Shown here one piece after another: positions 1 through 64,000 of a stretch of DNA of 64,000 nucleotides. Under the pieces are notes generated by a model. That model saw nothing but the letters and a program-made list of their open reading frames with translations, made no database searches and was not told where the DNA came from. This DNA comes from Kutzneria chonburiensis (GTDB lineage: Bacteria; Actinomycetota; Actinomycetes; Mycobacteriales; Pseudonocardiaceae). The stretch lies in NCBI RefSeq assembly GCF_028622115.1, contig NZ_CP097263.1, positions 2,542,001-2,606,000 on the forward strand, read 5' to 3'. Position 1 is the stretch's first letter; the number at the start of each line of letters is the position of its first letter. Made by a program: the position numbers and the translations under genes.

Positions 1-188
1 GCCTCGGCGTCGGCCGGCTCGTGGTACCAGAGCATGCCGGTGAGCACGACCTCGCCGCCGCCCAGGTAGCGGCGCGGGTCACGCAGGTCGGTGATGTAGA
101 TCCAGCGGAACTCCGGATCGGGCTCGGTCGCGCCGACCAGCAGCCGCAGCCCGAGCGCCGGGTCGGCCAGCAGCTCTCCGAGACGCAC
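1..188 (-). CDS. PucR-type purine catabolism regulator, N-terminal fragment
   Basis: Only the first 62 codons lie in the window; the gene continues past base 1. The GTG start at 188 opens with RLGELLADPALGLRLLVG, followed by FRWIYITDL and YLGGGEVVLTGMLW. This is the typical opening of the PucR N-terminal domain in actinobacterial purine regulators. It is transcribed away from the xanthine dehydrogenase operon, and a perfect 16-bp palindrome lies 14 bp upstream of its start. The family normally has a C-terminal helix-turn-helix, which is not visible here. Inference: it senses a purine intermediate and controls the divergent operon. No clear ribosome-binding site precedes the GTG, so the start is uncertain. 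Confidence 0.75.
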   Translation of the reverse strand, partial: MRLGELLADPALGLRLLVGATEPDPEFRWIYITDLRDPRRYLGGGEVVLTGMLWYHEPADAE

Positions 189-202
189 GCCGAGCAGCCT
201 AC

Positions 203-218
203 TTGGAGGATCCTCCAA
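203..218. promoter_or_regulatory. Perfect palindrome between pucR-like gene and xdh operon
   Basis: TTGGAGGATCCTCCAA is a perfect 16-bp inverted repeat in the 108-bp gap between the divergent regulator and the xdh operon. It lies 14 bp from the regulator start and about 78 bp from the xdh start. Its position suggests an operator for the regulator, but no binding data are available. Confidence 0.5.
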
Positions 219-296
219 AAGACCCGCCCGATCGGGTCGGCGTTTCGTGCCCTCCGCCGCTAGCAGCCGCCACGGCCGGACTGTGTACTACGTCAC

Positions 297-1154
297 GTGG
301 AATTCCTACGACCGAACTCCCTGGCCGAGGCCCTGGCCGCCAAGGCGGCGCAGCCGGACGCGGTGCCGATCGCCGGCGGCACCGACGTGATGGTCGAGCT
401 GAACTTCGACCACCGCCGGCCGGCCGCGCTGCTGGACCTCACGCGGGTCGACGAGCTGGCGCAGTGGTCGGTCATGACGAGCGGCACCCGGCTGGGCGCG
501 GGCGTGCCCTACACGCGGATCATCGCCGAGCTGGGCGACCGCCTGCCGGGGCTGGCCATGGCCTCCCGCACGGTCGGCTCGCCGCAGATCCGCAACCGCG
601 GCACGGTCGGCGGCAACCTCGGCGCCTCCTCCCCCGCCGGCGACACGCACCCCGTGCTGCTGGCCACGGACGCGATCGTGGAGGTGGCGTCGGTCAGGGG
701 CACGCGGAAGATCCCGATCGGCGAGTTCTACCGGGGCGTGAAGCGCAACGCGCTCGAGCCGGACGAGCTGATCATCGCCGTGCACCTGCCGACCGGCAGC
801 GGTCCGCAGCAGTTCAGCAAGGTCGGCACGCGCAACGCCATGGTCATCGCGGTCTGCTCGTTCGGCCTGGCCCTGCACCCGGACGGCCACAAGGTCGGCG
901 CGGGCATCGGGTCCGCCGGGCCGACGCCGATCCGCGCGGTCGAGGCCGAGCGGTTCGCCGCCGAGGAGCTTTCGTGGGATTCGCCGAAGCCGCTGACCGA
1001 CGGGCTGGCCCGGCGCTTCGGTGAGCTGGTCGCCGCCGCGGCCACACCGATCGACGACGTCCGCGGCACCGCCGCCTACCGCCGGCACGCGCTGTCCGTG
1101 CTGGCCCGCCGCACGCTCACCTGGGCATGGAAGGACTACGCGCGATGCGCCTGA
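297..1154 (+). CDS. xdhB: Xanthine dehydrogenase FAD-binding subunit
   Basis: This 285-aa protein is the FAD subunit of a three-subunit molybdenum hydroxylase. It passes electrons from the Fe-S subunit to FAD and NAD during oxidation of hypoxanthine and xanthine. The FAD pyrophosphate loop PIAGGTDVMVEL is near residues 24-35. The second FAD motif, QIRNRGTVGGNLG, is near residues 98-110, and the CO-dehydrogenase flavoprotein C-terminal domain follows. Length is normal for the family. The GTG start at 297 gives MEFLRP, the usual beginning; no Shine-Dalgarno is visible, so the mRNA may be leaderless. It overlaps the next gene by 10 bases. A CoxM-type subunit is the alternative, but the deaminase neighbours favour purine oxidation. 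Confidence 0.9.
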   Translation: MEFLRPNSLAEALAAKAAQPDAVPIAGGTDVMVELNFDHRRPAALLDLTRVDELAQWSVMTSGTRLGAGVPYTRIIAELGDRLPGLAMASRTVGSPQIRNRGTVGGNLGASSPAGDTHPVLLATDAIVEVASVRGTRKIPIGEFYRGVKRNALEPDELIIAVHLPTGSGPQQFSKVGTRNAMVIAVCSFGLALHPDGHKVGAGIGSAGPTPIRAVEAERFAAEELSWDSPKPLTDGLARRFGELVAAAATPIDDVRGTAAYRRHALSVLARRTLTWAWKDYARCA

Positions 1155-1603
1155 ACGTCACGGTCAACGGGGAGGCCAGGCAGGCTGACGACGTGTGGGA
1201 GGGCGAGAGCCTGCTCTACGTGCTGCGTGAACGGCTCGGCCTCCCGGGCTCGAAGAATGCCTGTGAGCAGGGCGAATGCGGGTCCTGCACGGTGTACCTG
1301 GACGGCGTGCCGGCCTGCTCCTGCCTGGTCGCGGCGGGTCAGGCCGAGGGCCGCGAGGTGCGGACCGTGGAAGGGCTGGCCGAGGGTGACCACCTGGACC
1401 GCGTGCAGCAGTCCTTTGTGGACGCAGGGGCGGTGCAGTGCGGCTTCTGCACGCCGGGGCTGGTGGTCGCCGCTCACGACCTGCTCGAACGGGTGCCGAA
1501 CCCATCTGATCCGGAGATTCGCGAGGCGCTGGCCGGCAACCTGTGCCGCTGCACCGGTTACGAGAAGATCCTGGACGCCGTGCGACTGGCGGCCACCCGA
1601 TGA
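1145..1603 (+). CDS. xdhC: Xanthine dehydrogenase 2Fe-2S subunit
   Basis: This 152-aa small subunit carries two [2Fe-2S] clusters. The plant-type ferredoxin domain has Cys40, Cys45, Cys48 and Cys60 (CEQGECGSC...CSC). The C-terminal helical domain has the CGFCTPG and CRCTGY motifs that hold the second cluster next to molybdopterin. The ATG at 1145 lies inside the end of the FAD-subunit gene, and the stop overlaps the next ATG (ATGA). Both features indicate translational coupling within one operon. Length and motif spacing are normal. Confidence 0.93.
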   Translation: MRLNVTVNGEARQADDVWEGESLLYVLRERLGLPGSKNACEQGECGSCTVYLDGVPACSCLVAAGQAEGREVRTVEGLAEGDHLDRVQQSFVDAGAVQCGFCTPGLVVAAHDLLERVPNPSDPEIREALAGNLCRCTGYEKILDAVRLAATR

Positions 1604-2946
1604 GCGTCACGGTCATCGACAACGCGGCCATCGCGACGGTTGACGCCAACGGCACCGAGCATGCCAGCGGCCACATCGTCATCCGCGACGGTCTGATCGA
1701 GAAGGTCGGGAACGGCCCGGTCGAACGACCGGCCGACAACCACGACTTCATCGACGCCCGGGGGCGCCTGGTCACGCCGGGCCTGGTCAACACGCATCAC
1801 CACCTCTACCAGTGGGCGACTCGCGGCTACGCCAAGGACGCCGAGCTCTTCGAGTGGCTGACCACGCTCTACCCGGTGTGGGGCCGGCTGACCGAGGAGG
1901 TCACCCGGGCGGCCGGCGCGGCCGGCATGGCCAAGCTGGCGCTGACCGGCTGCACGACGATCGCCGACCACCACTACGTCTTCCCCGACAACGGCGGCGA
2001 CCAGATCGGCGCGCTGGTCGGCGAGGCGAAGCGGCTGGGCGTGCGGCTGCACGCCGTACGTGGGTCGATGGACCGGGGGCAGTCGCAGGGCGGTCTGCCG
2101 CCGGACAACATCGTCGAGGATCTCGAAGCGGCCTTGCTCGGCACGGAAAAGGCCATCAACGATTTCCACGACCCGGATCCGCTCGGCCTGATCCGCATCG
2201 CCGTCGGCCCCTGCTCGCCGTTCTCGGTCAGCCGGGAGCTGATGGAGCAGGCCGCCGCGCTGGCCCGCCGGCACGGCGTCCGGCTGCACACGCACCTGGC
2301 CGAGACCATCGACGAGGAAGAGCAGTGCCTGGCCGAGAACGGCTGCACGCCGGCCCAGTACGCCGAGCAGCTCGGCTGGCTCGGTGACGACGTGTGGCTG
2401 GCGCACACCATCCACCTGTCCGACGAGGCGATCAAACGCTTCGGCCAGACCGGCACCGGATCCGCGCACTGCCCCAGCTCCAACGGTCGGATCGCGGCCG
2501 GCATGGCCCCGGTGCGGCAGCTGCTTGATGCCGGCGCGCCGGTCGGACTCGGTGTCGACGGGGCCGCGTCCAACGAGTCCGGCGGCCTCGGCGAGGAAAT
2601 CCGCCAGGCCCTGCTGGTCGCCCGATTCCGTGGCGGCGCAACGGCTTTGAGTATCCGTGAGGCACTGTGGATGGCCACCATGGGCGGCGCGCGCTGCCTC
2701 GGCCGCGACCACGAGATCGGTTCCATCGAGCCGGGCAAGGTCGCCGACCTCGCCGTGTGGCGGTTGGACGACCTGGATCACGCCGGCATCGCCGACCCGG
2801 TCGCGGCGTTGGCGCTGGGCTCCGCCCCGACCGTGGACCGGCTGCTGGTCGGCGGCCGCAGTGTCGTCGCCGACGGCGAACTACGCACCGCCGACGTCGA
2901 ATCCATCACCCGTGATCTGAAGAACGCCGCGGAGGTGCTGCGATGA
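1600..2946 (+). CDS. 8-oxoguanine deaminase / guanine-type amidohydrolase
   Basis: This 448-aa amidohydrolase-superfamily protein has a TIM-barrel metal site. The metal motif NTHHHLYQ is near residues 65-72, the HTHLAE motif near residue 231, and the GVDGAASNE aspartate motif near 311. The HHHLYQW signature and the setting in an xdh operon match proteins annotated as 8-oxoguanine deaminase (8-oxoguanine to urate). Guanine or a related triazine or purine amine is an alternative substrate. It starts with ATGA overlap from the Fe-S gene and ends with TGA at 2944-2946, again overlapping an ATG at 2943. Substrate assignment rests on family context. Confidence 0.82.
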   Translation: MSVTVIDNAAIATVDANGTEHASGHIVIRDGLIEKVGNGPVERPADNHDFIDARGRLVTPGLVNTHHHLYQWATRGYAKDAELFEWLTTLYPVWGRLTEEVTRAAGAAGMAKLALTGCTTIADHHYVFPDNGGDQIGALVGEAKRLGVRLHAVRGSMDRGQSQGGLPPDNIVEDLEAALLGTEKAINDFHDPDPLGLIRIAVGPCSPFSVSRELMEQAAALARRHGVRLHTHLAETIDEEEQCLAENGCTPAQYAEQLGWLGDDVWLAHTIHLSDEAIKRFGQTGTGSAHCPSSNGRIAAGMAPVRQLLDAGAPVGLGVDGAASNESGGLGEEIRQALLVARFRGGATALSIREALWMATMGGARCLGRDHEIGSIEPGKVADLAVWRLDDLDHAGIADPVAALALGSAPTVDRLLVGGRSVVADGELRTADVESITRDLKNAAEVLR

Positions 2947-2989
2947 CCTCCCCCACCAGGGAATCCACCACCAGGACTTCAGGGGCGGG

Positions 2990-5245
2990 GTGGGCGACAG
3001 CCCGCTGCGTCCCGACGGCACGCTGAAGGTGCGCGGCGAGTTCGCCTACTCGTCGGACCTGTGGCACGAGGACATGGTCTGGGGCGCAACGCTTCGCAGC
3101 CCGCATCCGCACGCTCGCATCCGCAGCGTCGACATCACCGAGGCGCTGAAGGTGCCCGGCGTGTACGCGGTCCTCACCCACGAGGACGTCCCCGGCACGA
3201 ACCTGTACGGCCTTGAGCACCCCGATCAGCCGGTGCTGGCCGTGGATGTGGTGCGCTACCACGGCGAGGCCATCGCCCTGGTCGCCGCCGACCACCCGGA
3301 GACGGCCCGGCGGGCGATGAAGAAGATCAAGGTCGACTTCGATGTGCTGACACCGATCGTCGACGCCGAGGAAGCGGTCAAGCCGGAGGCGCCGCTGCTG
3401 CACCCTGGCGGCAACACAGTCCGCAAGGTGCACATCGAGCGCGGCGACCAGCAGGCGACGGCCGAGGTCGTGGTCAGCGGCGTGTACGAGGTCGGCATGC
3501 AGGACCAGGCCTTCCTCGGCCCCGAGTCCGGCCTGGCCGTCCCGGCCGAGGACGGCGGCGTCGACCTTTACGTGGCCACGCAATGGTTGCACGTGGACCA
3601 GAAGCAGATCTGCTTCGCGCTGGACCTGCCGACCGACAAGGTGCGGCTGACGCTGGCCGGCGTCGGCGGCGCGTTCGGCGGCCGCGAGGACCTGTCCATC
3701 CAGGTGCACGCGTGCCTGCTGGCCCGGCACACCGGCAAGCCGGTGAAGATGGTCTACAATCGCGAGGAATCCTTCTACGGCCACGTGCACCGGCATCCGG
3801 CGAAGCTGTACTATGAGCACGGGGCCGACCGCGATGGGACGCTGCGGTACGTGCGGTGCCGCATCTACCTCGACGGCGGCGCTTACGCGTCCAGCACGCC
3901 GGCGGTGGTGGCCAATGCCGCCACGCTCGGCATCGGTCCGTACAATGTGGACAACGTCACGATCGACTGCTGGGGCGCGTACACGAACAACCCGCCCTGC
4001 GGTGCCATGCGCGGATTCGGTGCTGTGCAAGCGGGTTTCGCCTATGAGTCGCAAATGGACAAGCTCGCCGAGGCGCTGGGCATGGACCCGGTCGAGGTGC
4101 GAGTACGCAACGCCATGAGCGAAGGCAGCGTCATGCCGACCGGCCAGGTCGTCGACTCGGCCGCGCCGGTGGCCGAACTCCTGCGCCTCATCAAGGAACG
4201 TCCGCTGCCGGAAGTCCACAATGGACCGCTGGACCTGACGGCCATGCCCGGCGGCGTCTCCAACACCACCCACGGCGAAGGCGTGATCCGAGGTGTCGGC
4301 TACGCGGTCGGCATCAAGAACATCTGCTTCTCCGAGGGTTTCGACGACTACTCCACCGCCCGGCTCCGGCTGGAGGTCATCAACGGCGAGCCGGCGGCCG
4401 TGATCCACACCGCCGCGGCCGAGGTCGGACAGGGGTTGGTCACCATCCAGCAGCAGATCGTCCGCACCGAGCTGGGCATCGACCAGGTCACCGTGCACCC
4501 GGCCGACACCACCGTCGGAAACGGCGGCTCCACCTCGGCCTCCCGCCAGACCTACGTCACCGGCGGCGCGGTCAAGGCGGCGTGCGAGGCCGTCCGGGAG
4601 AAGCTGCTCAAGCGGGCCGTGGCCCGCTTCGGCGAACCCCGATCCGAGCTCACCACCGAGGACATCGTTGCCGTGCTGGGCAATGACGTGATCGAGGAGA
4701 CCGTCGAGTGGCGGCACCGGCCGACCACCGGACTGGATCCCGAGACCGGGCAAGGGTTCGCGCATGTGCAGTACGGCTTCGCCGCGCACCGGGCCGTCGT
4801 CGACGTGGACGTCGACCTCGGGCTGGTCAAGGTGGTCGAACTGGCCTGCGCGCAGGATGTCGGCAAGGCGATGAACCCGCAGGCCGTGCTGGGCCAGATC
4901 CATGGCGGCAGCACGCAGGGCCTCGGCCTGGCCGTCATGGAGGAAATCCAGGTGGCAGGCGGAAAGGTCCGCAATCCGTCGTTCACCGACTACCTGATCC
5001 CGACCGTGCTCGACACCCCGCCGATGCCGGTGGACGTGCTCGAGCTGGCCGACCCGCACGCCCCGTACGGGCTGCGCGGGGTGGGCGAACCGCCCACGAT
5101 CTCGTCGACGCCGGCAGTGGTCGCAGCCATCCGCGCCGCCACCGGCCTGGCGCTCAACCGAGTTCCGGTGCGGCCGGAACACCTTACGACAGCGCCCATT
5201 TCCGACCCGCCCACCCACCTGACAGATGGGGAGATCCCCCGATGA
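2990..5245 (+). CDS. xdhA: Xanthine dehydrogenase molybdopterin-binding subunit
   Basis: This catalytic large subunit (751 aa from the GTG at 2990) binds molybdopterin and hydroxylates the purine. Hallmarks are GGAFGGRED near residue 225, the GAMRGFG motif near residue 339 and the C-terminal GVGEPP with the conserved catalytic Glu. The GTG start has no ribosome-binding site. An ATG at 2943 overlaps the upstream stop exactly as at the other junctions, and its reading frame (MTSPTRESTTRTSGAG) would join VGDSPLRPDG if one G were added in the G-rich run at 2982-2990. I infer the true start is 2943 and the sequence lacks one base. It ends by ATGA overlap with the next gene. Confidence 0.92.
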   Translation: MGDSPLRPDGTLKVRGEFAYSSDLWHEDMVWGATLRSPHPHARIRSVDITEALKVPGVYAVLTHEDVPGTNLYGLEHPDQPVLAVDVVRYHGEAIALVAADHPETARRAMKKIKVDFDVLTPIVDAEEAVKPEAPLLHPGGNTVRKVHIERGDQQATAEVVVSGVYEVGMQDQAFLGPESGLAVPAEDGGVDLYVATQWLHVDQKQICFALDLPTDKVRLTLAGVGGAFGGREDLSIQVHACLLARHTGKPVKMVYNREESFYGHVHRHPAKLYYEHGADRDGTLRYVRCRIYLDGGAYASSTPAVVANAATLGIGPYNVDNVTIDCWGAYTNNPPCGAMRGFGAVQAGFAYESQMDKLAEALGMDPVEVRVRNAMSEGSVMPTGQVVDSAAPVAELLRLIKERPLPEVHNGPLDLTAMPGGVSNTTHGEGVIRGVGYAVGIKNICFSEGFDDYSTARLRLEVINGEPAAVIHTAAAEVGQGLVTIQQQIVRTELGIDQVTVHPADTTVGNGGSTSASRQTYVTGGAVKAACEAVREKLLKRAVARFGEPRSELTTEDIVAVLGNDVIEETVEWRHRPTTGLDPETGQGFAHVQYGFAAHRAVVDVDVDLGLVKVVELACAQDVGKAMNPQAVLGQIHGGSTQGLGLAVMEEIQVAGGKVRNPSFTDYLIPTVLDTPPMPVDVLELADPHAPYGLRGVGEPPTISSTPAVVAAIRAATGLALNRVPVRPEHLTTAPISDPPTHLTDGEIPR

Positions 5246-5724
5246 CGACGACAGCCGCCACCGACCAGGCGTGGCTCGACGAGGCCGTCAGGCTGGCGGC
5301 CGCCAACGTCGCCACCGGTGGCGGCCCGTTCGGCGCCGTCATCGTGCGCGGCGACGAGCTGATCGCCACCGGCGTGAACCGGGTCGTGCCCACGCTCGAC
5401 CCGACCGCGCACGCCGAGGTGGTGGCGATTCGCGAGGCGTGCCAACGCATCGGCGACTTCCGCCTCACCGGCTGCGTGCTGCTCTCCTCGTGCGAGCCAT
5501 GCCCGCTGTGCCTGGCCGCATCGCTGTGGGCCCGGCTGGACCGGGTGGTCTTCGCCGCCGACCGGCACAACGCCGCCGACGCCGGCTTCGACGACCGCGC
5601 CTTCTACGACCTGTTCGAACAGCCCAAGCAGACGTGGCCGATCCCCGTGCTGCACGTCAAGACCGCCGAGCACGACACCCCGTTCTCCGCGTGGCTTTCC
5701 CGCACCGACCGCGTCGAGTACTGA
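5242..5724 (+). CDS. CDA-fold nucleoside/guanine deaminase
   Basis: This 160-aa zinc-dependent deaminase belongs to the cytidine-deaminase fold. The zinc ligands and proton shuttle are visible as HAE (His57, Glu59) and PCPLC (Cys87, Cys90). The family includes guanine deaminase GuaD and tRNA adenosine deaminase. GuaD is favoured because the gene overlaps xdhA (ATGA) in a purine operon and is followed by a purine permease. It would convert guanine to xanthine for the dehydrogenase. The operon then has two deaminases of unrelated folds, which suggests separate substrates. Confidence 0.85.
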   Translation: MTTTAATDQAWLDEAVRLAAANVATGGGPFGAVIVRGDELIATGVNRVVPTLDPTAHAEVVAIREACQRIGDFRLTGCVLLSSCEPCPLCLAASLWARLDRVVFAADRHNAADAGFDDRAFYDLFEQPKQTWPIPVLHVKTAEHDTPFSAWLSRTDRVEY

Positions 5725-5775
5725 TCCTCGCCGCGCGTGCTGACCGGAGCACCTCCGCTTAAACGCCCGCCGAAT

Positions 5776-5808
5776 CAGGCCGTTCCCCCAACGCATCGGG
5801 GCGGCCTG
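5776..5808 (+). terminator. Hairpin between deaminase and permease genes
   Basis: CAGGCCG (5776-5782) pairs with CGGCCTG (5802-5808), and an inner run of C pairs with GGGG after a two-base bulge. There is no T-tract. It may partly terminate the xdh transcript or stabilise mRNA in the 118-bp gap before the permease gene. Confidence 0.4.
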
Positions 5809-5842
5809 GTTCCGCGCGCGCCCACCGGCATGGGAGTACGTC

Positions 5843-7264
5843 ATGACCCAGTTGCGCGACCGCCGCCCGACAACTGCCCTGTTGGAACGACGTTTCCGGC
5901 TTGCCGAACGCGGCACCACCGTCGCCCGCGAGGTTCGCGGCGGCGTCACCACGTTCGTCGCGATGGCCTACATCGTGTTGCTCAACCCGTTGATATTAGG
6001 CGCTTCCGCCGACATCACCGGCGCACGGCTGACCGTCACCGAAGTCACCACCGCCACCGCGCTGGCCGCGGGTGTGATGACCGTCCTCATGGGACTGGTC
6101 GGCAACGCTCCGCTGGCCCTGGCCGCCGGTCTCGGCGTGAACGGCATCGTCGCGTTCCAGCTGGCCCCGACCATGACCTGGGCCCAGGCGTTCGGACTCG
6201 TCGTGCTGGAAGGGGTCTGCATCGTCGTGCTGGCCGTCTCCGGCATCCGGGAACGCATCATGAACGCGATCCCGGCGGCGCTGAAGACCGCCATCTCGGT
6301 CGGCATCGGCCTCTACATCGCCCTGGTCGGCCTGGTCTCGGCCGGCTTCGTGACCAGGACCCCGGACTCCGCCCACTCTACCGTCCCGGTGCGGATGGGC
6401 GAAAACGGGCACCTGGTCGGCTGGCCGATGGTGGTGTTCGCGGTCGGCCTGCTGCTGATGATCGTGCTGTTGGCCCGGGCGGTGCCCGGCGCGGTGCTGA
6501 TCAGCATTGTGGTCGCCACGGTCATCGCGGTGATCGCCAACGCGCTGTGGCCCGGTGCGGACTGGGGCCTGGTCACCCCGAAACTGCCGTCGAACCTGGT
6601 CGCCGCGCCCGACTTCGCCCTGTTCGGCCACGTCGACCTGTTCGGCGGCTTCGCCTCGGCCGGCGCGATCACCGCCACGGTGTTCCTGTTCACCTTGGTG
6701 CTGAGCGGTTTCTTCGACGCCATGGGCACGATCACCAGCGTCTGCCACGAGGCCGGCATGACCAGGAACGGCAAGGTCACCGGCATGGGCAAGATCCTGC
6801 TGGTCGACGGCATCGGCGCGATCGTCGGCGGTGGCACGGGTTCCGCGCCCAACACCGTGTTCCTGGAGTCGGCGGCCGGTGTCGGCGAGGGCGCTCGCAG
6901 CGGTCTGGCCAGCGTGGTCACCGGGGCACTGCTGGGCGCGACCATGCTCGTCACGCCGATCGCCGGCATCGTGCCGGCGCAGGCCGCCGCGCCGGCGCTG
7001 GTCGTGATCGGCGGCATCATGATGGCCCAGTGCCGGCACATTCCGTTCCAGGACACCGACTTCACCATCCCGGTGTTCCTGACCATGGCCATCGTGCCGT
7101 TCACCTACTCGATCACCAACGGGGTCGGCGCCGGCATCGTCAGCTACGTGGTGGTCAAGCTGGGCAAGGGCCAGTGGCGTGAGGTGCACTGGCTGGTCGC
7201 GGTCATCGCCGCGATCTTCGTCGCGTACTTCGGCATCGCCGGGATCGAGGCACTGGCACGATGA
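5843..7264 (+). CDS. NCS2 family purine permease (AzgA/GhxP type)
   Basis: This 473-aa polytopic membrane protein has about 12-14 hydrophobic segments. The N-terminal signature REVRGGVTTFVAMAYIVLLN is typical of the AzgA-like branch of NCS2, which imports adenine, guanine or hypoxanthine by proton symport. The segment FFDAMGTITSV followed by a glycine-rich GGGTGSAPNT stretch is the conserved substrate-site region. It lies directly downstream of the xanthine dehydrogenase and deaminase genes and would supply their substrates. The stop is followed at once by a short tandem duplication leading into the XdhC-family gene. Confidence 0.9.
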   Translation: MTQLRDRRPTTALLERRFRLAERGTTVAREVRGGVTTFVAMAYIVLLNPLILGASADITGARLTVTEVTTATALAAGVMTVLMGLVGNAPLALAAGLGVNGIVAFQLAPTMTWAQAFGLVVLEGVCIVVLAVSGIRERIMNAIPAALKTAISVGIGLYIALVGLVSAGFVTRTPDSAHSTVPVRMGENGHLVGWPMVVFAVGLLLMIVLLARAVPGAVLISIVVATVIAVIANALWPGADWGLVTPKLPSNLVAAPDFALFGHVDLFGGFASAGAITATVFLFTLVLSGFFDAMGTITSVCHEAGMTRNGKVTGMGKILLVDGIGAIVGGGTGSAPNTVFLESAAGVGEGARSGLASVVTGALLGATMLVTPIAGIVPAQAAAPALVVIGGIMMAQCRHIPFQDTDFTIPVFLTMAIVPFTYSITNGVGAGIVSYVVVKLGKGQWREVHWLVAVIAAIFVAYFGIAGIEALAR

Positions 7265-7292
7265 GGGAGCTAGCCCGATGAGGGAACTAGCC
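7259..7292 (+). repeat. 17-bp tandem duplication at a start codon
   Basis: CGATGAGGGAGCTAGCC (7259-7275) is repeated as CGATGAGGGAACTAGCC (7276-7292) with one mismatch. Each copy contains an ATG. The first ATG (7261) opens only a six-codon frame; the second (7278) starts the XdhC-family gene. The first copy also spans the permease stop. Confidence 0.85.
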
Positions 7293-8366
7293 GTGACGCT
7301 GTCCGGACAACACTTCGCCGTGGCCAGCGTGATCGCGGTCAGCGGGAGCGCGCCGCGCGGGCTGGGCTCGGCGCTGGCGGTCACCGCGGACGGCGAGGCG
7401 TTCGGCAGCGTCTCCGGCGGTTGCGTGGAAGGGGCCGTGTACGAGCTGGCCCAGGAGGCACTCGCCACGGGATTGCCGCAACGGCAACGTTTCGGCTACT
7501 CCGACGACGACGCGTTCGCTGTCGGCCTCACCTGCGGCGGCGAGCTGGAAGTGTTCGTGCAGCCCACCACCCCGGCCATCGCCGCCGCGCTGGCCGCCGA
7601 TCCCGAGCCGGTGGTGCTGGTCCGGGTGGTCGGCGGGCCGGAGTCGGCGCTGGGCCAGGGCATGGCCGTGTTCGCCGACCGTGTGGTGGGCGACCGCATC
7701 GTCGACCCCGAACTGGTCCGGCACGCCACCGCTACCGGCCGGCAGTGGTTCGACGGACTGGAGCTGTTCGTCGAGCCCTGGTCGCCGCCGCCCCGCATGC
7801 TGGTCTACGGGGCCATCGACTACGCCGCCGCACTGGCGAGAATGGGCCGATTCCTGGGCTATCACGTGACGGTCTGCGATGCCCGCCCGGTATTCGCCAC
7901 CAAGGCCCGGTTCCCCGACGCCGACGAGGTGATCGTCGACTGGCCGCACCGGCATCTGGCCCGCACGGCGACCGACGCCCGCACGGTGGTCTGCGTGCTC
8001 ACCCACGACGAGAAGTTCGACGTGCCGCTGCTGGCCGACGCACTGCGCCGCCCGCTGGCCTTCGTCGGCGCGCTGGGTTCCCGACGCACCAACGCACAAC
8101 GCCTGGAAAGGCTGCGTGAGGTCGGCCTGACCGGCCGTGAGCTGGCCTCGCTTCGCGCCCCGATCGGGCTCGACCTCGGCGCCAGCACACCCGAGGAGAC
8201 CGCGGTGTCCATCGCGGCCGAGATCGTCGCCTCGCGCCACGGCGCCAGCGGATTGGCGCTCACGGGAGGTACCGGCCCCATTCACGCGTCCGGCCCCCGC
8301 CCCGGTGGGGACGAGGGCCGGCCGATGGTCGCCGCTACTGCCCGGGGACGGGGATGCCCGCGTTGA
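7278..8366 (+). CDS. XdhC/CoxI family molybdenum cofactor maturation protein
   Basis: This 362-aa protein has the XdhC_CoxI N-terminal motif SGSAPRGLGSALAV followed by GSVSGGCVEGAV, whose Cys is conserved. A C-terminal Rossmann-like domain begins near MLVYGAIDYA and includes FVGALGSRRT. Family members sulfurate or protect molybdopterin cofactor and deliver it to xanthine dehydrogenase. This fits its place at the end of the purine cluster. The start is the second ATG of a tandem duplication. The last 30 or so codons run through a hairpin and overlap the convergent gene by 32 bp, so the C-terminal tail may be extended. Confidence 0.87.
   Translation: MRELAVTLSGQHFAVASVIAVSGSAPRGLGSALAVTADGEAFGSVSGGCVEGAVYELAQEALATGLPQRQRFGYSDDDAFAVGLTCGGELEVFVQPTTPAIAAALAADPEPVVLVRVVGGPESALGQGMAVFADRVVGDRIVDPELVRHATATGRQWFDGLELFVEPWSPPPRMLVYGAIDYAAALARMGRFLGYHVTVCDARPVFATKARFPDADEVIVDWPHRHLARTATDARTVVCVLTHDEKFDVPLLADALRRPLAFVGALGSRRTNAQRLERLREVGLTGRELASLRAPIGLDLGASTPEETAVSIAAEIVASRHGASGLALTGGTGPIHASGPRPGGDEGRPMVAATARGRGCPR
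8290..8321. terminator. GC-rich hairpin between convergent genes
   Basis: CCGGCCC (8290-8296) pairs with GGGCCGG (8315-8321), and the inner CCCC (8300-8303) pairs with GGGG (8307-8310). It lies inside the C-terminal codons of the XdhC-family gene and 14 bp beyond the stop of the convergent binding-protein gene. It is probably a terminator for the minus strand. Confidence 0.45.
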
Positions 8367-9447
8367 TGCACGCGTTGCGCATGTCGCCGCCGCAGAGGTC
8401 GTCGGTCTTGACGACTCCCTTGGCCACCAGGCCCTGCACGTCGATCTTGCTGATGGACTGTGGTCCGAGCAGCACCGACTTGACGTCGCGGTTGCCCTTC
8501 GGGTCCTTGGTGTTGCCGGTGGCGAGATCGTCCGCGTCACCCTGCCGACCGGTGGCCAGTGCGATGGCCAGCCGCGCGGCGGCCTCCGCCTCGATGTCGA
8601 TCGGCTTGTACACGGTCATGCACTGGGTGCCGCGCAGCACCGACTTGAGGCCGTCGAGCGTGGCGTCCTGGCCGGTCACCGGCACGGAGCTCATGTTGCG
8701 CTGCTTGAGCACGGCCTCGATGCTGGCGGCCATGCCGTCATTGGCGGCGAGCACGCCGTCGACCTTGCCACCGTTGCCGTCCAGCAGGCTGGTGAAGGTG
8801 GCGGCGGCGGTGTCCGGGGACCACTTGTCGATGCCCTTGCTGGCCACCAGGCGCAGCTGGCCCGAGTCGTAGCGCTGCTTGAGCACCTGCTCGTGGCCGT
8901 CGTGGAACTGGGTGGCGTTGTTGTCGGTCGGCGCGCCCTCGATCTCGATGATCTGCGCCCCCGACTTGGCGCCGAGGCACTGCAGCAGGCCGTCGGCCTG
9001 GAGCTGGCCGACCGCGAGGTTGTTGAACGAGACGTAGTACTCGGCCGTGCCGCCGAGGCTGATCCGGTCGTAGTCGATGACCGGAATTCCGGCCGCCTTC
9101 GCCTTCTTCTCCACCACCGCGCCGCCGTCCGAGGACAGCGGGGTGATCATCAGGACGTTCACCTTCTCGGCGATCATCTTGTCGGCCAGCGACTCGAAGC
9201 GCTTCTCGTCGCCCTGCGCGTTCTGGATGTCCGGCTGGATGCCGGCGAAGCTGAGCTGGGATGTGAGCAGTGGCTTGTCCGAGTCCTCCCAACGGGCGGA
9301 GGTGGTCGTGTCCGGCAGGATCACGCCGACCTTGGGCTTGGCGGTGTTTGTCGCGGGTCCGGTGGCAGCGCTGTTGGAACCGGTGCTGCCGCAGGCGGAG
9401 GCGACAAGCACGAGTGCACAACCGGCTACGGCGACGACGGTGCGCAT
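8335..9447 (-). CDS. Sugar ABC transporter substrate-binding lipoprotein (XylF-like)
   Basis: This 370-aa periplasmic-binding-protein type 1 family lipoprotein has a signal peptide ending LVASAC, with Cys19 as the predicted lipidated residue. The body follows xylose/ribose-binding proteins: KVGVILPDTTTSARWE, an NVLMITPLSSDGG segment and VDGVLAANDGMAASIEAVL near residue 240. In the family it captures a pentose or related sugar for an ABC importer. No ATPase or permease gene lies beside it; the neighbours are a convergent XdhC gene and an MFS gene. It therefore appears orphaned and may work with a distant importer or as a sensor. Confidence 0.88.
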   Translation of the reverse strand: MRTVVAVAGCALVLVASACGSTGSNSAATGPATNTAKPKVGVILPDTTTSARWEDSDKPLLTSQLSFAGIQPDIQNAQGDEKRFESLADKMIAEKVNVLMITPLSSDGGAVVEKKAKAAGIPVIDYDRISLGGTAEYYVSFNNLAVGQLQADGLLQCLGAKSGAQIIEIEGAPTDNNATQFHDGHEQVLKQRYDSGQLRLVASKGIDKWSPDTAAATFTSLLDGNGGKVDGVLAANDGMAASIEAVLKQRNMSSVPVTGQDATLDGLKSVLRGTQCMTVYKPIDIEAEAAARLAIALATGRQGDADDLATGNTKDPKGNRDVKSVLLGPQSISKIDVQGLVAKGVVKTDDLCGGDMRNACINAGIPVPGQ

Positions 9448-9510
9448 CCGTTATGCCTCCACAGTGAATTGGCTTAGGTGCGGTAGTTCACTACCTCGGC
9501 CTTACGCCCG

Positions 9511-10866
9511 TCAAGCCGGCTGTCGCCGGGAAACAATCACCAGACAGAGTGCGGCGACAACTAACACGATCATGGCCGCGCGCGGGCCTGCCCCGTGCAT
9601 TGCCAGCGTCACGGAAGCGACACCGAGAGTGGTGCCCAGGCCACGAGCCATGTTCACCAAACCGCCGCCGACACCGGAGCAGGCGGCCGGAATCGCCGCC
9701 ATCACGGTGGCGTTGTTGGCCGGCGTGAAAAGCCCGAGTCCGATACCGAGCACGGCCAACGAGGTGGACAGCACCGGATCGGTCAATGGCAGTAGACACA
9801 ACGGAATCAGCGCGGCGGCGGCGAGCATACCGCCCACCGTCGCTCGGCGCCGATCCGGCCACCGGTTGCCGCCGAACGTCGCAGCGAGGGCGAAGCCGAC
9901 CGGAAGGCTGGTCAGCACCAGGCCGGCTCGAACAACGGAACCGCCGAGTATCGGTATTACGACCAGCGGCCCGAACAGGACGAGATATCCGAGCAGCGCG
10001 GCGAGTAGACCACTCGCGATCATGGGATTCCGCAACAAATTGAGGTCGACCATCGGGGCGGCCGCCCGACGCTCCCTCAGGACAAAACCGACAGCCGCTC
10101 CGACGCCGGTCGAGAAAAGGATTACTACCAGCCAGAGCGGCGCGTCCAATCCGGACAGCGCCGAAAGGCCGAGCAGCAGCGCGGTCGAAGAAGTGCCCAA
10201 AAGTGCGACGCCCGGCCAGTCGACGGAGCGCATCTCGGTGCGCTGCCGGGTACGCGGCAACAAATACCAGCCGGCCGCGATACCGAGCAGTCCGAAGGGG
10301 ACGTTGACCCAGAACACCCACTGCCAGCCGAGCCCGGACACCAGCACGCCGCCCAGCGTCGGCCCCAGCGCCAACCCCACGGCCTGGGCCGCCGCCTGCA
10401 CGCCGAGAGCCGCCCGCAGCCTGCGCCGCGGCGAGCTGGTCGTCACGAGGGCGACGCTGTTGGCCTGCAACATGGCCGCGCCGACGGCCTGCACGACGCG
10501 CAGCCCGACCAGCAGCGGCAGCGAGTCGGCGAACCCACATGCCGCCGACGCGGCCGTGAAGACGACGAAGCCGTACAGGTAGAGCAGCTTGCGCCCGGCG
10601 GCGTCGGCCAGCCGGCCGACCGGCAGCAGCAGCGCGACCAAGGTGAGCAGGTAGCTGAGCGACACCCACTGCACGCCGGCCAGCGAGGCACCGAATTCCC
10701 TGCTCAGGGCCGGAAACGTGAGGGTGACGATGCTGGCGTCGAGCTGCCCCATGAAGGCGCCGAGGCAGACCGCCGCCACGGCCAGCCAGTGGGCGTGTGG
10801 CCAGCCGGCGACGGCACGGGGACGGGCCGGTTCGGCGCCGAGGCGGCGGAGCAGCGCGGTGTCCAC
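9511..10866 (-). CDS. MFS drug exporter, DHA2 family
   Basis: This 451-aa protein has about 14 hydrophobic segments. The DHA2 opening FMGQLDASIVTLTFPALSREF is near residues 38-58, with LADAAGRK in the first cytoplasmic loop. Family members export drugs or metabolites by proton antiport. The GTG start at 10866 is preceded on the minus strand by TAAAAT at 10878-10873 with six bases between, so the mRNA is probably leaderless. The divergent MarR gene and matching GGTCACC sites upstream of both -10 elements suggest MarR control. The substrate is unknown. Confidence 0.88.
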   Translation of the reverse strand: MDTALLRRLGAEPARPRAVAGWPHAHWLAVAAVCLGAFMGQLDASIVTLTFPALSREFGASLAGVQWVSLSYLLTLVALLLPVGRLADAAGRKLLYLYGFVVFTAASAACGFADSLPLLVGLRVVQAVGAAMLQANSVALVTTSSPRRRLRAALGVQAAAQAVGLALGPTLGGVLVSGLGWQWVFWVNVPFGLLGIAAGWYLLPRTRQRTEMRSVDWPGVALLGTSSTALLLGLSALSGLDAPLWLVVILFSTGVGAAVGFVLRERRAAAPMVDLNLLRNPMIASGLLAALLGYLVLFGPLVVIPILGGSVVRAGLVLTSLPVGFALAATFGGNRWPDRRRATVGGMLAAAALIPLCLLPLTDPVLSTSLAVLGIGLGLFTPANNATVMAAIPAACSGVGGGLVNMARGLGTTLGVASVTLAMHGAGPRAAMIVLVVAALCLVIVSRRQPA

Positions 10867-10872
10867 GCGCCG

Positions 10873-10940
10873 ATTTTATCTCGGTGACCGACATATTTTT
10901 GGGACGGAGACCTATGGTCCGGGTCACCACTCGATACGCT
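10873..10940. promoter_or_regulatory. Divergent leaderless promoters with paired GGTCACC sites
   Basis: For the MFS gene, GGTCACC (minus strand, 10889-10883) is followed by -10 TAAAAT and six bases later by GTG. For the marR gene, GGTCACC (10922-10928) is followed by -10 TACGCT (10935-10940) and six bases later by ATG. Both sites face their own -10 in the same orientation. A further small repeat, GACC-TAT-GGTC (10909-10919), lies between. Together they look like a MarR-controlled divergent promoter. Confidence 0.5.
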
Positions 10941-10946
10941 TGACCG

Positions 10947-11420
10947 ATGTCGCAGGTCACGCCCGAGCACGAGGCCCCGTCGAGCGCGAACGACGCGCGC
11001 ACCCTGACCGAGGTGGTCACCAGACTGCGTCGCGCCCTGCGCACCAGCATCCGCACCGACTACCCGTGGGAAGCGCTGCCGATGGCCCAGGTCGAGCTGC
11101 TGATGGCGCTGGCCGACCACGCCCCGGCCAAGATCGGCCAGCTGGCCTCGTTGCAGCGGCTGGCCCCCAACACGGTCAGCGGCCTGGTCCAGCAGCTGGT
11201 CGAGGGCGGCCTGGCCGTCCGGGACAGCGACCCGACCGACCGGCGGGTGGCCCGGGTGTCGCTCACCGAGGCCGGCCGCACCCAGCTGGCCGAGTGGCAG
11301 CAGGCCCACGAGCGGCGCATCTCCGCCGCCCTCGACCAGCTCCCGCCGCAGGCCAGGGCGGCCGTCGCCGACGCACTGCCGGCGTTGAACCTGCTGGTGG
11401 ACCATCTCGTCACGCCCTGA
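10947..11420 (+). CDS. MarR family transcriptional regulator
   Basis: This 157-aa winged-helix regulator has a helix-turn-helix around KIGQLASLQRLAPNTVSGLVQ (residues about 62-82) and the wing DSDPTDRRVARVSLTEAG. The family usually represses a divergent transporter and is released by ligand. Here the divergent gene is the DHA2 pump. TACGCT six bases before the ATG suggests a leaderless transcript. Length and motif order are normal. Confidence 0.9.
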   Translation: MSQVTPEHEAPSSANDARTLTEVVTRLRRALRTSIRTDYPWEALPMAQVELLMALADHAPAKIGQLASLQRLAPNTVSGLVQQLVEGGLAVRDSDPTDRRVARVSLTEAGRTQLAEWQQAHERRISAALDQLPPQARAAVADALPALNLLVDHLVTP

Positions 11421-11474
11421 CCCGAACCGGTCGGCGGTCCCGCGCGAACACCACTCGTGACAGAAGGGGCCAAT

Positions 11475-12761
11475 GTGACAATCGCCCAGACCCTGGCGGC
11501 GCTGGTGCGCCGGTTTCTCGGCGTCGACCTGCCGGTGCGGCTACGGGCGTGGGACGGCAGCGTGGCCGGCCCGGCCGATGCCCCGACGGTGGTGATCCGC
11601 TCGCGGCGGGCCTTGCGCCGGCTGCTGTGGGACCCGAACGAGCTGGGGCTGGCCCGCGCCTACGTTTCCGGCGAGCTGGACGTCGAAGGCGATCTTCGTG
11701 ACGGGCTGTCCCGGTTCTGGGGACTGGCCCGGCGCGAGGGGCTCGGAAAGGTGAAACTTTCGTCGGCCGACCGCCTGCATGCCGTGCGGCAGGCGCTGAA
11801 GCTGGGCGTGATCGGCACGCGGCCGGCGCCGCCGCCCGAGGAGGCGCGGCTGTCCGGGGCCGAGCACACCAAGTCCCGCGACCGGGACGCCATCGCCCAC
11901 CACTACGACCTGTCCAACGAGTTCTACCGGACGCTGCTCGACCCGAACATGGCCTACTCCTGCGGCTACTGGACGTCCGACGCTCCGGACTACACGGTCG
12001 AGGACGCGCAGCGGGACAAGCTGGATCTGGTCTGCCGCAAACTCGACCTCAAGCCGGGCATGCGGCTGCTGGACGTCGGCTGCGGGTGGGGCTCGCTGAT
12101 CCTGCACGCCGCCACGTACTACGGCGTGCACGCGACCGGGGTGACGCTGGCGGCCCAGCAGCGCGACTTCATCCGGGCCCGTATCGCCGAGCGCGGGCTG
12201 GAGGACCAGGTCGACGTGCGGCTCCAGGACTACCGGGACATCCCCGACACCGGCTTCGACGCCATCGGGACCATCGAGATGGGTGAGCACGTCGGCCTCG
12301 GCAACTACCCGACGTACGCGGCGCAGCTGTGCCGGCTGCTCAAGCCCGAAGGGCGGCTGCTGCTCCAGCAGATGTCACGGGTGGCGAGCGCGCCGAAGGC
12401 CCCCGGCGGCGGCTCGTTCATCGAACGCTACGTGGCCCCCGACATGCACATGCGGCCGGTCGGCGAGACCATCGCCATGCTGGAGCAGGCCGGCCTCGAG
12501 GTGCGGGACGTCGAGGCGATGCGCGAGCACTACGTATGGACGGTCGACGCCTGGGCGGACACCCTGGAGAAGCGGGCGGCCGAGCTGACCGCGCTGGTCG
12601 GTGAAGGGCAGCTGCGGGTGTGGCGGCTGTACTTCGCCGGCGGGGCGCTGGCGTTCCAGGAGAACCGGATGGGCGTGGACCAGATCCTGGCCGTCCGGCC
12701 CACCGCGACCGGCGGCAGCGGCATGCCGCGGACCCGCCGCAACTGGGAGGTGGTCTCGTGA
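11475..12761 (+). CDS. Cyclopropane-fatty-acyl-phospholipid synthase-like methyltransferase
   Basis: This 428-aa protein transfers a methyl or methylene group from SAM to unsaturated acyl chains of phospholipids. The N-terminal CFA domain is followed by HHYDLSNEFYRTLLDPNMAYSC, the SAM motif LLDVGCGWGSL near residue 197, and EMGEHVG, which carries the catalytic-site Glu region. An in-frame GTG at 11457 also exists, but AGAAGGGG at 11462-11469 fits the GTG at 11475. Its stop overlaps the next GTG. Company with a DUF1295 protein and a peroxiredoxin suggests further processing of the methylated lipid. The product (cyclopropane, methyl-branched or other) cannot be told from sequence. Confidence 0.88.
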   Translation: MTIAQTLAALVRRFLGVDLPVRLRAWDGSVAGPADAPTVVIRSRRALRRLLWDPNELGLARAYVSGELDVEGDLRDGLSRFWGLARREGLGKVKLSSADRLHAVRQALKLGVIGTRPAPPPEEARLSGAEHTKSRDRDAIAHHYDLSNEFYRTLLDPNMAYSCGYWTSDAPDYTVEDAQRDKLDLVCRKLDLKPGMRLLDVGCGWGSLILHAATYYGVHATGVTLAAQQRDFIRARIAERGLEDQVDVRLQDYRDIPDTGFDAIGTIEMGEHVGLGNYPTYAAQLCRLLKPEGRLLLQQMSRVASAPKAPGGGSFIERYVAPDMHMRPVGETIAMLEQAGLEVRDVEAMREHYVWTVDAWADTLEKRAAELTALVGEGQLRVWRLYFAGGALAFQENRMGVDQILAVRPTATGGSGMPRTRRNWEVVS

Positions 12762-13537
12762 ACGTGGCCGGGCTGCTGGTCAATCTGGGCATCACCGCCG
12801 GCGCTGTGCTGGTGGTGATGCTGGTGGCGCTGGGCGTCGCGGTCGCCCGCGGCCGTCACGACGGCGTGGACACGGTGTGGGGCCTGGGCTTCGCGGTGAT
12901 CGCCGTGGTCGGGCTGATCGTCTCCGGGTCGGGCTGGCTGGTGACGGCGCTGACCGTGATCTGGGGACTGCGACTAGCCGTCCACATCCAGCTGCGCAAC
13001 GGCCGCCGTCCCGAGGATCCCCGCTACGTGGCGCTGATGAAGCGGGCCACCGGCAACCCGCACTGGTACGCCTTCCGCAAGATCTACCTGGTCCAGGGCG
13101 TGATCATGTGGTTCGTGTCCTGGCCGGTGCAGGCCGCCCAGTACGAGGGCGCCACCGGCGTGCTGACCTGGATCGGCGCGGCGGTGTGGCTGGTGGGCAT
13201 CGTCTTCGAGGCGGTCGGCGACTGGCAGCTGGCCCGGTTCAAGGCCGACCCGGCCGGCAAAGGTCGGATCATGGACCGGGGCCTGTGGCGCTACACCCGG
13301 CACCCCAACTACTTCGGTGACGCGACCGTGTGGTGGGGGCTGTACCTGATGGCCGCTCAGCACTGGGTCGGCGCGCTGACCGTGTTGTCGCCGCTGGTGA
13401 TGACGTTCTTCCTGACCAGGGGCACCGGCAAGGCGCTGACCGAGCGGGCCATGGGATCGCGGCCCGGCTATGCCGAGTACGTTCGGCGCACCAGCGGTTT
13501 CTTCCCGCTGCCGCCGAAACCGGAGGGATCCCGATGA
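12758..13537 (+). CDS. DUF1295 membrane protein, steroid 5-alpha-reductase-like fold
   Basis: This 259-aa protein has about six hydrophobic helices. The C-terminal signature GLWRYTRHPNYFGDATVWWG with a later RPGYAEYVRRTSGFFP is diagnostic of DUF1295 and related isoprenylcysteine methyltransferase / steroid 5-alpha-reductase folds. These enzymes reduce or methylate lipids using NADPH or SAM. The GTG start overlaps the upstream stop (GTGA), and its own stop overlaps the next ATG, so it is translated with the CFA-type enzyme. Inference: it acts on the acyl product of that enzyme. The exact reaction is unknown. Confidence 0.85.
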   Translation: MNVAGLLVNLGITAGAVLVVMLVALGVAVARGRHDGVDTVWGLGFAVIAVVGLIVSGSGWLVTALTVIWGLRLAVHIQLRNGRRPEDPRYVALMKRATGNPHWYAFRKIYLVQGVIMWFVSWPVQAAQYEGATGVLTWIGAAVWLVGIVFEAVGDWQLARFKADPAGKGRIMDRGLWRYTRHPNYFGDATVWWGLYLMAAQHWVGALTVLSPLVMTFFLTRGTGKALTERAMGSRPGYAEYVRRTSGFFPLPPKPEGSR

Positions 13538-13983
13538 ACAACGGCGACGTGGTCGCGGACTTCGAGCTGCTCGACGACCACGGCGAGCCCCGCAGGCTGT
13601 CGGAGTACCTGGCCAAGGGGCCGGTCGTGCTGTTCTTCTACCCGGCCGCGATGACCGGCGGCTGCACGGCCGAGAGCTGCCATTTCCGGGACCTGGCCGC
13701 GGAGTTCGAGGCGGTCGGCGCGCAGCGGATCGGCATCTCCCCCGACGCCGTCGGCAAGCAGCGCGAGTTCTCGGCGATCAACTCGTTCGACTATCCGCTG
13801 CTGTCCGACCCGGACGGCGTGGTCGCCACCCAGTTCGGCGTGCGGCGGCGGTTCGGGCCGGTACTGACCCGCCGTCAGACCTTCGTCATCGGCACCGACA
13901 GCCGGGTGATCCTGTCGATCAAGAGCGAGCTGCGGATGGCCGTGCACGCCGACAAGGCACTTGAGGCGCTGCGGGCCCACTGA
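13534..13983 (+). CDS. Bcp-type thioredoxin-dependent peroxiredoxin
   Basis: This 149-aa peroxiredoxin of the Bcp/PrxQ subfamily reduces hydrogen peroxide or lipid hydroperoxides. The active-site segment after FFYPAAMTGG carries Cys44 (peroxidatic) and Cys49 (resolving), the C-x4-C spacing typical of Bcp. It starts by ATGA overlap with the DUF1295 gene, making a three-gene operon. A natural role would be to protect or process the oxidisable lipids handled by the upstream enzymes. A strong terminator follows 28 bp after the stop. Confidence 0.88.
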   Translation: MNNGDVVADFELLDDHGEPRRLSEYLAKGPVVLFFYPAAMTGGCTAESCHFRDLAAEFEAVGAQRIGISPDAVGKQREFSAINSFDYPLLSDPDGVVATQFGVRRRFGPVLTRRQTFVIGTDSRVILSIKSELRMAVHADKALEALRAH

Positions 13984-14011
13984 GCAGCGGTTTTACTTCC
14001 TTCGACGTAAC

Positions 14012-14035
14012 CGGGGCGGCCGAACGGCCGCCCCG
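14012..14035 (+). terminator. Intrinsic-type terminator after lipid operon
   Basis: CGGGGCGGCCG (14012-14022) and CGGCCGCCCCG (14025-14035) form an 11-bp perfect stem separated by AA. It lies 28 bp past the peroxiredoxin stop and has no long T-tract, as is common in actinobacteria. Confidence 0.75.
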
Positions 14036-14099
14036 TTCGCGTTCATTCCCCTACGGATGGGAGTAGCGCGTATCACAACTCACCAGTAACATCCGGCCT

Positions 14100-14525
14100 G
14101 TGGCCTTGATCACAACGGCGTCCTCGGCTCGGCGGGGCTTTCGGCACCCGTGCGTCTACTGTGGACTTCCCGTGCTCGTCGACGACGTCGGCGAGTTCCA
14201 TCCGGGCCACGTCGTCGTCGACTACCCCGACAGTTCCCCGTCGGGGCGAGGTCTGCCCGATCTGGTCCTGTTGCACCGGTTCTGCAACGAGCACCTGCTG
14301 CCCGACTGCGGCGTCGCGTTGCGGCGCGCGCATCTGGGCTGGGCCACCGAGCAGTTCGACGGCGACACGAGCTCGTCGTTGCGGCACTACGACCAGCTCG
14401 GCCTGCACAGCGCACCCTGGCGTGGCTTCGAGCTGTACCAGCGGCACTGGCGGGTGCGGAAGATGCGCTACGCGTGCAAGGCATGCCGGTACTACGCCGG
14501 CTGGTTCCGACCGGAGTGGAGCTGA
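14100..14525 (+). CDS. Small Cys-rich protein of unknown function
   Basis: I do not recognise this 141-aa protein. Cys residues sit in pairs: CVYC near residues 18-21, FCNEH...DC in the middle, and CKACRYY near the C terminus. This suggests a zinc-binding fold. TAACAT at 14087-14092 lies seven bases before the GTG, the spacing of a leaderless promoter, which supports the start. The stop is six bases before the EtfD-like gene, so the two may be co-transcribed. High G/C at third codon positions supports that it is a real gene. Confidence 0.6.
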   Translation: MALITTASSARRGFRHPCVYCGLPVLVDDVGEFHPGHVVVDYPDSSPSGRGLPDLVLLHRFCNEHLLPDCGVALRRAHLGWATEQFDGDTSSSLRHYDQLGLHSAPWRGFELYQRHWRVRKMRYACKACRYYAGWFRPEWS

Positions 14526-14531
14526 GCCCCG

Positions 14532-16622
14532 TTGATCGTTCGTCTCGTCCTCGGTCTGCTGATCACCGTCGTCGGCCTGGCGCTCGCCGGCCGACGGGTG
14601 CTCTGGCTGGCCAACCTCATCCGTTCCGGCCAGCCCGCCTCCGGGCGGACCGACCGGCTCGGCGCGCGGGCCGCCGCCCAGCTGCGTGAGGTGTTCGGCC
14701 AGCGCAAGCTGCTCAAGTGGTCGGTGCCCGGCCTGGCCCACTTCTTCACCTTCTGGGGCTTCGTCATCCTGATCTTCACCATCGTGGAGGCGTGGGGGGC
14801 GCTGTTCGACGAGAACTTCGCGTTCTGGTGGATCGGCCGGCAACCGTGGCTGGGCTTCCTCGAGGACTTCTTCACCGTCGCCGTGCTGGTGGCGCTGGCG
14901 ACCTTCGCGGTGATCCGGGTGCGCAACGCTCCCGAGCGCAAGGAGCGCGCCTCCCGGTTCTACGGCTCGCACACCGGGCCGGCCTGGCTGGTGCTGGGCA
15001 TGATCGCCGCCGTGATGGTGACGCTGCTGCTGTACCGGGCCGGCCAGTTCAACACCGGCCACTTCCCGTTCGGCGACAGCGGCTGGCCGTTCGCCACCTG
15101 GTTGCTCGCGCATGCCCTCGCGCCGCTTGGCGCGGGCGTGAACGCGGCCATCGAGACGGTGTTCCTGCTCGGCAACATCGCCGTGATCATGGGCTTCCTG
15201 GTGCTGGTCGTGCATTCCAAGCACCTGCACATCTTCGTGGCCCCGCTGAACGTGTCGACCAAGCGGCTGCCCAACGCGCTCGGCCCGCTGCTGCCGGTGG
15301 AGTCGGGCGGCAAGCCCGTCGACTTCACCGATCCCGGTGACGACGACATCTTCGGTCGCGGCAAGATCGAGGACTTCACGTGGAAGGGCATGCTCGACTT
15401 CGCCACGTGCACCGAGTGCGGCCGCTGCCAGTCCCAGTGTCCGGCCTGGAACACCGGAAAGCCGTTGTCCCCCAAGATGGTCATCATGGACCTGCGGGAC
15501 CACCTTTTCGACCGCGCGCCTTATGTGCTGGGGCAGCAGGAAGGCGAGCCGGTGCCGCTGGTCGCCGAGGGCGGCGTGATCGAGCCGGACGTGCTGTGGT
15601 CGTGCACCACCTGCGGGGCCTGTGTCGAGCAGTGCCCGGTGGACATCGAGCACGTCGACCACATCGTGGACATGCGGCGCTACCAGGTGATGATCGAGTC
15701 GGAGTTCCCGACCGAGCTCGGCGCGCTGTTCCGCGGCCTGGAGAACAAGGGCAATCCGTGGGGGCAGAACAACAACGCCCGCCTTGACTGGGCCAAGGAC
15801 CTCGGCTTCGAGGTGCCGGTGATCACCGGCGAGCTGCCCGACGAGACCGAGTGGCTGTTCTGGGTCGGCTGCGCCGGCGCGTTCGACGACAAGGCCCGTG
15901 CCACCGTGCAGGCCACCGCCGAGCTGCTGCACATCGCCGGCGTGAACTACGGCGTGCTGGGCAACCGCGAGCGCTGCACCGGCGACCCGGCTCGCCGCTC
16001 CGGCAACGAGTTCCTGTTCCAGATGCTGGCCCAGGAGACCGCCGGGCTGCTCAACGAGACGTTCGGCGAGCGTGAACCCGGGCGTCGCAAGATCGTCACC
16101 ACCTGTCCACACTGCATGAACACACTCGGCCGCGAGTACCCGCAGCTGGAGGGCAACTACGAGGTCGTGCACCACACGCAGTTGCTGAACCGGTTGGTAC
16201 GGGAGCGCAAGCTCACCCCGATCCAGCCGGCCGGCGCCGGGCAGCCGGTCACCTTCCACGACCCGTGTTATCTGGGGCGGCACAACAAGGTCTACGAGCC
16301 GCCGCGTGAGCTGGCGGCCGCCGCCGGCGCCGCGCTGACCGAGATGCCCCGGCACGGCGACCGTTCCATGTGTTGTGGCGCCGGCGGCGCTCGCATGTGG
16401 ATGGAAGAGCGGATCGGCAAGCGCATCAACCTGGAACGCGTGGACGAGGCGCTGGCCACCGGGGCCGAGACCATCGCCACGGCGTGTCCGTTCTGCCGCG
16501 TCATGGTCACCGACGGCCTGGTTCAGCGTCAGAGCGAGGAAATCGGGGCGAACGTGTCCGTTCGCGACGTGTCCCAGTTGCTGCTGGACGCGGTGCACCG
16601 GTCTCGGGACGCCATCGGGTAA
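14532..16622 (+). CDS. EtfD-like membrane Fe-S oxidoreductase (CCG domain)
   Basis: This 696-aa protein resembles the mycobacterial membrane reductase EtfD, which passes electrons from electron-transfer flavoprotein (fatty-acid beta-oxidation) to menaquinone. The N-terminal 250 residues hold about six membrane helices (NarG gamma-like). Two [4Fe-4S] motifs follow, CTECGRCQSQCP near residue 291 and CTTCGACVEQCP near 357. Two CCG domains come next, with CPHCMNTLG near residue 523 and DPCYLGRHN then CCGAGGARMW near 577-620. The start is TTG at 14532 without a clear ribosome-binding site, so it may lie elsewhere. A heterodisulfide-reductase-like enzyme is the broader alternative. Confidence 0.85.
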   Translation: MIVRLVLGLLITVVGLALAGRRVLWLANLIRSGQPASGRTDRLGARAAAQLREVFGQRKLLKWSVPGLAHFFTFWGFVILIFTIVEAWGALFDENFAFWWIGRQPWLGFLEDFFTVAVLVALATFAVIRVRNAPERKERASRFYGSHTGPAWLVLGMIAAVMVTLLLYRAGQFNTGHFPFGDSGWPFATWLLAHALAPLGAGVNAAIETVFLLGNIAVIMGFLVLVVHSKHLHIFVAPLNVSTKRLPNALGPLLPVESGGKPVDFTDPGDDDIFGRGKIEDFTWKGMLDFATCTECGRCQSQCPAWNTGKPLSPKMVIMDLRDHLFDRAPYVLGQQEGEPVPLVAEGGVIEPDVLWSCTTCGACVEQCPVDIEHVDHIVDMRRYQVMIESEFPTELGALFRGLENKGNPWGQNNNARLDWAKDLGFEVPVITGELPDETEWLFWVGCAGAFDDKARATVQATAELLHIAGVNYGVLGNRERCTGDPARRSGNEFLFQMLAQETAGLLNETFGEREPGRRKIVTTCPHCMNTLGREYPQLEGNYEVVHHTQLLNRLVRERKLTPIQPAGAGQPVTFHDPCYLGRHNKVYEPPRELAAAAGAALTEMPRHGDRSMCCGAGGARMWMEERIGKRINLERVDEALATGAETIATACPFCRVMVTDGLVQRQSEEIGANVSVRDVSQLLLDAVHRSRDAIG

Positions 16623-16639
16623 GGGTGTCGGCGGCGTGA

Positions 16640-16662
16640 ACTCCCTTGGAACACAAGGGAGT
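16640..16662 (+). terminator. Hairpin after EtfD-like gene
   Basis: ACTCCCTTG (16640-16648) pairs perfectly with CAAGGGAGT (16654-16662) around a five-base loop, 17 bp after the stop. It is probably a terminator. It also lies in the 5' region of the next gene. Confidence 0.6.
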
Positions 16663-16741
16663 CACCGAATCGTGCCTTGATCGTCGGGGCCGATCAGCGC
16701 ATAGTTTCTTCACGCCGCCAAGAAACACCCTAGGAGTGGAT

Positions 16742-17503
16742 GTGCGCAAACTGTCCGCGCTCGCCGCCGCCTTAGGCGTCGCAGTGCTGACCTTGTCCCT
16801 GCCAAGCCCTGCCAGTGCCGCCATCCTGACCCCGTTGCCGCAGAACGCGGACGGTTGGGAGCAGTCCTTCTCCCCCGCGTACGACTATGACGGCGACGGC
16901 TGCTACGCCACCGCCGCCATCGATCCCAGCGGCAACCTCAACCCCGGGCTCAAGCTCGGCGGCGATGTCAACGGTCATTGCCACGACCCGGCCCAGTTGC
17001 AGAACTCCAACACGTACTCGCGGGAGAAGTGCAACGGCGACTACTGCGCCGTGATGTACGCCAGCTACTTCGAGAAGGACCAGGCCACGCTCGGTCCGCT
17101 GGCCATCGGGCACACCCACGACTGGGAGCACGTGGTCGTGTGGATCAACGTCGCCGCCAACCGCGTCGACTACGTGTCCACCTCGCAGCACAGCACCTGG
17201 AAGTGGTACCCCGCCTCCCAGGTTCGGTTCGACGGCAGCCACCCCAAGGTCGTCTACCACAAGGACGGGGCCAGCACGCACTTCTTCCGCCTGGCCAACT
17301 CCAACGACGACCCGCCGGAGAACTACACCCACGGCTGGTTCTACCCCCGGCTCGTCGGCTGGAACGGCTACCCCGACGGCCTGCGCGACAAGCTGATGAC
17401 GGCCAATTTCGGCGACGCCACCATCAAGATCAACGACGGCAACTTCAACTACGGGCTGGAGCACTCGATGCCGACCGGCATCAACTTCAACCCCAACGCC
17501 TGA
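16742..17503 (+). CDS. Secreted Nep1-like (NPP1 family) protein
   Basis: This 253-aa secreted protein has a signal peptide of about 27 residues (KLSALAAALGVAVLTLSL then ASA). The body belongs to the NPP1/NLP family, marked by GHTHDWEHVVVW near residues 123-134; the family heptapeptide is GHRHDWE. Asp and Glu of that motif bind the divalent ion needed for membrane lysis of plant cells in characterised members. One residue differs (Arg to Thr). Two in-frame GTG codons exist; TAGGAG at 16731-16736 best fits the one at 16742. Whether this protein is cytolytic or acts on something else is unknown. Confidence 0.9.
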   Translation: MRKLSALAAALGVAVLTLSLPSPASAAILTPLPQNADGWEQSFSPAYDYDGDGCYATAAIDPSGNLNPGLKLGGDVNGHCHDPAQLQNSNTYSREKCNGDYCAVMYASYFEKDQATLGPLAIGHTHDWEHVVVWINVAANRVDYVSTSQHSTWKWYPASQVRFDGSHPKVVYHKDGASTHFFRLANSNDDPPENYTHGWFYPRLVGWNGYPDGLRDKLMTANFGDATIKINDGNFNYGLEHSMPTGINFNPNA

Positions 17504-17517
17504 CCGCGGTCCCCAGC

Positions 17518-17543
17518 GGCCCGCCTCCCCCGGGAGGCGGGCC
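17518..17543 (+). terminator. Terminator after NLP gene
   Basis: GGCCCGCCTCCC (17518-17529) pairs perfectly with GGGAGGCGGGCC (17532-17543) over 12 bp, followed by a T-rich GTTCGCTTAATT. It begins 14 bp after the stop. Confidence 0.8.
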
Positions 17544-17813
17544 GTTCGCTTAATTCGGTTGCCCGCCGCGAGTCCGTCCACCACCATGGCCGGCATGTTC
17601 GTGTGATCAGTGGCTGCACGCGTGGTCCGAGGCCGGAGCTCCCTTGACGCTCCCGCCTCCGGCCGGCGTTCCCTTCTCAAGCCCGACAAGGGCTTCCCAC
17701 ACACGGCGTCCGAGGCGACGTCGTGCCTCGGCCGGCGCTGCCGGCCGTCCAGCCGCTGATCCCAGGGGGTGCTCACGCGCGCCCCCGCTCCGTCACTGGA
17801 GTGCGCCCGAACC
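17544..17813 (+). other. Intergenic stretch with no recognised feature
   Basis: About 270 bp separate the NLP terminator from the DUF1062 gene. I see no open frame with coding character, no clear promoter and only modest self-complementary GC-rich patches near 17720-17755. Confidence 0.5.
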
Positions 17814-18389
17814 ATGAGCGAAATCGACCGCAAGGCCCTGTGGACCGTCCGGGAACTCGGCCTGCCGGCCATCGTGCGCGGCTGCCCGTCGTGCCGAACC
17901 CACCGCCACCACCCGACCGGCAAGGTCCGGGTCAACGCCAGCGGCAAACTGCTGGACGTGTGGCTGCTGATCGGCTGCGACCACTGTGGCCGCACGTCGA
18001 AAGTGCCGGTGCACGAACGCATCCACGTCTCGGCGCTCGACCACGACCGGCTGGTCCGGTTCGAGGACAACGACCCGGCCATCGTCCGGGAGCTGGCCAC
18101 GGACATGTCGCTGGCCCGCCGAACGCCGTACCGACTCGACTGGGACGGCACCTGGGAACTGGAGACCGACCAACCGTTCTACGACCTGCGAAGCCCGGAC
18201 GCGGCGCCGATGGAGGTCGTGGTGCGGTTCGAGCTGCCGGCCCCGATCCGGGTGGTCAAACTGCTGCTGGCCGGCTTCGGCCTGAGCCGCACGGTGCTGC
18301 GCCACATGGTTCTCACCGAACAGATCCGGCTGCCGATGGACATGGACGCGCGGGTCCGCGAGGACTTCACGTTCGTGGTCGTGCCCTGA
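17814..18389 (+). CDS. DUF1062 family protein
   Basis: This 191-aa protein matches the uncharacterised DUF1062 family: ALWTVRELGLPAIVRGCPSC at the N terminus, then GKVRVNASGKLLDVWLLIGC followed by CDHCG. The two Cys pairs (CPSC and CDHC) suggest a small zinc site. An in-frame ATG lies 45 bp upstream, but MSEIDRKALW is the usual family beginning. The function is unknown. It converges on the VanY-like gene with only four bases between stops. Confidence 0.8.
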   Translation: MSEIDRKALWTVRELGLPAIVRGCPSCRTHRHHPTGKVRVNASGKLLDVWLLIGCDHCGRTSKVPVHERIHVSALDHDRLVRFEDNDPAIVRELATDMSLARRTPYRLDWDGTWELETDQPFYDLRSPDAAPMEVVVRFELPAPIRVVKLLLAGFGLSRTVLRHMVLTEQIRLPMDMDARVREDFTFVVVP

Positions 18390-18393
18390 GCAT

Positions 18394-18921
18394 CTACAGC
18401 AGGCTCGCCGGTGCGCGCGGATCCGCGCGCATCGGCGGGCGGCTGCGGGTCCCGATGTACTGGGGCCAGTGCTCGAAATGCCACCATTCGTTGGCATACG
18501 TGCGATAGAGGCCGTAGCGGTGCCCGTGGATCTCCAGCCACCGGGCGCCTTCGCGTGGCCGGACGTCCAATGCCCGCCCCTGGACGTGCAGGGATTCCGA
18601 CGGCGGCAACACCCACTCGCGAGCGGCGGACTCGCTGCCGTACTCGGCGACGGCCTCGTCGAACAGCTGCTGCTGCTCGACGACGGACCGGGCCCCGGAG
18701 GTGAGGCCGATGACGAGACCGTGGTGCCATAAGGCCTCGGCGCGGGCGGCGGCGAACGCCACGCGCGCGCCGAGGTCGAGGCCGGCGAGGTTTTCGTGGG
18801 GGAAACGCAGGCCCAAGGCCCACTCGCTGGCCCGCTCCTCCGGACGCCACCGCCCGGCGAGGGTGTCCAGCGGCCGCCGCAGACCCGCGAGGCCCAGTGT
18901 TGCCAGCCGATAGACGTCCAT
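18394..18921 (-). CDS. VanY-like D-Ala-D-Ala carboxypeptidase (M15B)
   Basis: This 175-aa metallopeptidase has the M15 zinc motifs SLHVQGRALDV (SxHxxGxAxD, near residues 112-122) and NEWWHFE near residues 142-148, which supply the His-Asp-His zinc ligands and catalytic Glu. Family members trim D-Ala from peptidoglycan stems. No signal peptide or membrane anchor is visible from the ATG at 18921. It therefore could act inside the cell, be exported another way, or be phage-endolysin-like in origin. It converges on the DUF1062 gene. Confidence 0.8.
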   Translation of the reverse strand: MDVYRLATLGLAGLRRPLDTLAGRWRPEERASEWALGLRFPHENLAGLDLGARVAFAAARAEALWHHGLVIGLTSGARSVVEQQQLFDEAVAEYGSESAAREWVLPPSESLHVQGRALDVRPREGARWLEIHGHRYGLYRTYANEWWHFEHWPQYIGTRSRPPMRADPRAPASLL

Positions 18922-19002
18922 TGGCTCAGATTACGAAGCCCTGACCTGCGCTGACGTCATACCGGCAGCTGATCGGAGAATCATCCCTGGGTAGCGCAAC
19001 CC

Positions 19003-19818
19003 CTACTCGAGCAGCGGAAAGGAACCGGAGCGCAACAACCCGACGATGGCGTCCGTACGGTCACGCGGCGCCGCGTAGTCGGGGTGGGCCCGCAGCACGG
19101 CGGCGGCGTCGTGCAGCCGATGCAGCTGTGCAGCGGCCTCCCGAACACCGCGGCCGTTGACGGCATGACCGACCAACGTCGGCGCGGCCGGGTCGATGCG
19201 ACCGACCGACACGGCCTGCTCGACCCTGCGGGTGCAGCGACAGAAGCCAGCCTCGGTCACGACCCCACACGTCGAGCCCATGAACGCGCGCAGCCGCTCG
19301 CGGGCCCGCTCCAACCGCTTCCGGTACGCGGCAGCGGAGATGTCCAGCACCCAGGCGGCTTCGGTGGACGTCAGCTCGAAGATGTCGCCGAGCACGAAGG
19401 CGATCCGCTCGGACCGTTCCAGGCACTGGAGCACCGCCTGAGTGCACGACAGCCGCACCTCGTGGGCCAGCAGCTCGGCGTCGGGACCGCCGTAGTCCTC
19501 GGCGGCCAACCCCTCGGCCAGGTTCGCGCCGAACTCGTCCAGGCTGAGCTCCCGCTCCTCCTGCGGAGTCTTGCGGCGCAGGTTGAGCAGGTAGTTCACG
19601 CCGATCCGGTACGCCCAGGTGAGCAGCGCGGCCTCGCCACGGAACGAGGACAACCGGGTGATCACCCGGATCAGGATCTCCTGGGTGGCGTCCTCGGCAT
19701 CGGCCGGCCGCCACACCATGCGCAGGGCCAGCCGATACAGGGGATCGCGCAGCTCGCGCACGATGTCCCGCAACGCGTCCTGGTCGCCGTCGACGGCCCG
19801 GGCGACGAGCTCGCTCAT
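19003..19818 (-). CDS. ECF-family RNA polymerase sigma factor
   Basis: This 271-aa protein has sigma region 2 (RLALRMVWRPADAEDATQEI, near residues 29-48) and region 4 (FELTSTEAAWVLDISAAAYRKR). A Cys-bearing extension follows (CGVVTEAGFCRC, near residue 186) and then an all-alpha tail of about 70 residues. Tails of this type occur in several actinobacterial ECF groups and may regulate activity in place of an anti-sigma factor, none of which is encoded nearby. Its ATG at 19818 overlaps the stop of the upstream hydrolase (ATGA), so both are made from one mRNA. Confidence 0.87.
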   Translation of the reverse strand: MSELVARAVDGDQDALRDIVRELRDPLYRLALRMVWRPADAEDATQEILIRVITRLSSFRGEAALLTWAYRIGVNYLLNLRRKTPQEERELSLDEFGANLAEGLAAEDYGGPDAELLAHEVRLSCTQAVLQCLERSERIAFVLGDIFELTSTEAAWVLDISAAAYRKRLERARERLRAFMGSTCGVVTEAGFCRCTRRVEQAVSVGRIDPAAPTLVGHAVNGRGVREAAAQLHRLHDAAAVLRAHPDYAAPRDRTDAIVGLLRSGSFPLLE

Positions 19819-20660
19819 GCCCACAGCCAGGATGCGACGGCCCGGCCGATGGCCTCGGGCTGGTCCTCGGGCGCGTGGTGCCCGGCCGGCCCGACCGAGA
19901 CCACGGTCGTCGCGGCGAAGGTCTCCTTGGCCCACGTCGCGGTCTCGTCCGAGCCCATGCCCACCCCGTTCTCCACGGTCATCACCAGCTTCGGCACCTG
20001 TGGCGTCGCCGCCATCCACCGCCCGTAGGCGACGACGCGATCATGCACGTCGGCCGGCTCCCCGTCGAACGGGATCTCCCGGGGCCAGGCCAGCAGCGGG
20101 CGGCGGGATCGCTCGTCCGGATAGGGCCGGCGGTACTCGTCGTGATCGGCCTCGGCCAGCCCGGACGCCACCCCGTACGGCAGGTTGAACTCGATGAACT
20201 GGTTGTCCCGCAACACCATCTGCTCACCCTCGGCCGAGCGCATCCGCCGGAACAGGTCCTGTCCCAGCGGCGGCAGCTCGGCCCAGCTCATCGGGCGCAG
20301 GAACGTCTCGATCAGGGCCAGGCCACGGATCCGGTCCGGGTGCCGACGGGCCCAGTCCATACCCAGCGCGCCGCCCCAGTCCTGACCGACGATCACCACG
20401 TCGTGCAGGTCCAGCGCGTCGAACCAGGCGTCCAGGTAGCGGACGTGGCCGACGAACCGGTAGTCGATGTCCGGCTTGCCCGAGTCGCCCATGCCGATCA
20501 GGTCCGGCGCCAGGACCCGGGCCCGGTCGGCCAGCAGCGGGATGACGTCGCGCCACAGGTAGGACGACGTCGGGTTGCCGTGCAGGAACACGATCGTCGT
20601 GTCTCCCGCGCCGGCCTCCCGGTACGCCATGAACGAGTCCTCGACCTCGATGGTCTTCAC
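19815..20660 (-). CDS. Haloalkane dehalogenase-like alpha/beta hydrolase
   Basis: This 281-aa alpha/beta hydrolase has FLHGNPTSSYLWRDV near residues 23-37 and the nucleophile elbow VGQDWGGALG, with Asp where esterases carry Ser. Both are hallmarks of haloalkane dehalogenases (DhaA/LinB type), which cleave carbon-halogen bonds through an Asp ester. Epoxide hydrolase is the alternative, since it shares the Asp nucleophile. The GTG start at 20660 follows AGGGGAG at good spacing. It is translationally coupled to the downstream sigma factor gene, an unusual pairing. Confidence 0.85.
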   Translation of the reverse strand: MKTIEVEDSFMAYREAGAGDTTIVFLHGNPTSSYLWRDVIPLLADRARVLAPDLIGMGDSGKPDIDYRFVGHVRYLDAWFDALDLHDVVIVGQDWGGALGMDWARRHPDRIRGLALIETFLRPMSWAELPPLGQDLFRRMRSAEGEQMVLRDNQFIEFNLPYGVASGLAEADHDEYRRPYPDERSRRPLLAWPREIPFDGEPADVHDRVVAYGRWMAATPQVPKLVMTVENGVGMGSDETATWAKETFAATTVVSVGPAGHHAPEDQPEAIGRAVASWLWA

Positions 20661-20769
20661 GGTGTCTCCCCTTGTCGAAGTGCCTTCACCTGGTTGGACA
20701 CAGGCCGATGGCCGGGTGTGACATGGCTCCGCCTTGACACCGTGACTCTTGCCGGCCAACCTGGAAACT

Positions 20770-21348
20770 ATGGAAACCGAAACCGTTTCCGCCGTTTCCG
20801 AGCTCATCCTGGACGCGGCCGGCCGGATGTTCCTCGGCCCGGGCCGGGTGAGCATGGACGACCTGGCCCGCGAGCTGCGGATGAGCAAGAAGACGATCTA
20901 CCGGCACTTCCCGGACCGGCAGGCGCTGCTGACGGCGGTGCTGGACCGACAGTTCGGGACGATCGAGCGCACGGTGGTCGACGCGCTCGCGGCGGCGGAG
21001 GGCCGGCCGTTCGGCGAGCGGGTGCAGCGGTTCCTGCTCGCGGCCGGCGCGGAGATGGCGCGGATCGGGGCGGCCCAGCTGGCCACCGGACGCGGCGGGG
21101 ACCCGGACGTGCGCCGGCACGTGGAGGAGCGCATCGACGCCGTGATCTACCGGCGGCTGGACGCACTGTTCCAGGAGGGCCAGCGACAACAAGTGTTGTC
21201 GGCGTCGCCGGAGCTGCTGGGCGAGATCGTCCGCGGGGCCGTGGAGCGGCTGCTGAACTCGCGGCTGCCCGGCGAGATGAACTGCTCGGCCGCCGACCTG
21301 CTGCGGGCCACGGTCGACACCGTTCTTTACGGAGCGATCAGGGAGTAG
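20770..21348 (+). CDS. TetR family transcriptional regulator
   Basis: This 192-aa protein has the TetR helix-turn-helix around MDDLARELRMSKKTIYRHFPDR (residues about 28-49) and a C-terminal ligand domain. The ATG at 20770 is chosen over an in-frame TTG 21 bp upstream. The first codons lie in a cluster of GAAAC and GTTTC repeats that could be its own operator. It stands first in a run with an SDR gene, an NMT1-like gene and a nitroreductase gene, and is divergent from the dehalogenase-sigma pair. Confidence 0.88.
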   Translation: METETVSAVSELILDAAGRMFLGPGRVSMDDLARELRMSKKTIYRHFPDRQALLTAVLDRQFGTIERTVVDALAAAEGRPFGERVQRFLLAAGAEMARIGAAQLATGRGGDPDVRRHVEERIDAVIYRRLDALFQEGQRQQVLSASPELLGEIVRGAVERLLNSRLPGEMNCSAADLLRATVDTVLYGAIRE

Positions 21349-21352
21349 ACAC

Positions 21353-22102
21353 ATGACTGGGGAACGGGTGGCATTGGTCACCGGCGCGAGCAGCGGCATC
21401 GGCGCGGAAACCGCGCGACTGCTGGCTTCGCGAGGAATGCGAGTCATCGTCAACTATCTGCACAACCACGACGCCGCCAAGGAAGTCGTGGCCGACATCG
21501 AAAAAGCCGGCGGCACGGCCGCTGCGGTGCAGGCCGACGTACGTGATCCGGCCGCGGTCGAGGCGATGACCGAGTGCGCCCGGAACACCTGGGGCGGCGT
21601 GGATGTGCTGGTGCACAACGCACTCACGCCGTACGCGATCAAGTCGTTCCAGGACATGACCTGGCCGGAGCTGGGGAGCAAGCTGGACGACGAGCTCAAG
21701 GCCGCCTACGTCGTGACCAAGGCGGTCCTCCCCCACATGACCGCCCGCGCCGGCCGGATCATCTTCATCGGCACGGGTTTGAGCCGCCGCCCCCGCGCCG
21801 GCATGATCGCGCTCGGCACGGCCAAGGCGGCGCTGGCGCAGTTCGCCCGCTACCTCGCGCAGGAACTCGGCCCACAGGGCATCACGGTCAACGTCGTCGA
21901 ACCCGGCCCGGTGGCCGAGACCCGCATCTCCGCGCAGGTCTTCGACGACGACCTGACCAAGCGGCAGGTCGCCGCGACGCCGATGGGCCGTCTGGCGCGG
22001 CCGAGGGACGTCGCGCAGGCCGTGGCGTTCTTCGCCGACGCGGACAACGACTTCATCACCGGCAGCACGACCGCCGTCAACGGCGGCATGGCGATGTACT
22101 GA
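21353..22102 (+). CDS. SDR family protein lacking the catalytic Tyr
   Basis: This 249-aa short-chain dehydrogenase/reductase fold has the NAD(P) loop TGASSGIG (residues about 11-18) and the C-terminal VNVVEPGPVAET. At the active site the usual YxxxK reads LGTAK: Leu stands at the Tyr position while Lys is kept. Where other SDRs have NNAG it has HNAL. It may be catalytically altered or act as a binding protein. It follows the TetR stop by four bases and precedes the NMT1-like gene by 11. Confidence 0.85.
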   Translation: MTGERVALVTGASSGIGAETARLLASRGMRVIVNYLHNHDAAKEVVADIEKAGGTAAAVQADVRDPAAVEAMTECARNTWGGVDVLVHNALTPYAIKSFQDMTWPELGSKLDDELKAAYVVTKAVLPHMTARAGRIIFIGTGLSRRPRAGMIALGTAKAALAQFARYLAQELGPQGITVNVVEPGPVAETRISAQVFDDDLTKRQVAATPMGRLARPRDVAQAVAFFADADNDFITGSTTAVNGGMAMY

Positions 22103-22113
22103 GGGGTCGGATC

Positions 22114-22971
22114 ATGCACACCATCGATCTCGCCTATGTCGGGCGGGGCATGCACGAGGAGCTGGTCGCGTACATCGCCGACCAGGAAGGCTTCTACGAG
22201 GCGGAAAACGTCCACGTCTCGCTGCGTGACGGCTGCGCCTGGCCCGAGGAGCGCCTGCGTCGCGGTGCCACGATCGGCCTCGGCCGCGCGCTGCTTTCCC
22301 GCCTCACCAACGGAATTCCGTGGGTCGCGCTGACCGTCAACACCCACAGCCCGCTGTTCTGGTTCCTCGCCCGCCCCGGTCTCGAATCCTTGCCGGACCT
22401 GGCCGGACAACGACTCGCCGTGCACCCGGCGCACACCGCGCCCGGCTGCTTCGCGCGAATCGTGTTGCGCCAGGCTGGTCTCGACCCCGATCGTGACGTC
22501 GACTGTGTCGTCCGCGCGCCGGGCGACTACGGACTGGATCTCCGTCACCTCGCCGACGGCACGATCGACGCCGCATACGTCGGCAGCACCATGAACCCCG
22601 AGGCGATGCCCGGCTGGAACGTGCTGGCCTGGGTCGGCGACCACTTCAAGATCCCCACGGTCGGCGTGGCCGTCGACCCGACCCATCTCAGCCCGGACGA
22701 CCCGGCCGTGCAGGCCGTCGTCCGCGCCCAGCGCCGGGCCCTCGACGTGCTGCACAACGACCCCGACACCACGGTCAAGCATCTGGAGACGTTTCTCGGC
22801 CGGCACACGACCGAGGAGATCCGGGCCTACTACGACAAGTTCGTCGCCCCGCACTACACCACCGACGGCCAGGTCGACCACGGCATCGCCGAGCAGGCGA
22901 TCATCGCCGTGGCGGCCGAGCTCGGCGTGCCGGCAACGGTGTCCGCCGCCGACTTCTACCGGACGAAGTGA
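22114..22971 (+). CDS. NMT1/ThiY-like substrate-binding protein without signal peptide
   Basis: This 285-aa protein has a type-2 periplasmic-binding fold of the NMT1/THI5-like group: IDLAYVGRGMHEELVAYIADQEGFYEAENV at the start, and LAGQRLAVHPAHTAPGCFARIVL near residues 95-117. Members of the group bind pyrimidines, riboflavin precursors, sulfonates or phthalate-like acids, or act as cofactor-pyrimidine synthases. There is no signal peptide or lipobox, so it probably stays in the cytoplasm. Related intracellular proteins include decarboxylases and ligand sensors. No ABC genes are adjacent. The stop overlaps a GTG leading into the nitroreductase. Confidence 0.72.
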   Translation: MHTIDLAYVGRGMHEELVAYIADQEGFYEAENVHVSLRDGCAWPEERLRRGATIGLGRALLSRLTNGIPWVALTVNTHSPLFWFLARPGLESLPDLAGQRLAVHPAHTAPGCFARIVLRQAGLDPDRDVDCVVRAPGDYGLDLRHLADGTIDAAYVGSTMNPEAMPGWNVLAWVGDHFKIPTVGVAVDPTHLSPDDPAVQAVVRAQRRALDVLHNDPDTTVKHLETFLGRHTTEEIRAYYDKFVAPHYTTDGQVDHGIAEQAIIAVAAELGVPATVSAADFYRTK

Positions 22972-22973
22972 CC

Positions 22974-23675
22974 ATGGACGTCTATGAGGCGGTCAGAAGC
23001 CGCCATGCGGTCAGGAAGTTCGTCGACCGGCCGGTCCCGCCGGAGGTGCTCAGGCGGGTGCTGTCCGCCGCGACCTGGGCCCCGTCCGGCTCGAATCTCC
23101 AGCCGTGGCACGCCTTCGTGGTCACCGACGCGCCACTGGCCGAGCTCAAGAAGCGCATCGCCGAACGGATCGCGGCCGGCGAGCAGTGGGACGAGCCGCA
23201 GTACACGATGTACCCGGACTCGCTCAAGTCCCCCTACCAGGAGCGCCGCGCCGATTTCGGCCGGCAGCGCTACGGCTCGCTCGGCATCACCCGGACCGAT
23301 GTCGAGGCCCGCCAACGGGCCGCGACCGACAACTGGGCCGCGTTCGGTGCACCAGTGGCGTTGTTCTGCTACCTCGACCGTCAGATGGGCCGGCCCCAAT
23401 GGTCGGACGCCGGCATGTTCCTCCAGACGGTCATGCTCCTGCTCCGCGCCGAGGGCGTGCACAGCTGCGCGCAGATGGCCTGGGCCAAGTTCCACCGCAG
23501 CGTCGCCGAGGTCGTCGAGCCACCGGACGACCTGATCCTGTTCTGCGGCATGTCGATCGGCTACGAGGACTCCACGGTGGACCTCGGCCGGGTGGGCCGC
23601 GCCCCGCTCGACGAGACGGTCACGTTCGTCGATGGGCTCACGCCGAGAACGAGCGGCGGTAGTCGGTCGGCGTGA
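22974..23675 (+). CDS. Nitroreductase family FMN-dependent oxidoreductase
   Basis: This 233-aa flavoprotein begins DVYEAVRSRHAVRKFVDRPV, the standard nitroreductase opening with Arg residues for FMN phosphate, followed by WAPSGSNLQPWH near residue 37. The C-terminal half has FCGMSIGYED. Substrates could be nitroaromatics, quinones or enones. A GTG at 22968 overlaps the upstream stop and could be an alternative start; ATG at 22974 matches family starts. The last 38 bp overlap the end of the convergent GlxA-type regulator gene. Confidence 0.87.
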   Translation: MDVYEAVRSRHAVRKFVDRPVPPEVLRRVLSAATWAPSGSNLQPWHAFVVTDAPLAELKKRIAERIAAGEQWDEPQYTMYPDSLKSPYQERRADFGRQRYGSLGITRTDVEARQRAATDNWAAFGAPVALFCYLDRQMGRPQWSDAGMFLQTVMLLLRAEGVHSCAQMAWAKFHRSVAEVVEPPDDLILFCGMSIGYEDSTVDLGRVGRAPLDETVTFVDGLTPRTSGGSRSA

Positions 23676-24618
23676 CGCCGATGACCCGCTGGAAGTGGTG
23701 ACGCAGCAGGGCCGGCGTGCCGAAGCCGGCCAGCCGTGAGATCTCGTCCACGCCGAAAGAGCTCTGCTCCAACAGATTCCGGGCGTGCAGCACCCGCTGC
23801 GTGGTCAACCAGCGGTGCGGCGTGGTTCCGGTCTCGGCGACGAAGCGGCGGGCGAAGGTCCGCTCGGACATGGCGGCCCGGCCGGCCAGCTCGGCCACGG
23901 TGTGCTCCTCGGTCAGCGTCTCCAACATCCACAGCAGCACGGGCTGGAGGCTGTCGGCGGTGGTCTCCGGCACCGGCATCTCGACGAACTGCCGCTGACC
24001 GCCGTCGCGCTGCGGGGCGACGACCATGCGCCGGGCGATCAGCGCGGCCACCCGCGAGCCGAGTTCACGGCGCACGATGTGCAGGCAGGCGTCGATGCCG
24101 GCGGCGGTGCCGGCGCTGGTGATCAGGTTGCCGTCGTCGACGTAGAGCACGTCGGCGTCGACGCGGGCCTGGGGGAACCGCTGCCGGAAGGACTCGGCGT
24201 AGCGCCAGTGCACGGTGCAGGCCCGGTCGTCGAGCAGGCCGGCGGCGCCGAGCACGAAGCCGCCGCTGCACACCGACACCACCATCGAGCCCCGGTCGAC
24301 CGCCGCCCGCAACGCGTCCAGGACGGCCGGCGGGTACTCGTCACGGATCGTGCAGGCCGGCACGGCGACCAGGTCGGCCGACACCAGGTCGGACAGCGGC
24401 CGGTCCGGCGTCAGGGACACGCCGACGCTGGTCCGCACCGGCTCGCCGGGCCGCTCGGCGCACACCCGGAAGTCGAAGGGCGGCACGCCGTCGTCGGTCC
24501 GGTCGATGCCGAACACCTCGCAGACCACGCCGAACTCGAACGGGGCGACCCCGTCCACCACCAGCGCGGCCACTGACGTCAACACGCCCTCCAGCCTACG
24601 TGGCCGGATTTTGTGCAT
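23638..24618 (-). CDS. GlxA family AraC-type regulator (DJ-1/PfpI plus HTH)
   Basis: This 326-aa regulator has an N-terminal DJ-1/PfpI-like domain (VAALVVDGVAPFEFGVVCEVFG near residues 16-37; VCSGGFVLGAAGLL with the nucleophile-elbow Cys). A C-terminal AraC domain has two helix-turn-helices (MSERTFARRFVAETG and FGTPALLRHHFQRVIGVTP). The ATG at 24618 is favoured because GGAGAG lies six bases upstream. A 20-bp palindrome sits immediately upstream and probably serves for autoregulation. It is divergent from the small plus-strand ORF at 24673. The ligand is unknown. Confidence 0.88.
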   Translation of the reverse strand: MHKIRPRRLEGVLTSVAALVVDGVAPFEFGVVCEVFGIDRTDDGVPPFDFRVCAERPGEPVRTSVGVSLTPDRPLSDLVSADLVAVPACTIRDEYPPAVLDALRAAVDRGSMVVSVCSGGFVLGAAGLLDDRACTVHWRYAESFRQRFPQARVDADVLYVDDGNLITSAGTAAGIDACLHIVRRELGSRVAALIARRMVVAPQRDGGQRQFVEMPVPETTADSLQPVLLWMLETLTEEHTVAELAGRAAMSERTFARRFVAETGTTPHRWLTTQRVLHARNLLEQSSFGVDEISRLAGFGTPALLRHHFQRVIGVTPTDYRRSFSA

Positions 24619-24627
24619 CAATGGCTC

Positions 24628-24647
24628 TCCTGCCACTGGTGGCAGGA
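24628..24647. promoter_or_regulatory. 20-bp palindromic operator candidate
   Basis: TCCTGCCACTGGTGGCAGGA is a perfect palindrome of two 9-base arms around TG. It lies 9 bp from the GlxA-type start and 25 bp from the start of the divergent small ORF, so it could control both. Confidence 0.55.
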
Positions 24648-24648
24648 T

Positions 24649-25845
24649 TTACATCAGCGCACACTTCATGCCATGACGACGAACCACTTCACCCAGCGCC
24701 TGCGCAACGCCTTCCGCCGCGGCCCCGCGATGCCGCACCCCCGCCTCTACGGCAGCAGCGACATCGAGGACCGCGACCTGGCCCGCGTGCTGTGCGAGCT
24801 GCGCTTCACCCTGAGCGGCAAGGAGCTCGCGAACCAGCGGAATGACCTTGGTGCCGTAGAGCTCCAGGTTCCGCATGGCGTGCTCGTGCGGGATGGTCCC
24901 GTTCGAGTACTTCAGGTCGAACCGCTGCACACCGAGCGTCCTGACCGTGCGGGCGATCTTGCGGGCGACGGTCTCCGGCGCGCCGATGTACTGCGAGCCG
25001 TTGGCGATCTCCCCGTCGAACTGGGCCCGGCTCATGGGCGGCCAGCCGCGCTCGCGCCCGATCCGGTCGTGCATCGCCTTGCTGTGCGGCCACACCAGGT
25101 CGGCCGCCTCCTGGTCGCTGTCGGCGATGAAGCCGGGCGAGTGCACGGCGACCGGCAGCCGGTCGAGGCCGACCTGCTCCAGCGCCCGGTGGTACAGGTC
25201 GACGTACGGCGCGAACCGGGCCGGGTCGCCGCCGATGATGGCCAGCGTCAGCGGCATGCCGTAGCTGGCCGCGCGCACCACCGACTCGGGGCTGCCGCCC
25301 ACGCCGACCCAGGTCTTGATGCGGCCGCTCTCCGTCTTGGGGAAGACGTTGGCGTCGGCCAGCGGCGGCCGGACCGTGCCCTCCCAGGTGACCGGCTGCT
25401 CGGTGAGCAGGTGGGCCATCAGGTCGATCTTCTCGCTGAACAGCACCTCGTAGTCGGCCAGGTCGTAGCCGAACAGCGGGAACGACTCGGTGAACGAGCC
25501 GCGACCGAGGGTGATCTCGGCCCGGCCGTTGGACACGGCGTCGAGCGTGGCGAAGCGCTCGAACACCCGGACCGGGTCGTCGGAGCTCAGCACGGTGACC
25601 GCGGTGCCGAGCCTGATCCGCCGCGTGCGGCCGGCGATGGCGGCCAGCACCACGTCGGGCGCGGAGATGGCGAAGTCGTCCCGGTGGTGCTCGCCGACGC
25701 CGAAGTAGTCGATACCCACCTCGTCGGCCAGCACGGCCTCGTCGACGACGTCGCGCAGCACCTGCGCGTACGACTTGCGGTTGCCGTCGGCGTCCACGGT
25801 GACGTCGCCGAAGGTGTCGACCCCGAACTCCACCGGTGTGGTCAT
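24649..25845 (-). CDS. LLM-class flavin-dependent oxidoreductase, C-terminus probably misread
   Basis: This luciferase-like monooxygenase fold (F420 or FMN dependent) starts at ATG 25845 after GAAGGG. Family signatures are FGVGEHHRDDFAISAPDVVL near residues 47-66 and LGRGSFTESFPLFGYDL near residue 112. As written it has 398 aa, but the family normally ends near residue 343 (here VIPLVRELLAAQG). The last 56 residues look like antisense translation. Adding one C to the CCC at 24809-24811 places a TGA right after AAQG, giving a natural end near 24806. The substrate is unknown. Confidence 0.85.
   Translation of the reverse strand: MTTPVEFGVDTFGDVTVDADGNRKSYAQVLRDVVDEAVLADEVGIDYFGVGEHHRDDFAISAPDVVLAAIAGRTRRIRLGTAVTVLSSDDPVRVFERFATLDAVSNGRAEITLGRGSFTESFPLFGYDLADYEVLFSEKIDLMAHLLTEQPVTWEGTVRPPLADANVFPKTESGRIKTWVGVGGSPESVVRAASYGMPLTLAIIGGDPARFAPYVDLYHRALEQVGLDRLPVAVHSPGFIADSDQEAADLVWPHSKAMHDRIGRERGWPPMSRAQFDGEIANGSQYIGAPETVARKIARTVRTLGVQRFDLKYSNGTIPHEHAMRNLELYGTKVIPLVRELLAAQGEAQLAQHAGQVAVLDVAAAVEAGVRHRGAAAEGVAQALGEVVRRHGMKCALM
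24673..24845 (+). CDS. Small ORF, convergent with LLM gene, apparent frameshift
   Basis: MTTNHFTQRLRNAFRRGP begins a plus-strand frame whose codons end almost only in G or C as far as about 24840. It lies divergent from the GlxA-type gene. As written it has no stop and runs into LLM antisense. With one C added at 24809-24811 it ends in ERQGAREPAE and TGA at 24843-24845, a protein of 57 aa. The same base also repairs the LLM gene on the other strand, which makes an assembly error likely. I do not recognise the protein: a basic N terminus, then RLYGSSDIEDRDLARVL. Confidence 0.55.
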
Positions 25846-26002
25846 GCTCTGCCCTTCTCCAGGTCCTACCTCAACGAACTATTGAACGTTGAACCATCAT
25901 CATGGCATTCCCGCTGTTTTCACTCGTCACTGAAGTCACAGTGCTTCAGAACCTGGAGCAAAGTGCCTTCCTCCTGCGCCGAACGGCCCTACGATCCGCG
26001 CC

Positions 26003-27133
26003 ATGCCCAGGACGCGGCTCGCGCTGCTGCTGATCGTCGCGGCGCTGATCGTCGGGATGTCGGCCGCCGGCTGCGCCCAGAGCAAGGTGCCGTCGACCGC
26101 CAAGGTCACGCTGACCGGCCGGGTCGACCGCCAGGACGGCACGCCGGCCGGCGGTCTGCGGCTGGCGCTGACCCGCGTTCCCGATCTCGGCGAGGTGGCC
26201 TTCCAGGGCATCCCGGTCGCGGCGACGCTGGGCACGGCCTGCCTGGCCGACGACCCGCCACCGATCTGCAAGCTGTTGCAGCGCACGCAAACCGACACCA
26301 CCGGCACGTACACCGTCCACATGAACGGGTCGGACGTGCAGGGAACCTTCAACACGGCAACGAACTTCGACCTGACCGCCCAGCTGCCGGCCACAGCGTC
26401 CCAGGTGGACGGTCCGAGCGTGCGGGCGGGCTTCCAGATCCAGCGCACCGAGTTGACCGTGCCGGTGCTGCGGTTCTGGGAACCCGATCACATCGCGGCC
26501 CGCGGTGACGCGAAAAACGTCACTCTCGACTGGGCCGCATTCAGGAATGTGAACGAATACACCGCGCATTTCGCGGTCCGCGGCCAGGAAATCTGGTCGG
26601 CCGCGACCGATCCCGGGGCTGCAATGGACGCTCGCGCGTTCGAAGACGCCGACGGTGTCGTGCACATCTCGACCACGGCGAGCGCGGCCGGGCCGGACAC
26701 CACCTTCCAACTCTTCTACACCAGCCAGGGCATCGGATTCCACGGCACCGCGGGCGCGCCGGAATCCCGCGGCAAGCCCTGCGTCGCCGAAGGCCAGCAA
26801 TCCCCCTGTGCCCTTACCGACGGGTCCTTCGACCATCCGCTGACCGAACCGTCGTGCGCCCAGACACCGTGTGCGGCCAACAGTTGGGTGTACGTCGACC
26901 TGGGCAGATCCGAGCCGGTCGGCACCGTCTTCGTCCGCGCGAATCCCGGTGGCGCGCTCACCGTGGAGACCAGTGACGACGCGAAGAACTGGACGGTGCG
27001 GGCCACCGCGCGGGACGCCGGCCGGTTCGCCGGAATCGCCTTGCCCGACCCGGTCTCCGCACGCTACGTGCGCGTGCGCGGGGCCGAGGGGACCCGGCTG
27101 ACCGGCCTGACCCAACTGTCGGTCTGGCCCTGA
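26003..27133 (+). CDS. Secreted lipoprotein with discoidin-like C-terminal region
   Basis: This 376-aa predicted lipoprotein has a hydrophobic signal and a lipobox ending SAAGC (Cys24). Residues about 34-130 resemble a carboxypeptidase-regulatory or Ig-like beta domain (VTLTGRVDRQDGTPAGG...TDTTGTYTVHM). The C-terminal 130 residues (SWVYVDLGRSEPVGTVFVRA...ARYVRVRG) resemble an F5/8-type C (discoidin) carbohydrate-binding domain. TACGAT at 25990-25995 lies seven bases before the ATG, suggesting a leaderless mRNA. The function is unknown; cell-surface binding is plausible. It stands alone between the LLM gene and the LuxR regulator. Confidence 0.75.
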   Translation: MPRTRLALLLIVAALIVGMSAAGCAQSKVPSTAKVTLTGRVDRQDGTPAGGLRLALTRVPDLGEVAFQGIPVAATLGTACLADDPPPICKLLQRTQTDTTGTYTVHMNGSDVQGTFNTATNFDLTAQLPATASQVDGPSVRAGFQIQRTELTVPVLRFWEPDHIAARGDAKNVTLDWAAFRNVNEYTAHFAVRGQEIWSAATDPGAAMDARAFEDADGVVHISTTASAAGPDTTFQLFYTSQGIGFHGTAGAPESRGKPCVAEGQQSPCALTDGSFDHPLTEPSCAQTPCAANSWVYVDLGRSEPVGTVFVRANPGGALTVETSDDAKNWTVRATARDAGRFAGIALPDPVSARYVRVRGAEGTRLTGLTQLSVWP

Positions 27134-27230
27134 CTTCGTTCGGCGGCCGATCCATCCCACCATTAGTTCTCGTTCAACTGATCTGCCCTTGTGTGCGTAT
27201 TGTTTGCCCGACCGCACTGAGGGGACGTAA

Positions 27231-30023
27231 GTGACTGCGACCAGCCGCCCGATCGTCGGACGGGAACGTGAGCTCGCGCTGCTGCACGCGCCCGGGCCGG
27301 CCCGGCTCATCGAAATAGTCGGCGACCCGGGCATCGGCAAGACCAGCCTGCTCGGCGAGTTCGGCCGCGGCCGCGGTGCCGTGTTCACCGGCCGGGCCAC
27401 CGAATTCGAGCAGCACGTGCCGTTCGCGGTGTTCCTCGACGCGCTGGGCGACCGCGTGGCCCGCCTCGACACCCGGGAACGAGACGAGCTCGGCGCGCCG
27501 GCGGTGGAGCTGCTGACCGCGGTCTTCCACGGCGCCGACACCGCCCAGGCCGACCTGCACGGCGTCGGCCGGCACCGGCTCTACCGTGCGGTGCGCGCGC
27601 TGCTCGAGGTGGTCAGCCCCGAGCCGGGCGGCACGCTCGTGCTGGACGACATGCACTGGGCCGACGAGGGATCCGTTGGCCTGCTGGAGTTCCTGGTCCG
27701 TCACCCACCGGCCGGCCGGTTCCGGCTCGGCGTCAGCTACCGGCCGCGGCAGGCCTCCGAGCGGCTGTTCGCCGCGCTGTCGCACGCATCCGGCGCGGAA
27801 CGGCTGCGCCTGGAGCTGAAACCGTTGACGCTGCAACAAGTCTGCCAGCTGCTGCCGGACGTGGACGCGGCGCGGGCCCGGCAGCTGCACGATTCCAGCG
27901 GCGGCAACCCGTTCTATCTCGACGCCCTGACCCGGGTGGCCGCCGACGGCGACCCGGAGGTGGCGCTGTCGGCCGAATTCGCCGCCCTGACACCGAGAGT
28001 GCTGCTGGTGGCCCAGGCCGCGGCGCTGGCCGGCGACCCGTTCGACCCGGAGCTGGTGGCCGAGGTCGCCGAGCTGCCCGAGGCCGACGCCCTGACCGAC
28101 CTGGACGAGCTGGTGGCCCGCGACCTGATCCGGGCCGAGAACAGCGCCCGCCGGTTCCGCTACCGGCATCCGCTGGTGCGCAGCGCCGCGTACCGTACGG
28201 GCCGGCCGGGATGGCGGCTGGACGCGCACGCGCGAGCCGCCGCCGGGCTGGAACGCCGTGGTGCGCCGGCAACTTCGCGTGCGCACCACGTGGAGCGGGC
28301 CGCCCGCGCCGGCGACGACAAGGCCATCGCCGTACTGGTCGAGGCGGCCGAGTCGGTGTTGGCCAGCGTGCCGACGTTGGCCGTGGACTGGCTGCGCACG
28401 GCCATCGACCTGCTGCCACGGACGTCCCATGACCGGACCCGGCTGTGCGGCCTGATGTTGTTGCGGGCCAGGGCTTTGCTGGTGATCGGCCGGCTCAGCG
28501 AGTGCCGCGCCACCCTCCAGGAAGTGCTGGCCCTGCTGCCCGAGGCGCCCAGCGACCAGCGCAGCGCCGCGGTGTCCATGTGCGCCACCGTGGAACGCCT
28601 GCTCGGTCGTTACGACGAGGCGCAGGCGCTGCTCGTCGGCGAGCTGAGCCGGCGTCCGGACCGGCACGACCGTGCGGCGTTGGGCATGCGCATCGACATC
28701 GCCGCCGGCCTGTTGCAGTGCGCGAAGTTCGAGGACGCCCGCGCGTGGGTCATGCAGGCGATGGATTCCCCGGCCCGGCACCAGATGCGACCGCTCACCA
28801 TGACCATCGGGCTGAGCATCCTGGCCACCGCCGACACCTACACCGGCCGCTTCGAGTCCGCGGTCGGCCACGTCCGCCGGGCCGCGGCCATGCTCGACGG
28901 CTTGTCGGACAACGAGTTGTCCGAGCGGCTCTACCTGACGCTGGAGCTGGCGTGGGCGGAACTGGTGCTGGAGCGCTATTACGACGCGCAGCGCCACGTC
29001 CGCCGCTGCGCGTCGTTGGCCGAGCGCACCGGCCACAGCCATCTCCAGCCCGACATCCAGCTGGCGTTCACCCATGTCTACGCCTGGCTCGGCGACCTGA
29101 CCCAGGCCGCCGAGCACGCCGAGGCGGCGCTGGAGTCGGCGCTGCTGACCGGCCGGACCGAGCTGTTGGAGTTCATCCACGTGCGGCAGTCGGAGATCGC
29201 GTTGTGGCGTGGTGATCTCAAGGCCGCGCTCCAGTTCGCCGAGCTGGCCGTGGAGAAGACCCAGCCCGGCGCCTACTGGTGGTCCGGCGAGGGCGCGGCC
29301 GCACTGGCGGCGGCCCGGTTGGCCAACGGCGACCCGCAGGGGTGCGTGCAGGAGCTGATGCGCGGCGGCGATCCCGAGGAGGTCGGCTACGCCCCGTCGC
29401 TGCGCCGGCTGTGGTTCGACGAGCTGGTCCGGGCCGAGATTGCCCTCGGCCACGTCGACGCCGCGTTGGACTGGGGTCGGCGGGCCGAGGAGTCCGTGGC
29501 CGGCGGCGACCTGCCCGGTCGGACCGGCCAGGCTTGGCTGGCTTCGGCCCGGGCCCAGCTCGCCGGCAAGGATGCCGACGCCGCCGCCGCGCTCGCCGGC
29601 AAGGCCGCCGACAACTTCGCCCAGGTGCACCTGCCCGTCTTCGAGGGCCAGGCCCGGCACCTGCTCGGGGCGGCGTTGGCCGACCTCGGCCGTCGCGAGG
29701 AGGCTCAGCAGCAGCTCGGCCGGGCCAAGGAGCTGTTCGCCAACTGCGGCGCCGCCGGCATGCACGCCGCCGTCGTCCAGCAGCAGCGCCTGCTCGGTGC
29801 CCGCTCCACCCGCGTCCGCAAGGACGGTGGTCCGCTCACCCAGCGTGAACTGGAGATCGCCGAGCTCGTCGCGCACGGTTACACCAACCGCCAGATCGCC
29901 GGGCAGCTGTTCATGAGTCCCAAGACCGTCGAGGCTCATTTGTCCCGCATCTTCACCAAGCTCGGGGTGGCCTCCCGAACGGCCGTCGCCAGCCATCTGG
30001 CCCGGCATGCCCGGGAAATGTAG
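27231..30023 (+). CDS. LAL-type LuxR family regulator with AAA ATPase domain
   Basis: This 930-aa regulator has an N-terminal ATPase (RPIVGRERELALL; Walker A GDPGIGKTS near residue 34; Walker B LVLDDMHWADEG near residue 138). A long TPR-like helical middle follows, then a C-terminal LuxR helix-turn-helix (LTQRELEIAELVAHGYTNRQ ... VEAHLSRIFTKLGV, residues about 866-915). Large ATP-binding LuxR regulators activate catabolic or secondary-metabolite operons in response to inducers. The GTG at 27231 follows GGGGACGTAA. The target is unknown; a decayed regulator relic and a secreted protease gene lie downstream. Confidence 0.9.
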   Translation: MTATSRPIVGRERELALLHAPGPARLIEIVGDPGIGKTSLLGEFGRGRGAVFTGRATEFEQHVPFAVFLDALGDRVARLDTRERDELGAPAVELLTAVFHGADTAQADLHGVGRHRLYRAVRALLEVVSPEPGGTLVLDDMHWADEGSVGLLEFLVRHPPAGRFRLGVSYRPRQASERLFAALSHASGAERLRLELKPLTLQQVCQLLPDVDAARARQLHDSSGGNPFYLDALTRVAADGDPEVALSAEFAALTPRVLLVAQAAALAGDPFDPELVAEVAELPEADALTDLDELVARDLIRAENSARRFRYRHPLVRSAAYRTGRPGWRLDAHARAAAGLERRGAPATSRAHHVERAARAGDDKAIAVLVEAAESVLASVPTLAVDWLRTAIDLLPRTSHDRTRLCGLMLLRARALLVIGRLSECRATLQEVLALLPEAPSDQRSAAVSMCATVERLLGRYDEAQALLVGELSRRPDRHDRAALGMRIDIAAGLLQCAKFEDARAWVMQAMDSPARHQMRPLTMTIGLSILATADTYTGRFESAVGHVRRAAAMLDGLSDNELSERLYLTLELAWAELVLERYYDAQRHVRRCASLAERTGHSHLQPDIQLAFTHVYAWLGDLTQAAEHAEAALESALLTGRTELLEFIHVRQSEIALWRGDLKAALQFAELAVEKTQPGAYWWSGEGAAALAAARLANGDPQGCVQELMRGGDPEEVGYAPSLRRLWFDELVRAEIALGHVDAALDWGRRAEESVAGGDLPGRTGQAWLASARAQLAGKDADAAAALAGKAADNFAQVHLPVFEGQARHLLGAALADLGRREEAQQQLGRAKELFANCGAAGMHAAVVQQQRLLGARSTRVRKDGGPLTQRELEIAELVAHGYTNRQIAGQLFMSPKTVEAHLSRIFTKLGVASRTAVASHLARHAREM

Positions 30024-30104
30024 GGACTTTCCCGATGCTCCGCCGCCCCGCACCGTGCCACCGTTGACCCGCGCGGCTGCACCCGGCCGCTCGCCCTTCA
30101 GCGG

Positions 30105-30230
30105 CCACCCCCGCCGCTGCCCCGACTGGTCCGCCGGCGCACCGCCATCCGCCCGCTGACCGACCTGCTGGTCGTTCGCGACCAGCGGCTGGTCACCGTC
30201 ACCGGCATCGGCCGCGCGGGCACCTTCCCG
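30105..30230 (+). pseudogene. Relic resembling the NB-ARC start of an AfsR/LuxR-type regulator
   Basis: One frame reads LPRLVRRRTAIRPLTDLLVV then RDQRLVTVTGIGRAGTF. This resembles the common regulator sequence LPTPLTSFVGRERE...[22 protein letters not shown], but the Walker A Lys-Thr is gone and the frame soon breaks. A second scrap near 30310-30340 reads TLLVLEGEWRDR. I infer a decayed ATPase-regulator gene. Similarity was judged by eye only. Confidence 0.35.
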
Positions 30231-30654
30231 CCGTCGACGCCGCCTTGCTCGCGGAGTTCGGCCGGTCCCGTGGCCCGACCGGCATCGGAGCTCCGGGTCG
30301 CCGGACCAGCCGACCCTGCTGGTGCTGGAAGGCGAGTGGCGGGACCGGCCGGTCGCTATCGGGATTCGGGCCGAGGGCTCGACGAAAGTTTTCCGGTCAA
30401 TCCCCGCCACAATTGCGGCGCGCGCAATCGGAAACCGTCAGCCGCGGCCGTTGCCGGCCGATGTGCGGATGTCCGATAAAGGTTGCCCGAACGGCAGCGC
30501 GTAGTACTTTCGGCCTATCTCCAGGCCGCGGAAACCCTACGAACGGCGTGAGCCAATTCAGCGTATTTGAGCCGTCGTCGGTTTTGCCGCCCCTTTCGGT
30601 TCTAGTGTGGGAATGCTTAGTGATCTTGAACCGGAACCGAAGAGGGGTACCACC
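30231..30654 (+). other. Non-coding stretch upstream of protease gene
   Basis: About 420 bp hold no convincing gene; possible regulator scraps end near 30400. AT-richer sequence at 30385-30610 probably contains the protease promoter. A ribosome-binding site AGAGGGG lies near 30640-30647. Confidence 0.45.
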
Positions 30655-31803
30655 TTGCCTGACCGGACCAGATTCCTCGGCAGGACGCTCGCGGTGGCGG
30701 GCGCCGCGGTGGTCGCGCTGGCCACGGCTGTTCCCGCCGCCGCCGCAACCGCGCCGCCCACCGTCGACCAGGACGTCGCGCAGCTGTACCAGGACGTCGT
30801 CGACCTCTACAACGGTCTGCCCGCGAGCGCGCTGCGCGGCGTCGACCCGCTCATCAACTCGCCCATCCCGCGACCCGGCCCCCGCTTCAAGGCCGCGCAG
30901 GACCCGATCCCGGGCTGCACCGAGGGTTCGCTGCTGACCTACGCGAACAAGCTCGCGGCCCAGCTCACCCCGCTCGAGAACAAGGCATTCGCCGCGTTGT
31001 CGGGGCTCAGCCAGCTCTACGTGCAGGGCGTCGCGTCCGACAAGTCCCCGCAGGTCTTCGGCACCGACGGCCAGTACAGCTCGCGCGCGACGGCCACGAT
31101 CGACAAACTGCGTGGCTTCTGGGACATCGAGAGCTGGAACATCCAGCTCGTCGCCTGGAAGGGCACCGATCTCGGCAGCCAGGTGAAGATGGCGCAGACC
31201 TTCAGCCTCGGCCTCGCGCCGGCGAAGGTGAAGGGGGCCGCCGCGCTGGCCACCAAGGTGCTCTACGAAGTGCCGGCACTACAGGGCGGCCGCCACCCGT
31301 TGCTCACGCTGAACGCGTTCTCCGCCCCGGCCGACAGCCTTGGCGGCAAGCGCGTGGCGCTCGGTGACGGGCTGCTCGACACCGTCAATCTCCTCGGGTT
31401 CGACGACGTCTCGGTGGAGTCCGTTGTCGGGCACGAGTACGGCCACCAGGTCGACTTCGCCCACAACAACTACCCGCCCAACGAGTCGTCGGAGATGGGC
31501 CCCGACGCGTACGGCGGCTATTTCGTCGCCCACGCCAAGGGTTTCGCGTGGGATGCCCGTACCCAGCAGGAGGTCACCTACCTGGACGCCTCCATCGGCG
31601 ACTGCTTCCACAGCCACGGCACCCCCGACCAGCGCAAGGCCGCCGGCGCGTGGGGCGAGAAGCAGGCGACGAGCCAGGGCAACCCGAACCGGGTGATCCC
31701 GTCGGCCACGATGATCGACAAGTTCCAGAAGGAATACCCGAAGTTGATGCCGCCGGCCACTGACCAGTCGGGGGCGGCCACACTGGCCTCCGCTCACAGC
31801 TGA
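30655..31803 (+). CDS. Secreted zinc metalloprotease-like protein (HEYGH)
   Basis: This 382-aa exported protein has a signal peptide (FLGRTLAVAGAAVVALATAV then AAA) and a zinc-protease motif HEYGHQVDFAH near residues 259-269. A possible third ligand lies in the downstream Glu/Asp segment ESSEMGPDAYGGYFVAHAKG. I do not recognise a named family beyond a neutral zinc metallopeptidase type. In-frame GTG and ATG codons exist at 30607 and 30613, but AGAGGGG eight bases before the TTG at 30655 and the signal peptide position favour TTG. A long terminator stem follows the stop. Confidence 0.75.
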   Translation: MPDRTRFLGRTLAVAGAAVVALATAVPAAAATAPPTVDQDVAQLYQDVVDLYNGLPASALRGVDPLINSPIPRPGPRFKAAQDPIPGCTEGSLLTYANKLAAQLTPLENKAFAALSGLSQLYVQGVASDKSPQVFGTDGQYSSRATATIDKLRGFWDIESWNIQLVAWKGTDLGSQVKMAQTFSLGLAPAKVKGAAALATKVLYEVPALQGGRHPLLTLNAFSAPADSLGGKRVALGDGLLDTVNLLGFDDVSVESVVGHEYGHQVDFAHNNYPPNESSEMGPDAYGGYFVAHAKGFAWDARTQQEVTYLDASIGDCFHSHGTPDQRKAAGAWGEKQATSQGNPNRVIPSATMIDKFQKEYPKLMPPATDQSGAATLASAHS

Positions 31804-31818
31804 GCTCCGGTTCCCGAC

Positions 31819-31856
31819 AGCGGGTCGTCTCCCTCGACCAAGGGGGACGACCCGCT
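31819..31856. terminator. Bidirectional terminator between convergent genes
   Basis: AGCGGGTCGTC (31819-31829) pairs with GACGACCCGCT (31846-31856). The stem continues inward through TCCCT/AGGGG to about 16 bp. It fills the 59-bp gap between the protease gene and the convergent membrane-protein gene. Confidence 0.8.
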
Positions 31857-31862
31857 CGCCGG

Positions 31863-32408
31863 TCACTGGTCGGTCGGCGGTTGCAGCGAGTTCCAGGTGA
31901 GTTCCGGCAGGGTGCCGCTGGCAATGCCGAGGTCGGCCCTGGCGCAGGCGTAGAAGTCGTTGCGGAGTCGCATGGTGTTCTTGTACGCCTCGACGAATGC
32001 CTCTTCCTCGGGGCGGTCCTCGCGCAGCAGGCGTTCGAGCTGCCATACCTGTTCGTGCCAGGCTCGGGCCGCGGTGATGGTGGCGGGATCACCAAGCAGC
32101 AGAACGGTTTCCCAGTTCAGCGCCCGTTCCGTCTCGGCCTCGGCCAGCTCGGCGAATGCGGCGTCGACATCGGTGGGCCGACCGGTGCCGAGCAGGTTCC
32201 TGGTCTCGGCGACCCGTCGGCACAGCCGAACCATCCGCTTCACCGCGTTCGCGTACTCCGTGTAGGCCGCAAGGCGCTTGTCGTCCCACCGCGCGGACTG
32301 CGTGCGCCGCCAACGCATTCGCTCGCTCGCAGTGGTGACGACGAACGTCGCCGCGGACCCCAGCAGGACGCCCGCGATGGTCAGGATCTGTGTGACGACC
32401 GGGTTCAC
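31863..32408 (-). CDS. Membrane-anchored protein of unknown function
   Basis: This 181-aa protein starts at GTG 32408 with one N-terminal membrane helix (VVTQILTIAGVLLGSAATFVV, residues about 4-24). A basic stretch SERMRWRRTQSARWDDKRLA follows, then about 140 helical, charged residues with no recognised motif. The layout matches a small single-pass protein with a cytoplasmic coiled domain, seen as hypothetical proteins in many actinomycetes. I cannot assign a function. Frames extend upstream, but the membrane helix at the GTG is the natural beginning. Confidence 0.7.
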   Translation of the reverse strand: MNPVVTQILTIAGVLLGSAATFVVTTASERMRWRRTQSARWDDKRLAAYTEYANAVKRMVRLCRRVAETRNLLGTGRPTDVDAAFAELAEAETERALNWETVLLLGDPATITAARAWHEQVWQLERLLREDRPEEEAFVEAYKNTMRLRNDFYACARADLGIASGTLPELTWNSLQPPTDQ

Positions 32409-32520
32409 GGACCGAAGCCTGCCACGCCATCGCCGAGCCAGGGGTGTAAGCCGGTCAGCGGTTATCCGCCGGGCCGACGGCCGTGAGAATCCTTTCGTCA
32501 CCGTACGAGGGGAGAAACCC

Positions 32521-32664
32521 GTGAGAAACGTGCGCCTGTTCGTCACGGCAGCGGCGCTTGCCCTGAGCCTCGGGGCCGTGATGCTGCCCGCCGGCATCCA
32601 AGGTTCCGGTCACCCGATGGCCGGCATCCAGGGCACCGGATCGAGCGTGTCGGCGGCACGCTGA
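32521..32664 (+). CDS. Tiny secreted peptide with duplicated GIQGxG motif
   Basis: This 47-aa ORF starts at GTG 32521 with AGGGGAG eight bases upstream. It consists of a signal peptide (VRLFVTAAALALSLGAVML) and a short tail in which AGIQGSG is repeated as AGIQGTG, ending SSVSAAR. The good ribosome-binding site and signal-like hydrophobic core argue that it is real. The mature peptide would be about 20-25 aa. No processing or export genes sit beside it. The function is unknown. Confidence 0.6.
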   Translation: MRNVRLFVTAAALALSLGAVMLPAGIQGSGHPMAGIQGTGSSVSAAR

Positions 32665-32716
32665 CGCCTTGACCGTGAGATCGGGTGTATCGACGGTCTA
32701 CGGGTAGCCGGAAAGC

Positions 32717-32746
32717 TTTACGAGGGGAATACATCGGACCTATAGT
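32717..32746 (+). promoter_or_regulatory. Probable promoter of GH79 gene
   Basis: TTTACG (32717-32722) and TATAGT (32741-32746) are separated by 18 bp, 48 bp before the ATG of the GH79 gene. The pattern fits a housekeeping sigma promoter. Confidence 0.4.
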
Positions 32747-32794
32747 CGCCCGCGGCAACCGAGCCGCCCGGTGCCGCGACGCGAGGGAGCACGG

Positions 32795-34129
32795 ATGGCG
32801 GCCGGGCAGATGGTGGTGGCGGGGCTGGTGTCGCTGGCGGTGCTGGTGGCGGCGCCGGAGCCGGCGGCGGTGACGGTGCGGGTGGACAGCGCGGCGAGTG
32901 GGCACGTGGGGCGGGGGTTCGCGGGGTTCAGCTACGAGAAGGACCGGGTCGGGGCGGGACTGTTCGACGCGGCGGACACGGATCTGGTGAAGCTGTTCCG
33001 GCGGCTGGGCCCGAATGTGCTGAGGCTGGGCGGGAACCTGGGCGACCAGGTGAACTGGAATCCGCAGGGCAAAGGCGGCGACGAGAAGGAAGTGGCGCCG
33101 ACGGACGTCACCAGGCTGGCCGGGTTCGTCAAAGCCACCAGGTGGCGGGTGATCTACGGGATCAACCTGAAGACGAACACCGCGGAGAACGCGGCCGACG
33201 AAGCGGCCTATGCGGCGAAGGCGTTGGGCGGCAGCCTGATCGCGTTCGAGATCGGGAACGAGCCGAACGTCTACACGACGGAAGCCAAGTACGAGCAGAG
33301 CTTCGAGGCGTACGCGAAGGCGATCAAGGCCCGGGTGCCGCAAGCGGTGTTCGACGGGCCGGGCGAAGCGGACTCGACGGCCTGGACGAACATGTTCGCC
33401 CAGCACGAGAAGGCCAACGGCCTGCAACTGCTGTCCACGCACCTCTACATCGGCAGCAACACCAACGCCTCGATCCCGGCGCTGCTGGCGTCCAACACGA
33501 GCGGCCGGCTGCCGACCAACGAGAAGGCGATGCAGCAGGCGACCACGGCCAATGGCCTGCCGAAGTGGCGGGTGACGGAGTCGAACTCGTACTTCCACGG
33601 CGGCGCGAAGGGCGTCAGCGACGTGCAGGCGGCGGCGCTGTGGTCGCTGGACTACATGCACGGCATCGCGGCCAACCACGGTGACGGCGTCAACTTCCAT
33701 GGCGGCACGTCCTCGCAGTTCCCGCTGACCTACTCGCCGATCGTCTTCGACGGCCTGAAGCCGACCGGCGTCCAGGCGATCTACTACGGCGAGCTCCTGT
33801 GGACGCTGGCCGGCACCGGTGATCTGCACGCGGCGACGGTCGCCGGGGCGCCGAACGTCACGGCCTGGGGCATCGGAACGAACGTGTTCGTGAACAACAC
33901 GGGCTCCGACGCGGTCCACGTGACGGTCACGCTGGCCGCGACAGCCCACAAAGCCGACGAATACCTGCTCACGGCTCCGTCGATCGACTCGAAAGCCATC
34001 ACGGTGGCCGGCGCGACCGTCGGCCAGAACGGGCAGTTCGCGCCGAGGCCGAAGCACCCGGCGGTGCACGACGACACCGTCACGATCGACGTCCCGGCCG
34101 GCAGCGCGGCACTGCTGGTCACGCACTGA
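32795..34129 (+). CDS. Secreted GH79-type glycoside hydrolase (beta-glucuronidase/heparanase-like)
   Basis: This 444-aa enzyme has an N-terminal signal peptide (MVVAGLVSLAVLVAAPEPAA). The GH79/clan-A catalytic residues are visible as Glu156 in EIGNEPN (acid/base) and Glu262 in RVTESNSY (nucleophile). A C-terminal beta-sandwich ends the protein (NVFVNNTGSDAVHVTVTL...VPAGSAALLV). The family cleaves glucuronic acid from plant or animal polysaccharides. GAGGGAG lies five bases before the ATG at 32795. It is a single-gene unit ended by a perfect 13-bp terminator stem. Sugar specificity cannot be read from the sequence. Confidence 0.85.
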   Translation: MAAGQMVVAGLVSLAVLVAAPEPAAVTVRVDSAASGHVGRGFAGFSYEKDRVGAGLFDAADTDLVKLFRRLGPNVLRLGGNLGDQVNWNPQGKGGDEKEVAPTDVTRLAGFVKATRWRVIYGINLKTNTAENAADEAAYAAKALGGSLIAFEIGNEPNVYTTEAKYEQSFEAYAKAIKARVPQAVFDGPGEADSTAWTNMFAQHEKANGLQLLSTHLYIGSNTNASIPALLASNTSGRLPTNEKAMQQATTANGLPKWRVTESNSYFHGGAKGVSDVQAAALWSLDYMHGIAANHGDGVNFHGGTSSQFPLTYSPIVFDGLKPTGVQAIYYGELLWTLAGTGDLHAATVAGAPNVTAWGIGTNVFVNNTGSDAVHVTVTLAATAHKADEYLLTAPSIDSKAITVAGATVGQNGQFAPRPKHPAVHDDTVTIDVPAGSAALLVTH

Positions 34130-34140
34130 CACCCGAGCCC

Positions 34141-34179
34141 AACGGCTGGGAGCTGGGCTTTCGCCGGCTCCCAGCCGTT
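34141..34179 (+). terminator. Terminator after GH79 gene
   Basis: AACGGCTGGGAGC (34141-34153) pairs perfectly with GCTCCCAGCCGTT (34167-34179) around a 13-base loop, starting 12 bp after the stop and followed by CTTGTG. Confidence 0.85.
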
Positions 34180-34509
34180 CTTGTGCGATCCCCGAGATCC
34201 GCTCAAGACAGTAGGGGGAGACTGCACGCCGACAGGGTCGACGCCCGGAAAACGGAACTCCCACCGGCCGAAAAGGACGCCATGCGCGCGAGGGACGGCG
34301 ACAACCGAGGTTGTCCAGCGCGACACGCCGGCACGGCGCGGCGGTCGGCCACGGCCCGTGTGACTGCGGTCATCTTTTGTGGGGTCTCTACAACTTCCGG
34401 TGCCCGGCACCGTCACTTGCAGCATTTCGCCACTGGCGGATACACGAGAGTGTTCAGGGTGGGAGCGGAGTCTGTCGGCTCCGCACGTGTCTAGTAGGAG
34501 GCTCGGTCG
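34180..34509 (+). other. Leader region of carboxylase gene
   Basis: This 330-bp stretch has no convincing gene. It contains a small hairpin CGGAG/CTCCG around 34468-34486 and a strong ribosome-binding site AGGAGG at 34496-34501 for the carboxylase. The length leaves room for a regulated 5' leader, but no known riboswitch was recognised. Confidence 0.45.
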
Positions 34510-39947
<5,438 letters not shown>

Positions 39948-39956
39948 GCCCGGTTA

Positions 39957-40011
39957 TGCAGGGAAGGACGCCTTACCTGCGTTGGACGCAGGTAAGGCGT
40001 CCTTCCCTGCA
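39957..40011. terminator. Very long perfect hairpin between convergent genes
   Basis: A 26-base arm (39957-39982, starting TGCAGGGAAGGACGCC) pairs without mismatch with 39986-40011 around the three-base loop TGG. It begins nine bases after the carboxylase stop and lies 107 bp past the stop of the convergent regulator. It can terminate both strands but is far longer than usual and may be a repeat-derived element. Confidence 0.75.
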
Positions 40012-40118
40012 CCGGTGTCGGGTGCGACCGTCCAGTGCTGATGCGCCTCGGACATGACCGGATCCCGTTGTCTCGCGATGGATGTCGGCCGGAACAGTTG
40101 CCCGACCGGGACGTCCAG

Positions 40119-42400
40119 CTAGTCGGACTCGGCAATCCAGGTGGCGACCTGGGTGCGGGATCTGACGCCCAACTTGCTCAGGATGCGGCGGAGGTGGCTG
40201 TCCACGGTGTGGTCGGAGATCAGCAGGCGGGCCGCGATCTGTTTGTTGCTCAGGCCATCGGCGACCAGGCGGGCCACCTCGGCCTCGCGATTGGTCAGCG
40301 GACCGGCATCCGTGCTCGCCTTTCCGTCGGTCGCGGCGGTTTCGCCCAGCGCCAGGGCGATGGCGGCGTCACGGCTCATCCGACGCCCGTTCTCCAGGCA
40401 CGCCTTCTGAGTGCTGTCGCCGAGGGCGGCCCTGGTCATCTCGTACGCCTTGTCCAGATCCGTTGCCAGGTAAGGCGCGAGCGTGGTGCCGATGCTGGCC
40501 TGCAATGAATCCGCGGCACCGAGCAGTGCGGCGGCGAGCCGCGGCTGACAGGTGGCGGCGGCGTGGCACGCCAACGCACCGAGCACGTGGTGCTGGGCGA
40601 CCCGGTCGTCGAGCCGGCGGGCGATGTGCAGCGCTTCGGTGAGCAGTGGCTCGGCCTCGTCGAAATCCTGTTCGGCCATGGCGGTCAGGCCGAGGTTGGC
40701 CAACATCATCTGCAACGCGTAGGGGTCGCCGGCCGCGCGACTGAGGCGTATCCCGGTGGAGGCCGCGGCCCGGACGGCGGCATGTTCGCCGTCGAAGATG
40801 CCGATCAACGACTGTGCCTGCAACACGGAAATCGTGGCCAGGTAGTCGTCGAGGTCCTCCGCGCGTGCAGCGGCGGCCGCGAGCAGATCGCGGCTCGTCC
40901 CGTCGCCGCCCGTGACGTGCGCGGCGATCGCGGCCAGCGACAAGGCATGCGCTTGGACGGAGACGAGCCCGACACGTTCGGCCGTAGCCGCGGCCCGCCG
41001 GAGCAGCGGACCGGCGCAGCCGGGATCGGCTTGGAGCACCGCGAGAAATCCGCGCATGAACAGGGCGAGTACGTGCGGCGGATCCTCCGGCCCGGCGGCG
41101 AGCAGTTCGTCGAGCCAACGGACACCTTCGCTGGTGGCGCGAGTGGCCCAGTACCAACCGACCGCGCCGGCGAGGTCGAGCCCGAGTTGCCGGTCCGCCC
41201 GCAGCACGCACTGGTACAGGACGGATCGAATGTTGTCGATTTCGAGGTCCATCCAGTCCAGCCACGCAAGCAGGTGGTACCGCACGTCCGGCAGCGTCCG
41301 CAGGCATCTGTCGCGGTAGTACTCGGCACAGCGTCGGCGGATCGATTCCTCTTCGCCGGCCCCGCGCAGCTTGAGACCGGCGTACTCGCGCATGGTCTCG
41401 TGCAGCCGATAGCAGGCCACGTCCGGCGCGTCGTCGCGGATCAGCAGCGACTTGTCGACAAGCGACGACACCGCATCGAGCACACTCGTCGCCGGTATTC
41501 CTTGCGCACAAACGGTTTCGACATCGTCCACTGTGAACCGTCCAGCGAACACACACAGCCTCCGGAGCAGGGTCTGCTCGTCGGCGGTCAACAGGTCGTG
41601 GCTCCAGTCGATCGCGTTGCGCAACGTGTGATGCCGCGGCAGCACCGCGCGGCCTCCCCGGTCAACAGGGCGAAGCGGTCGGTCAGCCGAGCGAGGATCT
41701 GCGGCACCGACAGCACCTTCGTCCGTGCCGCGGCCAACTCGATCGCCAACGGCAGGCCGTCGAGCCGATGGCACAGCTCGACCACGGCCGGCGCGTTCGC
41801 GGCGGCCAGTTCGAACCGTCCCACTGCTTCCGCGCGATCCACGAACAGCCGAACGGCCTCGTTCTGGCCCAGTTGAGCCAGCGGCAGCGTCGGCTGCGCC
41901 GACGGAAGATCCAGCGATGGCACCACGACGACGTGCTCGCCCGGCACCGACAGCGTCTCCCGGCTGGTGACGAGCACGCACACCCCCGACGCCGCGTGGA
42001 GAACCTTGACCAGCAGCGGCGCGGTCGTCGCGAGCAGATGCTCGCAGTTGTCCACCACCAGCAGCAGGCGCTTGTCCCGCAGATACGACAGCAGGAGTGC
42101 CGCCGGTTCGACCATGGCCTGATCCCGCAGGCCGAGTGCGGCGATCACGGCGTGGACGACGAGTGCCGGATCCCGTATGTCGGCGAGCTCGACCAGCCAG
42201 GCCCCGTCCGGGAAGCCGCGAACCAGGTCGGTCCCGGCACGCACCGCGAGGCGCGTCTTGCCCACCCCGCCCGGCCCCACGAGGCTGACCAGCCGCGCCT
42301 TGGCGAGCGTCTGCCGCACCAGGGCCAACTCCCGCCGACGCCCGACAAAGCTCGTCGCGTCGGCCGGCAGGTTGCCCGGGCGGCGCACCGGTCTGGCCAT
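40119..42400 (-). CDS. NB-ARC/LuxR family regulator, frameshifted
   Basis: The N-terminal ATPase ([20 protein letters not shown]; Walker [22 protein letters not shown]) lies in one frame from ATG 42400 to about 41660. The rest ([20 protein letters not shown], a helical TPR-like region and the C-terminal LuxR helix-turn-helix [20 protein letters not shown]) lies in another frame ending at 40119. One extra base in the CCCC run at 41656-41659 would join [18 protein letters not shown], which is the family sequence. The intact protein would be about 760 aa. Such regulators control nearby or distant catabolic genes. The divergent neighbour is the DUF4386 gene. Confidence 0.85.
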
Positions 42401-42546
42401 GACTCCCGCACCCCGCTGTCCCGTGCGCATCACGAATTTCCGTGATACCGAGCGCCGGGCACCGGATCCTAGTGTCGCCGCTGTGACCACGTGGCCACCA
42501 GCCCGCCGGGGTGACCGGCGTGCACGGGAAGAAAGGCAATCCTCGA

Positions 42547-43268
42547 ATGACCGACGTGACGCTCGGCCGACCCGGCCTGTCGCCCCGTGCCAGGGCAAGA
42601 CTGGCCGGCGTCTTCGAAGCGTTGGAGGGGCGGCATCCGCCGGCGGCCAGGTCATTGTTCTCAGTCGGTTCGTCGTGCCCGACGATGCCGCCGCGACGGC
42701 ACACAACATTCTCGCCAACGAATCGTTGTTTCGCTTCGGTTTCCTGCTTTCGGTGGCCGGTGTGGGATTTCACCTCGCCTGGGGTCTGTTGATCTACCAG
42801 ATCCTCAGACCGGTGAACGCAACGGTGTCGGCGCTGGCCGCCTTCATGATGGTCATCACGAGCGCCATGCAGGCGGTCACCGCCCTGCTCTATCTCGCCC
42901 CACTGCTCGTGCTGGACGACAGTTCACTGGCCACCGAGCTGATCAAGTTGAACGGCGCCGCGTTCGAGGTCGACCTGACCTTCTTCGGATTCTGGTGCGT
43001 TCTGACCGGATATCTGATTCTCAGGTCGCGATTCCTGCCTCGGCTGCTCGGCGGTCTGCTGATGCTCGACGGCGTCGGCTGGAGTCTGTACCTGTGGCCT
43101 CCGTTGGCCACCGTTCTGTTCCCCGCCATCGCGGCGGCGTCCGCGCTCGCCGAGGTTCCCATGCAGCTCTGGCTGATCGCACGGGGTGTGAACAACGAGA
43201 AATGGCGGGAACAGGCGCTTCGCCCATCAATCACACGCGGGGAAAGCAAGGAGGAGTCTCGACAGTGA
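42547..43268 (+). CDS. DUF4386 membrane protein, frameshifted
   Basis: The protein starts [10 protein letters not shown], then [18 protein letters not shown], in one frame. It continues as [20 protein letters not shown] and [13 protein letters not shown] in the next frame to TGA 43266-43268. One extra G in GGGG at 42627-42630 joins them as [13 protein letters not shown]. The complete product (about 240 aa) has some six membrane helices and the DUF4386 pattern; the function is unknown. GAAAGG lies ten bases before the ATG. The stop overlaps the GTG of the secreted tectonin-like gene, so the two are probably coupled. Confidence 0.75.
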
Positions 43269-44110
43269 TGGTCAGGAAACTCGGCTTGCGGCGACACGGA
43301 TTGCGAACCGCGCTCGCCGGCGCCATTGCCCTGCTGTGCTTCGGAACATTCGCCGCGACACCGGCGTACGCGGCGAACCGAGTCGGCCGCGCCACCTTCT
43401 TCTCGACGGGCGTCTCCCAGGTTTCCGACGTCGCGTCCGGTGCCGACGGCTCGGTCTGGGTCACCGGCGTGACCGGCACCTTCGACATCGTGCGCGGATC
43501 GGGCCAGGCCCCGGCCGGCTACGGTCTGGCCGGCGCCCGGATCGCGGTCGGGCCCGACGGACTGCCGTGGATCATCGACTTCGGCAACCGAATCTTCCGC
43601 GGCAATGCGGACGGAACGGTCACCCAGGTCACCGGGCTCGCCCACGACGTCGGCGTCGGACAGGACGGCAGCGTCTGGATCGTGAGCAACATCCCGACGA
43701 ACCGCAGCTGGGCGGTGGAGGAGCTGATCGGCGGCGGGTTCGTGATCCCGCTCGGCGGCGGCTCGGGCCTGTCGATCGACGTGTCGGCCAACGGCCAACC
43801 CGTGGTCAACGGCATCGACGGCAAGATCTGGCAACGCGACCCGAGTGGCAAGTGGGGGCAGCTGACCGGTCTCGCCGACGACGTCGCCGTCAGCCCGAAC
43901 TTCGTCGCCGGGGGCCCGGCCGGCGGCTCGGCGCTGTGGATCGTCGGCCGCAACGCCGTCACCGGTGGCGGCGGCATCTGGAACCTCAACGGTGACTGGT
44001 GGTTCTTCCCGGGGCAGGGGGCCACCGAGATCACGATCGGCAACCAGGGCGTCTGGTTCGTGAACAACAACGGCAACCTGTTCCGCATCGCGGCGGCCAG
44101 CGAGCCGTGA
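43265..44110 (+). CDS. Secreted tectonin-type beta-propeller protein
   Basis: This protein of about 281 aa has a signal peptide (LRTALAGAIALLCFGTFAAT then AYA). Repeated blades include SGADGSVWVTG, GPDGLPWIIDF, GQDGSVWIVSN, SANGQPVVNGIDGKIWQRD and IGNQGVWFVNNNGNLF. They match tectonin/TECPR beta-propeller repeats, which bind sugars or surface glycans. The GTG at 43265 overlaps the upstream stop and lies ten bases after AGGAGG; an ATG follows at once. The function is probably extracellular binding. It is ended by an 18-bp perfect terminator stem. Confidence 0.8.
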   Translation: MMVRKLGLRRHGLRTALAGAIALLCFGTFAATPAYAANRVGRATFFSTGVSQVSDVASGADGSVWVTGVTGTFDIVRGSGQAPAGYGLAGARIAVGPDGLPWIIDFGNRIFRGNADGTVTQVTGLAHDVGVGQDGSVWIVSNIPTNRSWAVEELIGGGFVIPLGGGSGLSIDVSANGQPVVNGIDGKIWQRDPSGKWGQLTGLADDVAVSPNFVAGGPAGGSALWIVGRNAVTGGGGIWNLNGDWWFFPGQGATEITIGNQGVWFVNNNGNLFRIAAASEP

Positions 44111-44115
44111 TGCCC

Positions 44116-44156
44116 CGTCCTCGTGTCCTGCGGTGAATCCGCAGGACACGAGGACG
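44116..44156. terminator. Bidirectional terminator, 18-bp perfect stem
   Basis: CGTCCTCGTGTCCTGCGG (44116-44133) pairs without mismatch with CCGCAGGACACGAGGACG (44139-44156) around TGAAT. It separates the tectonin-like gene from the convergent ROK gene. Confidence 0.88.
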
Positions 44157-44257
44157 TAAGGCAGCGGGGCCGGCGACGGGCCGGTGTTGCCGGCCGGCGA
44201 TCCAGGCAGCAAGGTCCTCACCGGTCAGCACAAGATCGACACATTGCACAATCATGA

Positions 44258-45423
44258 TCACGAAGTGCGGCTGGGGTGCTGGGGCTGTCGCAACAGGGCC
44301 AGCGCGCCGGTGACTTCGGCGCTGTCCCCCAGTTCCCCGCACAACACCTTCACCGCCGCCGCGGCTTGCGGGGCACTGTGCCGGTTGATCGACTCCCGTA
44401 CCGACCGCGCCACGATCTCCCCCGCTGCGCCCAAAGACCCGTCCACCACGATGGCGGCCGGGTTGAGCAGCGTGCAGAAGTCGGCCAGGGCACGGCCGAT
44501 GGTCAAGCCGAGGTCGCCGAGGATGCGCCGCGGGCCGGGCTCCCCGCCGCGGCCAACGTCAGCACGTCCTGGAACGTGATGTCGCGTTGGTAGGCCGGCC
44601 GGACGGCGTCGAGCAGGGCGGGACCGAGCAGCCCGCGCAGGCAGCCGCGGCCGCCGCAGTAGCACAGCGGCCCCTGCGGATCGGCCTGGAGATGGGCCAG
44701 CTCACCGGCGAAACCGTTGGCACCACGGTGAATTCGCCCGGACAGCACGATGCCCATGCCGATGGTGTTCGGCGTGACCTTGAGGTACGCCAGGCTGTCG
44801 AGCCCCTGGGCGGTGGCTTCGCCGAGGGCGGCCAGGTTGGCGTCGTTCTCGGCGATCACCGGCACGCCCAGCAGGTCTTCCAGCGCCGGCACGGGATCGG
44901 TGGACAGCCAGCCGGCGTGGGCCCACATCGGGGATTCCTCGGGCTTGGCCGCCCAGGCCGACGGCCCGGGCCGCGGCATGCCGACGCCGGGCTGGAACGG
45001 GGCCGGCACCGCCAGCACGACGCCGAGGGTGTGCGCGGGATCCCGGTCGGCCAGCCGGTGCAGCTCGGCCAGTTCCGCGGCGACGTCGGCCAGCAGCTCG
45101 GTCTGGTCCAGGTCGACCGGCCCCTCGCCGAACTGCCTGGCGAGCATGCCGCCGCCGAAGTCCGACAGCGTCGACCACAGGTGATGGCCGCTCCACCGCA
45201 GCACCGCGAACGCCCGGTCCGGCCCGGTCAGGCGGACCATCGTGCCGGGCCGCCCGACGCCGCCGGCGCTCGGCTCCGCCTCGATCACCGCGCCGCGCGC
45301 GAGCAGGTCGCCGACCAGGCCCGACATGGTCGCCTTGGACAGCCCGAGCTCACGCGCGAGCTGGGCCCGGGTCAGGCCGACCGAACGTCCGAGCAGGGCC
45401 AGTAGCCGCTGTTCCGCCTCCAT
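44258..45423 (-). CDS. ROK family transcriptional regulator, frameshifted
   Basis: The N-terminal helix-turn-helix (LTRAQLARELGLSKATMSGL) and sugar-kinase-like body with the ROK zinc motif CYCGGRGCL run from ATG 45423 to about 44545. The C-terminal quarter (RRILGDLGLTIGRALADFC, then LNPAAIVVDGSLG) lies in another frame ending at 44258. One extra base in CCCC at 44542-44545 joins them as AAAGEPGPRRIL. The intact protein would be about 388 aa. ROK repressors respond to sugars or their phosphates. It is divergent from an MFS gene with 65 bp between and may regulate it. Confidence 0.85.
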
Positions 45424-45488
45424 TCGTTCAGACTAAACTATTGGAAGCCGTTGATAGCCTCCTCTTAGTTCATCGACGAGGGGGCGAG

Positions 45489-46697
45489 ATGTTCGGGGCG
45501 CTGCGCCGATCCGACTTCCGGTGGTGGTTCGGCACCCAGGTGCTGTCCGCGTCCGGCACCATGACCCAGGGCGTCGCGGTGTCGTGGCTGGTGCTGCGGC
45601 TCAACTCCAACGCCCTGTTCCTGTCACTGGTCACCGTGTGCACGATGGCCCCGCTGATCCCGCTCGGACCATGGGCGGGCTCGCTGGTCGACCACGTGGA
45701 CCGTCGTCGCCTGCTGATGCTGACCCAGTCCTTGCTGGCCACGCTGTCGCTACTGCTGGCCGTACTGGTCGCGACGGACACCATCCAGCTGTGGATGCTC
45801 TTCACCATCTCGTTCCTCGCCGGCTCGATCAGCGCGGTCGACGCACCGGCCAGGCAGGTGTTCGTCCGGGATCTCGTGGGCGGGCAGGGCGTGGCCAGCG
45901 CAGTGAGCCTCAACGAAGTCGTGGTCAACGTGTCGCGGGTGCTCGGCCCGTCGCTCGGCGGAGTGCTGTTGTCCACCGCCGGCATCACGTGGTGCTTCGT
46001 GGTCAACGGGCTGTCGTTCGTGGCACCGCTGATCGTGCTGCTGTTCACGGTGACGCGGTCCGAGACGATCGACCGTCCGGCTCGCGAACGCGGCGCGGTG
46101 CTGGCCGGACTTCGTTACGTCGCCGGACAACCGGCGATCCTGGCCTGCATCGTGCTGGCGGCCGCCGCAGGCATGCTTTTCAATCTCGGCGTCGCGCTAC
46201 CGGTGCTGGCGACCTCGGTCTGGCATCTGGACGGCGCCGGCTTCGGCACGCTGATGGCCGCCTTCGGCATCGGCGCGCTGCCCGGGGCCGCGATGGCTGC
46301 CGCGACAACGTGGCCGACCGGGCGGCGGGTCCGGACGTTGGCCGTGGCGACCGGCCTGTCGGCCATGCTCGTCGGCTACGCCCCGCAGCCCGTGCTCGGC
46401 TACGCCGGCATGGCGCTGGCCGGGTTCACCTCGATCTGGTTCATCGCCACGGCCAACACCCTCGTGCAGCTCGACGTCGACCCGGCGATGCGGGGCCGGG
46501 TGATGGGCGTGTGGACCATGGCGCTGCCGGGCATGCTGCCCGTGACGAGCGTGCTGGCCGGAGGCATCACCGAGTGGCTCGGGCCGCAGACCGGTTTCGC
46601 CGCGTCCGGCGTGGCCGTGTTGGGCACCGTGGCCGTCGGTTGGCAGGCGCTGGGCCGCCATCGCAGTTCCGAGGACCGCTCGGCCTTGACATCGTAA
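45489..46697 (+). CDS. MFS transporter, EntS-like (MFS_3) family
   Basis: This 402-aa protein begins FGALRRSDFRWWFGTQVLSA, the usual opening of the EntS/MFS_3 group, and has about 12 membrane helices. SAVDAPARQVFVRDLVG is near residue 120, the conserved loop of this group. Members export siderophores or macrolides. GAGGGG lies four bases before the ATG at 45489; an upstream TTG-started frame is possible but unlikely. The divergent ROK regulator suggests sugar-related control. A chitosanase relic follows directly. Confidence 0.85.
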   Translation: MFGALRRSDFRWWFGTQVLSASGTMTQGVAVSWLVLRLNSNALFLSLVTVCTMAPLIPLGPWAGSLVDHVDRRRLLMLTQSLLATLSLLLAVLVATDTIQLWMLFTISFLAGSISAVDAPARQVFVRDLVGGQGVASAVSLNEVVVNVSRVLGPSLGGVLLSTAGITWCFVVNGLSFVAPLIVLLFTVTRSETIDRPARERGAVLAGLRYVAGQPAILACIVLAAAAGMLFNLGVALPVLATSVWHLDGAGFGTLMAAFGIGALPGAAMAAATTWPTGRRVRTLAVATGLSAMLVGYAPQPVLGYAGMALAGFTSIWFIATANTLVQLDVDPAMRGRVMGVWTMALPGMLPVTSVLAGGITEWLGPQTGFAASGVAVLGTVAVGWQALGRHRSSEDRSALTS

Positions 46698-46719
46698 GGC
46701 CCCTTTATGAACATGGGGA

Positions 46720-47161
46720 CTCCGCCATCGCCTCGACCGGCGGCGACATGCTCGACCTGGTCGAGCACTACACCGACCTGGAGTCCGGCAACGTCCTGGC
46801 CAAGTACCTGCCGGCGCTGCGGCAGGTCAACGGCAGCGACTCGCACGCCGGTCTCGGCTCAGCCTTCACGAACGACCGGGCCACCGCCGCCGAGGACACC
46901 GTGTTCCAGCAGGCGCAGAACGACGAGCGGGACCGCGTCTACTTCGACCCGTCGGTCAGCCAGGCCAAGGCCGACGGCCTGGGCGCGCTGGGTCAGTTCG
47001 CGTACTACGACGCGATCGTCATGCACGGCCCGGGCGGCGACGGCACCTCGTTCGGCGGCATCCGGGCCACGGCCATGCGCAACGCCAGGACCCCGGCCCA
47101 GGGCGGCGACCCGCCGCTGAACTGGAAGGTCTGCGGCGACTCGTACTCCATCGACGGCTGA
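46720..47161 (+). pseudogene. Truncated GH46 chitosanase relic
   Basis: The frame reads ASTGGDMLDLVEHYTDLESG then NVLAKYLPALRQVNGSDSHA, and later RDRVYFDPSVSQAKADGLGA with LGQFAYYDAIVMHG. This matches the middle of GH46 chitosanases. The N-terminal part with the catalytic Glu and Asp is absent. Near the end, ARTPAQGGD jumps straight to PPLNWKVCGDSYSIDG, missing roughly 50 residues between them. No start codon or ribosome-binding site fits. I infer a decayed gene with at least two deletions. No adjacent mobile gene explains it. Confidence 0.75.
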
Positions 47162-47185
47162 CCTTCGAACGGGCGGCCTTCCCTT

Positions 47186-48460
47186 TCACGCCACCAACTT
47201 CGCCGCCGGGTCGGCCGTCAGCTGGTCGGTCCCGGCGTCGTAGTCGAACAGCTCCCCGTAGCGGCCCCAGTCGACCGCGATGTCCAGCTGCTGCTGGGCA
47301 TCGGCCGCGGCGAAGCCTCTCCGCAGCACGTCAAGGAAGAACCCGGCCCGCAGGTGACCGTCGGCACGAGCCAAGGCCCGGCAGATCGTCCGGACGAGCG
47401 GGGCCCGGTCGCGGGCCTGCGCGGCGAACAACTCCTTGCTGCGCTGGATGTCCGCGGTGGTGAAGTCCTTGCCGACGCCGGTCAGCGCGAGGTCGCCGCC
47501 GGTCACCTCGACCAGCCCGAGCATGGTCGCGGCATCGACCAGCGGCAGCAGGTCGTCGATCTCGAAGTTCAGGTCCGCGGCGATATCGGGCAGGTCGACC
47601 CGACCGCCGCGGGCGTGGACGATCTCGACCAGACCGGCGAGACCACCGACCGACACCGCCGGCAGCGGCCGCGCCGTGGGCGTGGCCTCGGCCGGCTCGG
47701 GACGATCGGGTTCGCGGCCGGTGAGCAGGTCGTACAGCTTGTCCACCAGCGCCGCGAAAGTCGGCGACTTGCGGTCGCGCGGACGATCCAGGTCGACGGG
47801 CACCTCGGCGCGAATGTGGCCGGGGTTGGCGCCGAGCACGATCACCCGGTCCGCCAGCAGCACGGCCTCCTCGATGTTGTGCGTGACGATGCACACCGCC
47901 TTGGTCGGGAACTTCTGCCCGGCCCACAACGACATGAGCTCGTTACGGAGGTTCTCCGCGGTCAGCACGTCCAGTGCGGAGAACGGCTCGTCCATCAGCA
48001 GCACGTCCGGCTCCAGCACGAGCGCCCGCGCGAAGCCGACCCGCTGCCGCATACCACCGGACAACTCCTTGGGATAGGCCGACTCGAAGCCGTCCAGGCC
48101 GATCAGGTCGATGGCGGCCAGCGCCCGCTCCCGTCGCGGCTTTGCCGGAACGCCCTGCGCCGCAAGGCCGAGCTCGACATTGTCCAGCACGGTCAGCCAC
48201 GGCATCAGCGCGAACGACTGGAACACCATTGCCGTGCCGGGGTTCGCGCCGTTGAGCTCCTGGCCGCGGTAGCGGACGGTGCCGTGGGTCGGCGGGATCA
48301 GGCCAGCGATGGTGCGCAGCAGCGTCGACTTGCCGGAACCGGAACGGCCCAGCAGCGCGACGATCTCACCGGCTTTGAGCTCAAGCGTGATCTCGTCGAG
48401 CACCGGCCGCCCGTCGAAGCTCTTGCTGACTTTCTCCACGGTGATCAGGCTGTCCTGCAC
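47186..48460 (-). CDS. ABC transporter ATPase with C-terminal AAA-associated domain (NitT/TauT-like)
   Basis: This 424-aa ATPase has Walker A GRSGSGKST near residue 38, signature LSGGMRQRVGFARAL near residue 134 and Walker B VLLMDEPFSALD. The family is nitrate/sulfonate/bicarbonate type. An extra C-terminal domain of about 150 residues (SVGGLAGLVEIVHARGGRVD ... GVGKDFTTADIQRSKELFA) is the AAA-associated domain found in a subset of these importers. The GTG at 48460 follows AGGAG, which overlaps the stop of the permease gene. No binding protein is encoded nearby. Confidence 0.88.
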   Translation of the reverse strand: MQDSLITVEKVSKSFDGRPVLDEITLELKAGEIVALLGRSGSGKSTLLRTIAGLIPPTHGTVRYRGQELNGANPGTAMVFQSFALMPWLTVLDNVELGLAAQGVPAKPRRERALAAIDLIGLDGFESAYPKELSGGMRQRVGFARALVLEPDVLLMDEPFSALDVLTAENLRNELMSLWAGQKFPTKAVCIVTHNIEEAVLLADRVIVLGANPGHIRAEVPVDLDRPRDRKSPTFAALVDKLYDLLTGREPDRPEPAEATPTARPLPAVSVGGLAGLVEIVHARGGRVDLPDIAADLNFEIDDLLPLVDAATMLGLVEVTGGDLALTGVGKDFTTADIQRSKELFAAQARDRAPLVRTICRALARADGHLRAGFFLDVLRRGFAAADAQQQLDIAVDWGRYGELFDYDAGTDQLTADPAAKLVA

Positions 48461-48469
48461 GGGAAACTC

Positions 48470-50209
48470 CTAGAGGCTGAAGCGGCGCTCGGCGATGGCG
48501 TAGAGACGCCGCCAGAACAGGCGGTTGAGGCCGACGACGTAGAGGCTCATCACCGCGACGCCGATGAGGATGTGCGCCGCGTCGCCGGCGCCGGTGGCCT
48601 GCGCGATGTACGCGCCGAGGCCGGTCGCGGTCAGCGTGGTCGAGCCGTAGCTGACCACCTCGGCGACGATGGAGGCGTTCCACGCGCCGCCGGCCGCGGT
48701 GATGCCGCCGGTGACATAGCTGGCGAAAATCGCCGGCAGGATCAGCTTGCGCCACCACAGGATTCGCGGCAGCCGCAGGTTGGCCGCGGCCTCGCGCAGG
48801 TCGTTGGGGATGGCACTGGCCCCGGCGATGACGTTGAACAGGATGTACCACTGCGCGCCCAGCGCCATCAGCACGATGCCGCCCCAGTCCAGGCTGATCC
48901 CGGTCGCCACCAGCACGCCGGTGACCAGCGGGAACAGGAAGTTGGCCGGGAACGACGCGAGCACCTGCACGATCGGCTGGGCCAGCCGGGAGATCCGCGG
49001 GTTCAGCCCGATCCACACCCCTACGGGCACCCAGACCACGGTCGCCACGGCCACCAGCAGCAGCACCCGGCCGAACGTGACCAGCCCGAGCAGCAACACC
49101 TGGCCCACCTCGGCGAAGCCGGCCGTTTCGGCAATGAACGTGACCATTGTGGACAGTCCATAAACGACAGCCAGCAGGACCGCGATGCCGAACACCACGT
49201 CGCCGATGCGGCGTTTCACCGGCGAGACCCGCAGCGGGTGCTCGGCCAGGCCGAAGATCGCCATCGCCCGGTCGATCGGCGCCACCAGCCAGCCAAGCGC
49301 CCGGCCCAGCAGACGTGGAATCCGGGACCGCCGCAACAGATCCAGCACCAGGCTGCGCGGTGCCTGCGCGGATTCCGAGTCCTCGACCCGGAACCGCTCG
49401 GCCCACGCCGTCAGCGGCCGCCAGAACAGCACGTTCACGCCGACCACCAGCACGATCATCACACCGATGGCCAGCAGCACCCGGCCCAGCTCGGCGTTGG
49501 CCGTCGCGCTGGCCACGTACGCGCCGATGCCGGGCAGCGCATAGCTGTGGTTGTTCACGCTCAGCGCCTCGGACGCGACCAGGAAGAACCAGCCGCCGCC
49601 GAAGCTCATCATGCCGTTCCAGACCAGCGGGATCATGCCGCCGGGCACGTCCACCCGCCAGAACCGCTGCCACTTGGACAGCCGCAGCAGCCGCGACGCC
49701 TCGTCCAGGTCGCGCGGCTGGGACACCAGCGACTGGTAGAACGCGAAGGTCATGTTCCACGCCTGCGACGTGAAGATCGCGAACACCGACGCGCACTCCA
49801 GCCCCAGCTGCGAGCCCGGGAACAGCGCGATGAAGCCGGTGATGGTCACCGAGAGGAATCCCAGGATGGGCACCGACTGCAGGATGTCCAACACCGGCAG
49901 CAGCACCTTCTCGGCCCGGCGCAGCCGGGCCGCCGCCGTCGCGTAGACCAGCGTGAACACCACCGACAGTGCCAGCGCGGCGAACATCCGCAGCAGCGAT
50001 CTCGCCGCGTAGTACGGAAGTTCGGCCGGATCGGTGGACACTGTGGACGGTGCCGTGGTCTGGTCGAACGGCACGGTGACGCCGTGCCACAGGCGCACGA
50101 CGACCCACACCAGCCCGGCCGCGCCGACCAGCACGACCAGGTCGATCACGCCCCGATGGGGCCTTGACGCGGAGAAAGGGCGCAGCTGCGCCGAAAAGGT
50201 ACGAACCAT
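48470..50209 (-). CDS. ABC transporter permease, two fused inner-membrane domains
   Basis: This 579-aa protein has two binding-protein-dependent permease domains in tandem. The EAA loops are visible as DLDEASRLLRLSKWQRFWRV near residue 167 and DLREAAANLRLPRILWWRKL near residue 474. About 12 membrane helices are expected. It forms a full NitT/TauT-like importer with the downstream ATPase. The usual substrate-binding protein is absent. The fused form with the ATPase extension is found in importers of unknown substrate. Translation starts at ATG 50209 with only a weak AGGA upstream. An 18-codon ORF with a strong ribosome-binding site lies in its leader. Confidence 0.85.
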   Translation of the reverse strand: MVRTFSAQLRPFSASRPHRGVIDLVVLVGAAGLVWVVVRLWHGVTVPFDQTTAPSTVSTDPAELPYYAARSLLRMFAALALSVVFTLVYATAAARLRRAEKVLLPVLDILQSVPILGFLSVTITGFIALFPGSQLGLECASVFAIFTSQAWNMTFAFYQSLVSQPRDLDEASRLLRLSKWQRFWRVDVPGGMIPLVWNGMMSFGGGWFFLVASEALSVNNHSYALPGIGAYVASATANAELGRVLLAIGVMIVLVVGVNVLFWRPLTAWAERFRVEDSESAQAPRSLVLDLLRRSRIPRLLGRALGWLVAPIDRAMAIFGLAEHPLRVSPVKRRIGDVVFGIAVLLAVVYGLSTMVTFIAETAGFAEVGQVLLLGLVTFGRVLLLVAVATVVWVPVGVWIGLNPRISRLAQPIVQVLASFPANFLFPLVTGVLVATGISLDWGGIVLMALGAQWYILFNVIAGASAIPNDLREAAANLRLPRILWWRKLILPAIFASYVTGGITAAGGAWNASIVAEVVSYGSTTLTATGLGAYIAQATGAGDAAHILIGVAVMSLYVVGLNRLFWRRLYAIAERRFSL

Positions 50210-50227
50210 GAGAGCGGTCCTGTCACT

Positions 50228-50259
50228 GGGGCGGACATGGTCGCAGGCGCGACCGCCCC
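50228..50259 (-). promoter_or_regulatory. Hairpin in leader of ABC permease gene
   Basis: GGGGCGG (50228-50234) pairs with CCGCCCC (50253-50259). An alternative inner stem is GGTCGC (50239-50244) with GCGACC (50249-50254). The two stems share bases, so they exclude each other. It sits between the small leader ORF and the permease start and could act as an attenuator. Confidence 0.4.
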
Positions 50260-50263
50260 GGGA

Positions 50264-50320
50264 CTACGTGAACTGCACCCGGGTCGCCGCGCTGCGGGGA
50301 CTACTTCCGTCGCCGGTCAT
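50264..50320 (-). CDS. Putative 18-aa leader peptide of ABC operon
   Basis: ATG at 50320 is preceded by a perfect AGGAGG at 50335-50330 with nine bases between. The frame reads MTGDGSSPRSAATRVQFT and stops at TAG (50266-50264), 54 bases before the permease ATG. The permease itself has only a weak ribosome-binding site. It may be a regulatory upstream ORF. The peptide has no obvious run of one amino acid. Confidence 0.45.
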   Translation of the reverse strand: MTGDGSSPRSAATRVQFT

Positions 50321-50386
50321 CCGGGTGCACCTCCTCACGTAGATCGCTGACACAGTAGACCCGACGGTCCGTCACTTCCGCAAGGT

Positions 50387-51223
50387 TCAGGAGATCCAGG
50401 TCTCCGTCAGGTTCTGCACCGCCGAGCCGTCGAGGTCGGCCAGCTTGAGTCCGTTGAAGCCGCGGGCGACGTCGGAGGTCTGCACGCGGAACGGCGGCTT
50501 GTCGTCGGTCAGCGCGGCGACGATGGCGTCCGCGGCCTGCTCGGAGGTCTGAGCGTTGGCGAAGGCGCCGGCGGTGCGGGCCAGGTAGCTGCGCAACTGC
50601 GGTGCGTACGGGCCGAACGCCTCCTCCTGCGCCGGGTCGTAGCCGACGTTGCTGATGAACTCACTGGCCACCGCGCCGGGCTCGACCACGGTGACGCGCA
50701 CGCCGTGCGCGGCGGCGAGCGGCGCGAGGGACTCGTAGAAGCCCTCGACGGCGAACTTGGCGGCACAGTAGGACTCGTTGAACGGCTGGCCGATGACGCC
50801 GCCGACGCTGGTGATGGCCAGCAGCCGCCCGGCCGAGGCGCGCAGGTGCGGCAGGGCCGGCTTGGTCACGTTGAGCACGCCGAAGAAGTTGACCTCGAAC
50901 ACGTTTCGGACGTCGTCGATCGAACCCTGCTCCAGCGTGCCGAGGTGGCCCGCGCCGGCGTTGTTGATCACGGCGTCGAGCCGGCCGTAGTCCTGGACCA
51001 CGCCGTCCACGCAGGCCGCCGCACCCTCGGCGTCGGTGACGTCCAGCGCGCGGACGTCGATCAGGTCGGTGACACCGGCGGTGGCGGCGGCCTCGCGCAG
51101 GGCGGTCGCCTTGCCGGTGTCGCGCATGGTCGCGACGACCCGCCAGCCGGCCTTGGCGGCGGCGATCGCCGTGGTCAGGCCGATGCCGGAGGATGTACCC
51201 GTGATGAGCACGGTGTCGGTCAT
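50387..51223 (-). CDS. SDR family oxidoreductase
   Basis: This 278-aa classical short-chain dehydrogenase has the cofactor loop TGTSSGIG near residue 8, NNAGAGHLG near residue 86, and the active-site YCAAK near residue 151 with an upstream Ser (ITSVGG). It has a full catalytic set, unlike the SDR at 21.4 kb. Family members reduce ketones or oxidise alcohols with NAD(P). It is divergent from a MarR gene, and the 64-bp gap is almost filled by nested inverted repeats, so MarR control is likely. Confidence 0.87.
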   Translation of the reverse strand: MTDTVLITGTSSGIGLTTAIAAAKAGWRVVATMRDTGKATALREAAATAGVTDLIDVRALDVTDAEGAAACVDGVVQDYGRLDAVINNAGAGHLGTLEQGSIDDVRNVFEVNFFGVLNVTKPALPHLRASAGRLLAITSVGGVIGQPFNESYCAAKFAVEGFYESLAPLAAAHGVRVTVVEPGAVASEFISNVGYDPAQEEAFGPYAPQLRSYLARTAGAFANAQTSEQAADAIVAALTDDKPPFRVQTSDVARGFNGLKLADLDGSAVQNLTETWIS

Positions 51224-51239
51224 GTCGCCTACTCTCTAC

Positions 51240-51274
51240 TAGTTATCTTCCATAACCATTATGCTCCATAACTA
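51240..51274. promoter_or_regulatory. Nested palindromes, MarR operator candidate
   Basis: Outer arms TAGTTAT (51240-51246) and ATAACTA (51268-51274) enclose CATAA-CCA-TTATG (51251-51263). CCATAAC also occurs as a direct repeat. The site lies between the SDR start and the MarR start and is strikingly AT-rich for this genome. Confidence 0.65.
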
Positions 51275-51287
51275 CCTGGAGGAGGAC

Positions 51288-51698
51288 GTGGCCCTGGACA
51301 CAACCGCCGAGGCGGTCGGCCTTATCGCCGCCGTCACCCGCCGCTACATGGTCGAAGCCCAGGCCGCGGCCGCCCGGCACGGGCTGACCGCGACCCAGGC
51401 CAAGGCCCTGCGCGCCGCCCGCGCACCGGTGCCCATGCGCCGCATCGCCGAGACCCTCCAGTCCGAGCCCTCCAACGTCACGCCGATTGTGGACAAGCTG
51501 GCCGAGTCCGGCCTGTTGGAACGCCGTCCCAACCCGGAGGACCGCCGCGGCAAGCTCGTCGCCGCCACCGAGGCCGGCCTGGCCGTGATCGCCGATCTCG
51601 AGGCCAACATGCCGTTCGCCCGGGATCCCCTGGCCAAACTGAGCCACGAACAGCGCCAAAACCTGCGGGATCTGCTCAGGCGCGTGCTGGAGGACTAG
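51288..51698 (+). CDS. MarR family transcriptional regulator
   Basis: This 136-aa winged-helix protein has a helix-turn-helix near PMRRIAETLQSEPSNVTPIV and the wing RRPNPEDRRGKLVAATEAG. An ATG at 51261 is in frame, but GGAGG at 51278-51282 fits the GTG at 51288, and the upstream bases form the operator. It very likely represses itself and the divergent SDR gene. The ligand is unknown. Confidence 0.87.
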   Translation: MALDTTAEAVGLIAAVTRRYMVEAQAAAARHGLTATQAKALRAARAPVPMRRIAETLQSEPSNVTPIVDKLAESGLLERRPNPEDRRGKLVAATEAGLAVIADLEANMPFARDPLAKLSHEQRQNLRDLLRRVLED

Positions 51699-51818
51699 GG
51701 CACTGGGACCCTGGGGTCGCGCACACCAGGGTGTTCCACGGGTTCGAGCGGCCGGGTCCGGAGCGCACCCTTGGTCCAGCGGTCGTCACGAGACGGCCCC
51801 GAGTCAGGGAGTTCGACG

Positions 51819-52265
51819 ATGGACATGAAGCTCGAGGTTGTGGTCCTGCCGGTTTCCGACGTGGACCGGGCCAAGGCCTTCTACACCCGGCTGGGCTGGC
51901 GCGAGGACGCCGACTTCCCCGGCAAGGACGGCTTCCGCGTCATCCAGCTGACCCCGCCCGGCTCGGCCGCCTCGGTCATCTTCGGGTCCAAGATCAGTGG
52001 CGCGCAGCCCGGCACCGCCCAGGGCCTGCACCTGATCGTCAGCGACGTCGAGAAGGCCCGTGCCGAGCTCGTCGACCGGGGCATCGAGGTCAGCGAGGTG
52101 TTCCACGACGCCGACGGCGTCTTCCACCACGCCAACGGCGAGAAGGACGTCGAGGGCCCGGACCCGGAGCGTCGCAGCTACTCCTCGTTCGCGCGGTTCA
52201 GCGACCCCGACGGCAACGAGTGGGTCCTCCAGGAGATCACCACCCGCCTGCCCGGACGGGAGTGA
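51819..52265 (+). CDS. VOC family (glyoxalase-like) protein
   Basis: This 148-aa protein carries the paired beta-alpha-beta-beta-beta modules of the vicinal-oxygen-chelate fold: VVVLPVSDVDRAKAFYTRLG near residue 7, LHLIVSDVEKARAELVDRG, and the ending FSDPDGNEWVLQEI. Possible metal ligands are a His near residue 76 and the Glu near the C terminus. Family roles range from dioxygenase to antibiotic binding. GGGAG precedes the ATG at 51819. The stop lies two bases before the next small gene, so they are co-translated. Confidence 0.85.
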   Translation: MDMKLEVVVLPVSDVDRAKAFYTRLGWREDADFPGKDGFRVIQLTPPGSAASVIFGSKISGAQPGTAQGLHLIVSDVEKARAELVDRGIEVSEVFHDADGVFHHANGEKDVEGPDPERRSYSSFARFSDPDGNEWVLQEITTRLPGRE

Positions 52266-52267
52266 CC

Positions 52268-52420
52268 ATGAGCGCGACGTACGAGAACGCGGCCGAGCTG
52301 GCCGAGGCGCTGCGGCGGGCCGCCGCGGCCCACGGCGAGCACGAGAAGCAGCTCGGTCATGAGGACGCGGACTGGCCTTCGTGGTATGCCCAGTACATGG
52401 TCCACGAGCAGTCGGAGTGA
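52268..52420 (+). CDS. Small acidic protein paired with the VOC gene
   Basis: This 50-aa ORF reads AAELAEALRRAAAAHGEHEK then QLGHEDADWPSWYAQYMVHE. It starts two bases after the VOC stop. The charged helix followed by a WPxWYAxYM motif is a pattern I associate with small proteins next to glyoxalase-like genes in actinobacteria; this is recollection, not a search. It may be a partner of the VOC protein. The function is unknown. Confidence 0.7.
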   Translation: MSATYENAAELAEALRRAAAAHGEHEKQLGHEDADWPSWYAQYMVHEQSE

Positions 52421-52522
52421 CCACGTTCGACGCCATCGGGCCGAGAACCTGACTATGAGCCCTTCCCGCACGATCGGATGGTTCGTCAGATCGGCCGACA
52501 TGGTGTGTGGTACTCACATTCC

Positions 52523-53272
52523 ATGGCTGCGATGACGGCGTTGCTGATCGGGTCGTTGTTGGTGGCGAACACGCAGGGCTCGTTCGCGCCCGAGTACGTG
52601 GCGTTGGGCGACTCGTATGCGGCCGGGGTGGGAACCGTCGGCTCCAGCGGCCAGTGTGGACGGAGCCCGGCCGCCTACCCCAGCCTGTACGCGGCGCAGC
52701 ACGACCTGGTCAACGCGCACTTCGAGGCATGCAGCGGGGCCAGCACCGCCGACGTCGTCGAGTCGCAGCTGGGGGACCTGACGCCGGCGACGTCGCTCGT
52801 GAGCATCACGGTCGGCGGCACGGATGTCGGGTTCTCGGACGTGATGACGACGTGCGTGCTCAGCGGCGATGACGCTTGCGTCGATCGGGTGCACCAGGCC
52901 GAGGGAGTCGTGAACGGGCCGCTCGGCGGGAACCTGTCTTCGATGTTCCAGGCGATTCACGCTCATGCGCCGAATGCGCGGGTGATGGTCCTGGGTTATC
53001 CGCACGTGGTCGAGGAGGACGGCCCGTGTTCGTTGAGCCGGACCAAGCGGCAGGCGTTGAACGAGGGCGCGGACCAGCTGGCCGAGGTGATGCGGGATCG
53101 GGCTTCTCAGGCGGGGGCGACCTTTGTGGACGCCCGGCCGGCGTTTGCCGGGCATGGGTACTGCGCTGACGACGCGTGGATCAACGGCGTGATGTTCCCG
53201 AACGTGTCGGGGTCGTTCCACCCGAATGCGGCCGGGCAGCGCTTGGGTTATCTACCCCTCCTGGGCGGCTGA
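52523..53272 (+). CDS. Secreted SGNH-family esterase/lipase-like protein
   Basis: This 249-aa protein has a short signal peptide (MTALLIGSLLVANTQG). Block I is GDSYAAGVG with the Ser nucleophile near residue 30, and block V is SFHPNAAG with the catalytic His near the C terminus. Block III, usually GGND, reads GGTD, so the oxyanion-hole Asn is replaced by Thr. Cys residues are spaced as in the disulfide-bonded Streptomyces extracellular lipases. The ATG at 52523 has no strong ribosome-binding site. The last 21 bp overlap the convergent LtrA gene. Confidence 0.83.
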   Translation: MAAMTALLIGSLLVANTQGSFAPEYVALGDSYAAGVGTVGSSGQCGRSPAAYPSLYAAQHDLVNAHFEACSGASTADVVESQLGDLTPATSLVSITVGGTDVGFSDVMTTCVLSGDDACVDRVHQAEGVVNGPLGGNLSSMFQAIHAHAPNARVMVLGYPHVVEEDGPCSLSRTKRQALNEGADQLAEVMRDRASQAGATFVDARPAFAGHGYCADDAWINGVMFPNVSGSFHPNAAGQRLGYLPLLGG

Positions 53273-54400
53273 CTCCCGGGCGGTTCGCTTGGCCCGCGGC
53301 AGGGTTTCGGCCGTCAGCACCAGCGTCACCAGGAACAGGGCGACCGCCGGCGGCAGCTCGTCGGCGAAGATCGTCAGGGCGGTCAGCATGATCAGGTTGG
53401 GCATGAGCCAGCCGAGGACGCGCCGGACCGAGTAGCGCATGGCCAGCCGTCCGACGACGGCGTTGTTGATCAGGTAGACGGCCATCGCGGCGGCGCACAG
53501 CCGGAGGATTTCGCCGGCGTCGTGACCCTCCGCGCCGGCCGTGACAAGTCCGTTCAGGCCGGCGGCAAAGGCCACCAGTGCCACCACCGGCAGGAAGTGC
53601 CCGATCACGAAGATCTGCACCGTCAGCCGGTACGACTCGGCGCGGCGGGCGCTCATCGTCTTCTCCGCCACCGCCGACCCGTAGTCGAAGTACAGCCACC
53701 ACAGCATCGCCAGCACGGAGAACGCCGCCAGGCCCGTGATCACCGCGAGCGGTGTGCCGTGCGCGCCGGCGACCGCCGCGACGATCTGGGCGATCCCCTC
53801 GCCGAACACGATGATCATGAAGCCGCCGAAGCGTTCCACGAGATGGGTCAGCGCGATCCGCCCCGCGATCAGCCGCTCCCTGATCGACGAGCCGCCACGA
53901 CGGCGCAAGACGCCGTACACCTCGATCACCAGGCCAGCGAACCACGGCACGTAGGCCCATGGCGGCTCCAGCCAGATCGAGCCCGTCCACAGCGCCGCCG
54001 ACACGATGAGCGGCCAGTTCGAGCCACCCGCCGGCCACTTCCGTCCCGCGAGAATCCGGAACGCCAGCACCGCCAGCCTCGACGCCGCGTAGGCGCCGGC
54101 AAACAGCGCAGGATGCCCTTCCGCCGCCTGCTCCGCCGACGCCGCCATCACCAGCACGATCGCCATCTGGCCCAGCACGTCCAGGCGGCGCTCCGCGCCC
54201 ACCTCCGCCGTGAGGTTCGTGTAGATCGTCGAGCCCACCCACACCCACCACGCCGGCAGGAACAACACCAGCAGCCGCAGCCCCGACTCCCAGCCCGGAT
54301 CCGCCACAACGGAATGCGCCAGCTGCGCGATCAGCACCACGAACAACAGGTCGTAGAACAGCTCCAGCCAACCGGCGTGCCGCTCCGAACTCTCCGCCAC
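53252..54400 (-). CDS. LtrA family membrane protein
   Basis: This 382-aa protein has about 10-12 membrane helices and the LtrA (low temperature requirement A) signatures ELFYDLLFVVLIAQLAHSV near residues 13-31 and FMIIVFGEGIAQIVAAVAG near residue 195. The family is widespread, and its biochemical function is not established. The GTG at 54400 gives the usual short N terminus. It stands alone, convergent with the SGNH gene. Confidence 0.85.
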   Translation of the reverse strand: MAESSERHAGWLELFYDLLFVVLIAQLAHSVVADPGWESGLRLLVLFLPAWWVWVGSTIYTNLTAEVGAERRLDVLGQMAIVLVMAASAEQAAEGHPALFAGAYAASRLAVLAFRILAGRKWPAGGSNWPLIVSAALWTGSIWLEPPWAYVPWFAGLVIEVYGVLRRRGGSSIRERLIAGRIALTHLVERFGGFMIIVFGEGIAQIVAAVAGAHGTPLAVITGLAAFSVLAMLWWLYFDYGSAVAEKTMSARRAESYRLTVQIFVIGHFLPVVALVAFAAGLNGLVTAGAEGHDAGEILRLCAAAMAVYLINNAVVGRLAMRYSVRRVLGWLMPNLIMLTALTIFADELPPAVALFLVTLVLTAETLPRAKRTARESAAQEG

Positions 54401-54539
54401 GGCCGGATTATTTCGCGGCCGTGCGAACGTCGCCCGCCAGGGGCCGACAACGTCCGGTAATCCGCCCCCAAAGGGTGCTCGTTCGGTCAGGCGGATGCTT
54501 TTAACGGTTGGATACGCGGGTTCGGGCGGGTATGCGCCT

Positions 54540-54581
54540 GCCGGCCAGGTGACGGTCTGGGGGAACCGTCGCCTGGCCGGC
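54540..54581 (-). terminator. Terminator of DUF4360 gene
   Basis: GCCGGCCAGG-T-GACGGT (54540-54556) pairs with ACCGTC-G-CCTGGCCGGC (54565-54581), giving 17 bp with one T-G wobble. It lies 31 bp past the DUF4360 stop on the minus strand. Confidence 0.8.
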
Positions 54582-54612
54582 GTTCGGGCGGATTATCCCG
54601 TGGCCTCGATGG

Positions 54613-55239
54613 TCAGCACTGCTTCCAGGCGAACTGGTAGGTGGTGTTGACGCTGGCGTGCGAGGTGTCCATCTCGATGAAGCTGCCGGCGCTCTTGTCG
54701 GTGGTGCTGGTGCGGAGCTCGGCGTTGATGTTGAGGTTTCGGTCGACGCCGCACGGGGCGTACACCAGGGTGGCGACGTCGGCGACATCCTGGTTGTGCC
54801 ACTGGCCGTCGAACGGACCGGTCAGGCTGTGCGGCACCCGGGCCGTTGCCGCGGTGCCGGCGAAGTAGTAGTTGGCCTGTTCCAGGGCGGTGGCGCCGGC
54901 GGCGAGGTGGGCGAAGCCGGAGTAGTCGGCCTCGGCGACGGCGTAGGTGAAGCCCTGCGGGACGTGGACGAGAACGTTGATCTGGCAGTTCTTGCGCTGG
55001 TCGACGGCCGAGGCCCCGGCGCCGGTGCGGGCGACGAAGTTGTTGTAGGTCACCGTGAACGAGGTGTTGTCCTCGGAGACGACGGCCGCGGCGTCCGCGG
55101 TGCCGGCCGGGCAGCCGGAGCCGTTGATCGTTTTGATATCGAGCGTGATCTTTCCGGGCGGCGGCGACGAAGTCTGCGAATCGGTCACGGGTGTGAACAA
55201 CGACAGGACGAGGCCGGCAATGGCCAACGCACCACGCAT
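54613..55239 (-). CDS. Secreted DUF4360 protein
   Basis: This 208-aa exported protein has a signal peptide (MRGALAIAGLVLSLFTPVT). The body follows the DUF4360 pattern: NGSGCPAGTADAAAVVSEDN near residue 40, RKNCQINVLVHVPQGFTYAV, and the end TTYQFAWKQC. Six conserved Cys or aromatic positions suggest a disulfide-stabilised beta fold. The family is abundant in actinobacteria and its function is unknown. GGAGGG lies four bases before the ATG at 55239. An in-frame codon upstream is possible but gives no better signal peptide. Confidence 0.85.
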   Translation of the reverse strand: MRGALAIAGLVLSLFTPVTDSQTSSPPPGKITLDIKTINGSGCPAGTADAAAVVSEDNTSFTVTYNNFVARTGAGASAVDQRKNCQINVLVHVPQGFTYAVAEADYSGFAHLAAGATALEQANYYFAGTAATARVPHSLTGPFDGQWHNQDVADVATLVYAPCGVDRNLNINAELRTSTTDKSAGSFIEMDTSHASVNTTYQFAWKQC

Positions 55240-55586
55240 AATTCCCTCCGAAATGCGCGACAATTCGGTCGCACTGCGGAGATGAGGCTATATGATTCGA
55301 TGGTGCGGGGTTGCCCACTGAATGGAGTAAAAGGTGGGGTACGCTCGCGAAGGGGCTCATCGGATGAGGGGAGGATGGGCAGGGCGGGTCGGTGGTAGGT
55401 TGGAGCGGCGGGTTGGGTTTGGTGGGGTTGTTTGGCGTCTGGGGTGGGGTTGTTTGGTTTATGGGTCGATTTGGTGTGGCGGGATGGCGGCGGTTGGGTT
55501 GGATTGGGTGGCCCGCCCGCCCGCCCTTTGCTGGGGTTGGGTTTGGTGCGCGTGCTGCGTAGTTTTCCGGGGGTTCTTCGGTTTAT
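55240..55586 (+). other. G/T-rich arm left of the HNH element
   Basis: About 350 bp without a credible gene. From about 55365 to 55590 the plus strand is strongly G/T-rich, unlike the rest of the window. The mirror region right of the HNH gene (57200-57345) is C/A-rich. Frames here translate to Trp/Gly/Val-rich nonsense. Confidence 0.6.
55456..55479 (+). repeat. 24-bp direct repeat, copy 1
   Basis: These 24 bases (GGTTTATGGGTCGATTTGGT plus GTGG) recur without mismatch at 55580-55603, where they run into the left arm of palindrome A. The first copy looks like an abandoned or partial end of the same element. Confidence 0.85.
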
Positions 55587-55603
55587 GGGTCGATTTGGTG
55601 TGG
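55580..55603 (+). repeat. 24-bp direct repeat, copy 2
   Basis: Second copy of the 24-bp sequence at 55456-55479, 124 bp away. It overlaps the outer left arm of palindrome A. Confidence 0.85.
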
Positions 55604-55705
55604 AGCCTCTGCGCGATGGCACAAAGGGCTGATTAAGGGCAGGCGAAGCCTGCCCTTTGCCCTGTCAATTGTACGCCATCGCGCCCCTCCACACAAAATC
55701 GACCC
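55587..55705. repeat. Palindromic element A, left of HNH gene
   Basis: This 119-bp imperfect palindrome has outer arms at 55587-55605 and 55687-55705 (19 bp, one mismatch). A middle stem is GCGCGATGGC (55611-55620) with GCCATCGCGC (55675-55684), and an inner stem is AGGGCAGGC with GCCTGCCCT around GAA. It lies 118 bp beyond the HNH stop. It matches element B (57083-57201) in reverse orientation over nearly its whole length. Confidence 0.85.
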
Positions 55706-55823
55706 AATTCGGGAGTTGGCGGCGGGGGTGTGGCGGGAATGGCGGTGGCTGGGTTTTGACTCCCGCTGTGCGCCCTTTTTGTGGTGGCTGTGGGAAGTCC
55801 TTTTCCCGGTGCCCGTTCCCCGG

Positions 55824-56966
55824 TTAGTGCCGCATGGGGCGGGTGGTGTGGTGGCGGCCGGCCGGGGTGATCCAGTGGGTGGTGCCATCTGAATCCTGAG
55901 TCACTGTGTAGTTGTCGTGTTTGCGGTGGTGGTGCCAGGTGCAGAGCCCTTGCAGGTTGGTCGCCTCTGTGGGGCCCTCTGGCCAGGGGGTGATGTGGTC
56001 GTGTTCCTGGATGGGCAGGGTGCAGCCGGGGGCGGTGCAGGTCCCGCCGGCCCGAGCAACGGACGTCTCCTTCATCAGCGCCGTGGGCCGGTAGGTGTCG
56101 GTGCTGATCGCGGAGATCTGCTGGTACTCATCCAGCAGGAGCCCTCGGAATGGGCCGTGCATGGCCAGTTCCCGTGCTGCCTCGGCCGCGATGGGGCCGT
56201 AGCCGGCGAGCTGGCCGGGGTCGTTGGTGAGGCCGAGCAGGGTCTCCATGGAGATGGTGACGAAGGTGCGGACGTTCCAGGTGGTGTGCTTGCCCCGCAA
56301 GCGGTCCCAGAGCACATCGGAGCTTTTCTGGTCGGTGGTGCGGTCGTCCTTCGGGAGGGACTTGGCGTCGGCGCAGATCTGCTGGAACAGCTGGTGAGCC
56401 TCAGCAGCCGGGAGGATCCAGGTCAGCTTGGCCATACCGTCGGGCAAGGCCGAGAGTCCGACCTGCCGGTCGTCCTTGGCCTTGTGGCAGCGCTGCTCGT
56501 GGCCATCGGGGTCGGCCTTGGCGACCAGCGCGGTGGCCTTGCGACACACCTGAGTCCGGGTCATACCACCGGCCTGCTCGGCCAGGGCCTGGTCGACGTC
56601 GGCGACCTGGGCCGGGTCGGCGAGGTGGCGGGTCCGCTCGTGGACCGCCGCGAACCGGGCGAGGTCGATCTCGCCCCGGCGGAACCGCTCCGCCAGCGCA
56701 GGGTGAGTCTCCAGGGCGGCGGCGACCTCTTGCGACCGGGCCAGGGCCGGCTCCGAGACCTTCGTGGCCATCGCCAATTCGGTGAGGTCGTCGATGTGGT
56801 TGAGGGCCTCATGTTCGGCCCATTCACACACCGCCCGCACCTTCCGGGCCACCCCCACAAAATTGACCAGATCTTCTTGCGTCAGGCTCGCCGGATCCAC
56901 ACCCACCACCAGATCGAACATGGCCCCAGTGGGTTCCATGCTCTCAATCTCGCGGGTGAGTTCCAT
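55824..56966 (-). CDS. DUF222 / HNH endonuclease (13E12 repeat family)
   Basis: This 380-aa protein has an N-terminal DUF222 domain (LVVGVDPASLTQEDLVNFVG near residues 19-38; long helical region with WILPAAEAHQLFQQICADA). A C-terminal HNH nuclease follows: CTAPGCTLP, then HDHITPWPEGPTEATNL and CTWHHHRKH, giving Cys pairs and the His-Asn-His core. The family includes the REP13E12 repeat proteins of mycobacteria, often multicopy and mobile. The ATG at 56966 is favoured; an upstream frame reaches 57071 without good starts. It is flanked on both sides, at almost equal distance, by inverted copies of a 119-bp palindrome. Confidence 0.9.
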   Translation of the reverse strand: MELTREIESMEPTGAMFDLVVGVDPASLTQEDLVNFVGVARKVRAVCEWAEHEALNHIDDLTELAMATKVSEPALARSQEVAAALETHPALAERFRRGEIDLARFAAVHERTRHLADPAQVADVDQALAEQAGGMTRTQVCRKATALVAKADPDGHEQRCHKAKDDRQVGLSALPDGMAKLTWILPAAEAHQLFQQICADAKSLPKDDRTTDQKSSDVLWDRLRGKHTTWNVRTFVTISMETLLGLTNDPGQLAGYGPIAAEAARELAMHGPFRGLLLDEYQQISAISTDTYRPTALMKETSVARAGGTCTAPGCTLPIQEHDHITPWPEGPTEATNLQGLCTWHHHRKHDNYTVTQDSDGTTHWITPAGRHHTTRPMRH

Positions 56967-57082
56967 ACCTTTGAGAATACTCGAACACAAGATCGAACAC
57001 GAATCCCTAACGGGTGAATCCCGTCCGACGGAAAGGCTTTTCTTTCTCCCCGTCACACCGCAACACGGCAACTCTAACCAGT

Positions 57083-57201
57083 CGCGTGGATTTTGTGTGG
57101 AGGGGCGCGATGGCGTACAATTGACAAGCCAAGGGCAGGCTCGTCCTGCCCGCTTTTAGCCCTTGGGCCATCGCGCAGAGGCTCCACACCAAATCCACGC
57201 G
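57083..57201. repeat. Palindromic element B, right of HNH gene
   Basis: This 119-bp imperfect palindrome has outer arms at 57083-57102 and 57182-57201 (20 bp, one mismatch) and an inner GGGCAGG/CCTGCCC stem. Its reverse complement is nearly the same as element A. The outermost bases differ from A (CGCGTGG versus GGGTCG) yet pair within each copy. It lies 116 bp upstream of the HNH start. Confidence 0.85.
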
Positions 57202-57342
57202 ACCACCCCGAATTAATCCCCCCACCCAAACCAACCCCACCCACCCATGGCAAGATGTGGATCTTGAACGCCGCACAGACCCAACCACGGGCGACCCCGC
57301 CAACCCGACACGCCAGCCCACCAGCCAGAACACCCCAAAAAC
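57202..57342. other. C/A-rich arm right of the HNH element
   Basis: About 140 bp, strongly C/A-rich on the plus strand, mirror the G/T-rich left flank. No gene is visible. The composition shift ends where the Fur/KatG promoter begins. Confidence 0.5.
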
Positions 57343-57360
57343 TTGATTGATTCCAGATTA
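57343..57360 (+). promoter_or_regulatory. Fur-family promoter/operator candidate
   Basis: TTGATTGATTCCAGATTA lies 17 bp before the GTG of the furA-like gene. TTGAnt...ATTCCAG resembles the FurA-controlled furA-katG promoters of mycobacteria and Streptomyces as I recall them. It probably combines a promoter and an autorepressor site. Confidence 0.5.
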
Positions 57361-57377
57361 TCCGCCAGACTGCCGCG

Positions 57378-60055
<2,678 letters not shown>

Positions 60056-60065
60056 TCCTCACAAA

Positions 60066-60100
60066 CCGCAGGGCCGACCGCGCAGCGGTCGGCCCTGCGG
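60066..60100 (+). terminator. Intrinsic terminator after katG
   Basis: CCGCAGGGCCGACCGC (60066-60081) pairs perfectly with GCGGTCGGCCCTGCGG (60085-60100) around GCA, a 16-bp stem followed by CGTTTT. It starts ten bases after the stop. Confidence 0.92.
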
Positions 60101-60123
60101 CGTTTTCGCCCTACGCTGATCAC

Positions 60124-61521
60124 GTGAACCTCGACGCGGCAACGATCCCGGACCTGCAAGCCCGTATGGCCGACGGCACGATCACCGCGGTCGATCTCAC
60201 CGAGGCGTACCTGGCCCGAATTCGCGAGCTCGAGCCGAAACTGAACTCCATCCTGTTCCTGGACCCGACGGCCGTCGACCAGGCCCGGGCGTCCGACGAG
60301 CGCCGCCGAGGCGGCCGCACGCTGGGCCCGATGGACGGGATTCCCGTGCTGCTCAAGGACAACATCGACACCCACGACCTGCCGACCACCGCCGGTTCAC
60401 GGGCGTTGGTGGCGGCCAACGCGACCGCGGACGCCCCGCTGGTGCGACGGCTGCGTGACGCGGGCGCGGTGATCCTGGGCAAGACGAATCTGTCGGAGTG
60501 GGCCAACTTCCGGTCGACCAAGCCGACTTCGGGCTGGTCGGCGGTCGGCGGCCAGACGAGCAATCCCCATGTGCTGGACCGGAATCCGAGTGGGTCCTCG
60601 TCGGGGTCGGCGGTCGCGGTGGCGGCGTCGCTGGCCCAGGTGTCGATCGGCACCGAGACCGACGGCTCGATCGTCTCGCCCGGCGGCGTGAACGGCATCG
60701 TCGGGCTGAAGCCGTCGCTGGGTGTGATCGACGGCCGTGGCATCGTGCCGATCTCGCACGAGCCGGACACCGCCGGCCCGTTCGCGCGGCACGTCGTCGA
60801 TGCCGCGATCACGCTGTCGGTCCTGGCCGGCCGGGATTTCCGGCCGGCCGAGATGTCGTTGCGGGGTAGACGAATCGGGGTGTGGACGATCGACGGCACC
60901 GGCGACGTGTGGCAGCAGACGCTGGACACGCTCGGCCGGGCCGGCGCGATCCTGGTCAACGTGCCGCCGGCCGACCAGGACACGATCGGCGACAACGAAT
61001 GGCCGGCGCTGATCGCCGAGTTCAAGCGTGACCTGCACGCCTATCTCGCCACACGGCCGGGTGTGCCGCAGACCCTGGACGAGCTGATCACCTTCAACCG
61101 CAACGATCCCGTCGAACTGTCGAAGTTCGGGCAGGAGCTGTTCGAGCAGGCCAAGGCCGCCCCGCCGACCACCGATCCGACCTACCGCCAGCAGCGAGCC
61201 ACGGCCACCGAACTCGCGCGGGGCTATATAGACGGTCTGATCACCGGCGAAGGTCTGGACGCGATCATCGCGCCGACCAACGCACCGGCCTGGCTCATCG
61301 ACTACGCGGTCGGCGACGTGGAGGGCGTCGGGTCCTCGACGCCAGCAGCCGTCGCCGGCTATCCGAACATCACCGTGCCGGCGGGGTTCGTCGGCGCATT
61401 GCCGGTCGGTGTGTCGTTCATGGCCGAGAAGAACGCCGACACGCGGCTGCTGGCCCTGGCCGCGGCCTTCGAACGCGTCGCCGACGCCCGCCGGGCACCG
61501 GAGTTCCGGCCTCACCAGTGA
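60124..61521 (+). CDS. Amidase signature family enzyme
   Basis: This 465-aa amidase has the Ser-cisSer-Lys triad visible as the Lys of VLLKDNID near residue 80, GSSSGSAVAVAASL near residue 158 and TDGSIVSPGG near residue 180. It hydrolyses amide bonds; aryl amides, peptide amides or urethanes are possible substrates. TACGCT at 60112-60117 lies six bases before the GTG, so the mRNA is probably leaderless, with no need for a ribosome-binding site. It stands alone between katG and a convergent unknown gene with a 10-bp overlap. Confidence 0.9.
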   Translation: MNLDAATIPDLQARMADGTITAVDLTEAYLARIRELEPKLNSILFLDPTAVDQARASDERRRGGRTLGPMDGIPVLLKDNIDTHDLPTTAGSRALVAANATADAPLVRRLRDAGAVILGKTNLSEWANFRSTKPTSGWSAVGGQTSNPHVLDRNPSGSSSGSAVAVAASLAQVSIGTETDGSIVSPGGVNGIVGLKPSLGVIDGRGIVPISHEPDTAGPFARHVVDAAITLSVLAGRDFRPAEMSLRGRRIGVWTIDGTGDVWQQTLDTLGRAGAILVNVPPADQDTIGDNEWPALIAEFKRDLHAYLATRPGVPQTLDELITFNRNDPVELSKFGQELFEQAKAAPPTTDPTYRQQRATATELARGYIDGLITGEGLDAIIAPTNAPAWLIDYAVGDVEGVGSSTPAAVAGYPNITVPAGFVGALPVGVSFMAEKNADTRLLALAAAFERVADARRAPEFRPHQ

Positions 61522-62186
61522 TCGTTGCAGGCCACCACATGCAGGCGCAGTGGGGCATCGCGGCGCTTCCAGATCGGCCCGCTGCCTGAGCACACGCCGA
61601 GGTCGAGTTCGCCGCAGACGTGGGCATCGGGCGCCGTTGCGAGCTCTGCCGGCCCTTGTTCGACAAGGTCGACGAAGGTTTTGCTGCCGAGCTCGTAGCC
61701 CTGGCGGCTGCCGACGACGAACAGGGTGTCGGCAGCGAAGTCGTAGCGCAGGTGATCCTTGAAGCCGCGCCGCCATGACCGCTCGTGCTCCGCGCGCTCG
61801 ACAGTGCGGAACGGCGTGGCCGGCAGCTCCACCTTCTGCAGCCCGGTCGGCGTGAGCCGAGCCCGCACGTCTTTCCATTGCGCGGTGGGGAACTTCAGGG
61901 TGTGGTGCAGGAACACGAGATCGAGGCGGCGGCCGAGGTAACGGACCTCCGGGTCGCAGGCGCTGGAGCGCAGCGGTAGGTACACCAGGCTGTGCGGCGA
62001 GCGTGCGGCGAGCCACCAGGCCAGGGCGAAGTCGACCGTGGCGGCCTTGTTCACGTACATCTCGACGCCCCAGCCGGCTTCGTACATCGCGCCATGGGCG
62101 ATCGGGCGGGCCGGGTGGATCACGCGGTAGGTGTCGCGGCCGCGGCGGACCTCGTTGACGTGGAACTGGCGGTCTCGGCGTCTCAT
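61512..62186 (-). CDS. Protein of unknown function
   Basis: I do not recognise this 224-aa protein. It has no signal peptide or membrane helix. Notable segments are FALAWWLAARSPHSLVYLPL near residue 53, LGRRLDLVFLHHTLKFPTAQW near residue 84, and a C-terminal VCGELDLGVCSGSGPIWKRRD. The codon pattern supports a real gene. Its start is followed upstream by an AT-richer 358-bp gap shared with the divergent LacI-type gene, so the two could be linked in regulation. Confidence 0.65.
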   Translation of the reverse strand: MRRRDRQFHVNEVRRGRDTYRVIHPARPIAHGAMYEAGWGVEMYVNKAATVDFALAWWLAARSPHSLVYLPLRSSACDPEVRYLGRRLDLVFLHHTLKFPTAQWKDVRARLTPTGLQKVELPATPFRTVERAEHERSWRRGFKDHLRYDFAADTLFVVGSRQGYELGSKTFVDLVEQGPAELATAPDAHVCGELDLGVCSGSGPIWKRRDAPLRLHVVACNDHW

Positions 62187-62466
62187 GGCCGCCGCTGGCT
62201 GGTCTCGGGCACATGATCAGGCTACGGCCGCGCCGCCACCGAATATCGGCCGGCCAGCCGTGTGGGACGCACTGAACCGGTTCGAACACGACCGGGTTCG
62301 ACTGCGAATTGAAATGAGTGGGTAACACAGCGCAATTGTGTGTCGGCATGCCGATAAACACGCTGTACGGTATCGATTCAGAGCCATCTGACGTGCCCGT
62401 TCGACGAATTCGACAACCGTTTGCAGTGGGCGGTTTCCGAATGTTTCGAAGCCGGCGAATTGCTTC
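62187..62466. other. AT-richer divergent intergenic region
   Basis: The gap between the unknown gene and the LacI-type regulator is less GC-rich than its surroundings and holds several short inverted repeats (for example near 62255-62300, rich in GGTTCGA/TCGAACC). No gene is visible. It probably contains promoters for both flanking genes. Confidence 0.5.
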
Positions 62467-62511
62467 TTGCACAGGCACGATCGTGTGTTCTAGCGTCGAT
62501 AACGTTGTCGA
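62467..62511 (+). promoter_or_regulatory. LacI-type promoter with two palindromes
   Basis: TTGCAC (62467-62472) and TAGCGT (62491-62496) are 18 bp apart and look like -35 and -10 boxes. CACGATCGTG (62476-62485) lies in the spacer. TCGATAACGTTGTCGA (62496-62511) overlaps the expected start point and has the central AACGTT typical of LacI-family operators. Autoregulation is likely. Confidence 0.6.
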
Positions 62512-62544
62512 TGCGCTCCAACCTTTGCGAGGGGACAAATTTCC

Positions 62545-63534
62545 GTGGTGACCATCATCGATGTCGCACGGGCGGCCGGCGTCGCGCCGAGCACGGTGTC
62601 GTACGTGCTCAGCGGGAAGCGGTCGATCTCGCCGCAGACCCGACGGGTGGTGGAGCAGAGCATCCGCAGGCTGGGCTATCACCCGCACGCCGGCGCCCGC
62701 TCGCTGGCCAGCAGCCGCACCAATGTGCTGGCCCTGGTGGCGCCGCTGCGCGAGGACCTGACGGTGATGGATTTCGTGGCGGCGGTGGCATCCGCGGCCC
62801 GCGATCACGACCAGGACCTGTTGCTGCTGACCAAGGATGAGGGGCCGACCGCGCTGCGCCGGGTCATCTCCTCGGCGCTGGCCGACGCGATGATCGTGTT
62901 GGACGTGGAGGCGGCTGATCCCCGGCTGCCGACGCTGCTGGCGCTGGGCCGCCCGGTGGTGTTGATCGGCACTCCGAGCCAGCCGACCGGCCTGACCAGC
63001 GTGGACCTGGACTACACGGCGGCCGGCGAGCGCTGCGTCGAGCATCTGGTCGACCTCGGGCACCGGTCGATCGGCATGGTCGGACCGGCGCCGGCCGTGT
63101 ACCAGCGCGGCGTCAACTCGGCGTTCCGGTTCCTGCGCGGCCTCACCGACTCCGCGCAGGCCCACGGCATGCTGTTCCGCGCGCGGCCGTGCGGGCACAA
63201 CTACGACGCCGTCCGCGACTGCCTGGACGCGTTGCTGCGGTTGGAGCCGACAGCCTTGGTGGTGCACAACGAGAGTGCGCTGCCGATCGTGCTGGCCGAG
63301 CTGCACCGGCGCGGGCTGCGCGTGCCGGCCGACATGTCGGTCGTGGCCGTCTGCTCGGACACCGCGGCGACCTCCGGCGCGGTGCCGCTGACGACGGTGT
63401 CGATCCCGGCGGCGGAGCTTGGCCGGCTGGCCGTGGAGATGGTCATCCGGCAGATCACCGGCAGCACGCAGCCGGAAACCCGGCTCCTGCCGCCGCGGCT
63501 GACTCCAAGGGCAAGCACCGCTTCCCGTCCGTAA
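62545..63534 (+). CDS. LacI family transcriptional regulator
   Basis: This 329-aa repressor has the N-terminal LacI helix-turn-helix (TIIDVARAAGVAPSTVSYVL, then SGKRSISPQTRRVVEQSI) and hinge (RSLASSRTNVLALV). A periplasmic-binding-like sugar domain follows, with GHRSIGMVGP near residue 172. Two adjacent GTG codons (62545, 62548) could start it; GAGGGGA lies upstream at long spacing. No sugar-use gene is adjacent in the window, so its target may be itself or lie outside. Confidence 0.9.
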   Translation: MVTIIDVARAAGVAPSTVSYVLSGKRSISPQTRRVVEQSIRRLGYHPHAGARSLASSRTNVLALVAPLREDLTVMDFVAAVASAARDHDQDLLLLTKDEGPTALRRVISSALADAMIVLDVEAADPRLPTLLALGRPVVLIGTPSQPTGLTSVDLDYTAAGERCVEHLVDLGHRSIGMVGPAPAVYQRGVNSAFRFLRGLTDSAQAHGMLFRARPCGHNYDAVRDCLDALLRLEPTALVVHNESALPIVLAELHRRGLRVPADMSVVAVCSDTAATSGAVPLTTVSIPAAELGRLAVEMVIRQITGSTQPETRLLPPRLTPRASTASRP

Positions 63535-63597
63535 CACTCCACAGTGCACCGAACGCGTCGACAGGCGGCATGATTACCGCGGTCGAAGGAGGTCGAC

Positions 63598-64000
63598 GTG
63601 CTCGGTCTTGAACTCGTGGTGGCGCTGGGTGTTGCGGTGTTGGTGTCGGGCGTGGTGGCGCAGCGCTTCCGCGTCGCCCCGCCGGTCGTGCTGCTGGCGT
63701 GCGGTGTGCTGCTGGGGTTCGTGCCCGATGTGCTGAACGTGCAGCTGCCGTCCGAGGTGGTGTTGCTGCTCTTCCTGCCGGCGTTGCTCTACTGGGAGAG
63801 CCTGTCCACGTCGCTGCGCGAGATCCGCAACAACCTGCGCGGGATTGTGCTGGTCAGCACGGTGCTGGTGGTCGTCACGGCCGGCGCGGTGGCGGCGGCC
63901 GCGCATTGGCTGGGCATGGAGTGGGGGCCGGCGTGGGTGCTCGGCGCGGCGGTCGCGCCGACCGATGCGACGGCCGTCGGCGTGCTGGCTCGGATGCTGC
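63598..64000 (+). CDS. Na+/H+ antiporter (CPA1 type), N-terminal part
   Basis: The gene runs off the window end; 134 codons are visible. The GTG at 63598 follows AAGGAGG by five bases. The protein begins LGLELVVALGVAVLVSGVVA, then FLPALLYWESLSTSLREIRN near residue 60, and GAAVAPTDATAV near residue 120. These are the conserved early helices of CPA1 sodium/proton exchangers, with the PTDA motif. It would regulate pH and sodium at the membrane. Confidence 0.88.
   Translation, partial: MLGLELVVALGVAVLVSGVVAQRFRVAPPVVLLACGVLLGFVPDVLNVQLPSEVVLLLFLPALLYWESLSTSLREIRNNLRGIVLVSTVLVVVTAGAVAAAAHWLGMEWGPAWVLGAAVAPTDATAVGVLARML

What the first reader, a model, noticed from the sequence alone, without database searches (positions are those of the whole stretch)
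55587..57201. DUF222/HNH gene enclosed by two inverted 119-bp palindromic elements: candidate compact mobile or homing unit
Elements A (55587-55705) and B (57083-57201) are each 119 bp, each an imperfect palindrome, and nearly the reverse complement of each other. They flank the HNH gene at 118 bp and 116 bp. Seen in sequence: both copies and their symmetry. Known: DUF222/HNH proteins belong to the 13E12 repeat family, which is multicopy and mobile in mycobacteria. Inference: the hairpins are ends recognised by the HNH nuclease or by a host enzyme, as in REP-associated or homing-endonuclease systems. No transposase or integrase is encoded, so mobility would be non-classical.
Basis: partly seen in the sequence, partly recalled or inferred. 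Interest (0 to 1): 0.85.

Follow-up and report, generated by a model that had tools for sequence, protein, structure and literature searches.

The report
Hairpin-ended mobile HNH nuclease gene
A lone HNH-nuclease gene sits between two matching DNA hairpins and is repeated many times in Kutzneria-type genomes as a mobile unit with no known transposase, which gives a testable handle on a large bacterial gene family of unknown function.

Summary
Both palindromes are real. The gene plus its two inverted hairpins is a dispersed repeat of about 1.6 kb: 15 complete copies plus one one-ended relative in this 10.4-Mb genome, and at least 53 more gene-bearing copies in four congeners. At 3 of 3 traced host loci, the window's included, relatives have the same neighbours without the element; at four other host loci a relative is occupied too. 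Hairpins covary (15 of 41 pairs changed on both sides) and are nearly invariant (diversity 0.005 and 0.016) while four-fold coding sites differ by 0.245. No target-site duplication was found; the host has no Y1 transposase. Copies exchange sequence, and sites shared between species carry genome-specific element sequence, suggesting overwriting. A second genus has DUF222-HNH units with unrelated terminal hairpins of similar layout; four other DUF222 groups show none. Best reading: a hairpin-ended element whose DUF222-HNH protein acts on the hairpins to start copying by recombination. Mobility is well supported; nuclease action on the hairpins is inferred. The papers searched describe no hairpin ends for DUF222/13E12 repeats in what I saw of them.

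The parts
55587..55705 (.). Hairpin A, at the 3' end of the gene; outer stem GGGTCGATTT/AAATCGACCC; its loop differs from that of the other host copies
57083..57201 (.). Hairpin B, at the 5' end of the gene; outer stem GTCGCGTGGATTT/AAATCCACGCGAC (pairing extends to 57081-57203)
55824..56966 (-). DUF222-HNH gene, 380 aa plus stop, from ATG (M36 of the longest ORF 55824-57071); start chosen by comparison with relatives
55386..55586 (.). G/T-rich tract outside hairpin A; homology to the G002 empty site stops at 55385
57202..57305 (.). Tract outside hairpin B, C/A-rich next to the hairpin; homology to the empty site resumes at 57306
55446..55479 (+). Partial extra copy of the outer arm of hairpin A in the left tract (94% identical to 55570-55603)

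Best explanation
The region is one copy of a self-contained mobile DNA element: two inverted terminal hairpins of about 119 nt enclosing a single DUF222-HNH nuclease gene. Shown: it is a dispersed unit; occupied sites differ between species; the ends are conserved, covarying hairpins; the gene is intact and under purifying selection; copies exchange sequence. Inferred: the DUF222 part binds the hairpin (perhaps extruded or single-stranded), with the unpaired bases on the outer strand as recognition or cutting point. The HNH part breaks DNA there, and repair copies the element, either into another hairpin-bearing site (overwriting, which keeps copies and hairpins alike) or, rarely, into a new intergenic site, without target duplication and with G/T-rich filler at the junctions.
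For: 16 close DUF222 copies in the host genome, 15 with both hairpins. 69 gene-bearing loci in 5 genomes of the genus: 50 with two full hairpins, 17 with one, 2 with none in the fetched DNA; in 50 of 50 two-hairpin loci the two ends are inverted. Empty syntenic sites at 3 of 3 host loci whose flanks were traced. Covariation in 41 hairpins: 152 cells changed on both sides, 11 on one side; score 0.236 against 0.084 shuffled, 0 of 500 shuffles as high. Diversity among 15 copies: 0.245 at four-fold sites, 0.023 at second codon positions, 0.005 and 0.016 in the hairpins. r2 falls from 0.24 within 10 bp to about 0.08, permutation p 0.001. Zinc- and catalytic-type Cys/His residues invariant in 10 diverse proteins. 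Protein and hairpin distances correlate in G003 (r 0.88 and 0.69) and G006 (0.44 and 0.73). In G013, of another genus, hairpins of unrelated sequence sit inverted at both ends in 12 of 15 distinct loci.
Against: No direct evidence that the protein touches the hairpin. In 21 fetched loci of four other multicopy DUF222 groups (G014, second family of G006, G042, G039) no inverted repeat spans the gene (the same test found the Kutzneria hairpins in 5 of 5 loci). In G012 a 55-nt palindrome lies on the 5' side in 10 of 10 distinct loci and on both sides in one. So hairpin ends are not needed for DUF222 repeats to multiply. Within the host genome protein and hairpin distances do not correlate (r 0.11 and 0.17, p 0.31 and 0.23). 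Many copies in G006, and some in G003, have Q where the middle N of HNH is expected. Intact genes at 25% silent divergence are unusual for a purely selfish element. Several sites are occupied in more than one species, so movement is not fast. No base-exact empty site was obtained.
Confidence: 0.55

Rival explanations
1. Passenger model: the hairpin pair is mobilised in trans by an unrelated host or mobile recombinase, and the HNH gene is cargo.
For: Binding is not shown. An outside enzyme other than Y1 was not searched for, so one is possible.
Against: All 31 hairpin matches in the host belong to the 16 gene copies; very degraded solo hairpins could be missed. Gene and hairpins vary together in G003 and G006, though not in the host. 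Unrelated hairpins flank the same protein family in another genus.
Confidence: 0.2
2. Resident gene family: the copies serve the host and are kept alike by ordinary gene conversion; new sites arise rarely.
For: 16 of 16 host copies are intact at high silent divergence. Five groups of sites are shared between species, with the gene in the same orientation where one is present.
Against: Copy number differs between congeners, from 0 to at least 26; empty sites; paired, nearly invariant hairpins at both ends.
Confidence: 0.17
3. RNA-level elements: the hairpins are untranslated-region structures (attenuators, stability elements) of the gene.
For: Each lies 116-118 bp from the gene; strong folding.
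Against: They are inverted copies at the two ends. One-sided changes are few (11 against 152 two-sided cells). No terminator-like site was found in 55300-57400. Rfam gave only three miRNA matches far below their gathering scores.
Confidence: 0.05
4. REP/BIME-like sequences spread by a RAYT-type Y1 transposase.
For: Palindromic and dispersed.
Against: Y1_Tnp: no match in 6 of 7 genus genomes, the host among them; the seventh (G003) has a match to 33 of 121 positions only.
Confidence: 0.01

Closest known systems
REP13E12 / 13E12 repeats of mycobacteria (DUF222-HNH proteins)
   Same: Paired with HNH endonuclease/DUF222 in PMC10589994 (passage read); multicopy; frequent gene conversion (PMC13061034, preprint, passages read)
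   Different: Inverted terminal hairpins, covariation and empty sites are shown here for Kutzneria-type genomes. Mycobacterial copies were not fetched or compared. A passage of PMC13061034 says these regions 'lack defined biological function'.
IS200/IS605 elements and RAYT/REP systems
   Same: Hairpins at the ends; no target duplication (recalled)
   Different: No Y1 transposase in the host; hairpins inverted at the two ends; the only enzyme inside is an HNH-type nuclease
HNH homing endonuclease genes
   Same: Selfish-looking HNH nuclease; overwriting or conversion of sites (recalled for the family)
   Different: Many unrelated intergenic sites, not one conserved target; structured ends travel with the gene
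Classical insertion sequences and MITEs
   Same: Inverted ends, dispersed copies
   Different: No recognised transposase inside; no target-site duplication found; ends are themselves palindromes; no gene-less copies detected in the host

Membership tests
DUF222 / 13E12 repeat family | DUF222 domain | tested here: met
   PF02720, E 3.8e-21, 76.1 bits against cut-off 24.4
DUF222 / 13E12 repeat family | C-terminal HNH-type motif with zinc ligands | tested here: met
   C310, C315, H324, C342, H345, H346 and H350 invariant in 10 proteins from 7 genomes. The Pfam HNH model did not match the window protein at E <= 1 and was below cut-off for L072; the middle N is not invariant
DUF222 / 13E12 repeat family | Multicopy, recombining | tested here: met
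   16 close copies; decay of r2 with distance
Classical insertion sequence | Known transposase gene inside | tested here: not met
   The only protein between the hairpins tested against Pfam matches DUF222 alone; NCBIfam none
Classical insertion sequence | Target-site duplication | tested here: not met
   46 copies in four genomes, offsets 0-29 and lengths 2-9: only small excesses of 2-bp matches among thousands of combinations; decay in old copies is not excluded
RAYT/REP or IS200/IS605 | Y1 transposase in the genome | tested here: not met
   PF01797: no match in the host, G001, G002, G004, G005, G006; 33 of 121 positions in G003
Homing endonuclease gene | Insertion at one conserved target sequence | tested here: not met
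   Flanks unrelated beyond about 5-30 bp on the 5' side, apart from a weak G/T-rich motif
Homing endonuclease gene | Nuclease cuts the cognate empty site | not testable with these tools
   Needs biochemistry
MITE | Internal DNA without a coding gene, mobilised in trans | tested here: not met
   All 31 host-genome hairpin matches belong to the 16 gene copies

The most novel reading that the evidence does not exclude
DUF222-HNH proteins define a new class of transposable element: an HNH nuclease, with no DDE, tyrosine, serine or Y1 enzyme of its own, recognises structured terminal hairpins and spreads the unit by break-induced copying without target duplication, overwriting older copies in a homing-like way. 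Hairpins of unrelated sequence but similar layout, with five unpaired bases on the outer strand, are found in at least two actinobacterial genera.
Probability: 0.4. Interest if true: 0.88.

Novelty: new variant of a known kind. Interest (0 to 1): 0.72.

Why it matters
DUF222 proteins occur in up to dozens of copies per genome in this order (29 of 41 genomes with a match, at least 42 in one), and a passage of PMC13061034 says the mycobacterial REP13E12 regions lack a defined function. Defined ends, empty sites and a minimal one-gene unit turn that open question into a direct biochemical and genetic test. If the HNH nuclease is the mobilising enzyme, it would be a route of DNA mobility with no recognised transposase.

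Tried and rejected
Structure prediction with a two-sequence alignment gave pLDDT 46.8 and pTM 0.30; unusable, so no fold search was run. A phmmer search of PDB sequences gave one weak hit to a nanoantibody chain. Target-site duplications: none convincing. Plasmids: no blastn match to 55500-57300; tblastn gave 7 plasmid and 8 phage records at 26-39% identity over 28-59% of the query, none covering 80%. A 23-base hairpin pattern had no match in viral contigs. PADLOC and NCBIfam: none. Rfam: three sub-threshold miRNA matches. The five distant DUF222 genes of the host (L047-L051) show only gene-level similarity, not a recent repeat unit. A simple ungapped palindrome finder did not report the window's own two hairpins, whose stems are interrupted, so its negatives are not relied on; the blastn self-complement test, which found the hairpins in 5 of 5 Kutzneria loci, was used instead. 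MFE scanning of 120-nt windows was uninformative at this G+C. The idea that insertions fall only between convergent genes was dropped: of 46 two-hairpin copies with both neighbours called, 18 convergent, 20 tandem, 8 divergent. Four-gamete failures alone could reflect recurrent change at this divergence; the decay of r2 with distance is the argument used.

Selections and leftovers: of 87 distinct hairpins reduced to 50 non-redundant ones, I chose 41 for the covariation alignment; the nine left out were not scored. Of 27 G013 hairpin ends in distinct loci, 19 were aligned. Fetched but not analysed: flanks of L068-L071 and most of L188-L207; L247 was only in the scripts' data; L266 and L267 were only scanned with the weak finder.

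Papers: passages of PMC10589994, PMC13061034 (a preprint) and PMC2323391 were seen with 'find'; all others were seen only as search listings. The statement that hairpin ends or movement are not described rests on those searches of one open-access library and on what I saw of it. Gordon et al. 1999, the original REP13E12 description, was seen only in a reference list.

Full report
What is there. Both palindromes are at the stated places. Between them is one gene on the minus strand; from ATG at 56966 it encodes 380 aa with a DUF222 domain and a C-terminal HNH-type motif whose Cys and His residues are invariant in ten proteins from seven genomes. The Pfam HNH model itself did not match it.

It is a repeat unit. 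The palindrome has 31 matches in the host genome and the protein 16 close copies at 75-100% identity, besides five distant DUF222 genes at 32-33%. Fifteen copies carry both hairpins in the same inverted layout; the sixteenth (L067) keeps only the 5' hairpin. Outside the hairpins similarity is lost: in G003 within about 5 bp; in the host within about 20-30 bp on the 5' side, and on the 3' side after shared tracts of about 12, 55 or 105 bp in different copies. No gene-less hairpin passed the blastn threshold in the host, apart from a partial arm beside the window's own copy.

Relatives. The protein was sought in the host and 59 relatives. Four congeners carry clear relatives at E <= 1e-100: G001 8, G002 2, G003 17, G006 26. 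Only 30 first-look candidates per genome were scored, so these are lower bounds. G004 and G005 have none, nor do the 53 genomes outside the genus at that threshold. Of the 69 gene-bearing loci, 50 have two full hairpins, 17 one and 2 none within the fetched DNA; L118, L153 and L154 hold hairpin matches but were not counted as gene-bearing. Of 66 loci recognised by an HNH motif search, 62 have an open frame of 368-400 aa from a Met; L113, L114 and L115 are shortened and L150 runs off its contig. L107, L117 and L152 were missed by that motif search and not examined for intactness.

Movement. At 3 of 3 host loci whose flanks I searched, relatives have the same neighbouring genes without the element. 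Window locus: gaps of 191, 339 and 352 bp in G002, G001 and G006 against about 1.9-2.0 kb in the host; G003 is rearranged there, and in G004 and G005 only the furA-side gene was found. L055 locus: 112 bp in G002, about 0 in G003, 63 in G005; in G006 and G001 gaps of about 590 and 720 bp hold other DNA. L056 locus: 238, 360, 84 and 103 bp in G003, G001, G006 and G005; G002 has lost the left side. The intergenic DNA is too diverged for a base-exact empty site. The first 50 bp outside the hairpins are G/T-rich (G 0.40-0.48, T 0.32-0.38), fading by about 150-200 bp, and these tracts are not in the empty sites. Other intergenic regions of the window (8 divergent, 17 tandem, only 2 convergent) are not G/T-rich. 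Direct repeats at fixed offsets in 46 copies: only small excesses of 2-bp matches. The nearest called genes lie outside the hairpins in the loci examined, a method that would not by itself reveal a gene split by the element.

The ends are structured. Forty-one chosen distinct hairpins from five genomes share three main stems plus a tip. With the structure I named, 95.1% of cells pair, 15 of 41 pairs have changes on both sides, 152 cells are changed on both sides and 11 on one; the covariation score is 0.236 against a shuffled mean of 0.084 (0 of 500), and sliding the partners removes it. The structure was read from the same alignment, which favours it over the slid versions, and cells count sequences, not events. 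The scarcity of one-sided changes such as G-U suggests pairing in DNA rather than RNA (inference). Within one genome the 5' and 3' hairpins can have different outermost stems, each still complementary. The tip has an alternative pairing.

Selection and exchange. Among the 15 host copies diversity is 0.245 at four-fold sites, 0.023 at second codon positions, 0.06 and 0.14 in the spacers, and 0.005 and 0.016 in the hairpins. Association between variable sites falls with distance (r2 0.24 within 10 bp, about 0.08 beyond 30 bp; permutation p 0.001), as expected if copies exchange sequence. Five groups of sites are occupied in more than one species by flank similarity: L063-L102-L146-L153, L062-L103-L116, L054-L101-L118, L066-L117-L128 and L107-L150. 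L118 and L153 are hairpin matches without a recognised gene. Only one flank supports L054-L101, L054-L118, L063-L153, L066-L128 and L107-L150. Where a gene is present its orientation is the same (read by hand). Yet the window protein is 63-66% identical to the G003 copies at such sites and 92-96% to the other 14 complete host copies, while the flanking DNA is about 71-89% identical. Ancestral insertion with later overwriting is the simplest reading; repeated insertion at hot spots is not excluded.

A wider pattern, with limits. DUF222 is found in 29 of 41 genomes at E <= 1e-15. I fetched extra loci from several DUF222 groups. In G013, of another genus, 12 of 15 distinct loci have hairpins of unrelated sequence (matches of 116-135 nt) at both ends in inverted orientation; three have one within the fetched DNA. 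Nineteen of 27 such hairpins align at 90% mean column identity, but only 1 of 37 predicted pairs covaries, so structure there rests mainly on complementarity. The hairpin recurs in 10 of 12 genomes of that genus; whether it flanks DUF222 genes was checked only in G013. Both hairpin types fold with an outer stem, five unpaired bases on the outer strand and a second stem. In G012 a 55-nt palindrome lies on the 5' side in 10 of 10 distinct loci and on both sides only in L217. In G021 one of four loci (L246) has palindromes on both sides, different from each other. In G005 three of four loci show palindromes of about 120 nt upstream only. G014 (6 loci), the second family of G006 (6), G042 (4) and G039 (5) show no inverted repeat spanning the gene, though single loci have short palindromes (control). 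So hairpin ends are not universal among DUF222 repeats.

Known relatives. Mycobacterial REP13E12 repeats are the closest named kind: a passage of PMC10589994 groups 'REP13E12/HNH endonuclease/DUF222', and passages of PMC13061034 report frequent gene conversion among them and no defined function. I did not fetch mycobacterial copies.

Verdict. Mobility of a hairpin-ended DUF222-HNH unit is well supported (my estimate about 0.9). That the protein acts on the hairpins is inferred; the full mechanism is put at 0.55.

Noticed in passing
L099 2403-2481; L107 2497-4867; L111 3612-3675: In G003 the 3' hairpin match of three elements is broken off within its inner part; the L107 insert (about 2.2 kb) holds two ORFs that look like transposases by eye (276 and 382 aa). 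Insertion sequences may target the hairpin tip.
   Followed up: partly
window 55386-55586 and flanks of most copies: G/T-rich tracts, reading inward, on both sides of the elements, with a weak shared motif (G-run, T-run, GGGTGG) just outside the hairpins; origin unexplained.
   Followed up: partly
L214-L218, L260-L265 (G012): A conserved 55-nt palindrome just upstream of each DUF222 gene, in 9 of 10 distinct loci only on that side.
   Followed up: partly
L224, L225, L226 (G005): Upstream repetitive region with imperfect palindromes of about 120 nt beside a different multicopy DUF222 group.
   Followed up: no
L073, L074 and the gene-side DNA of L075: Runs of short repeated units beside the gene in some G001, G002 and G006 elements.
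   Followed up: no
window 39957-40011: Another strong uninterrupted palindrome (score 26), not connected with the finding.
   Followed up: no
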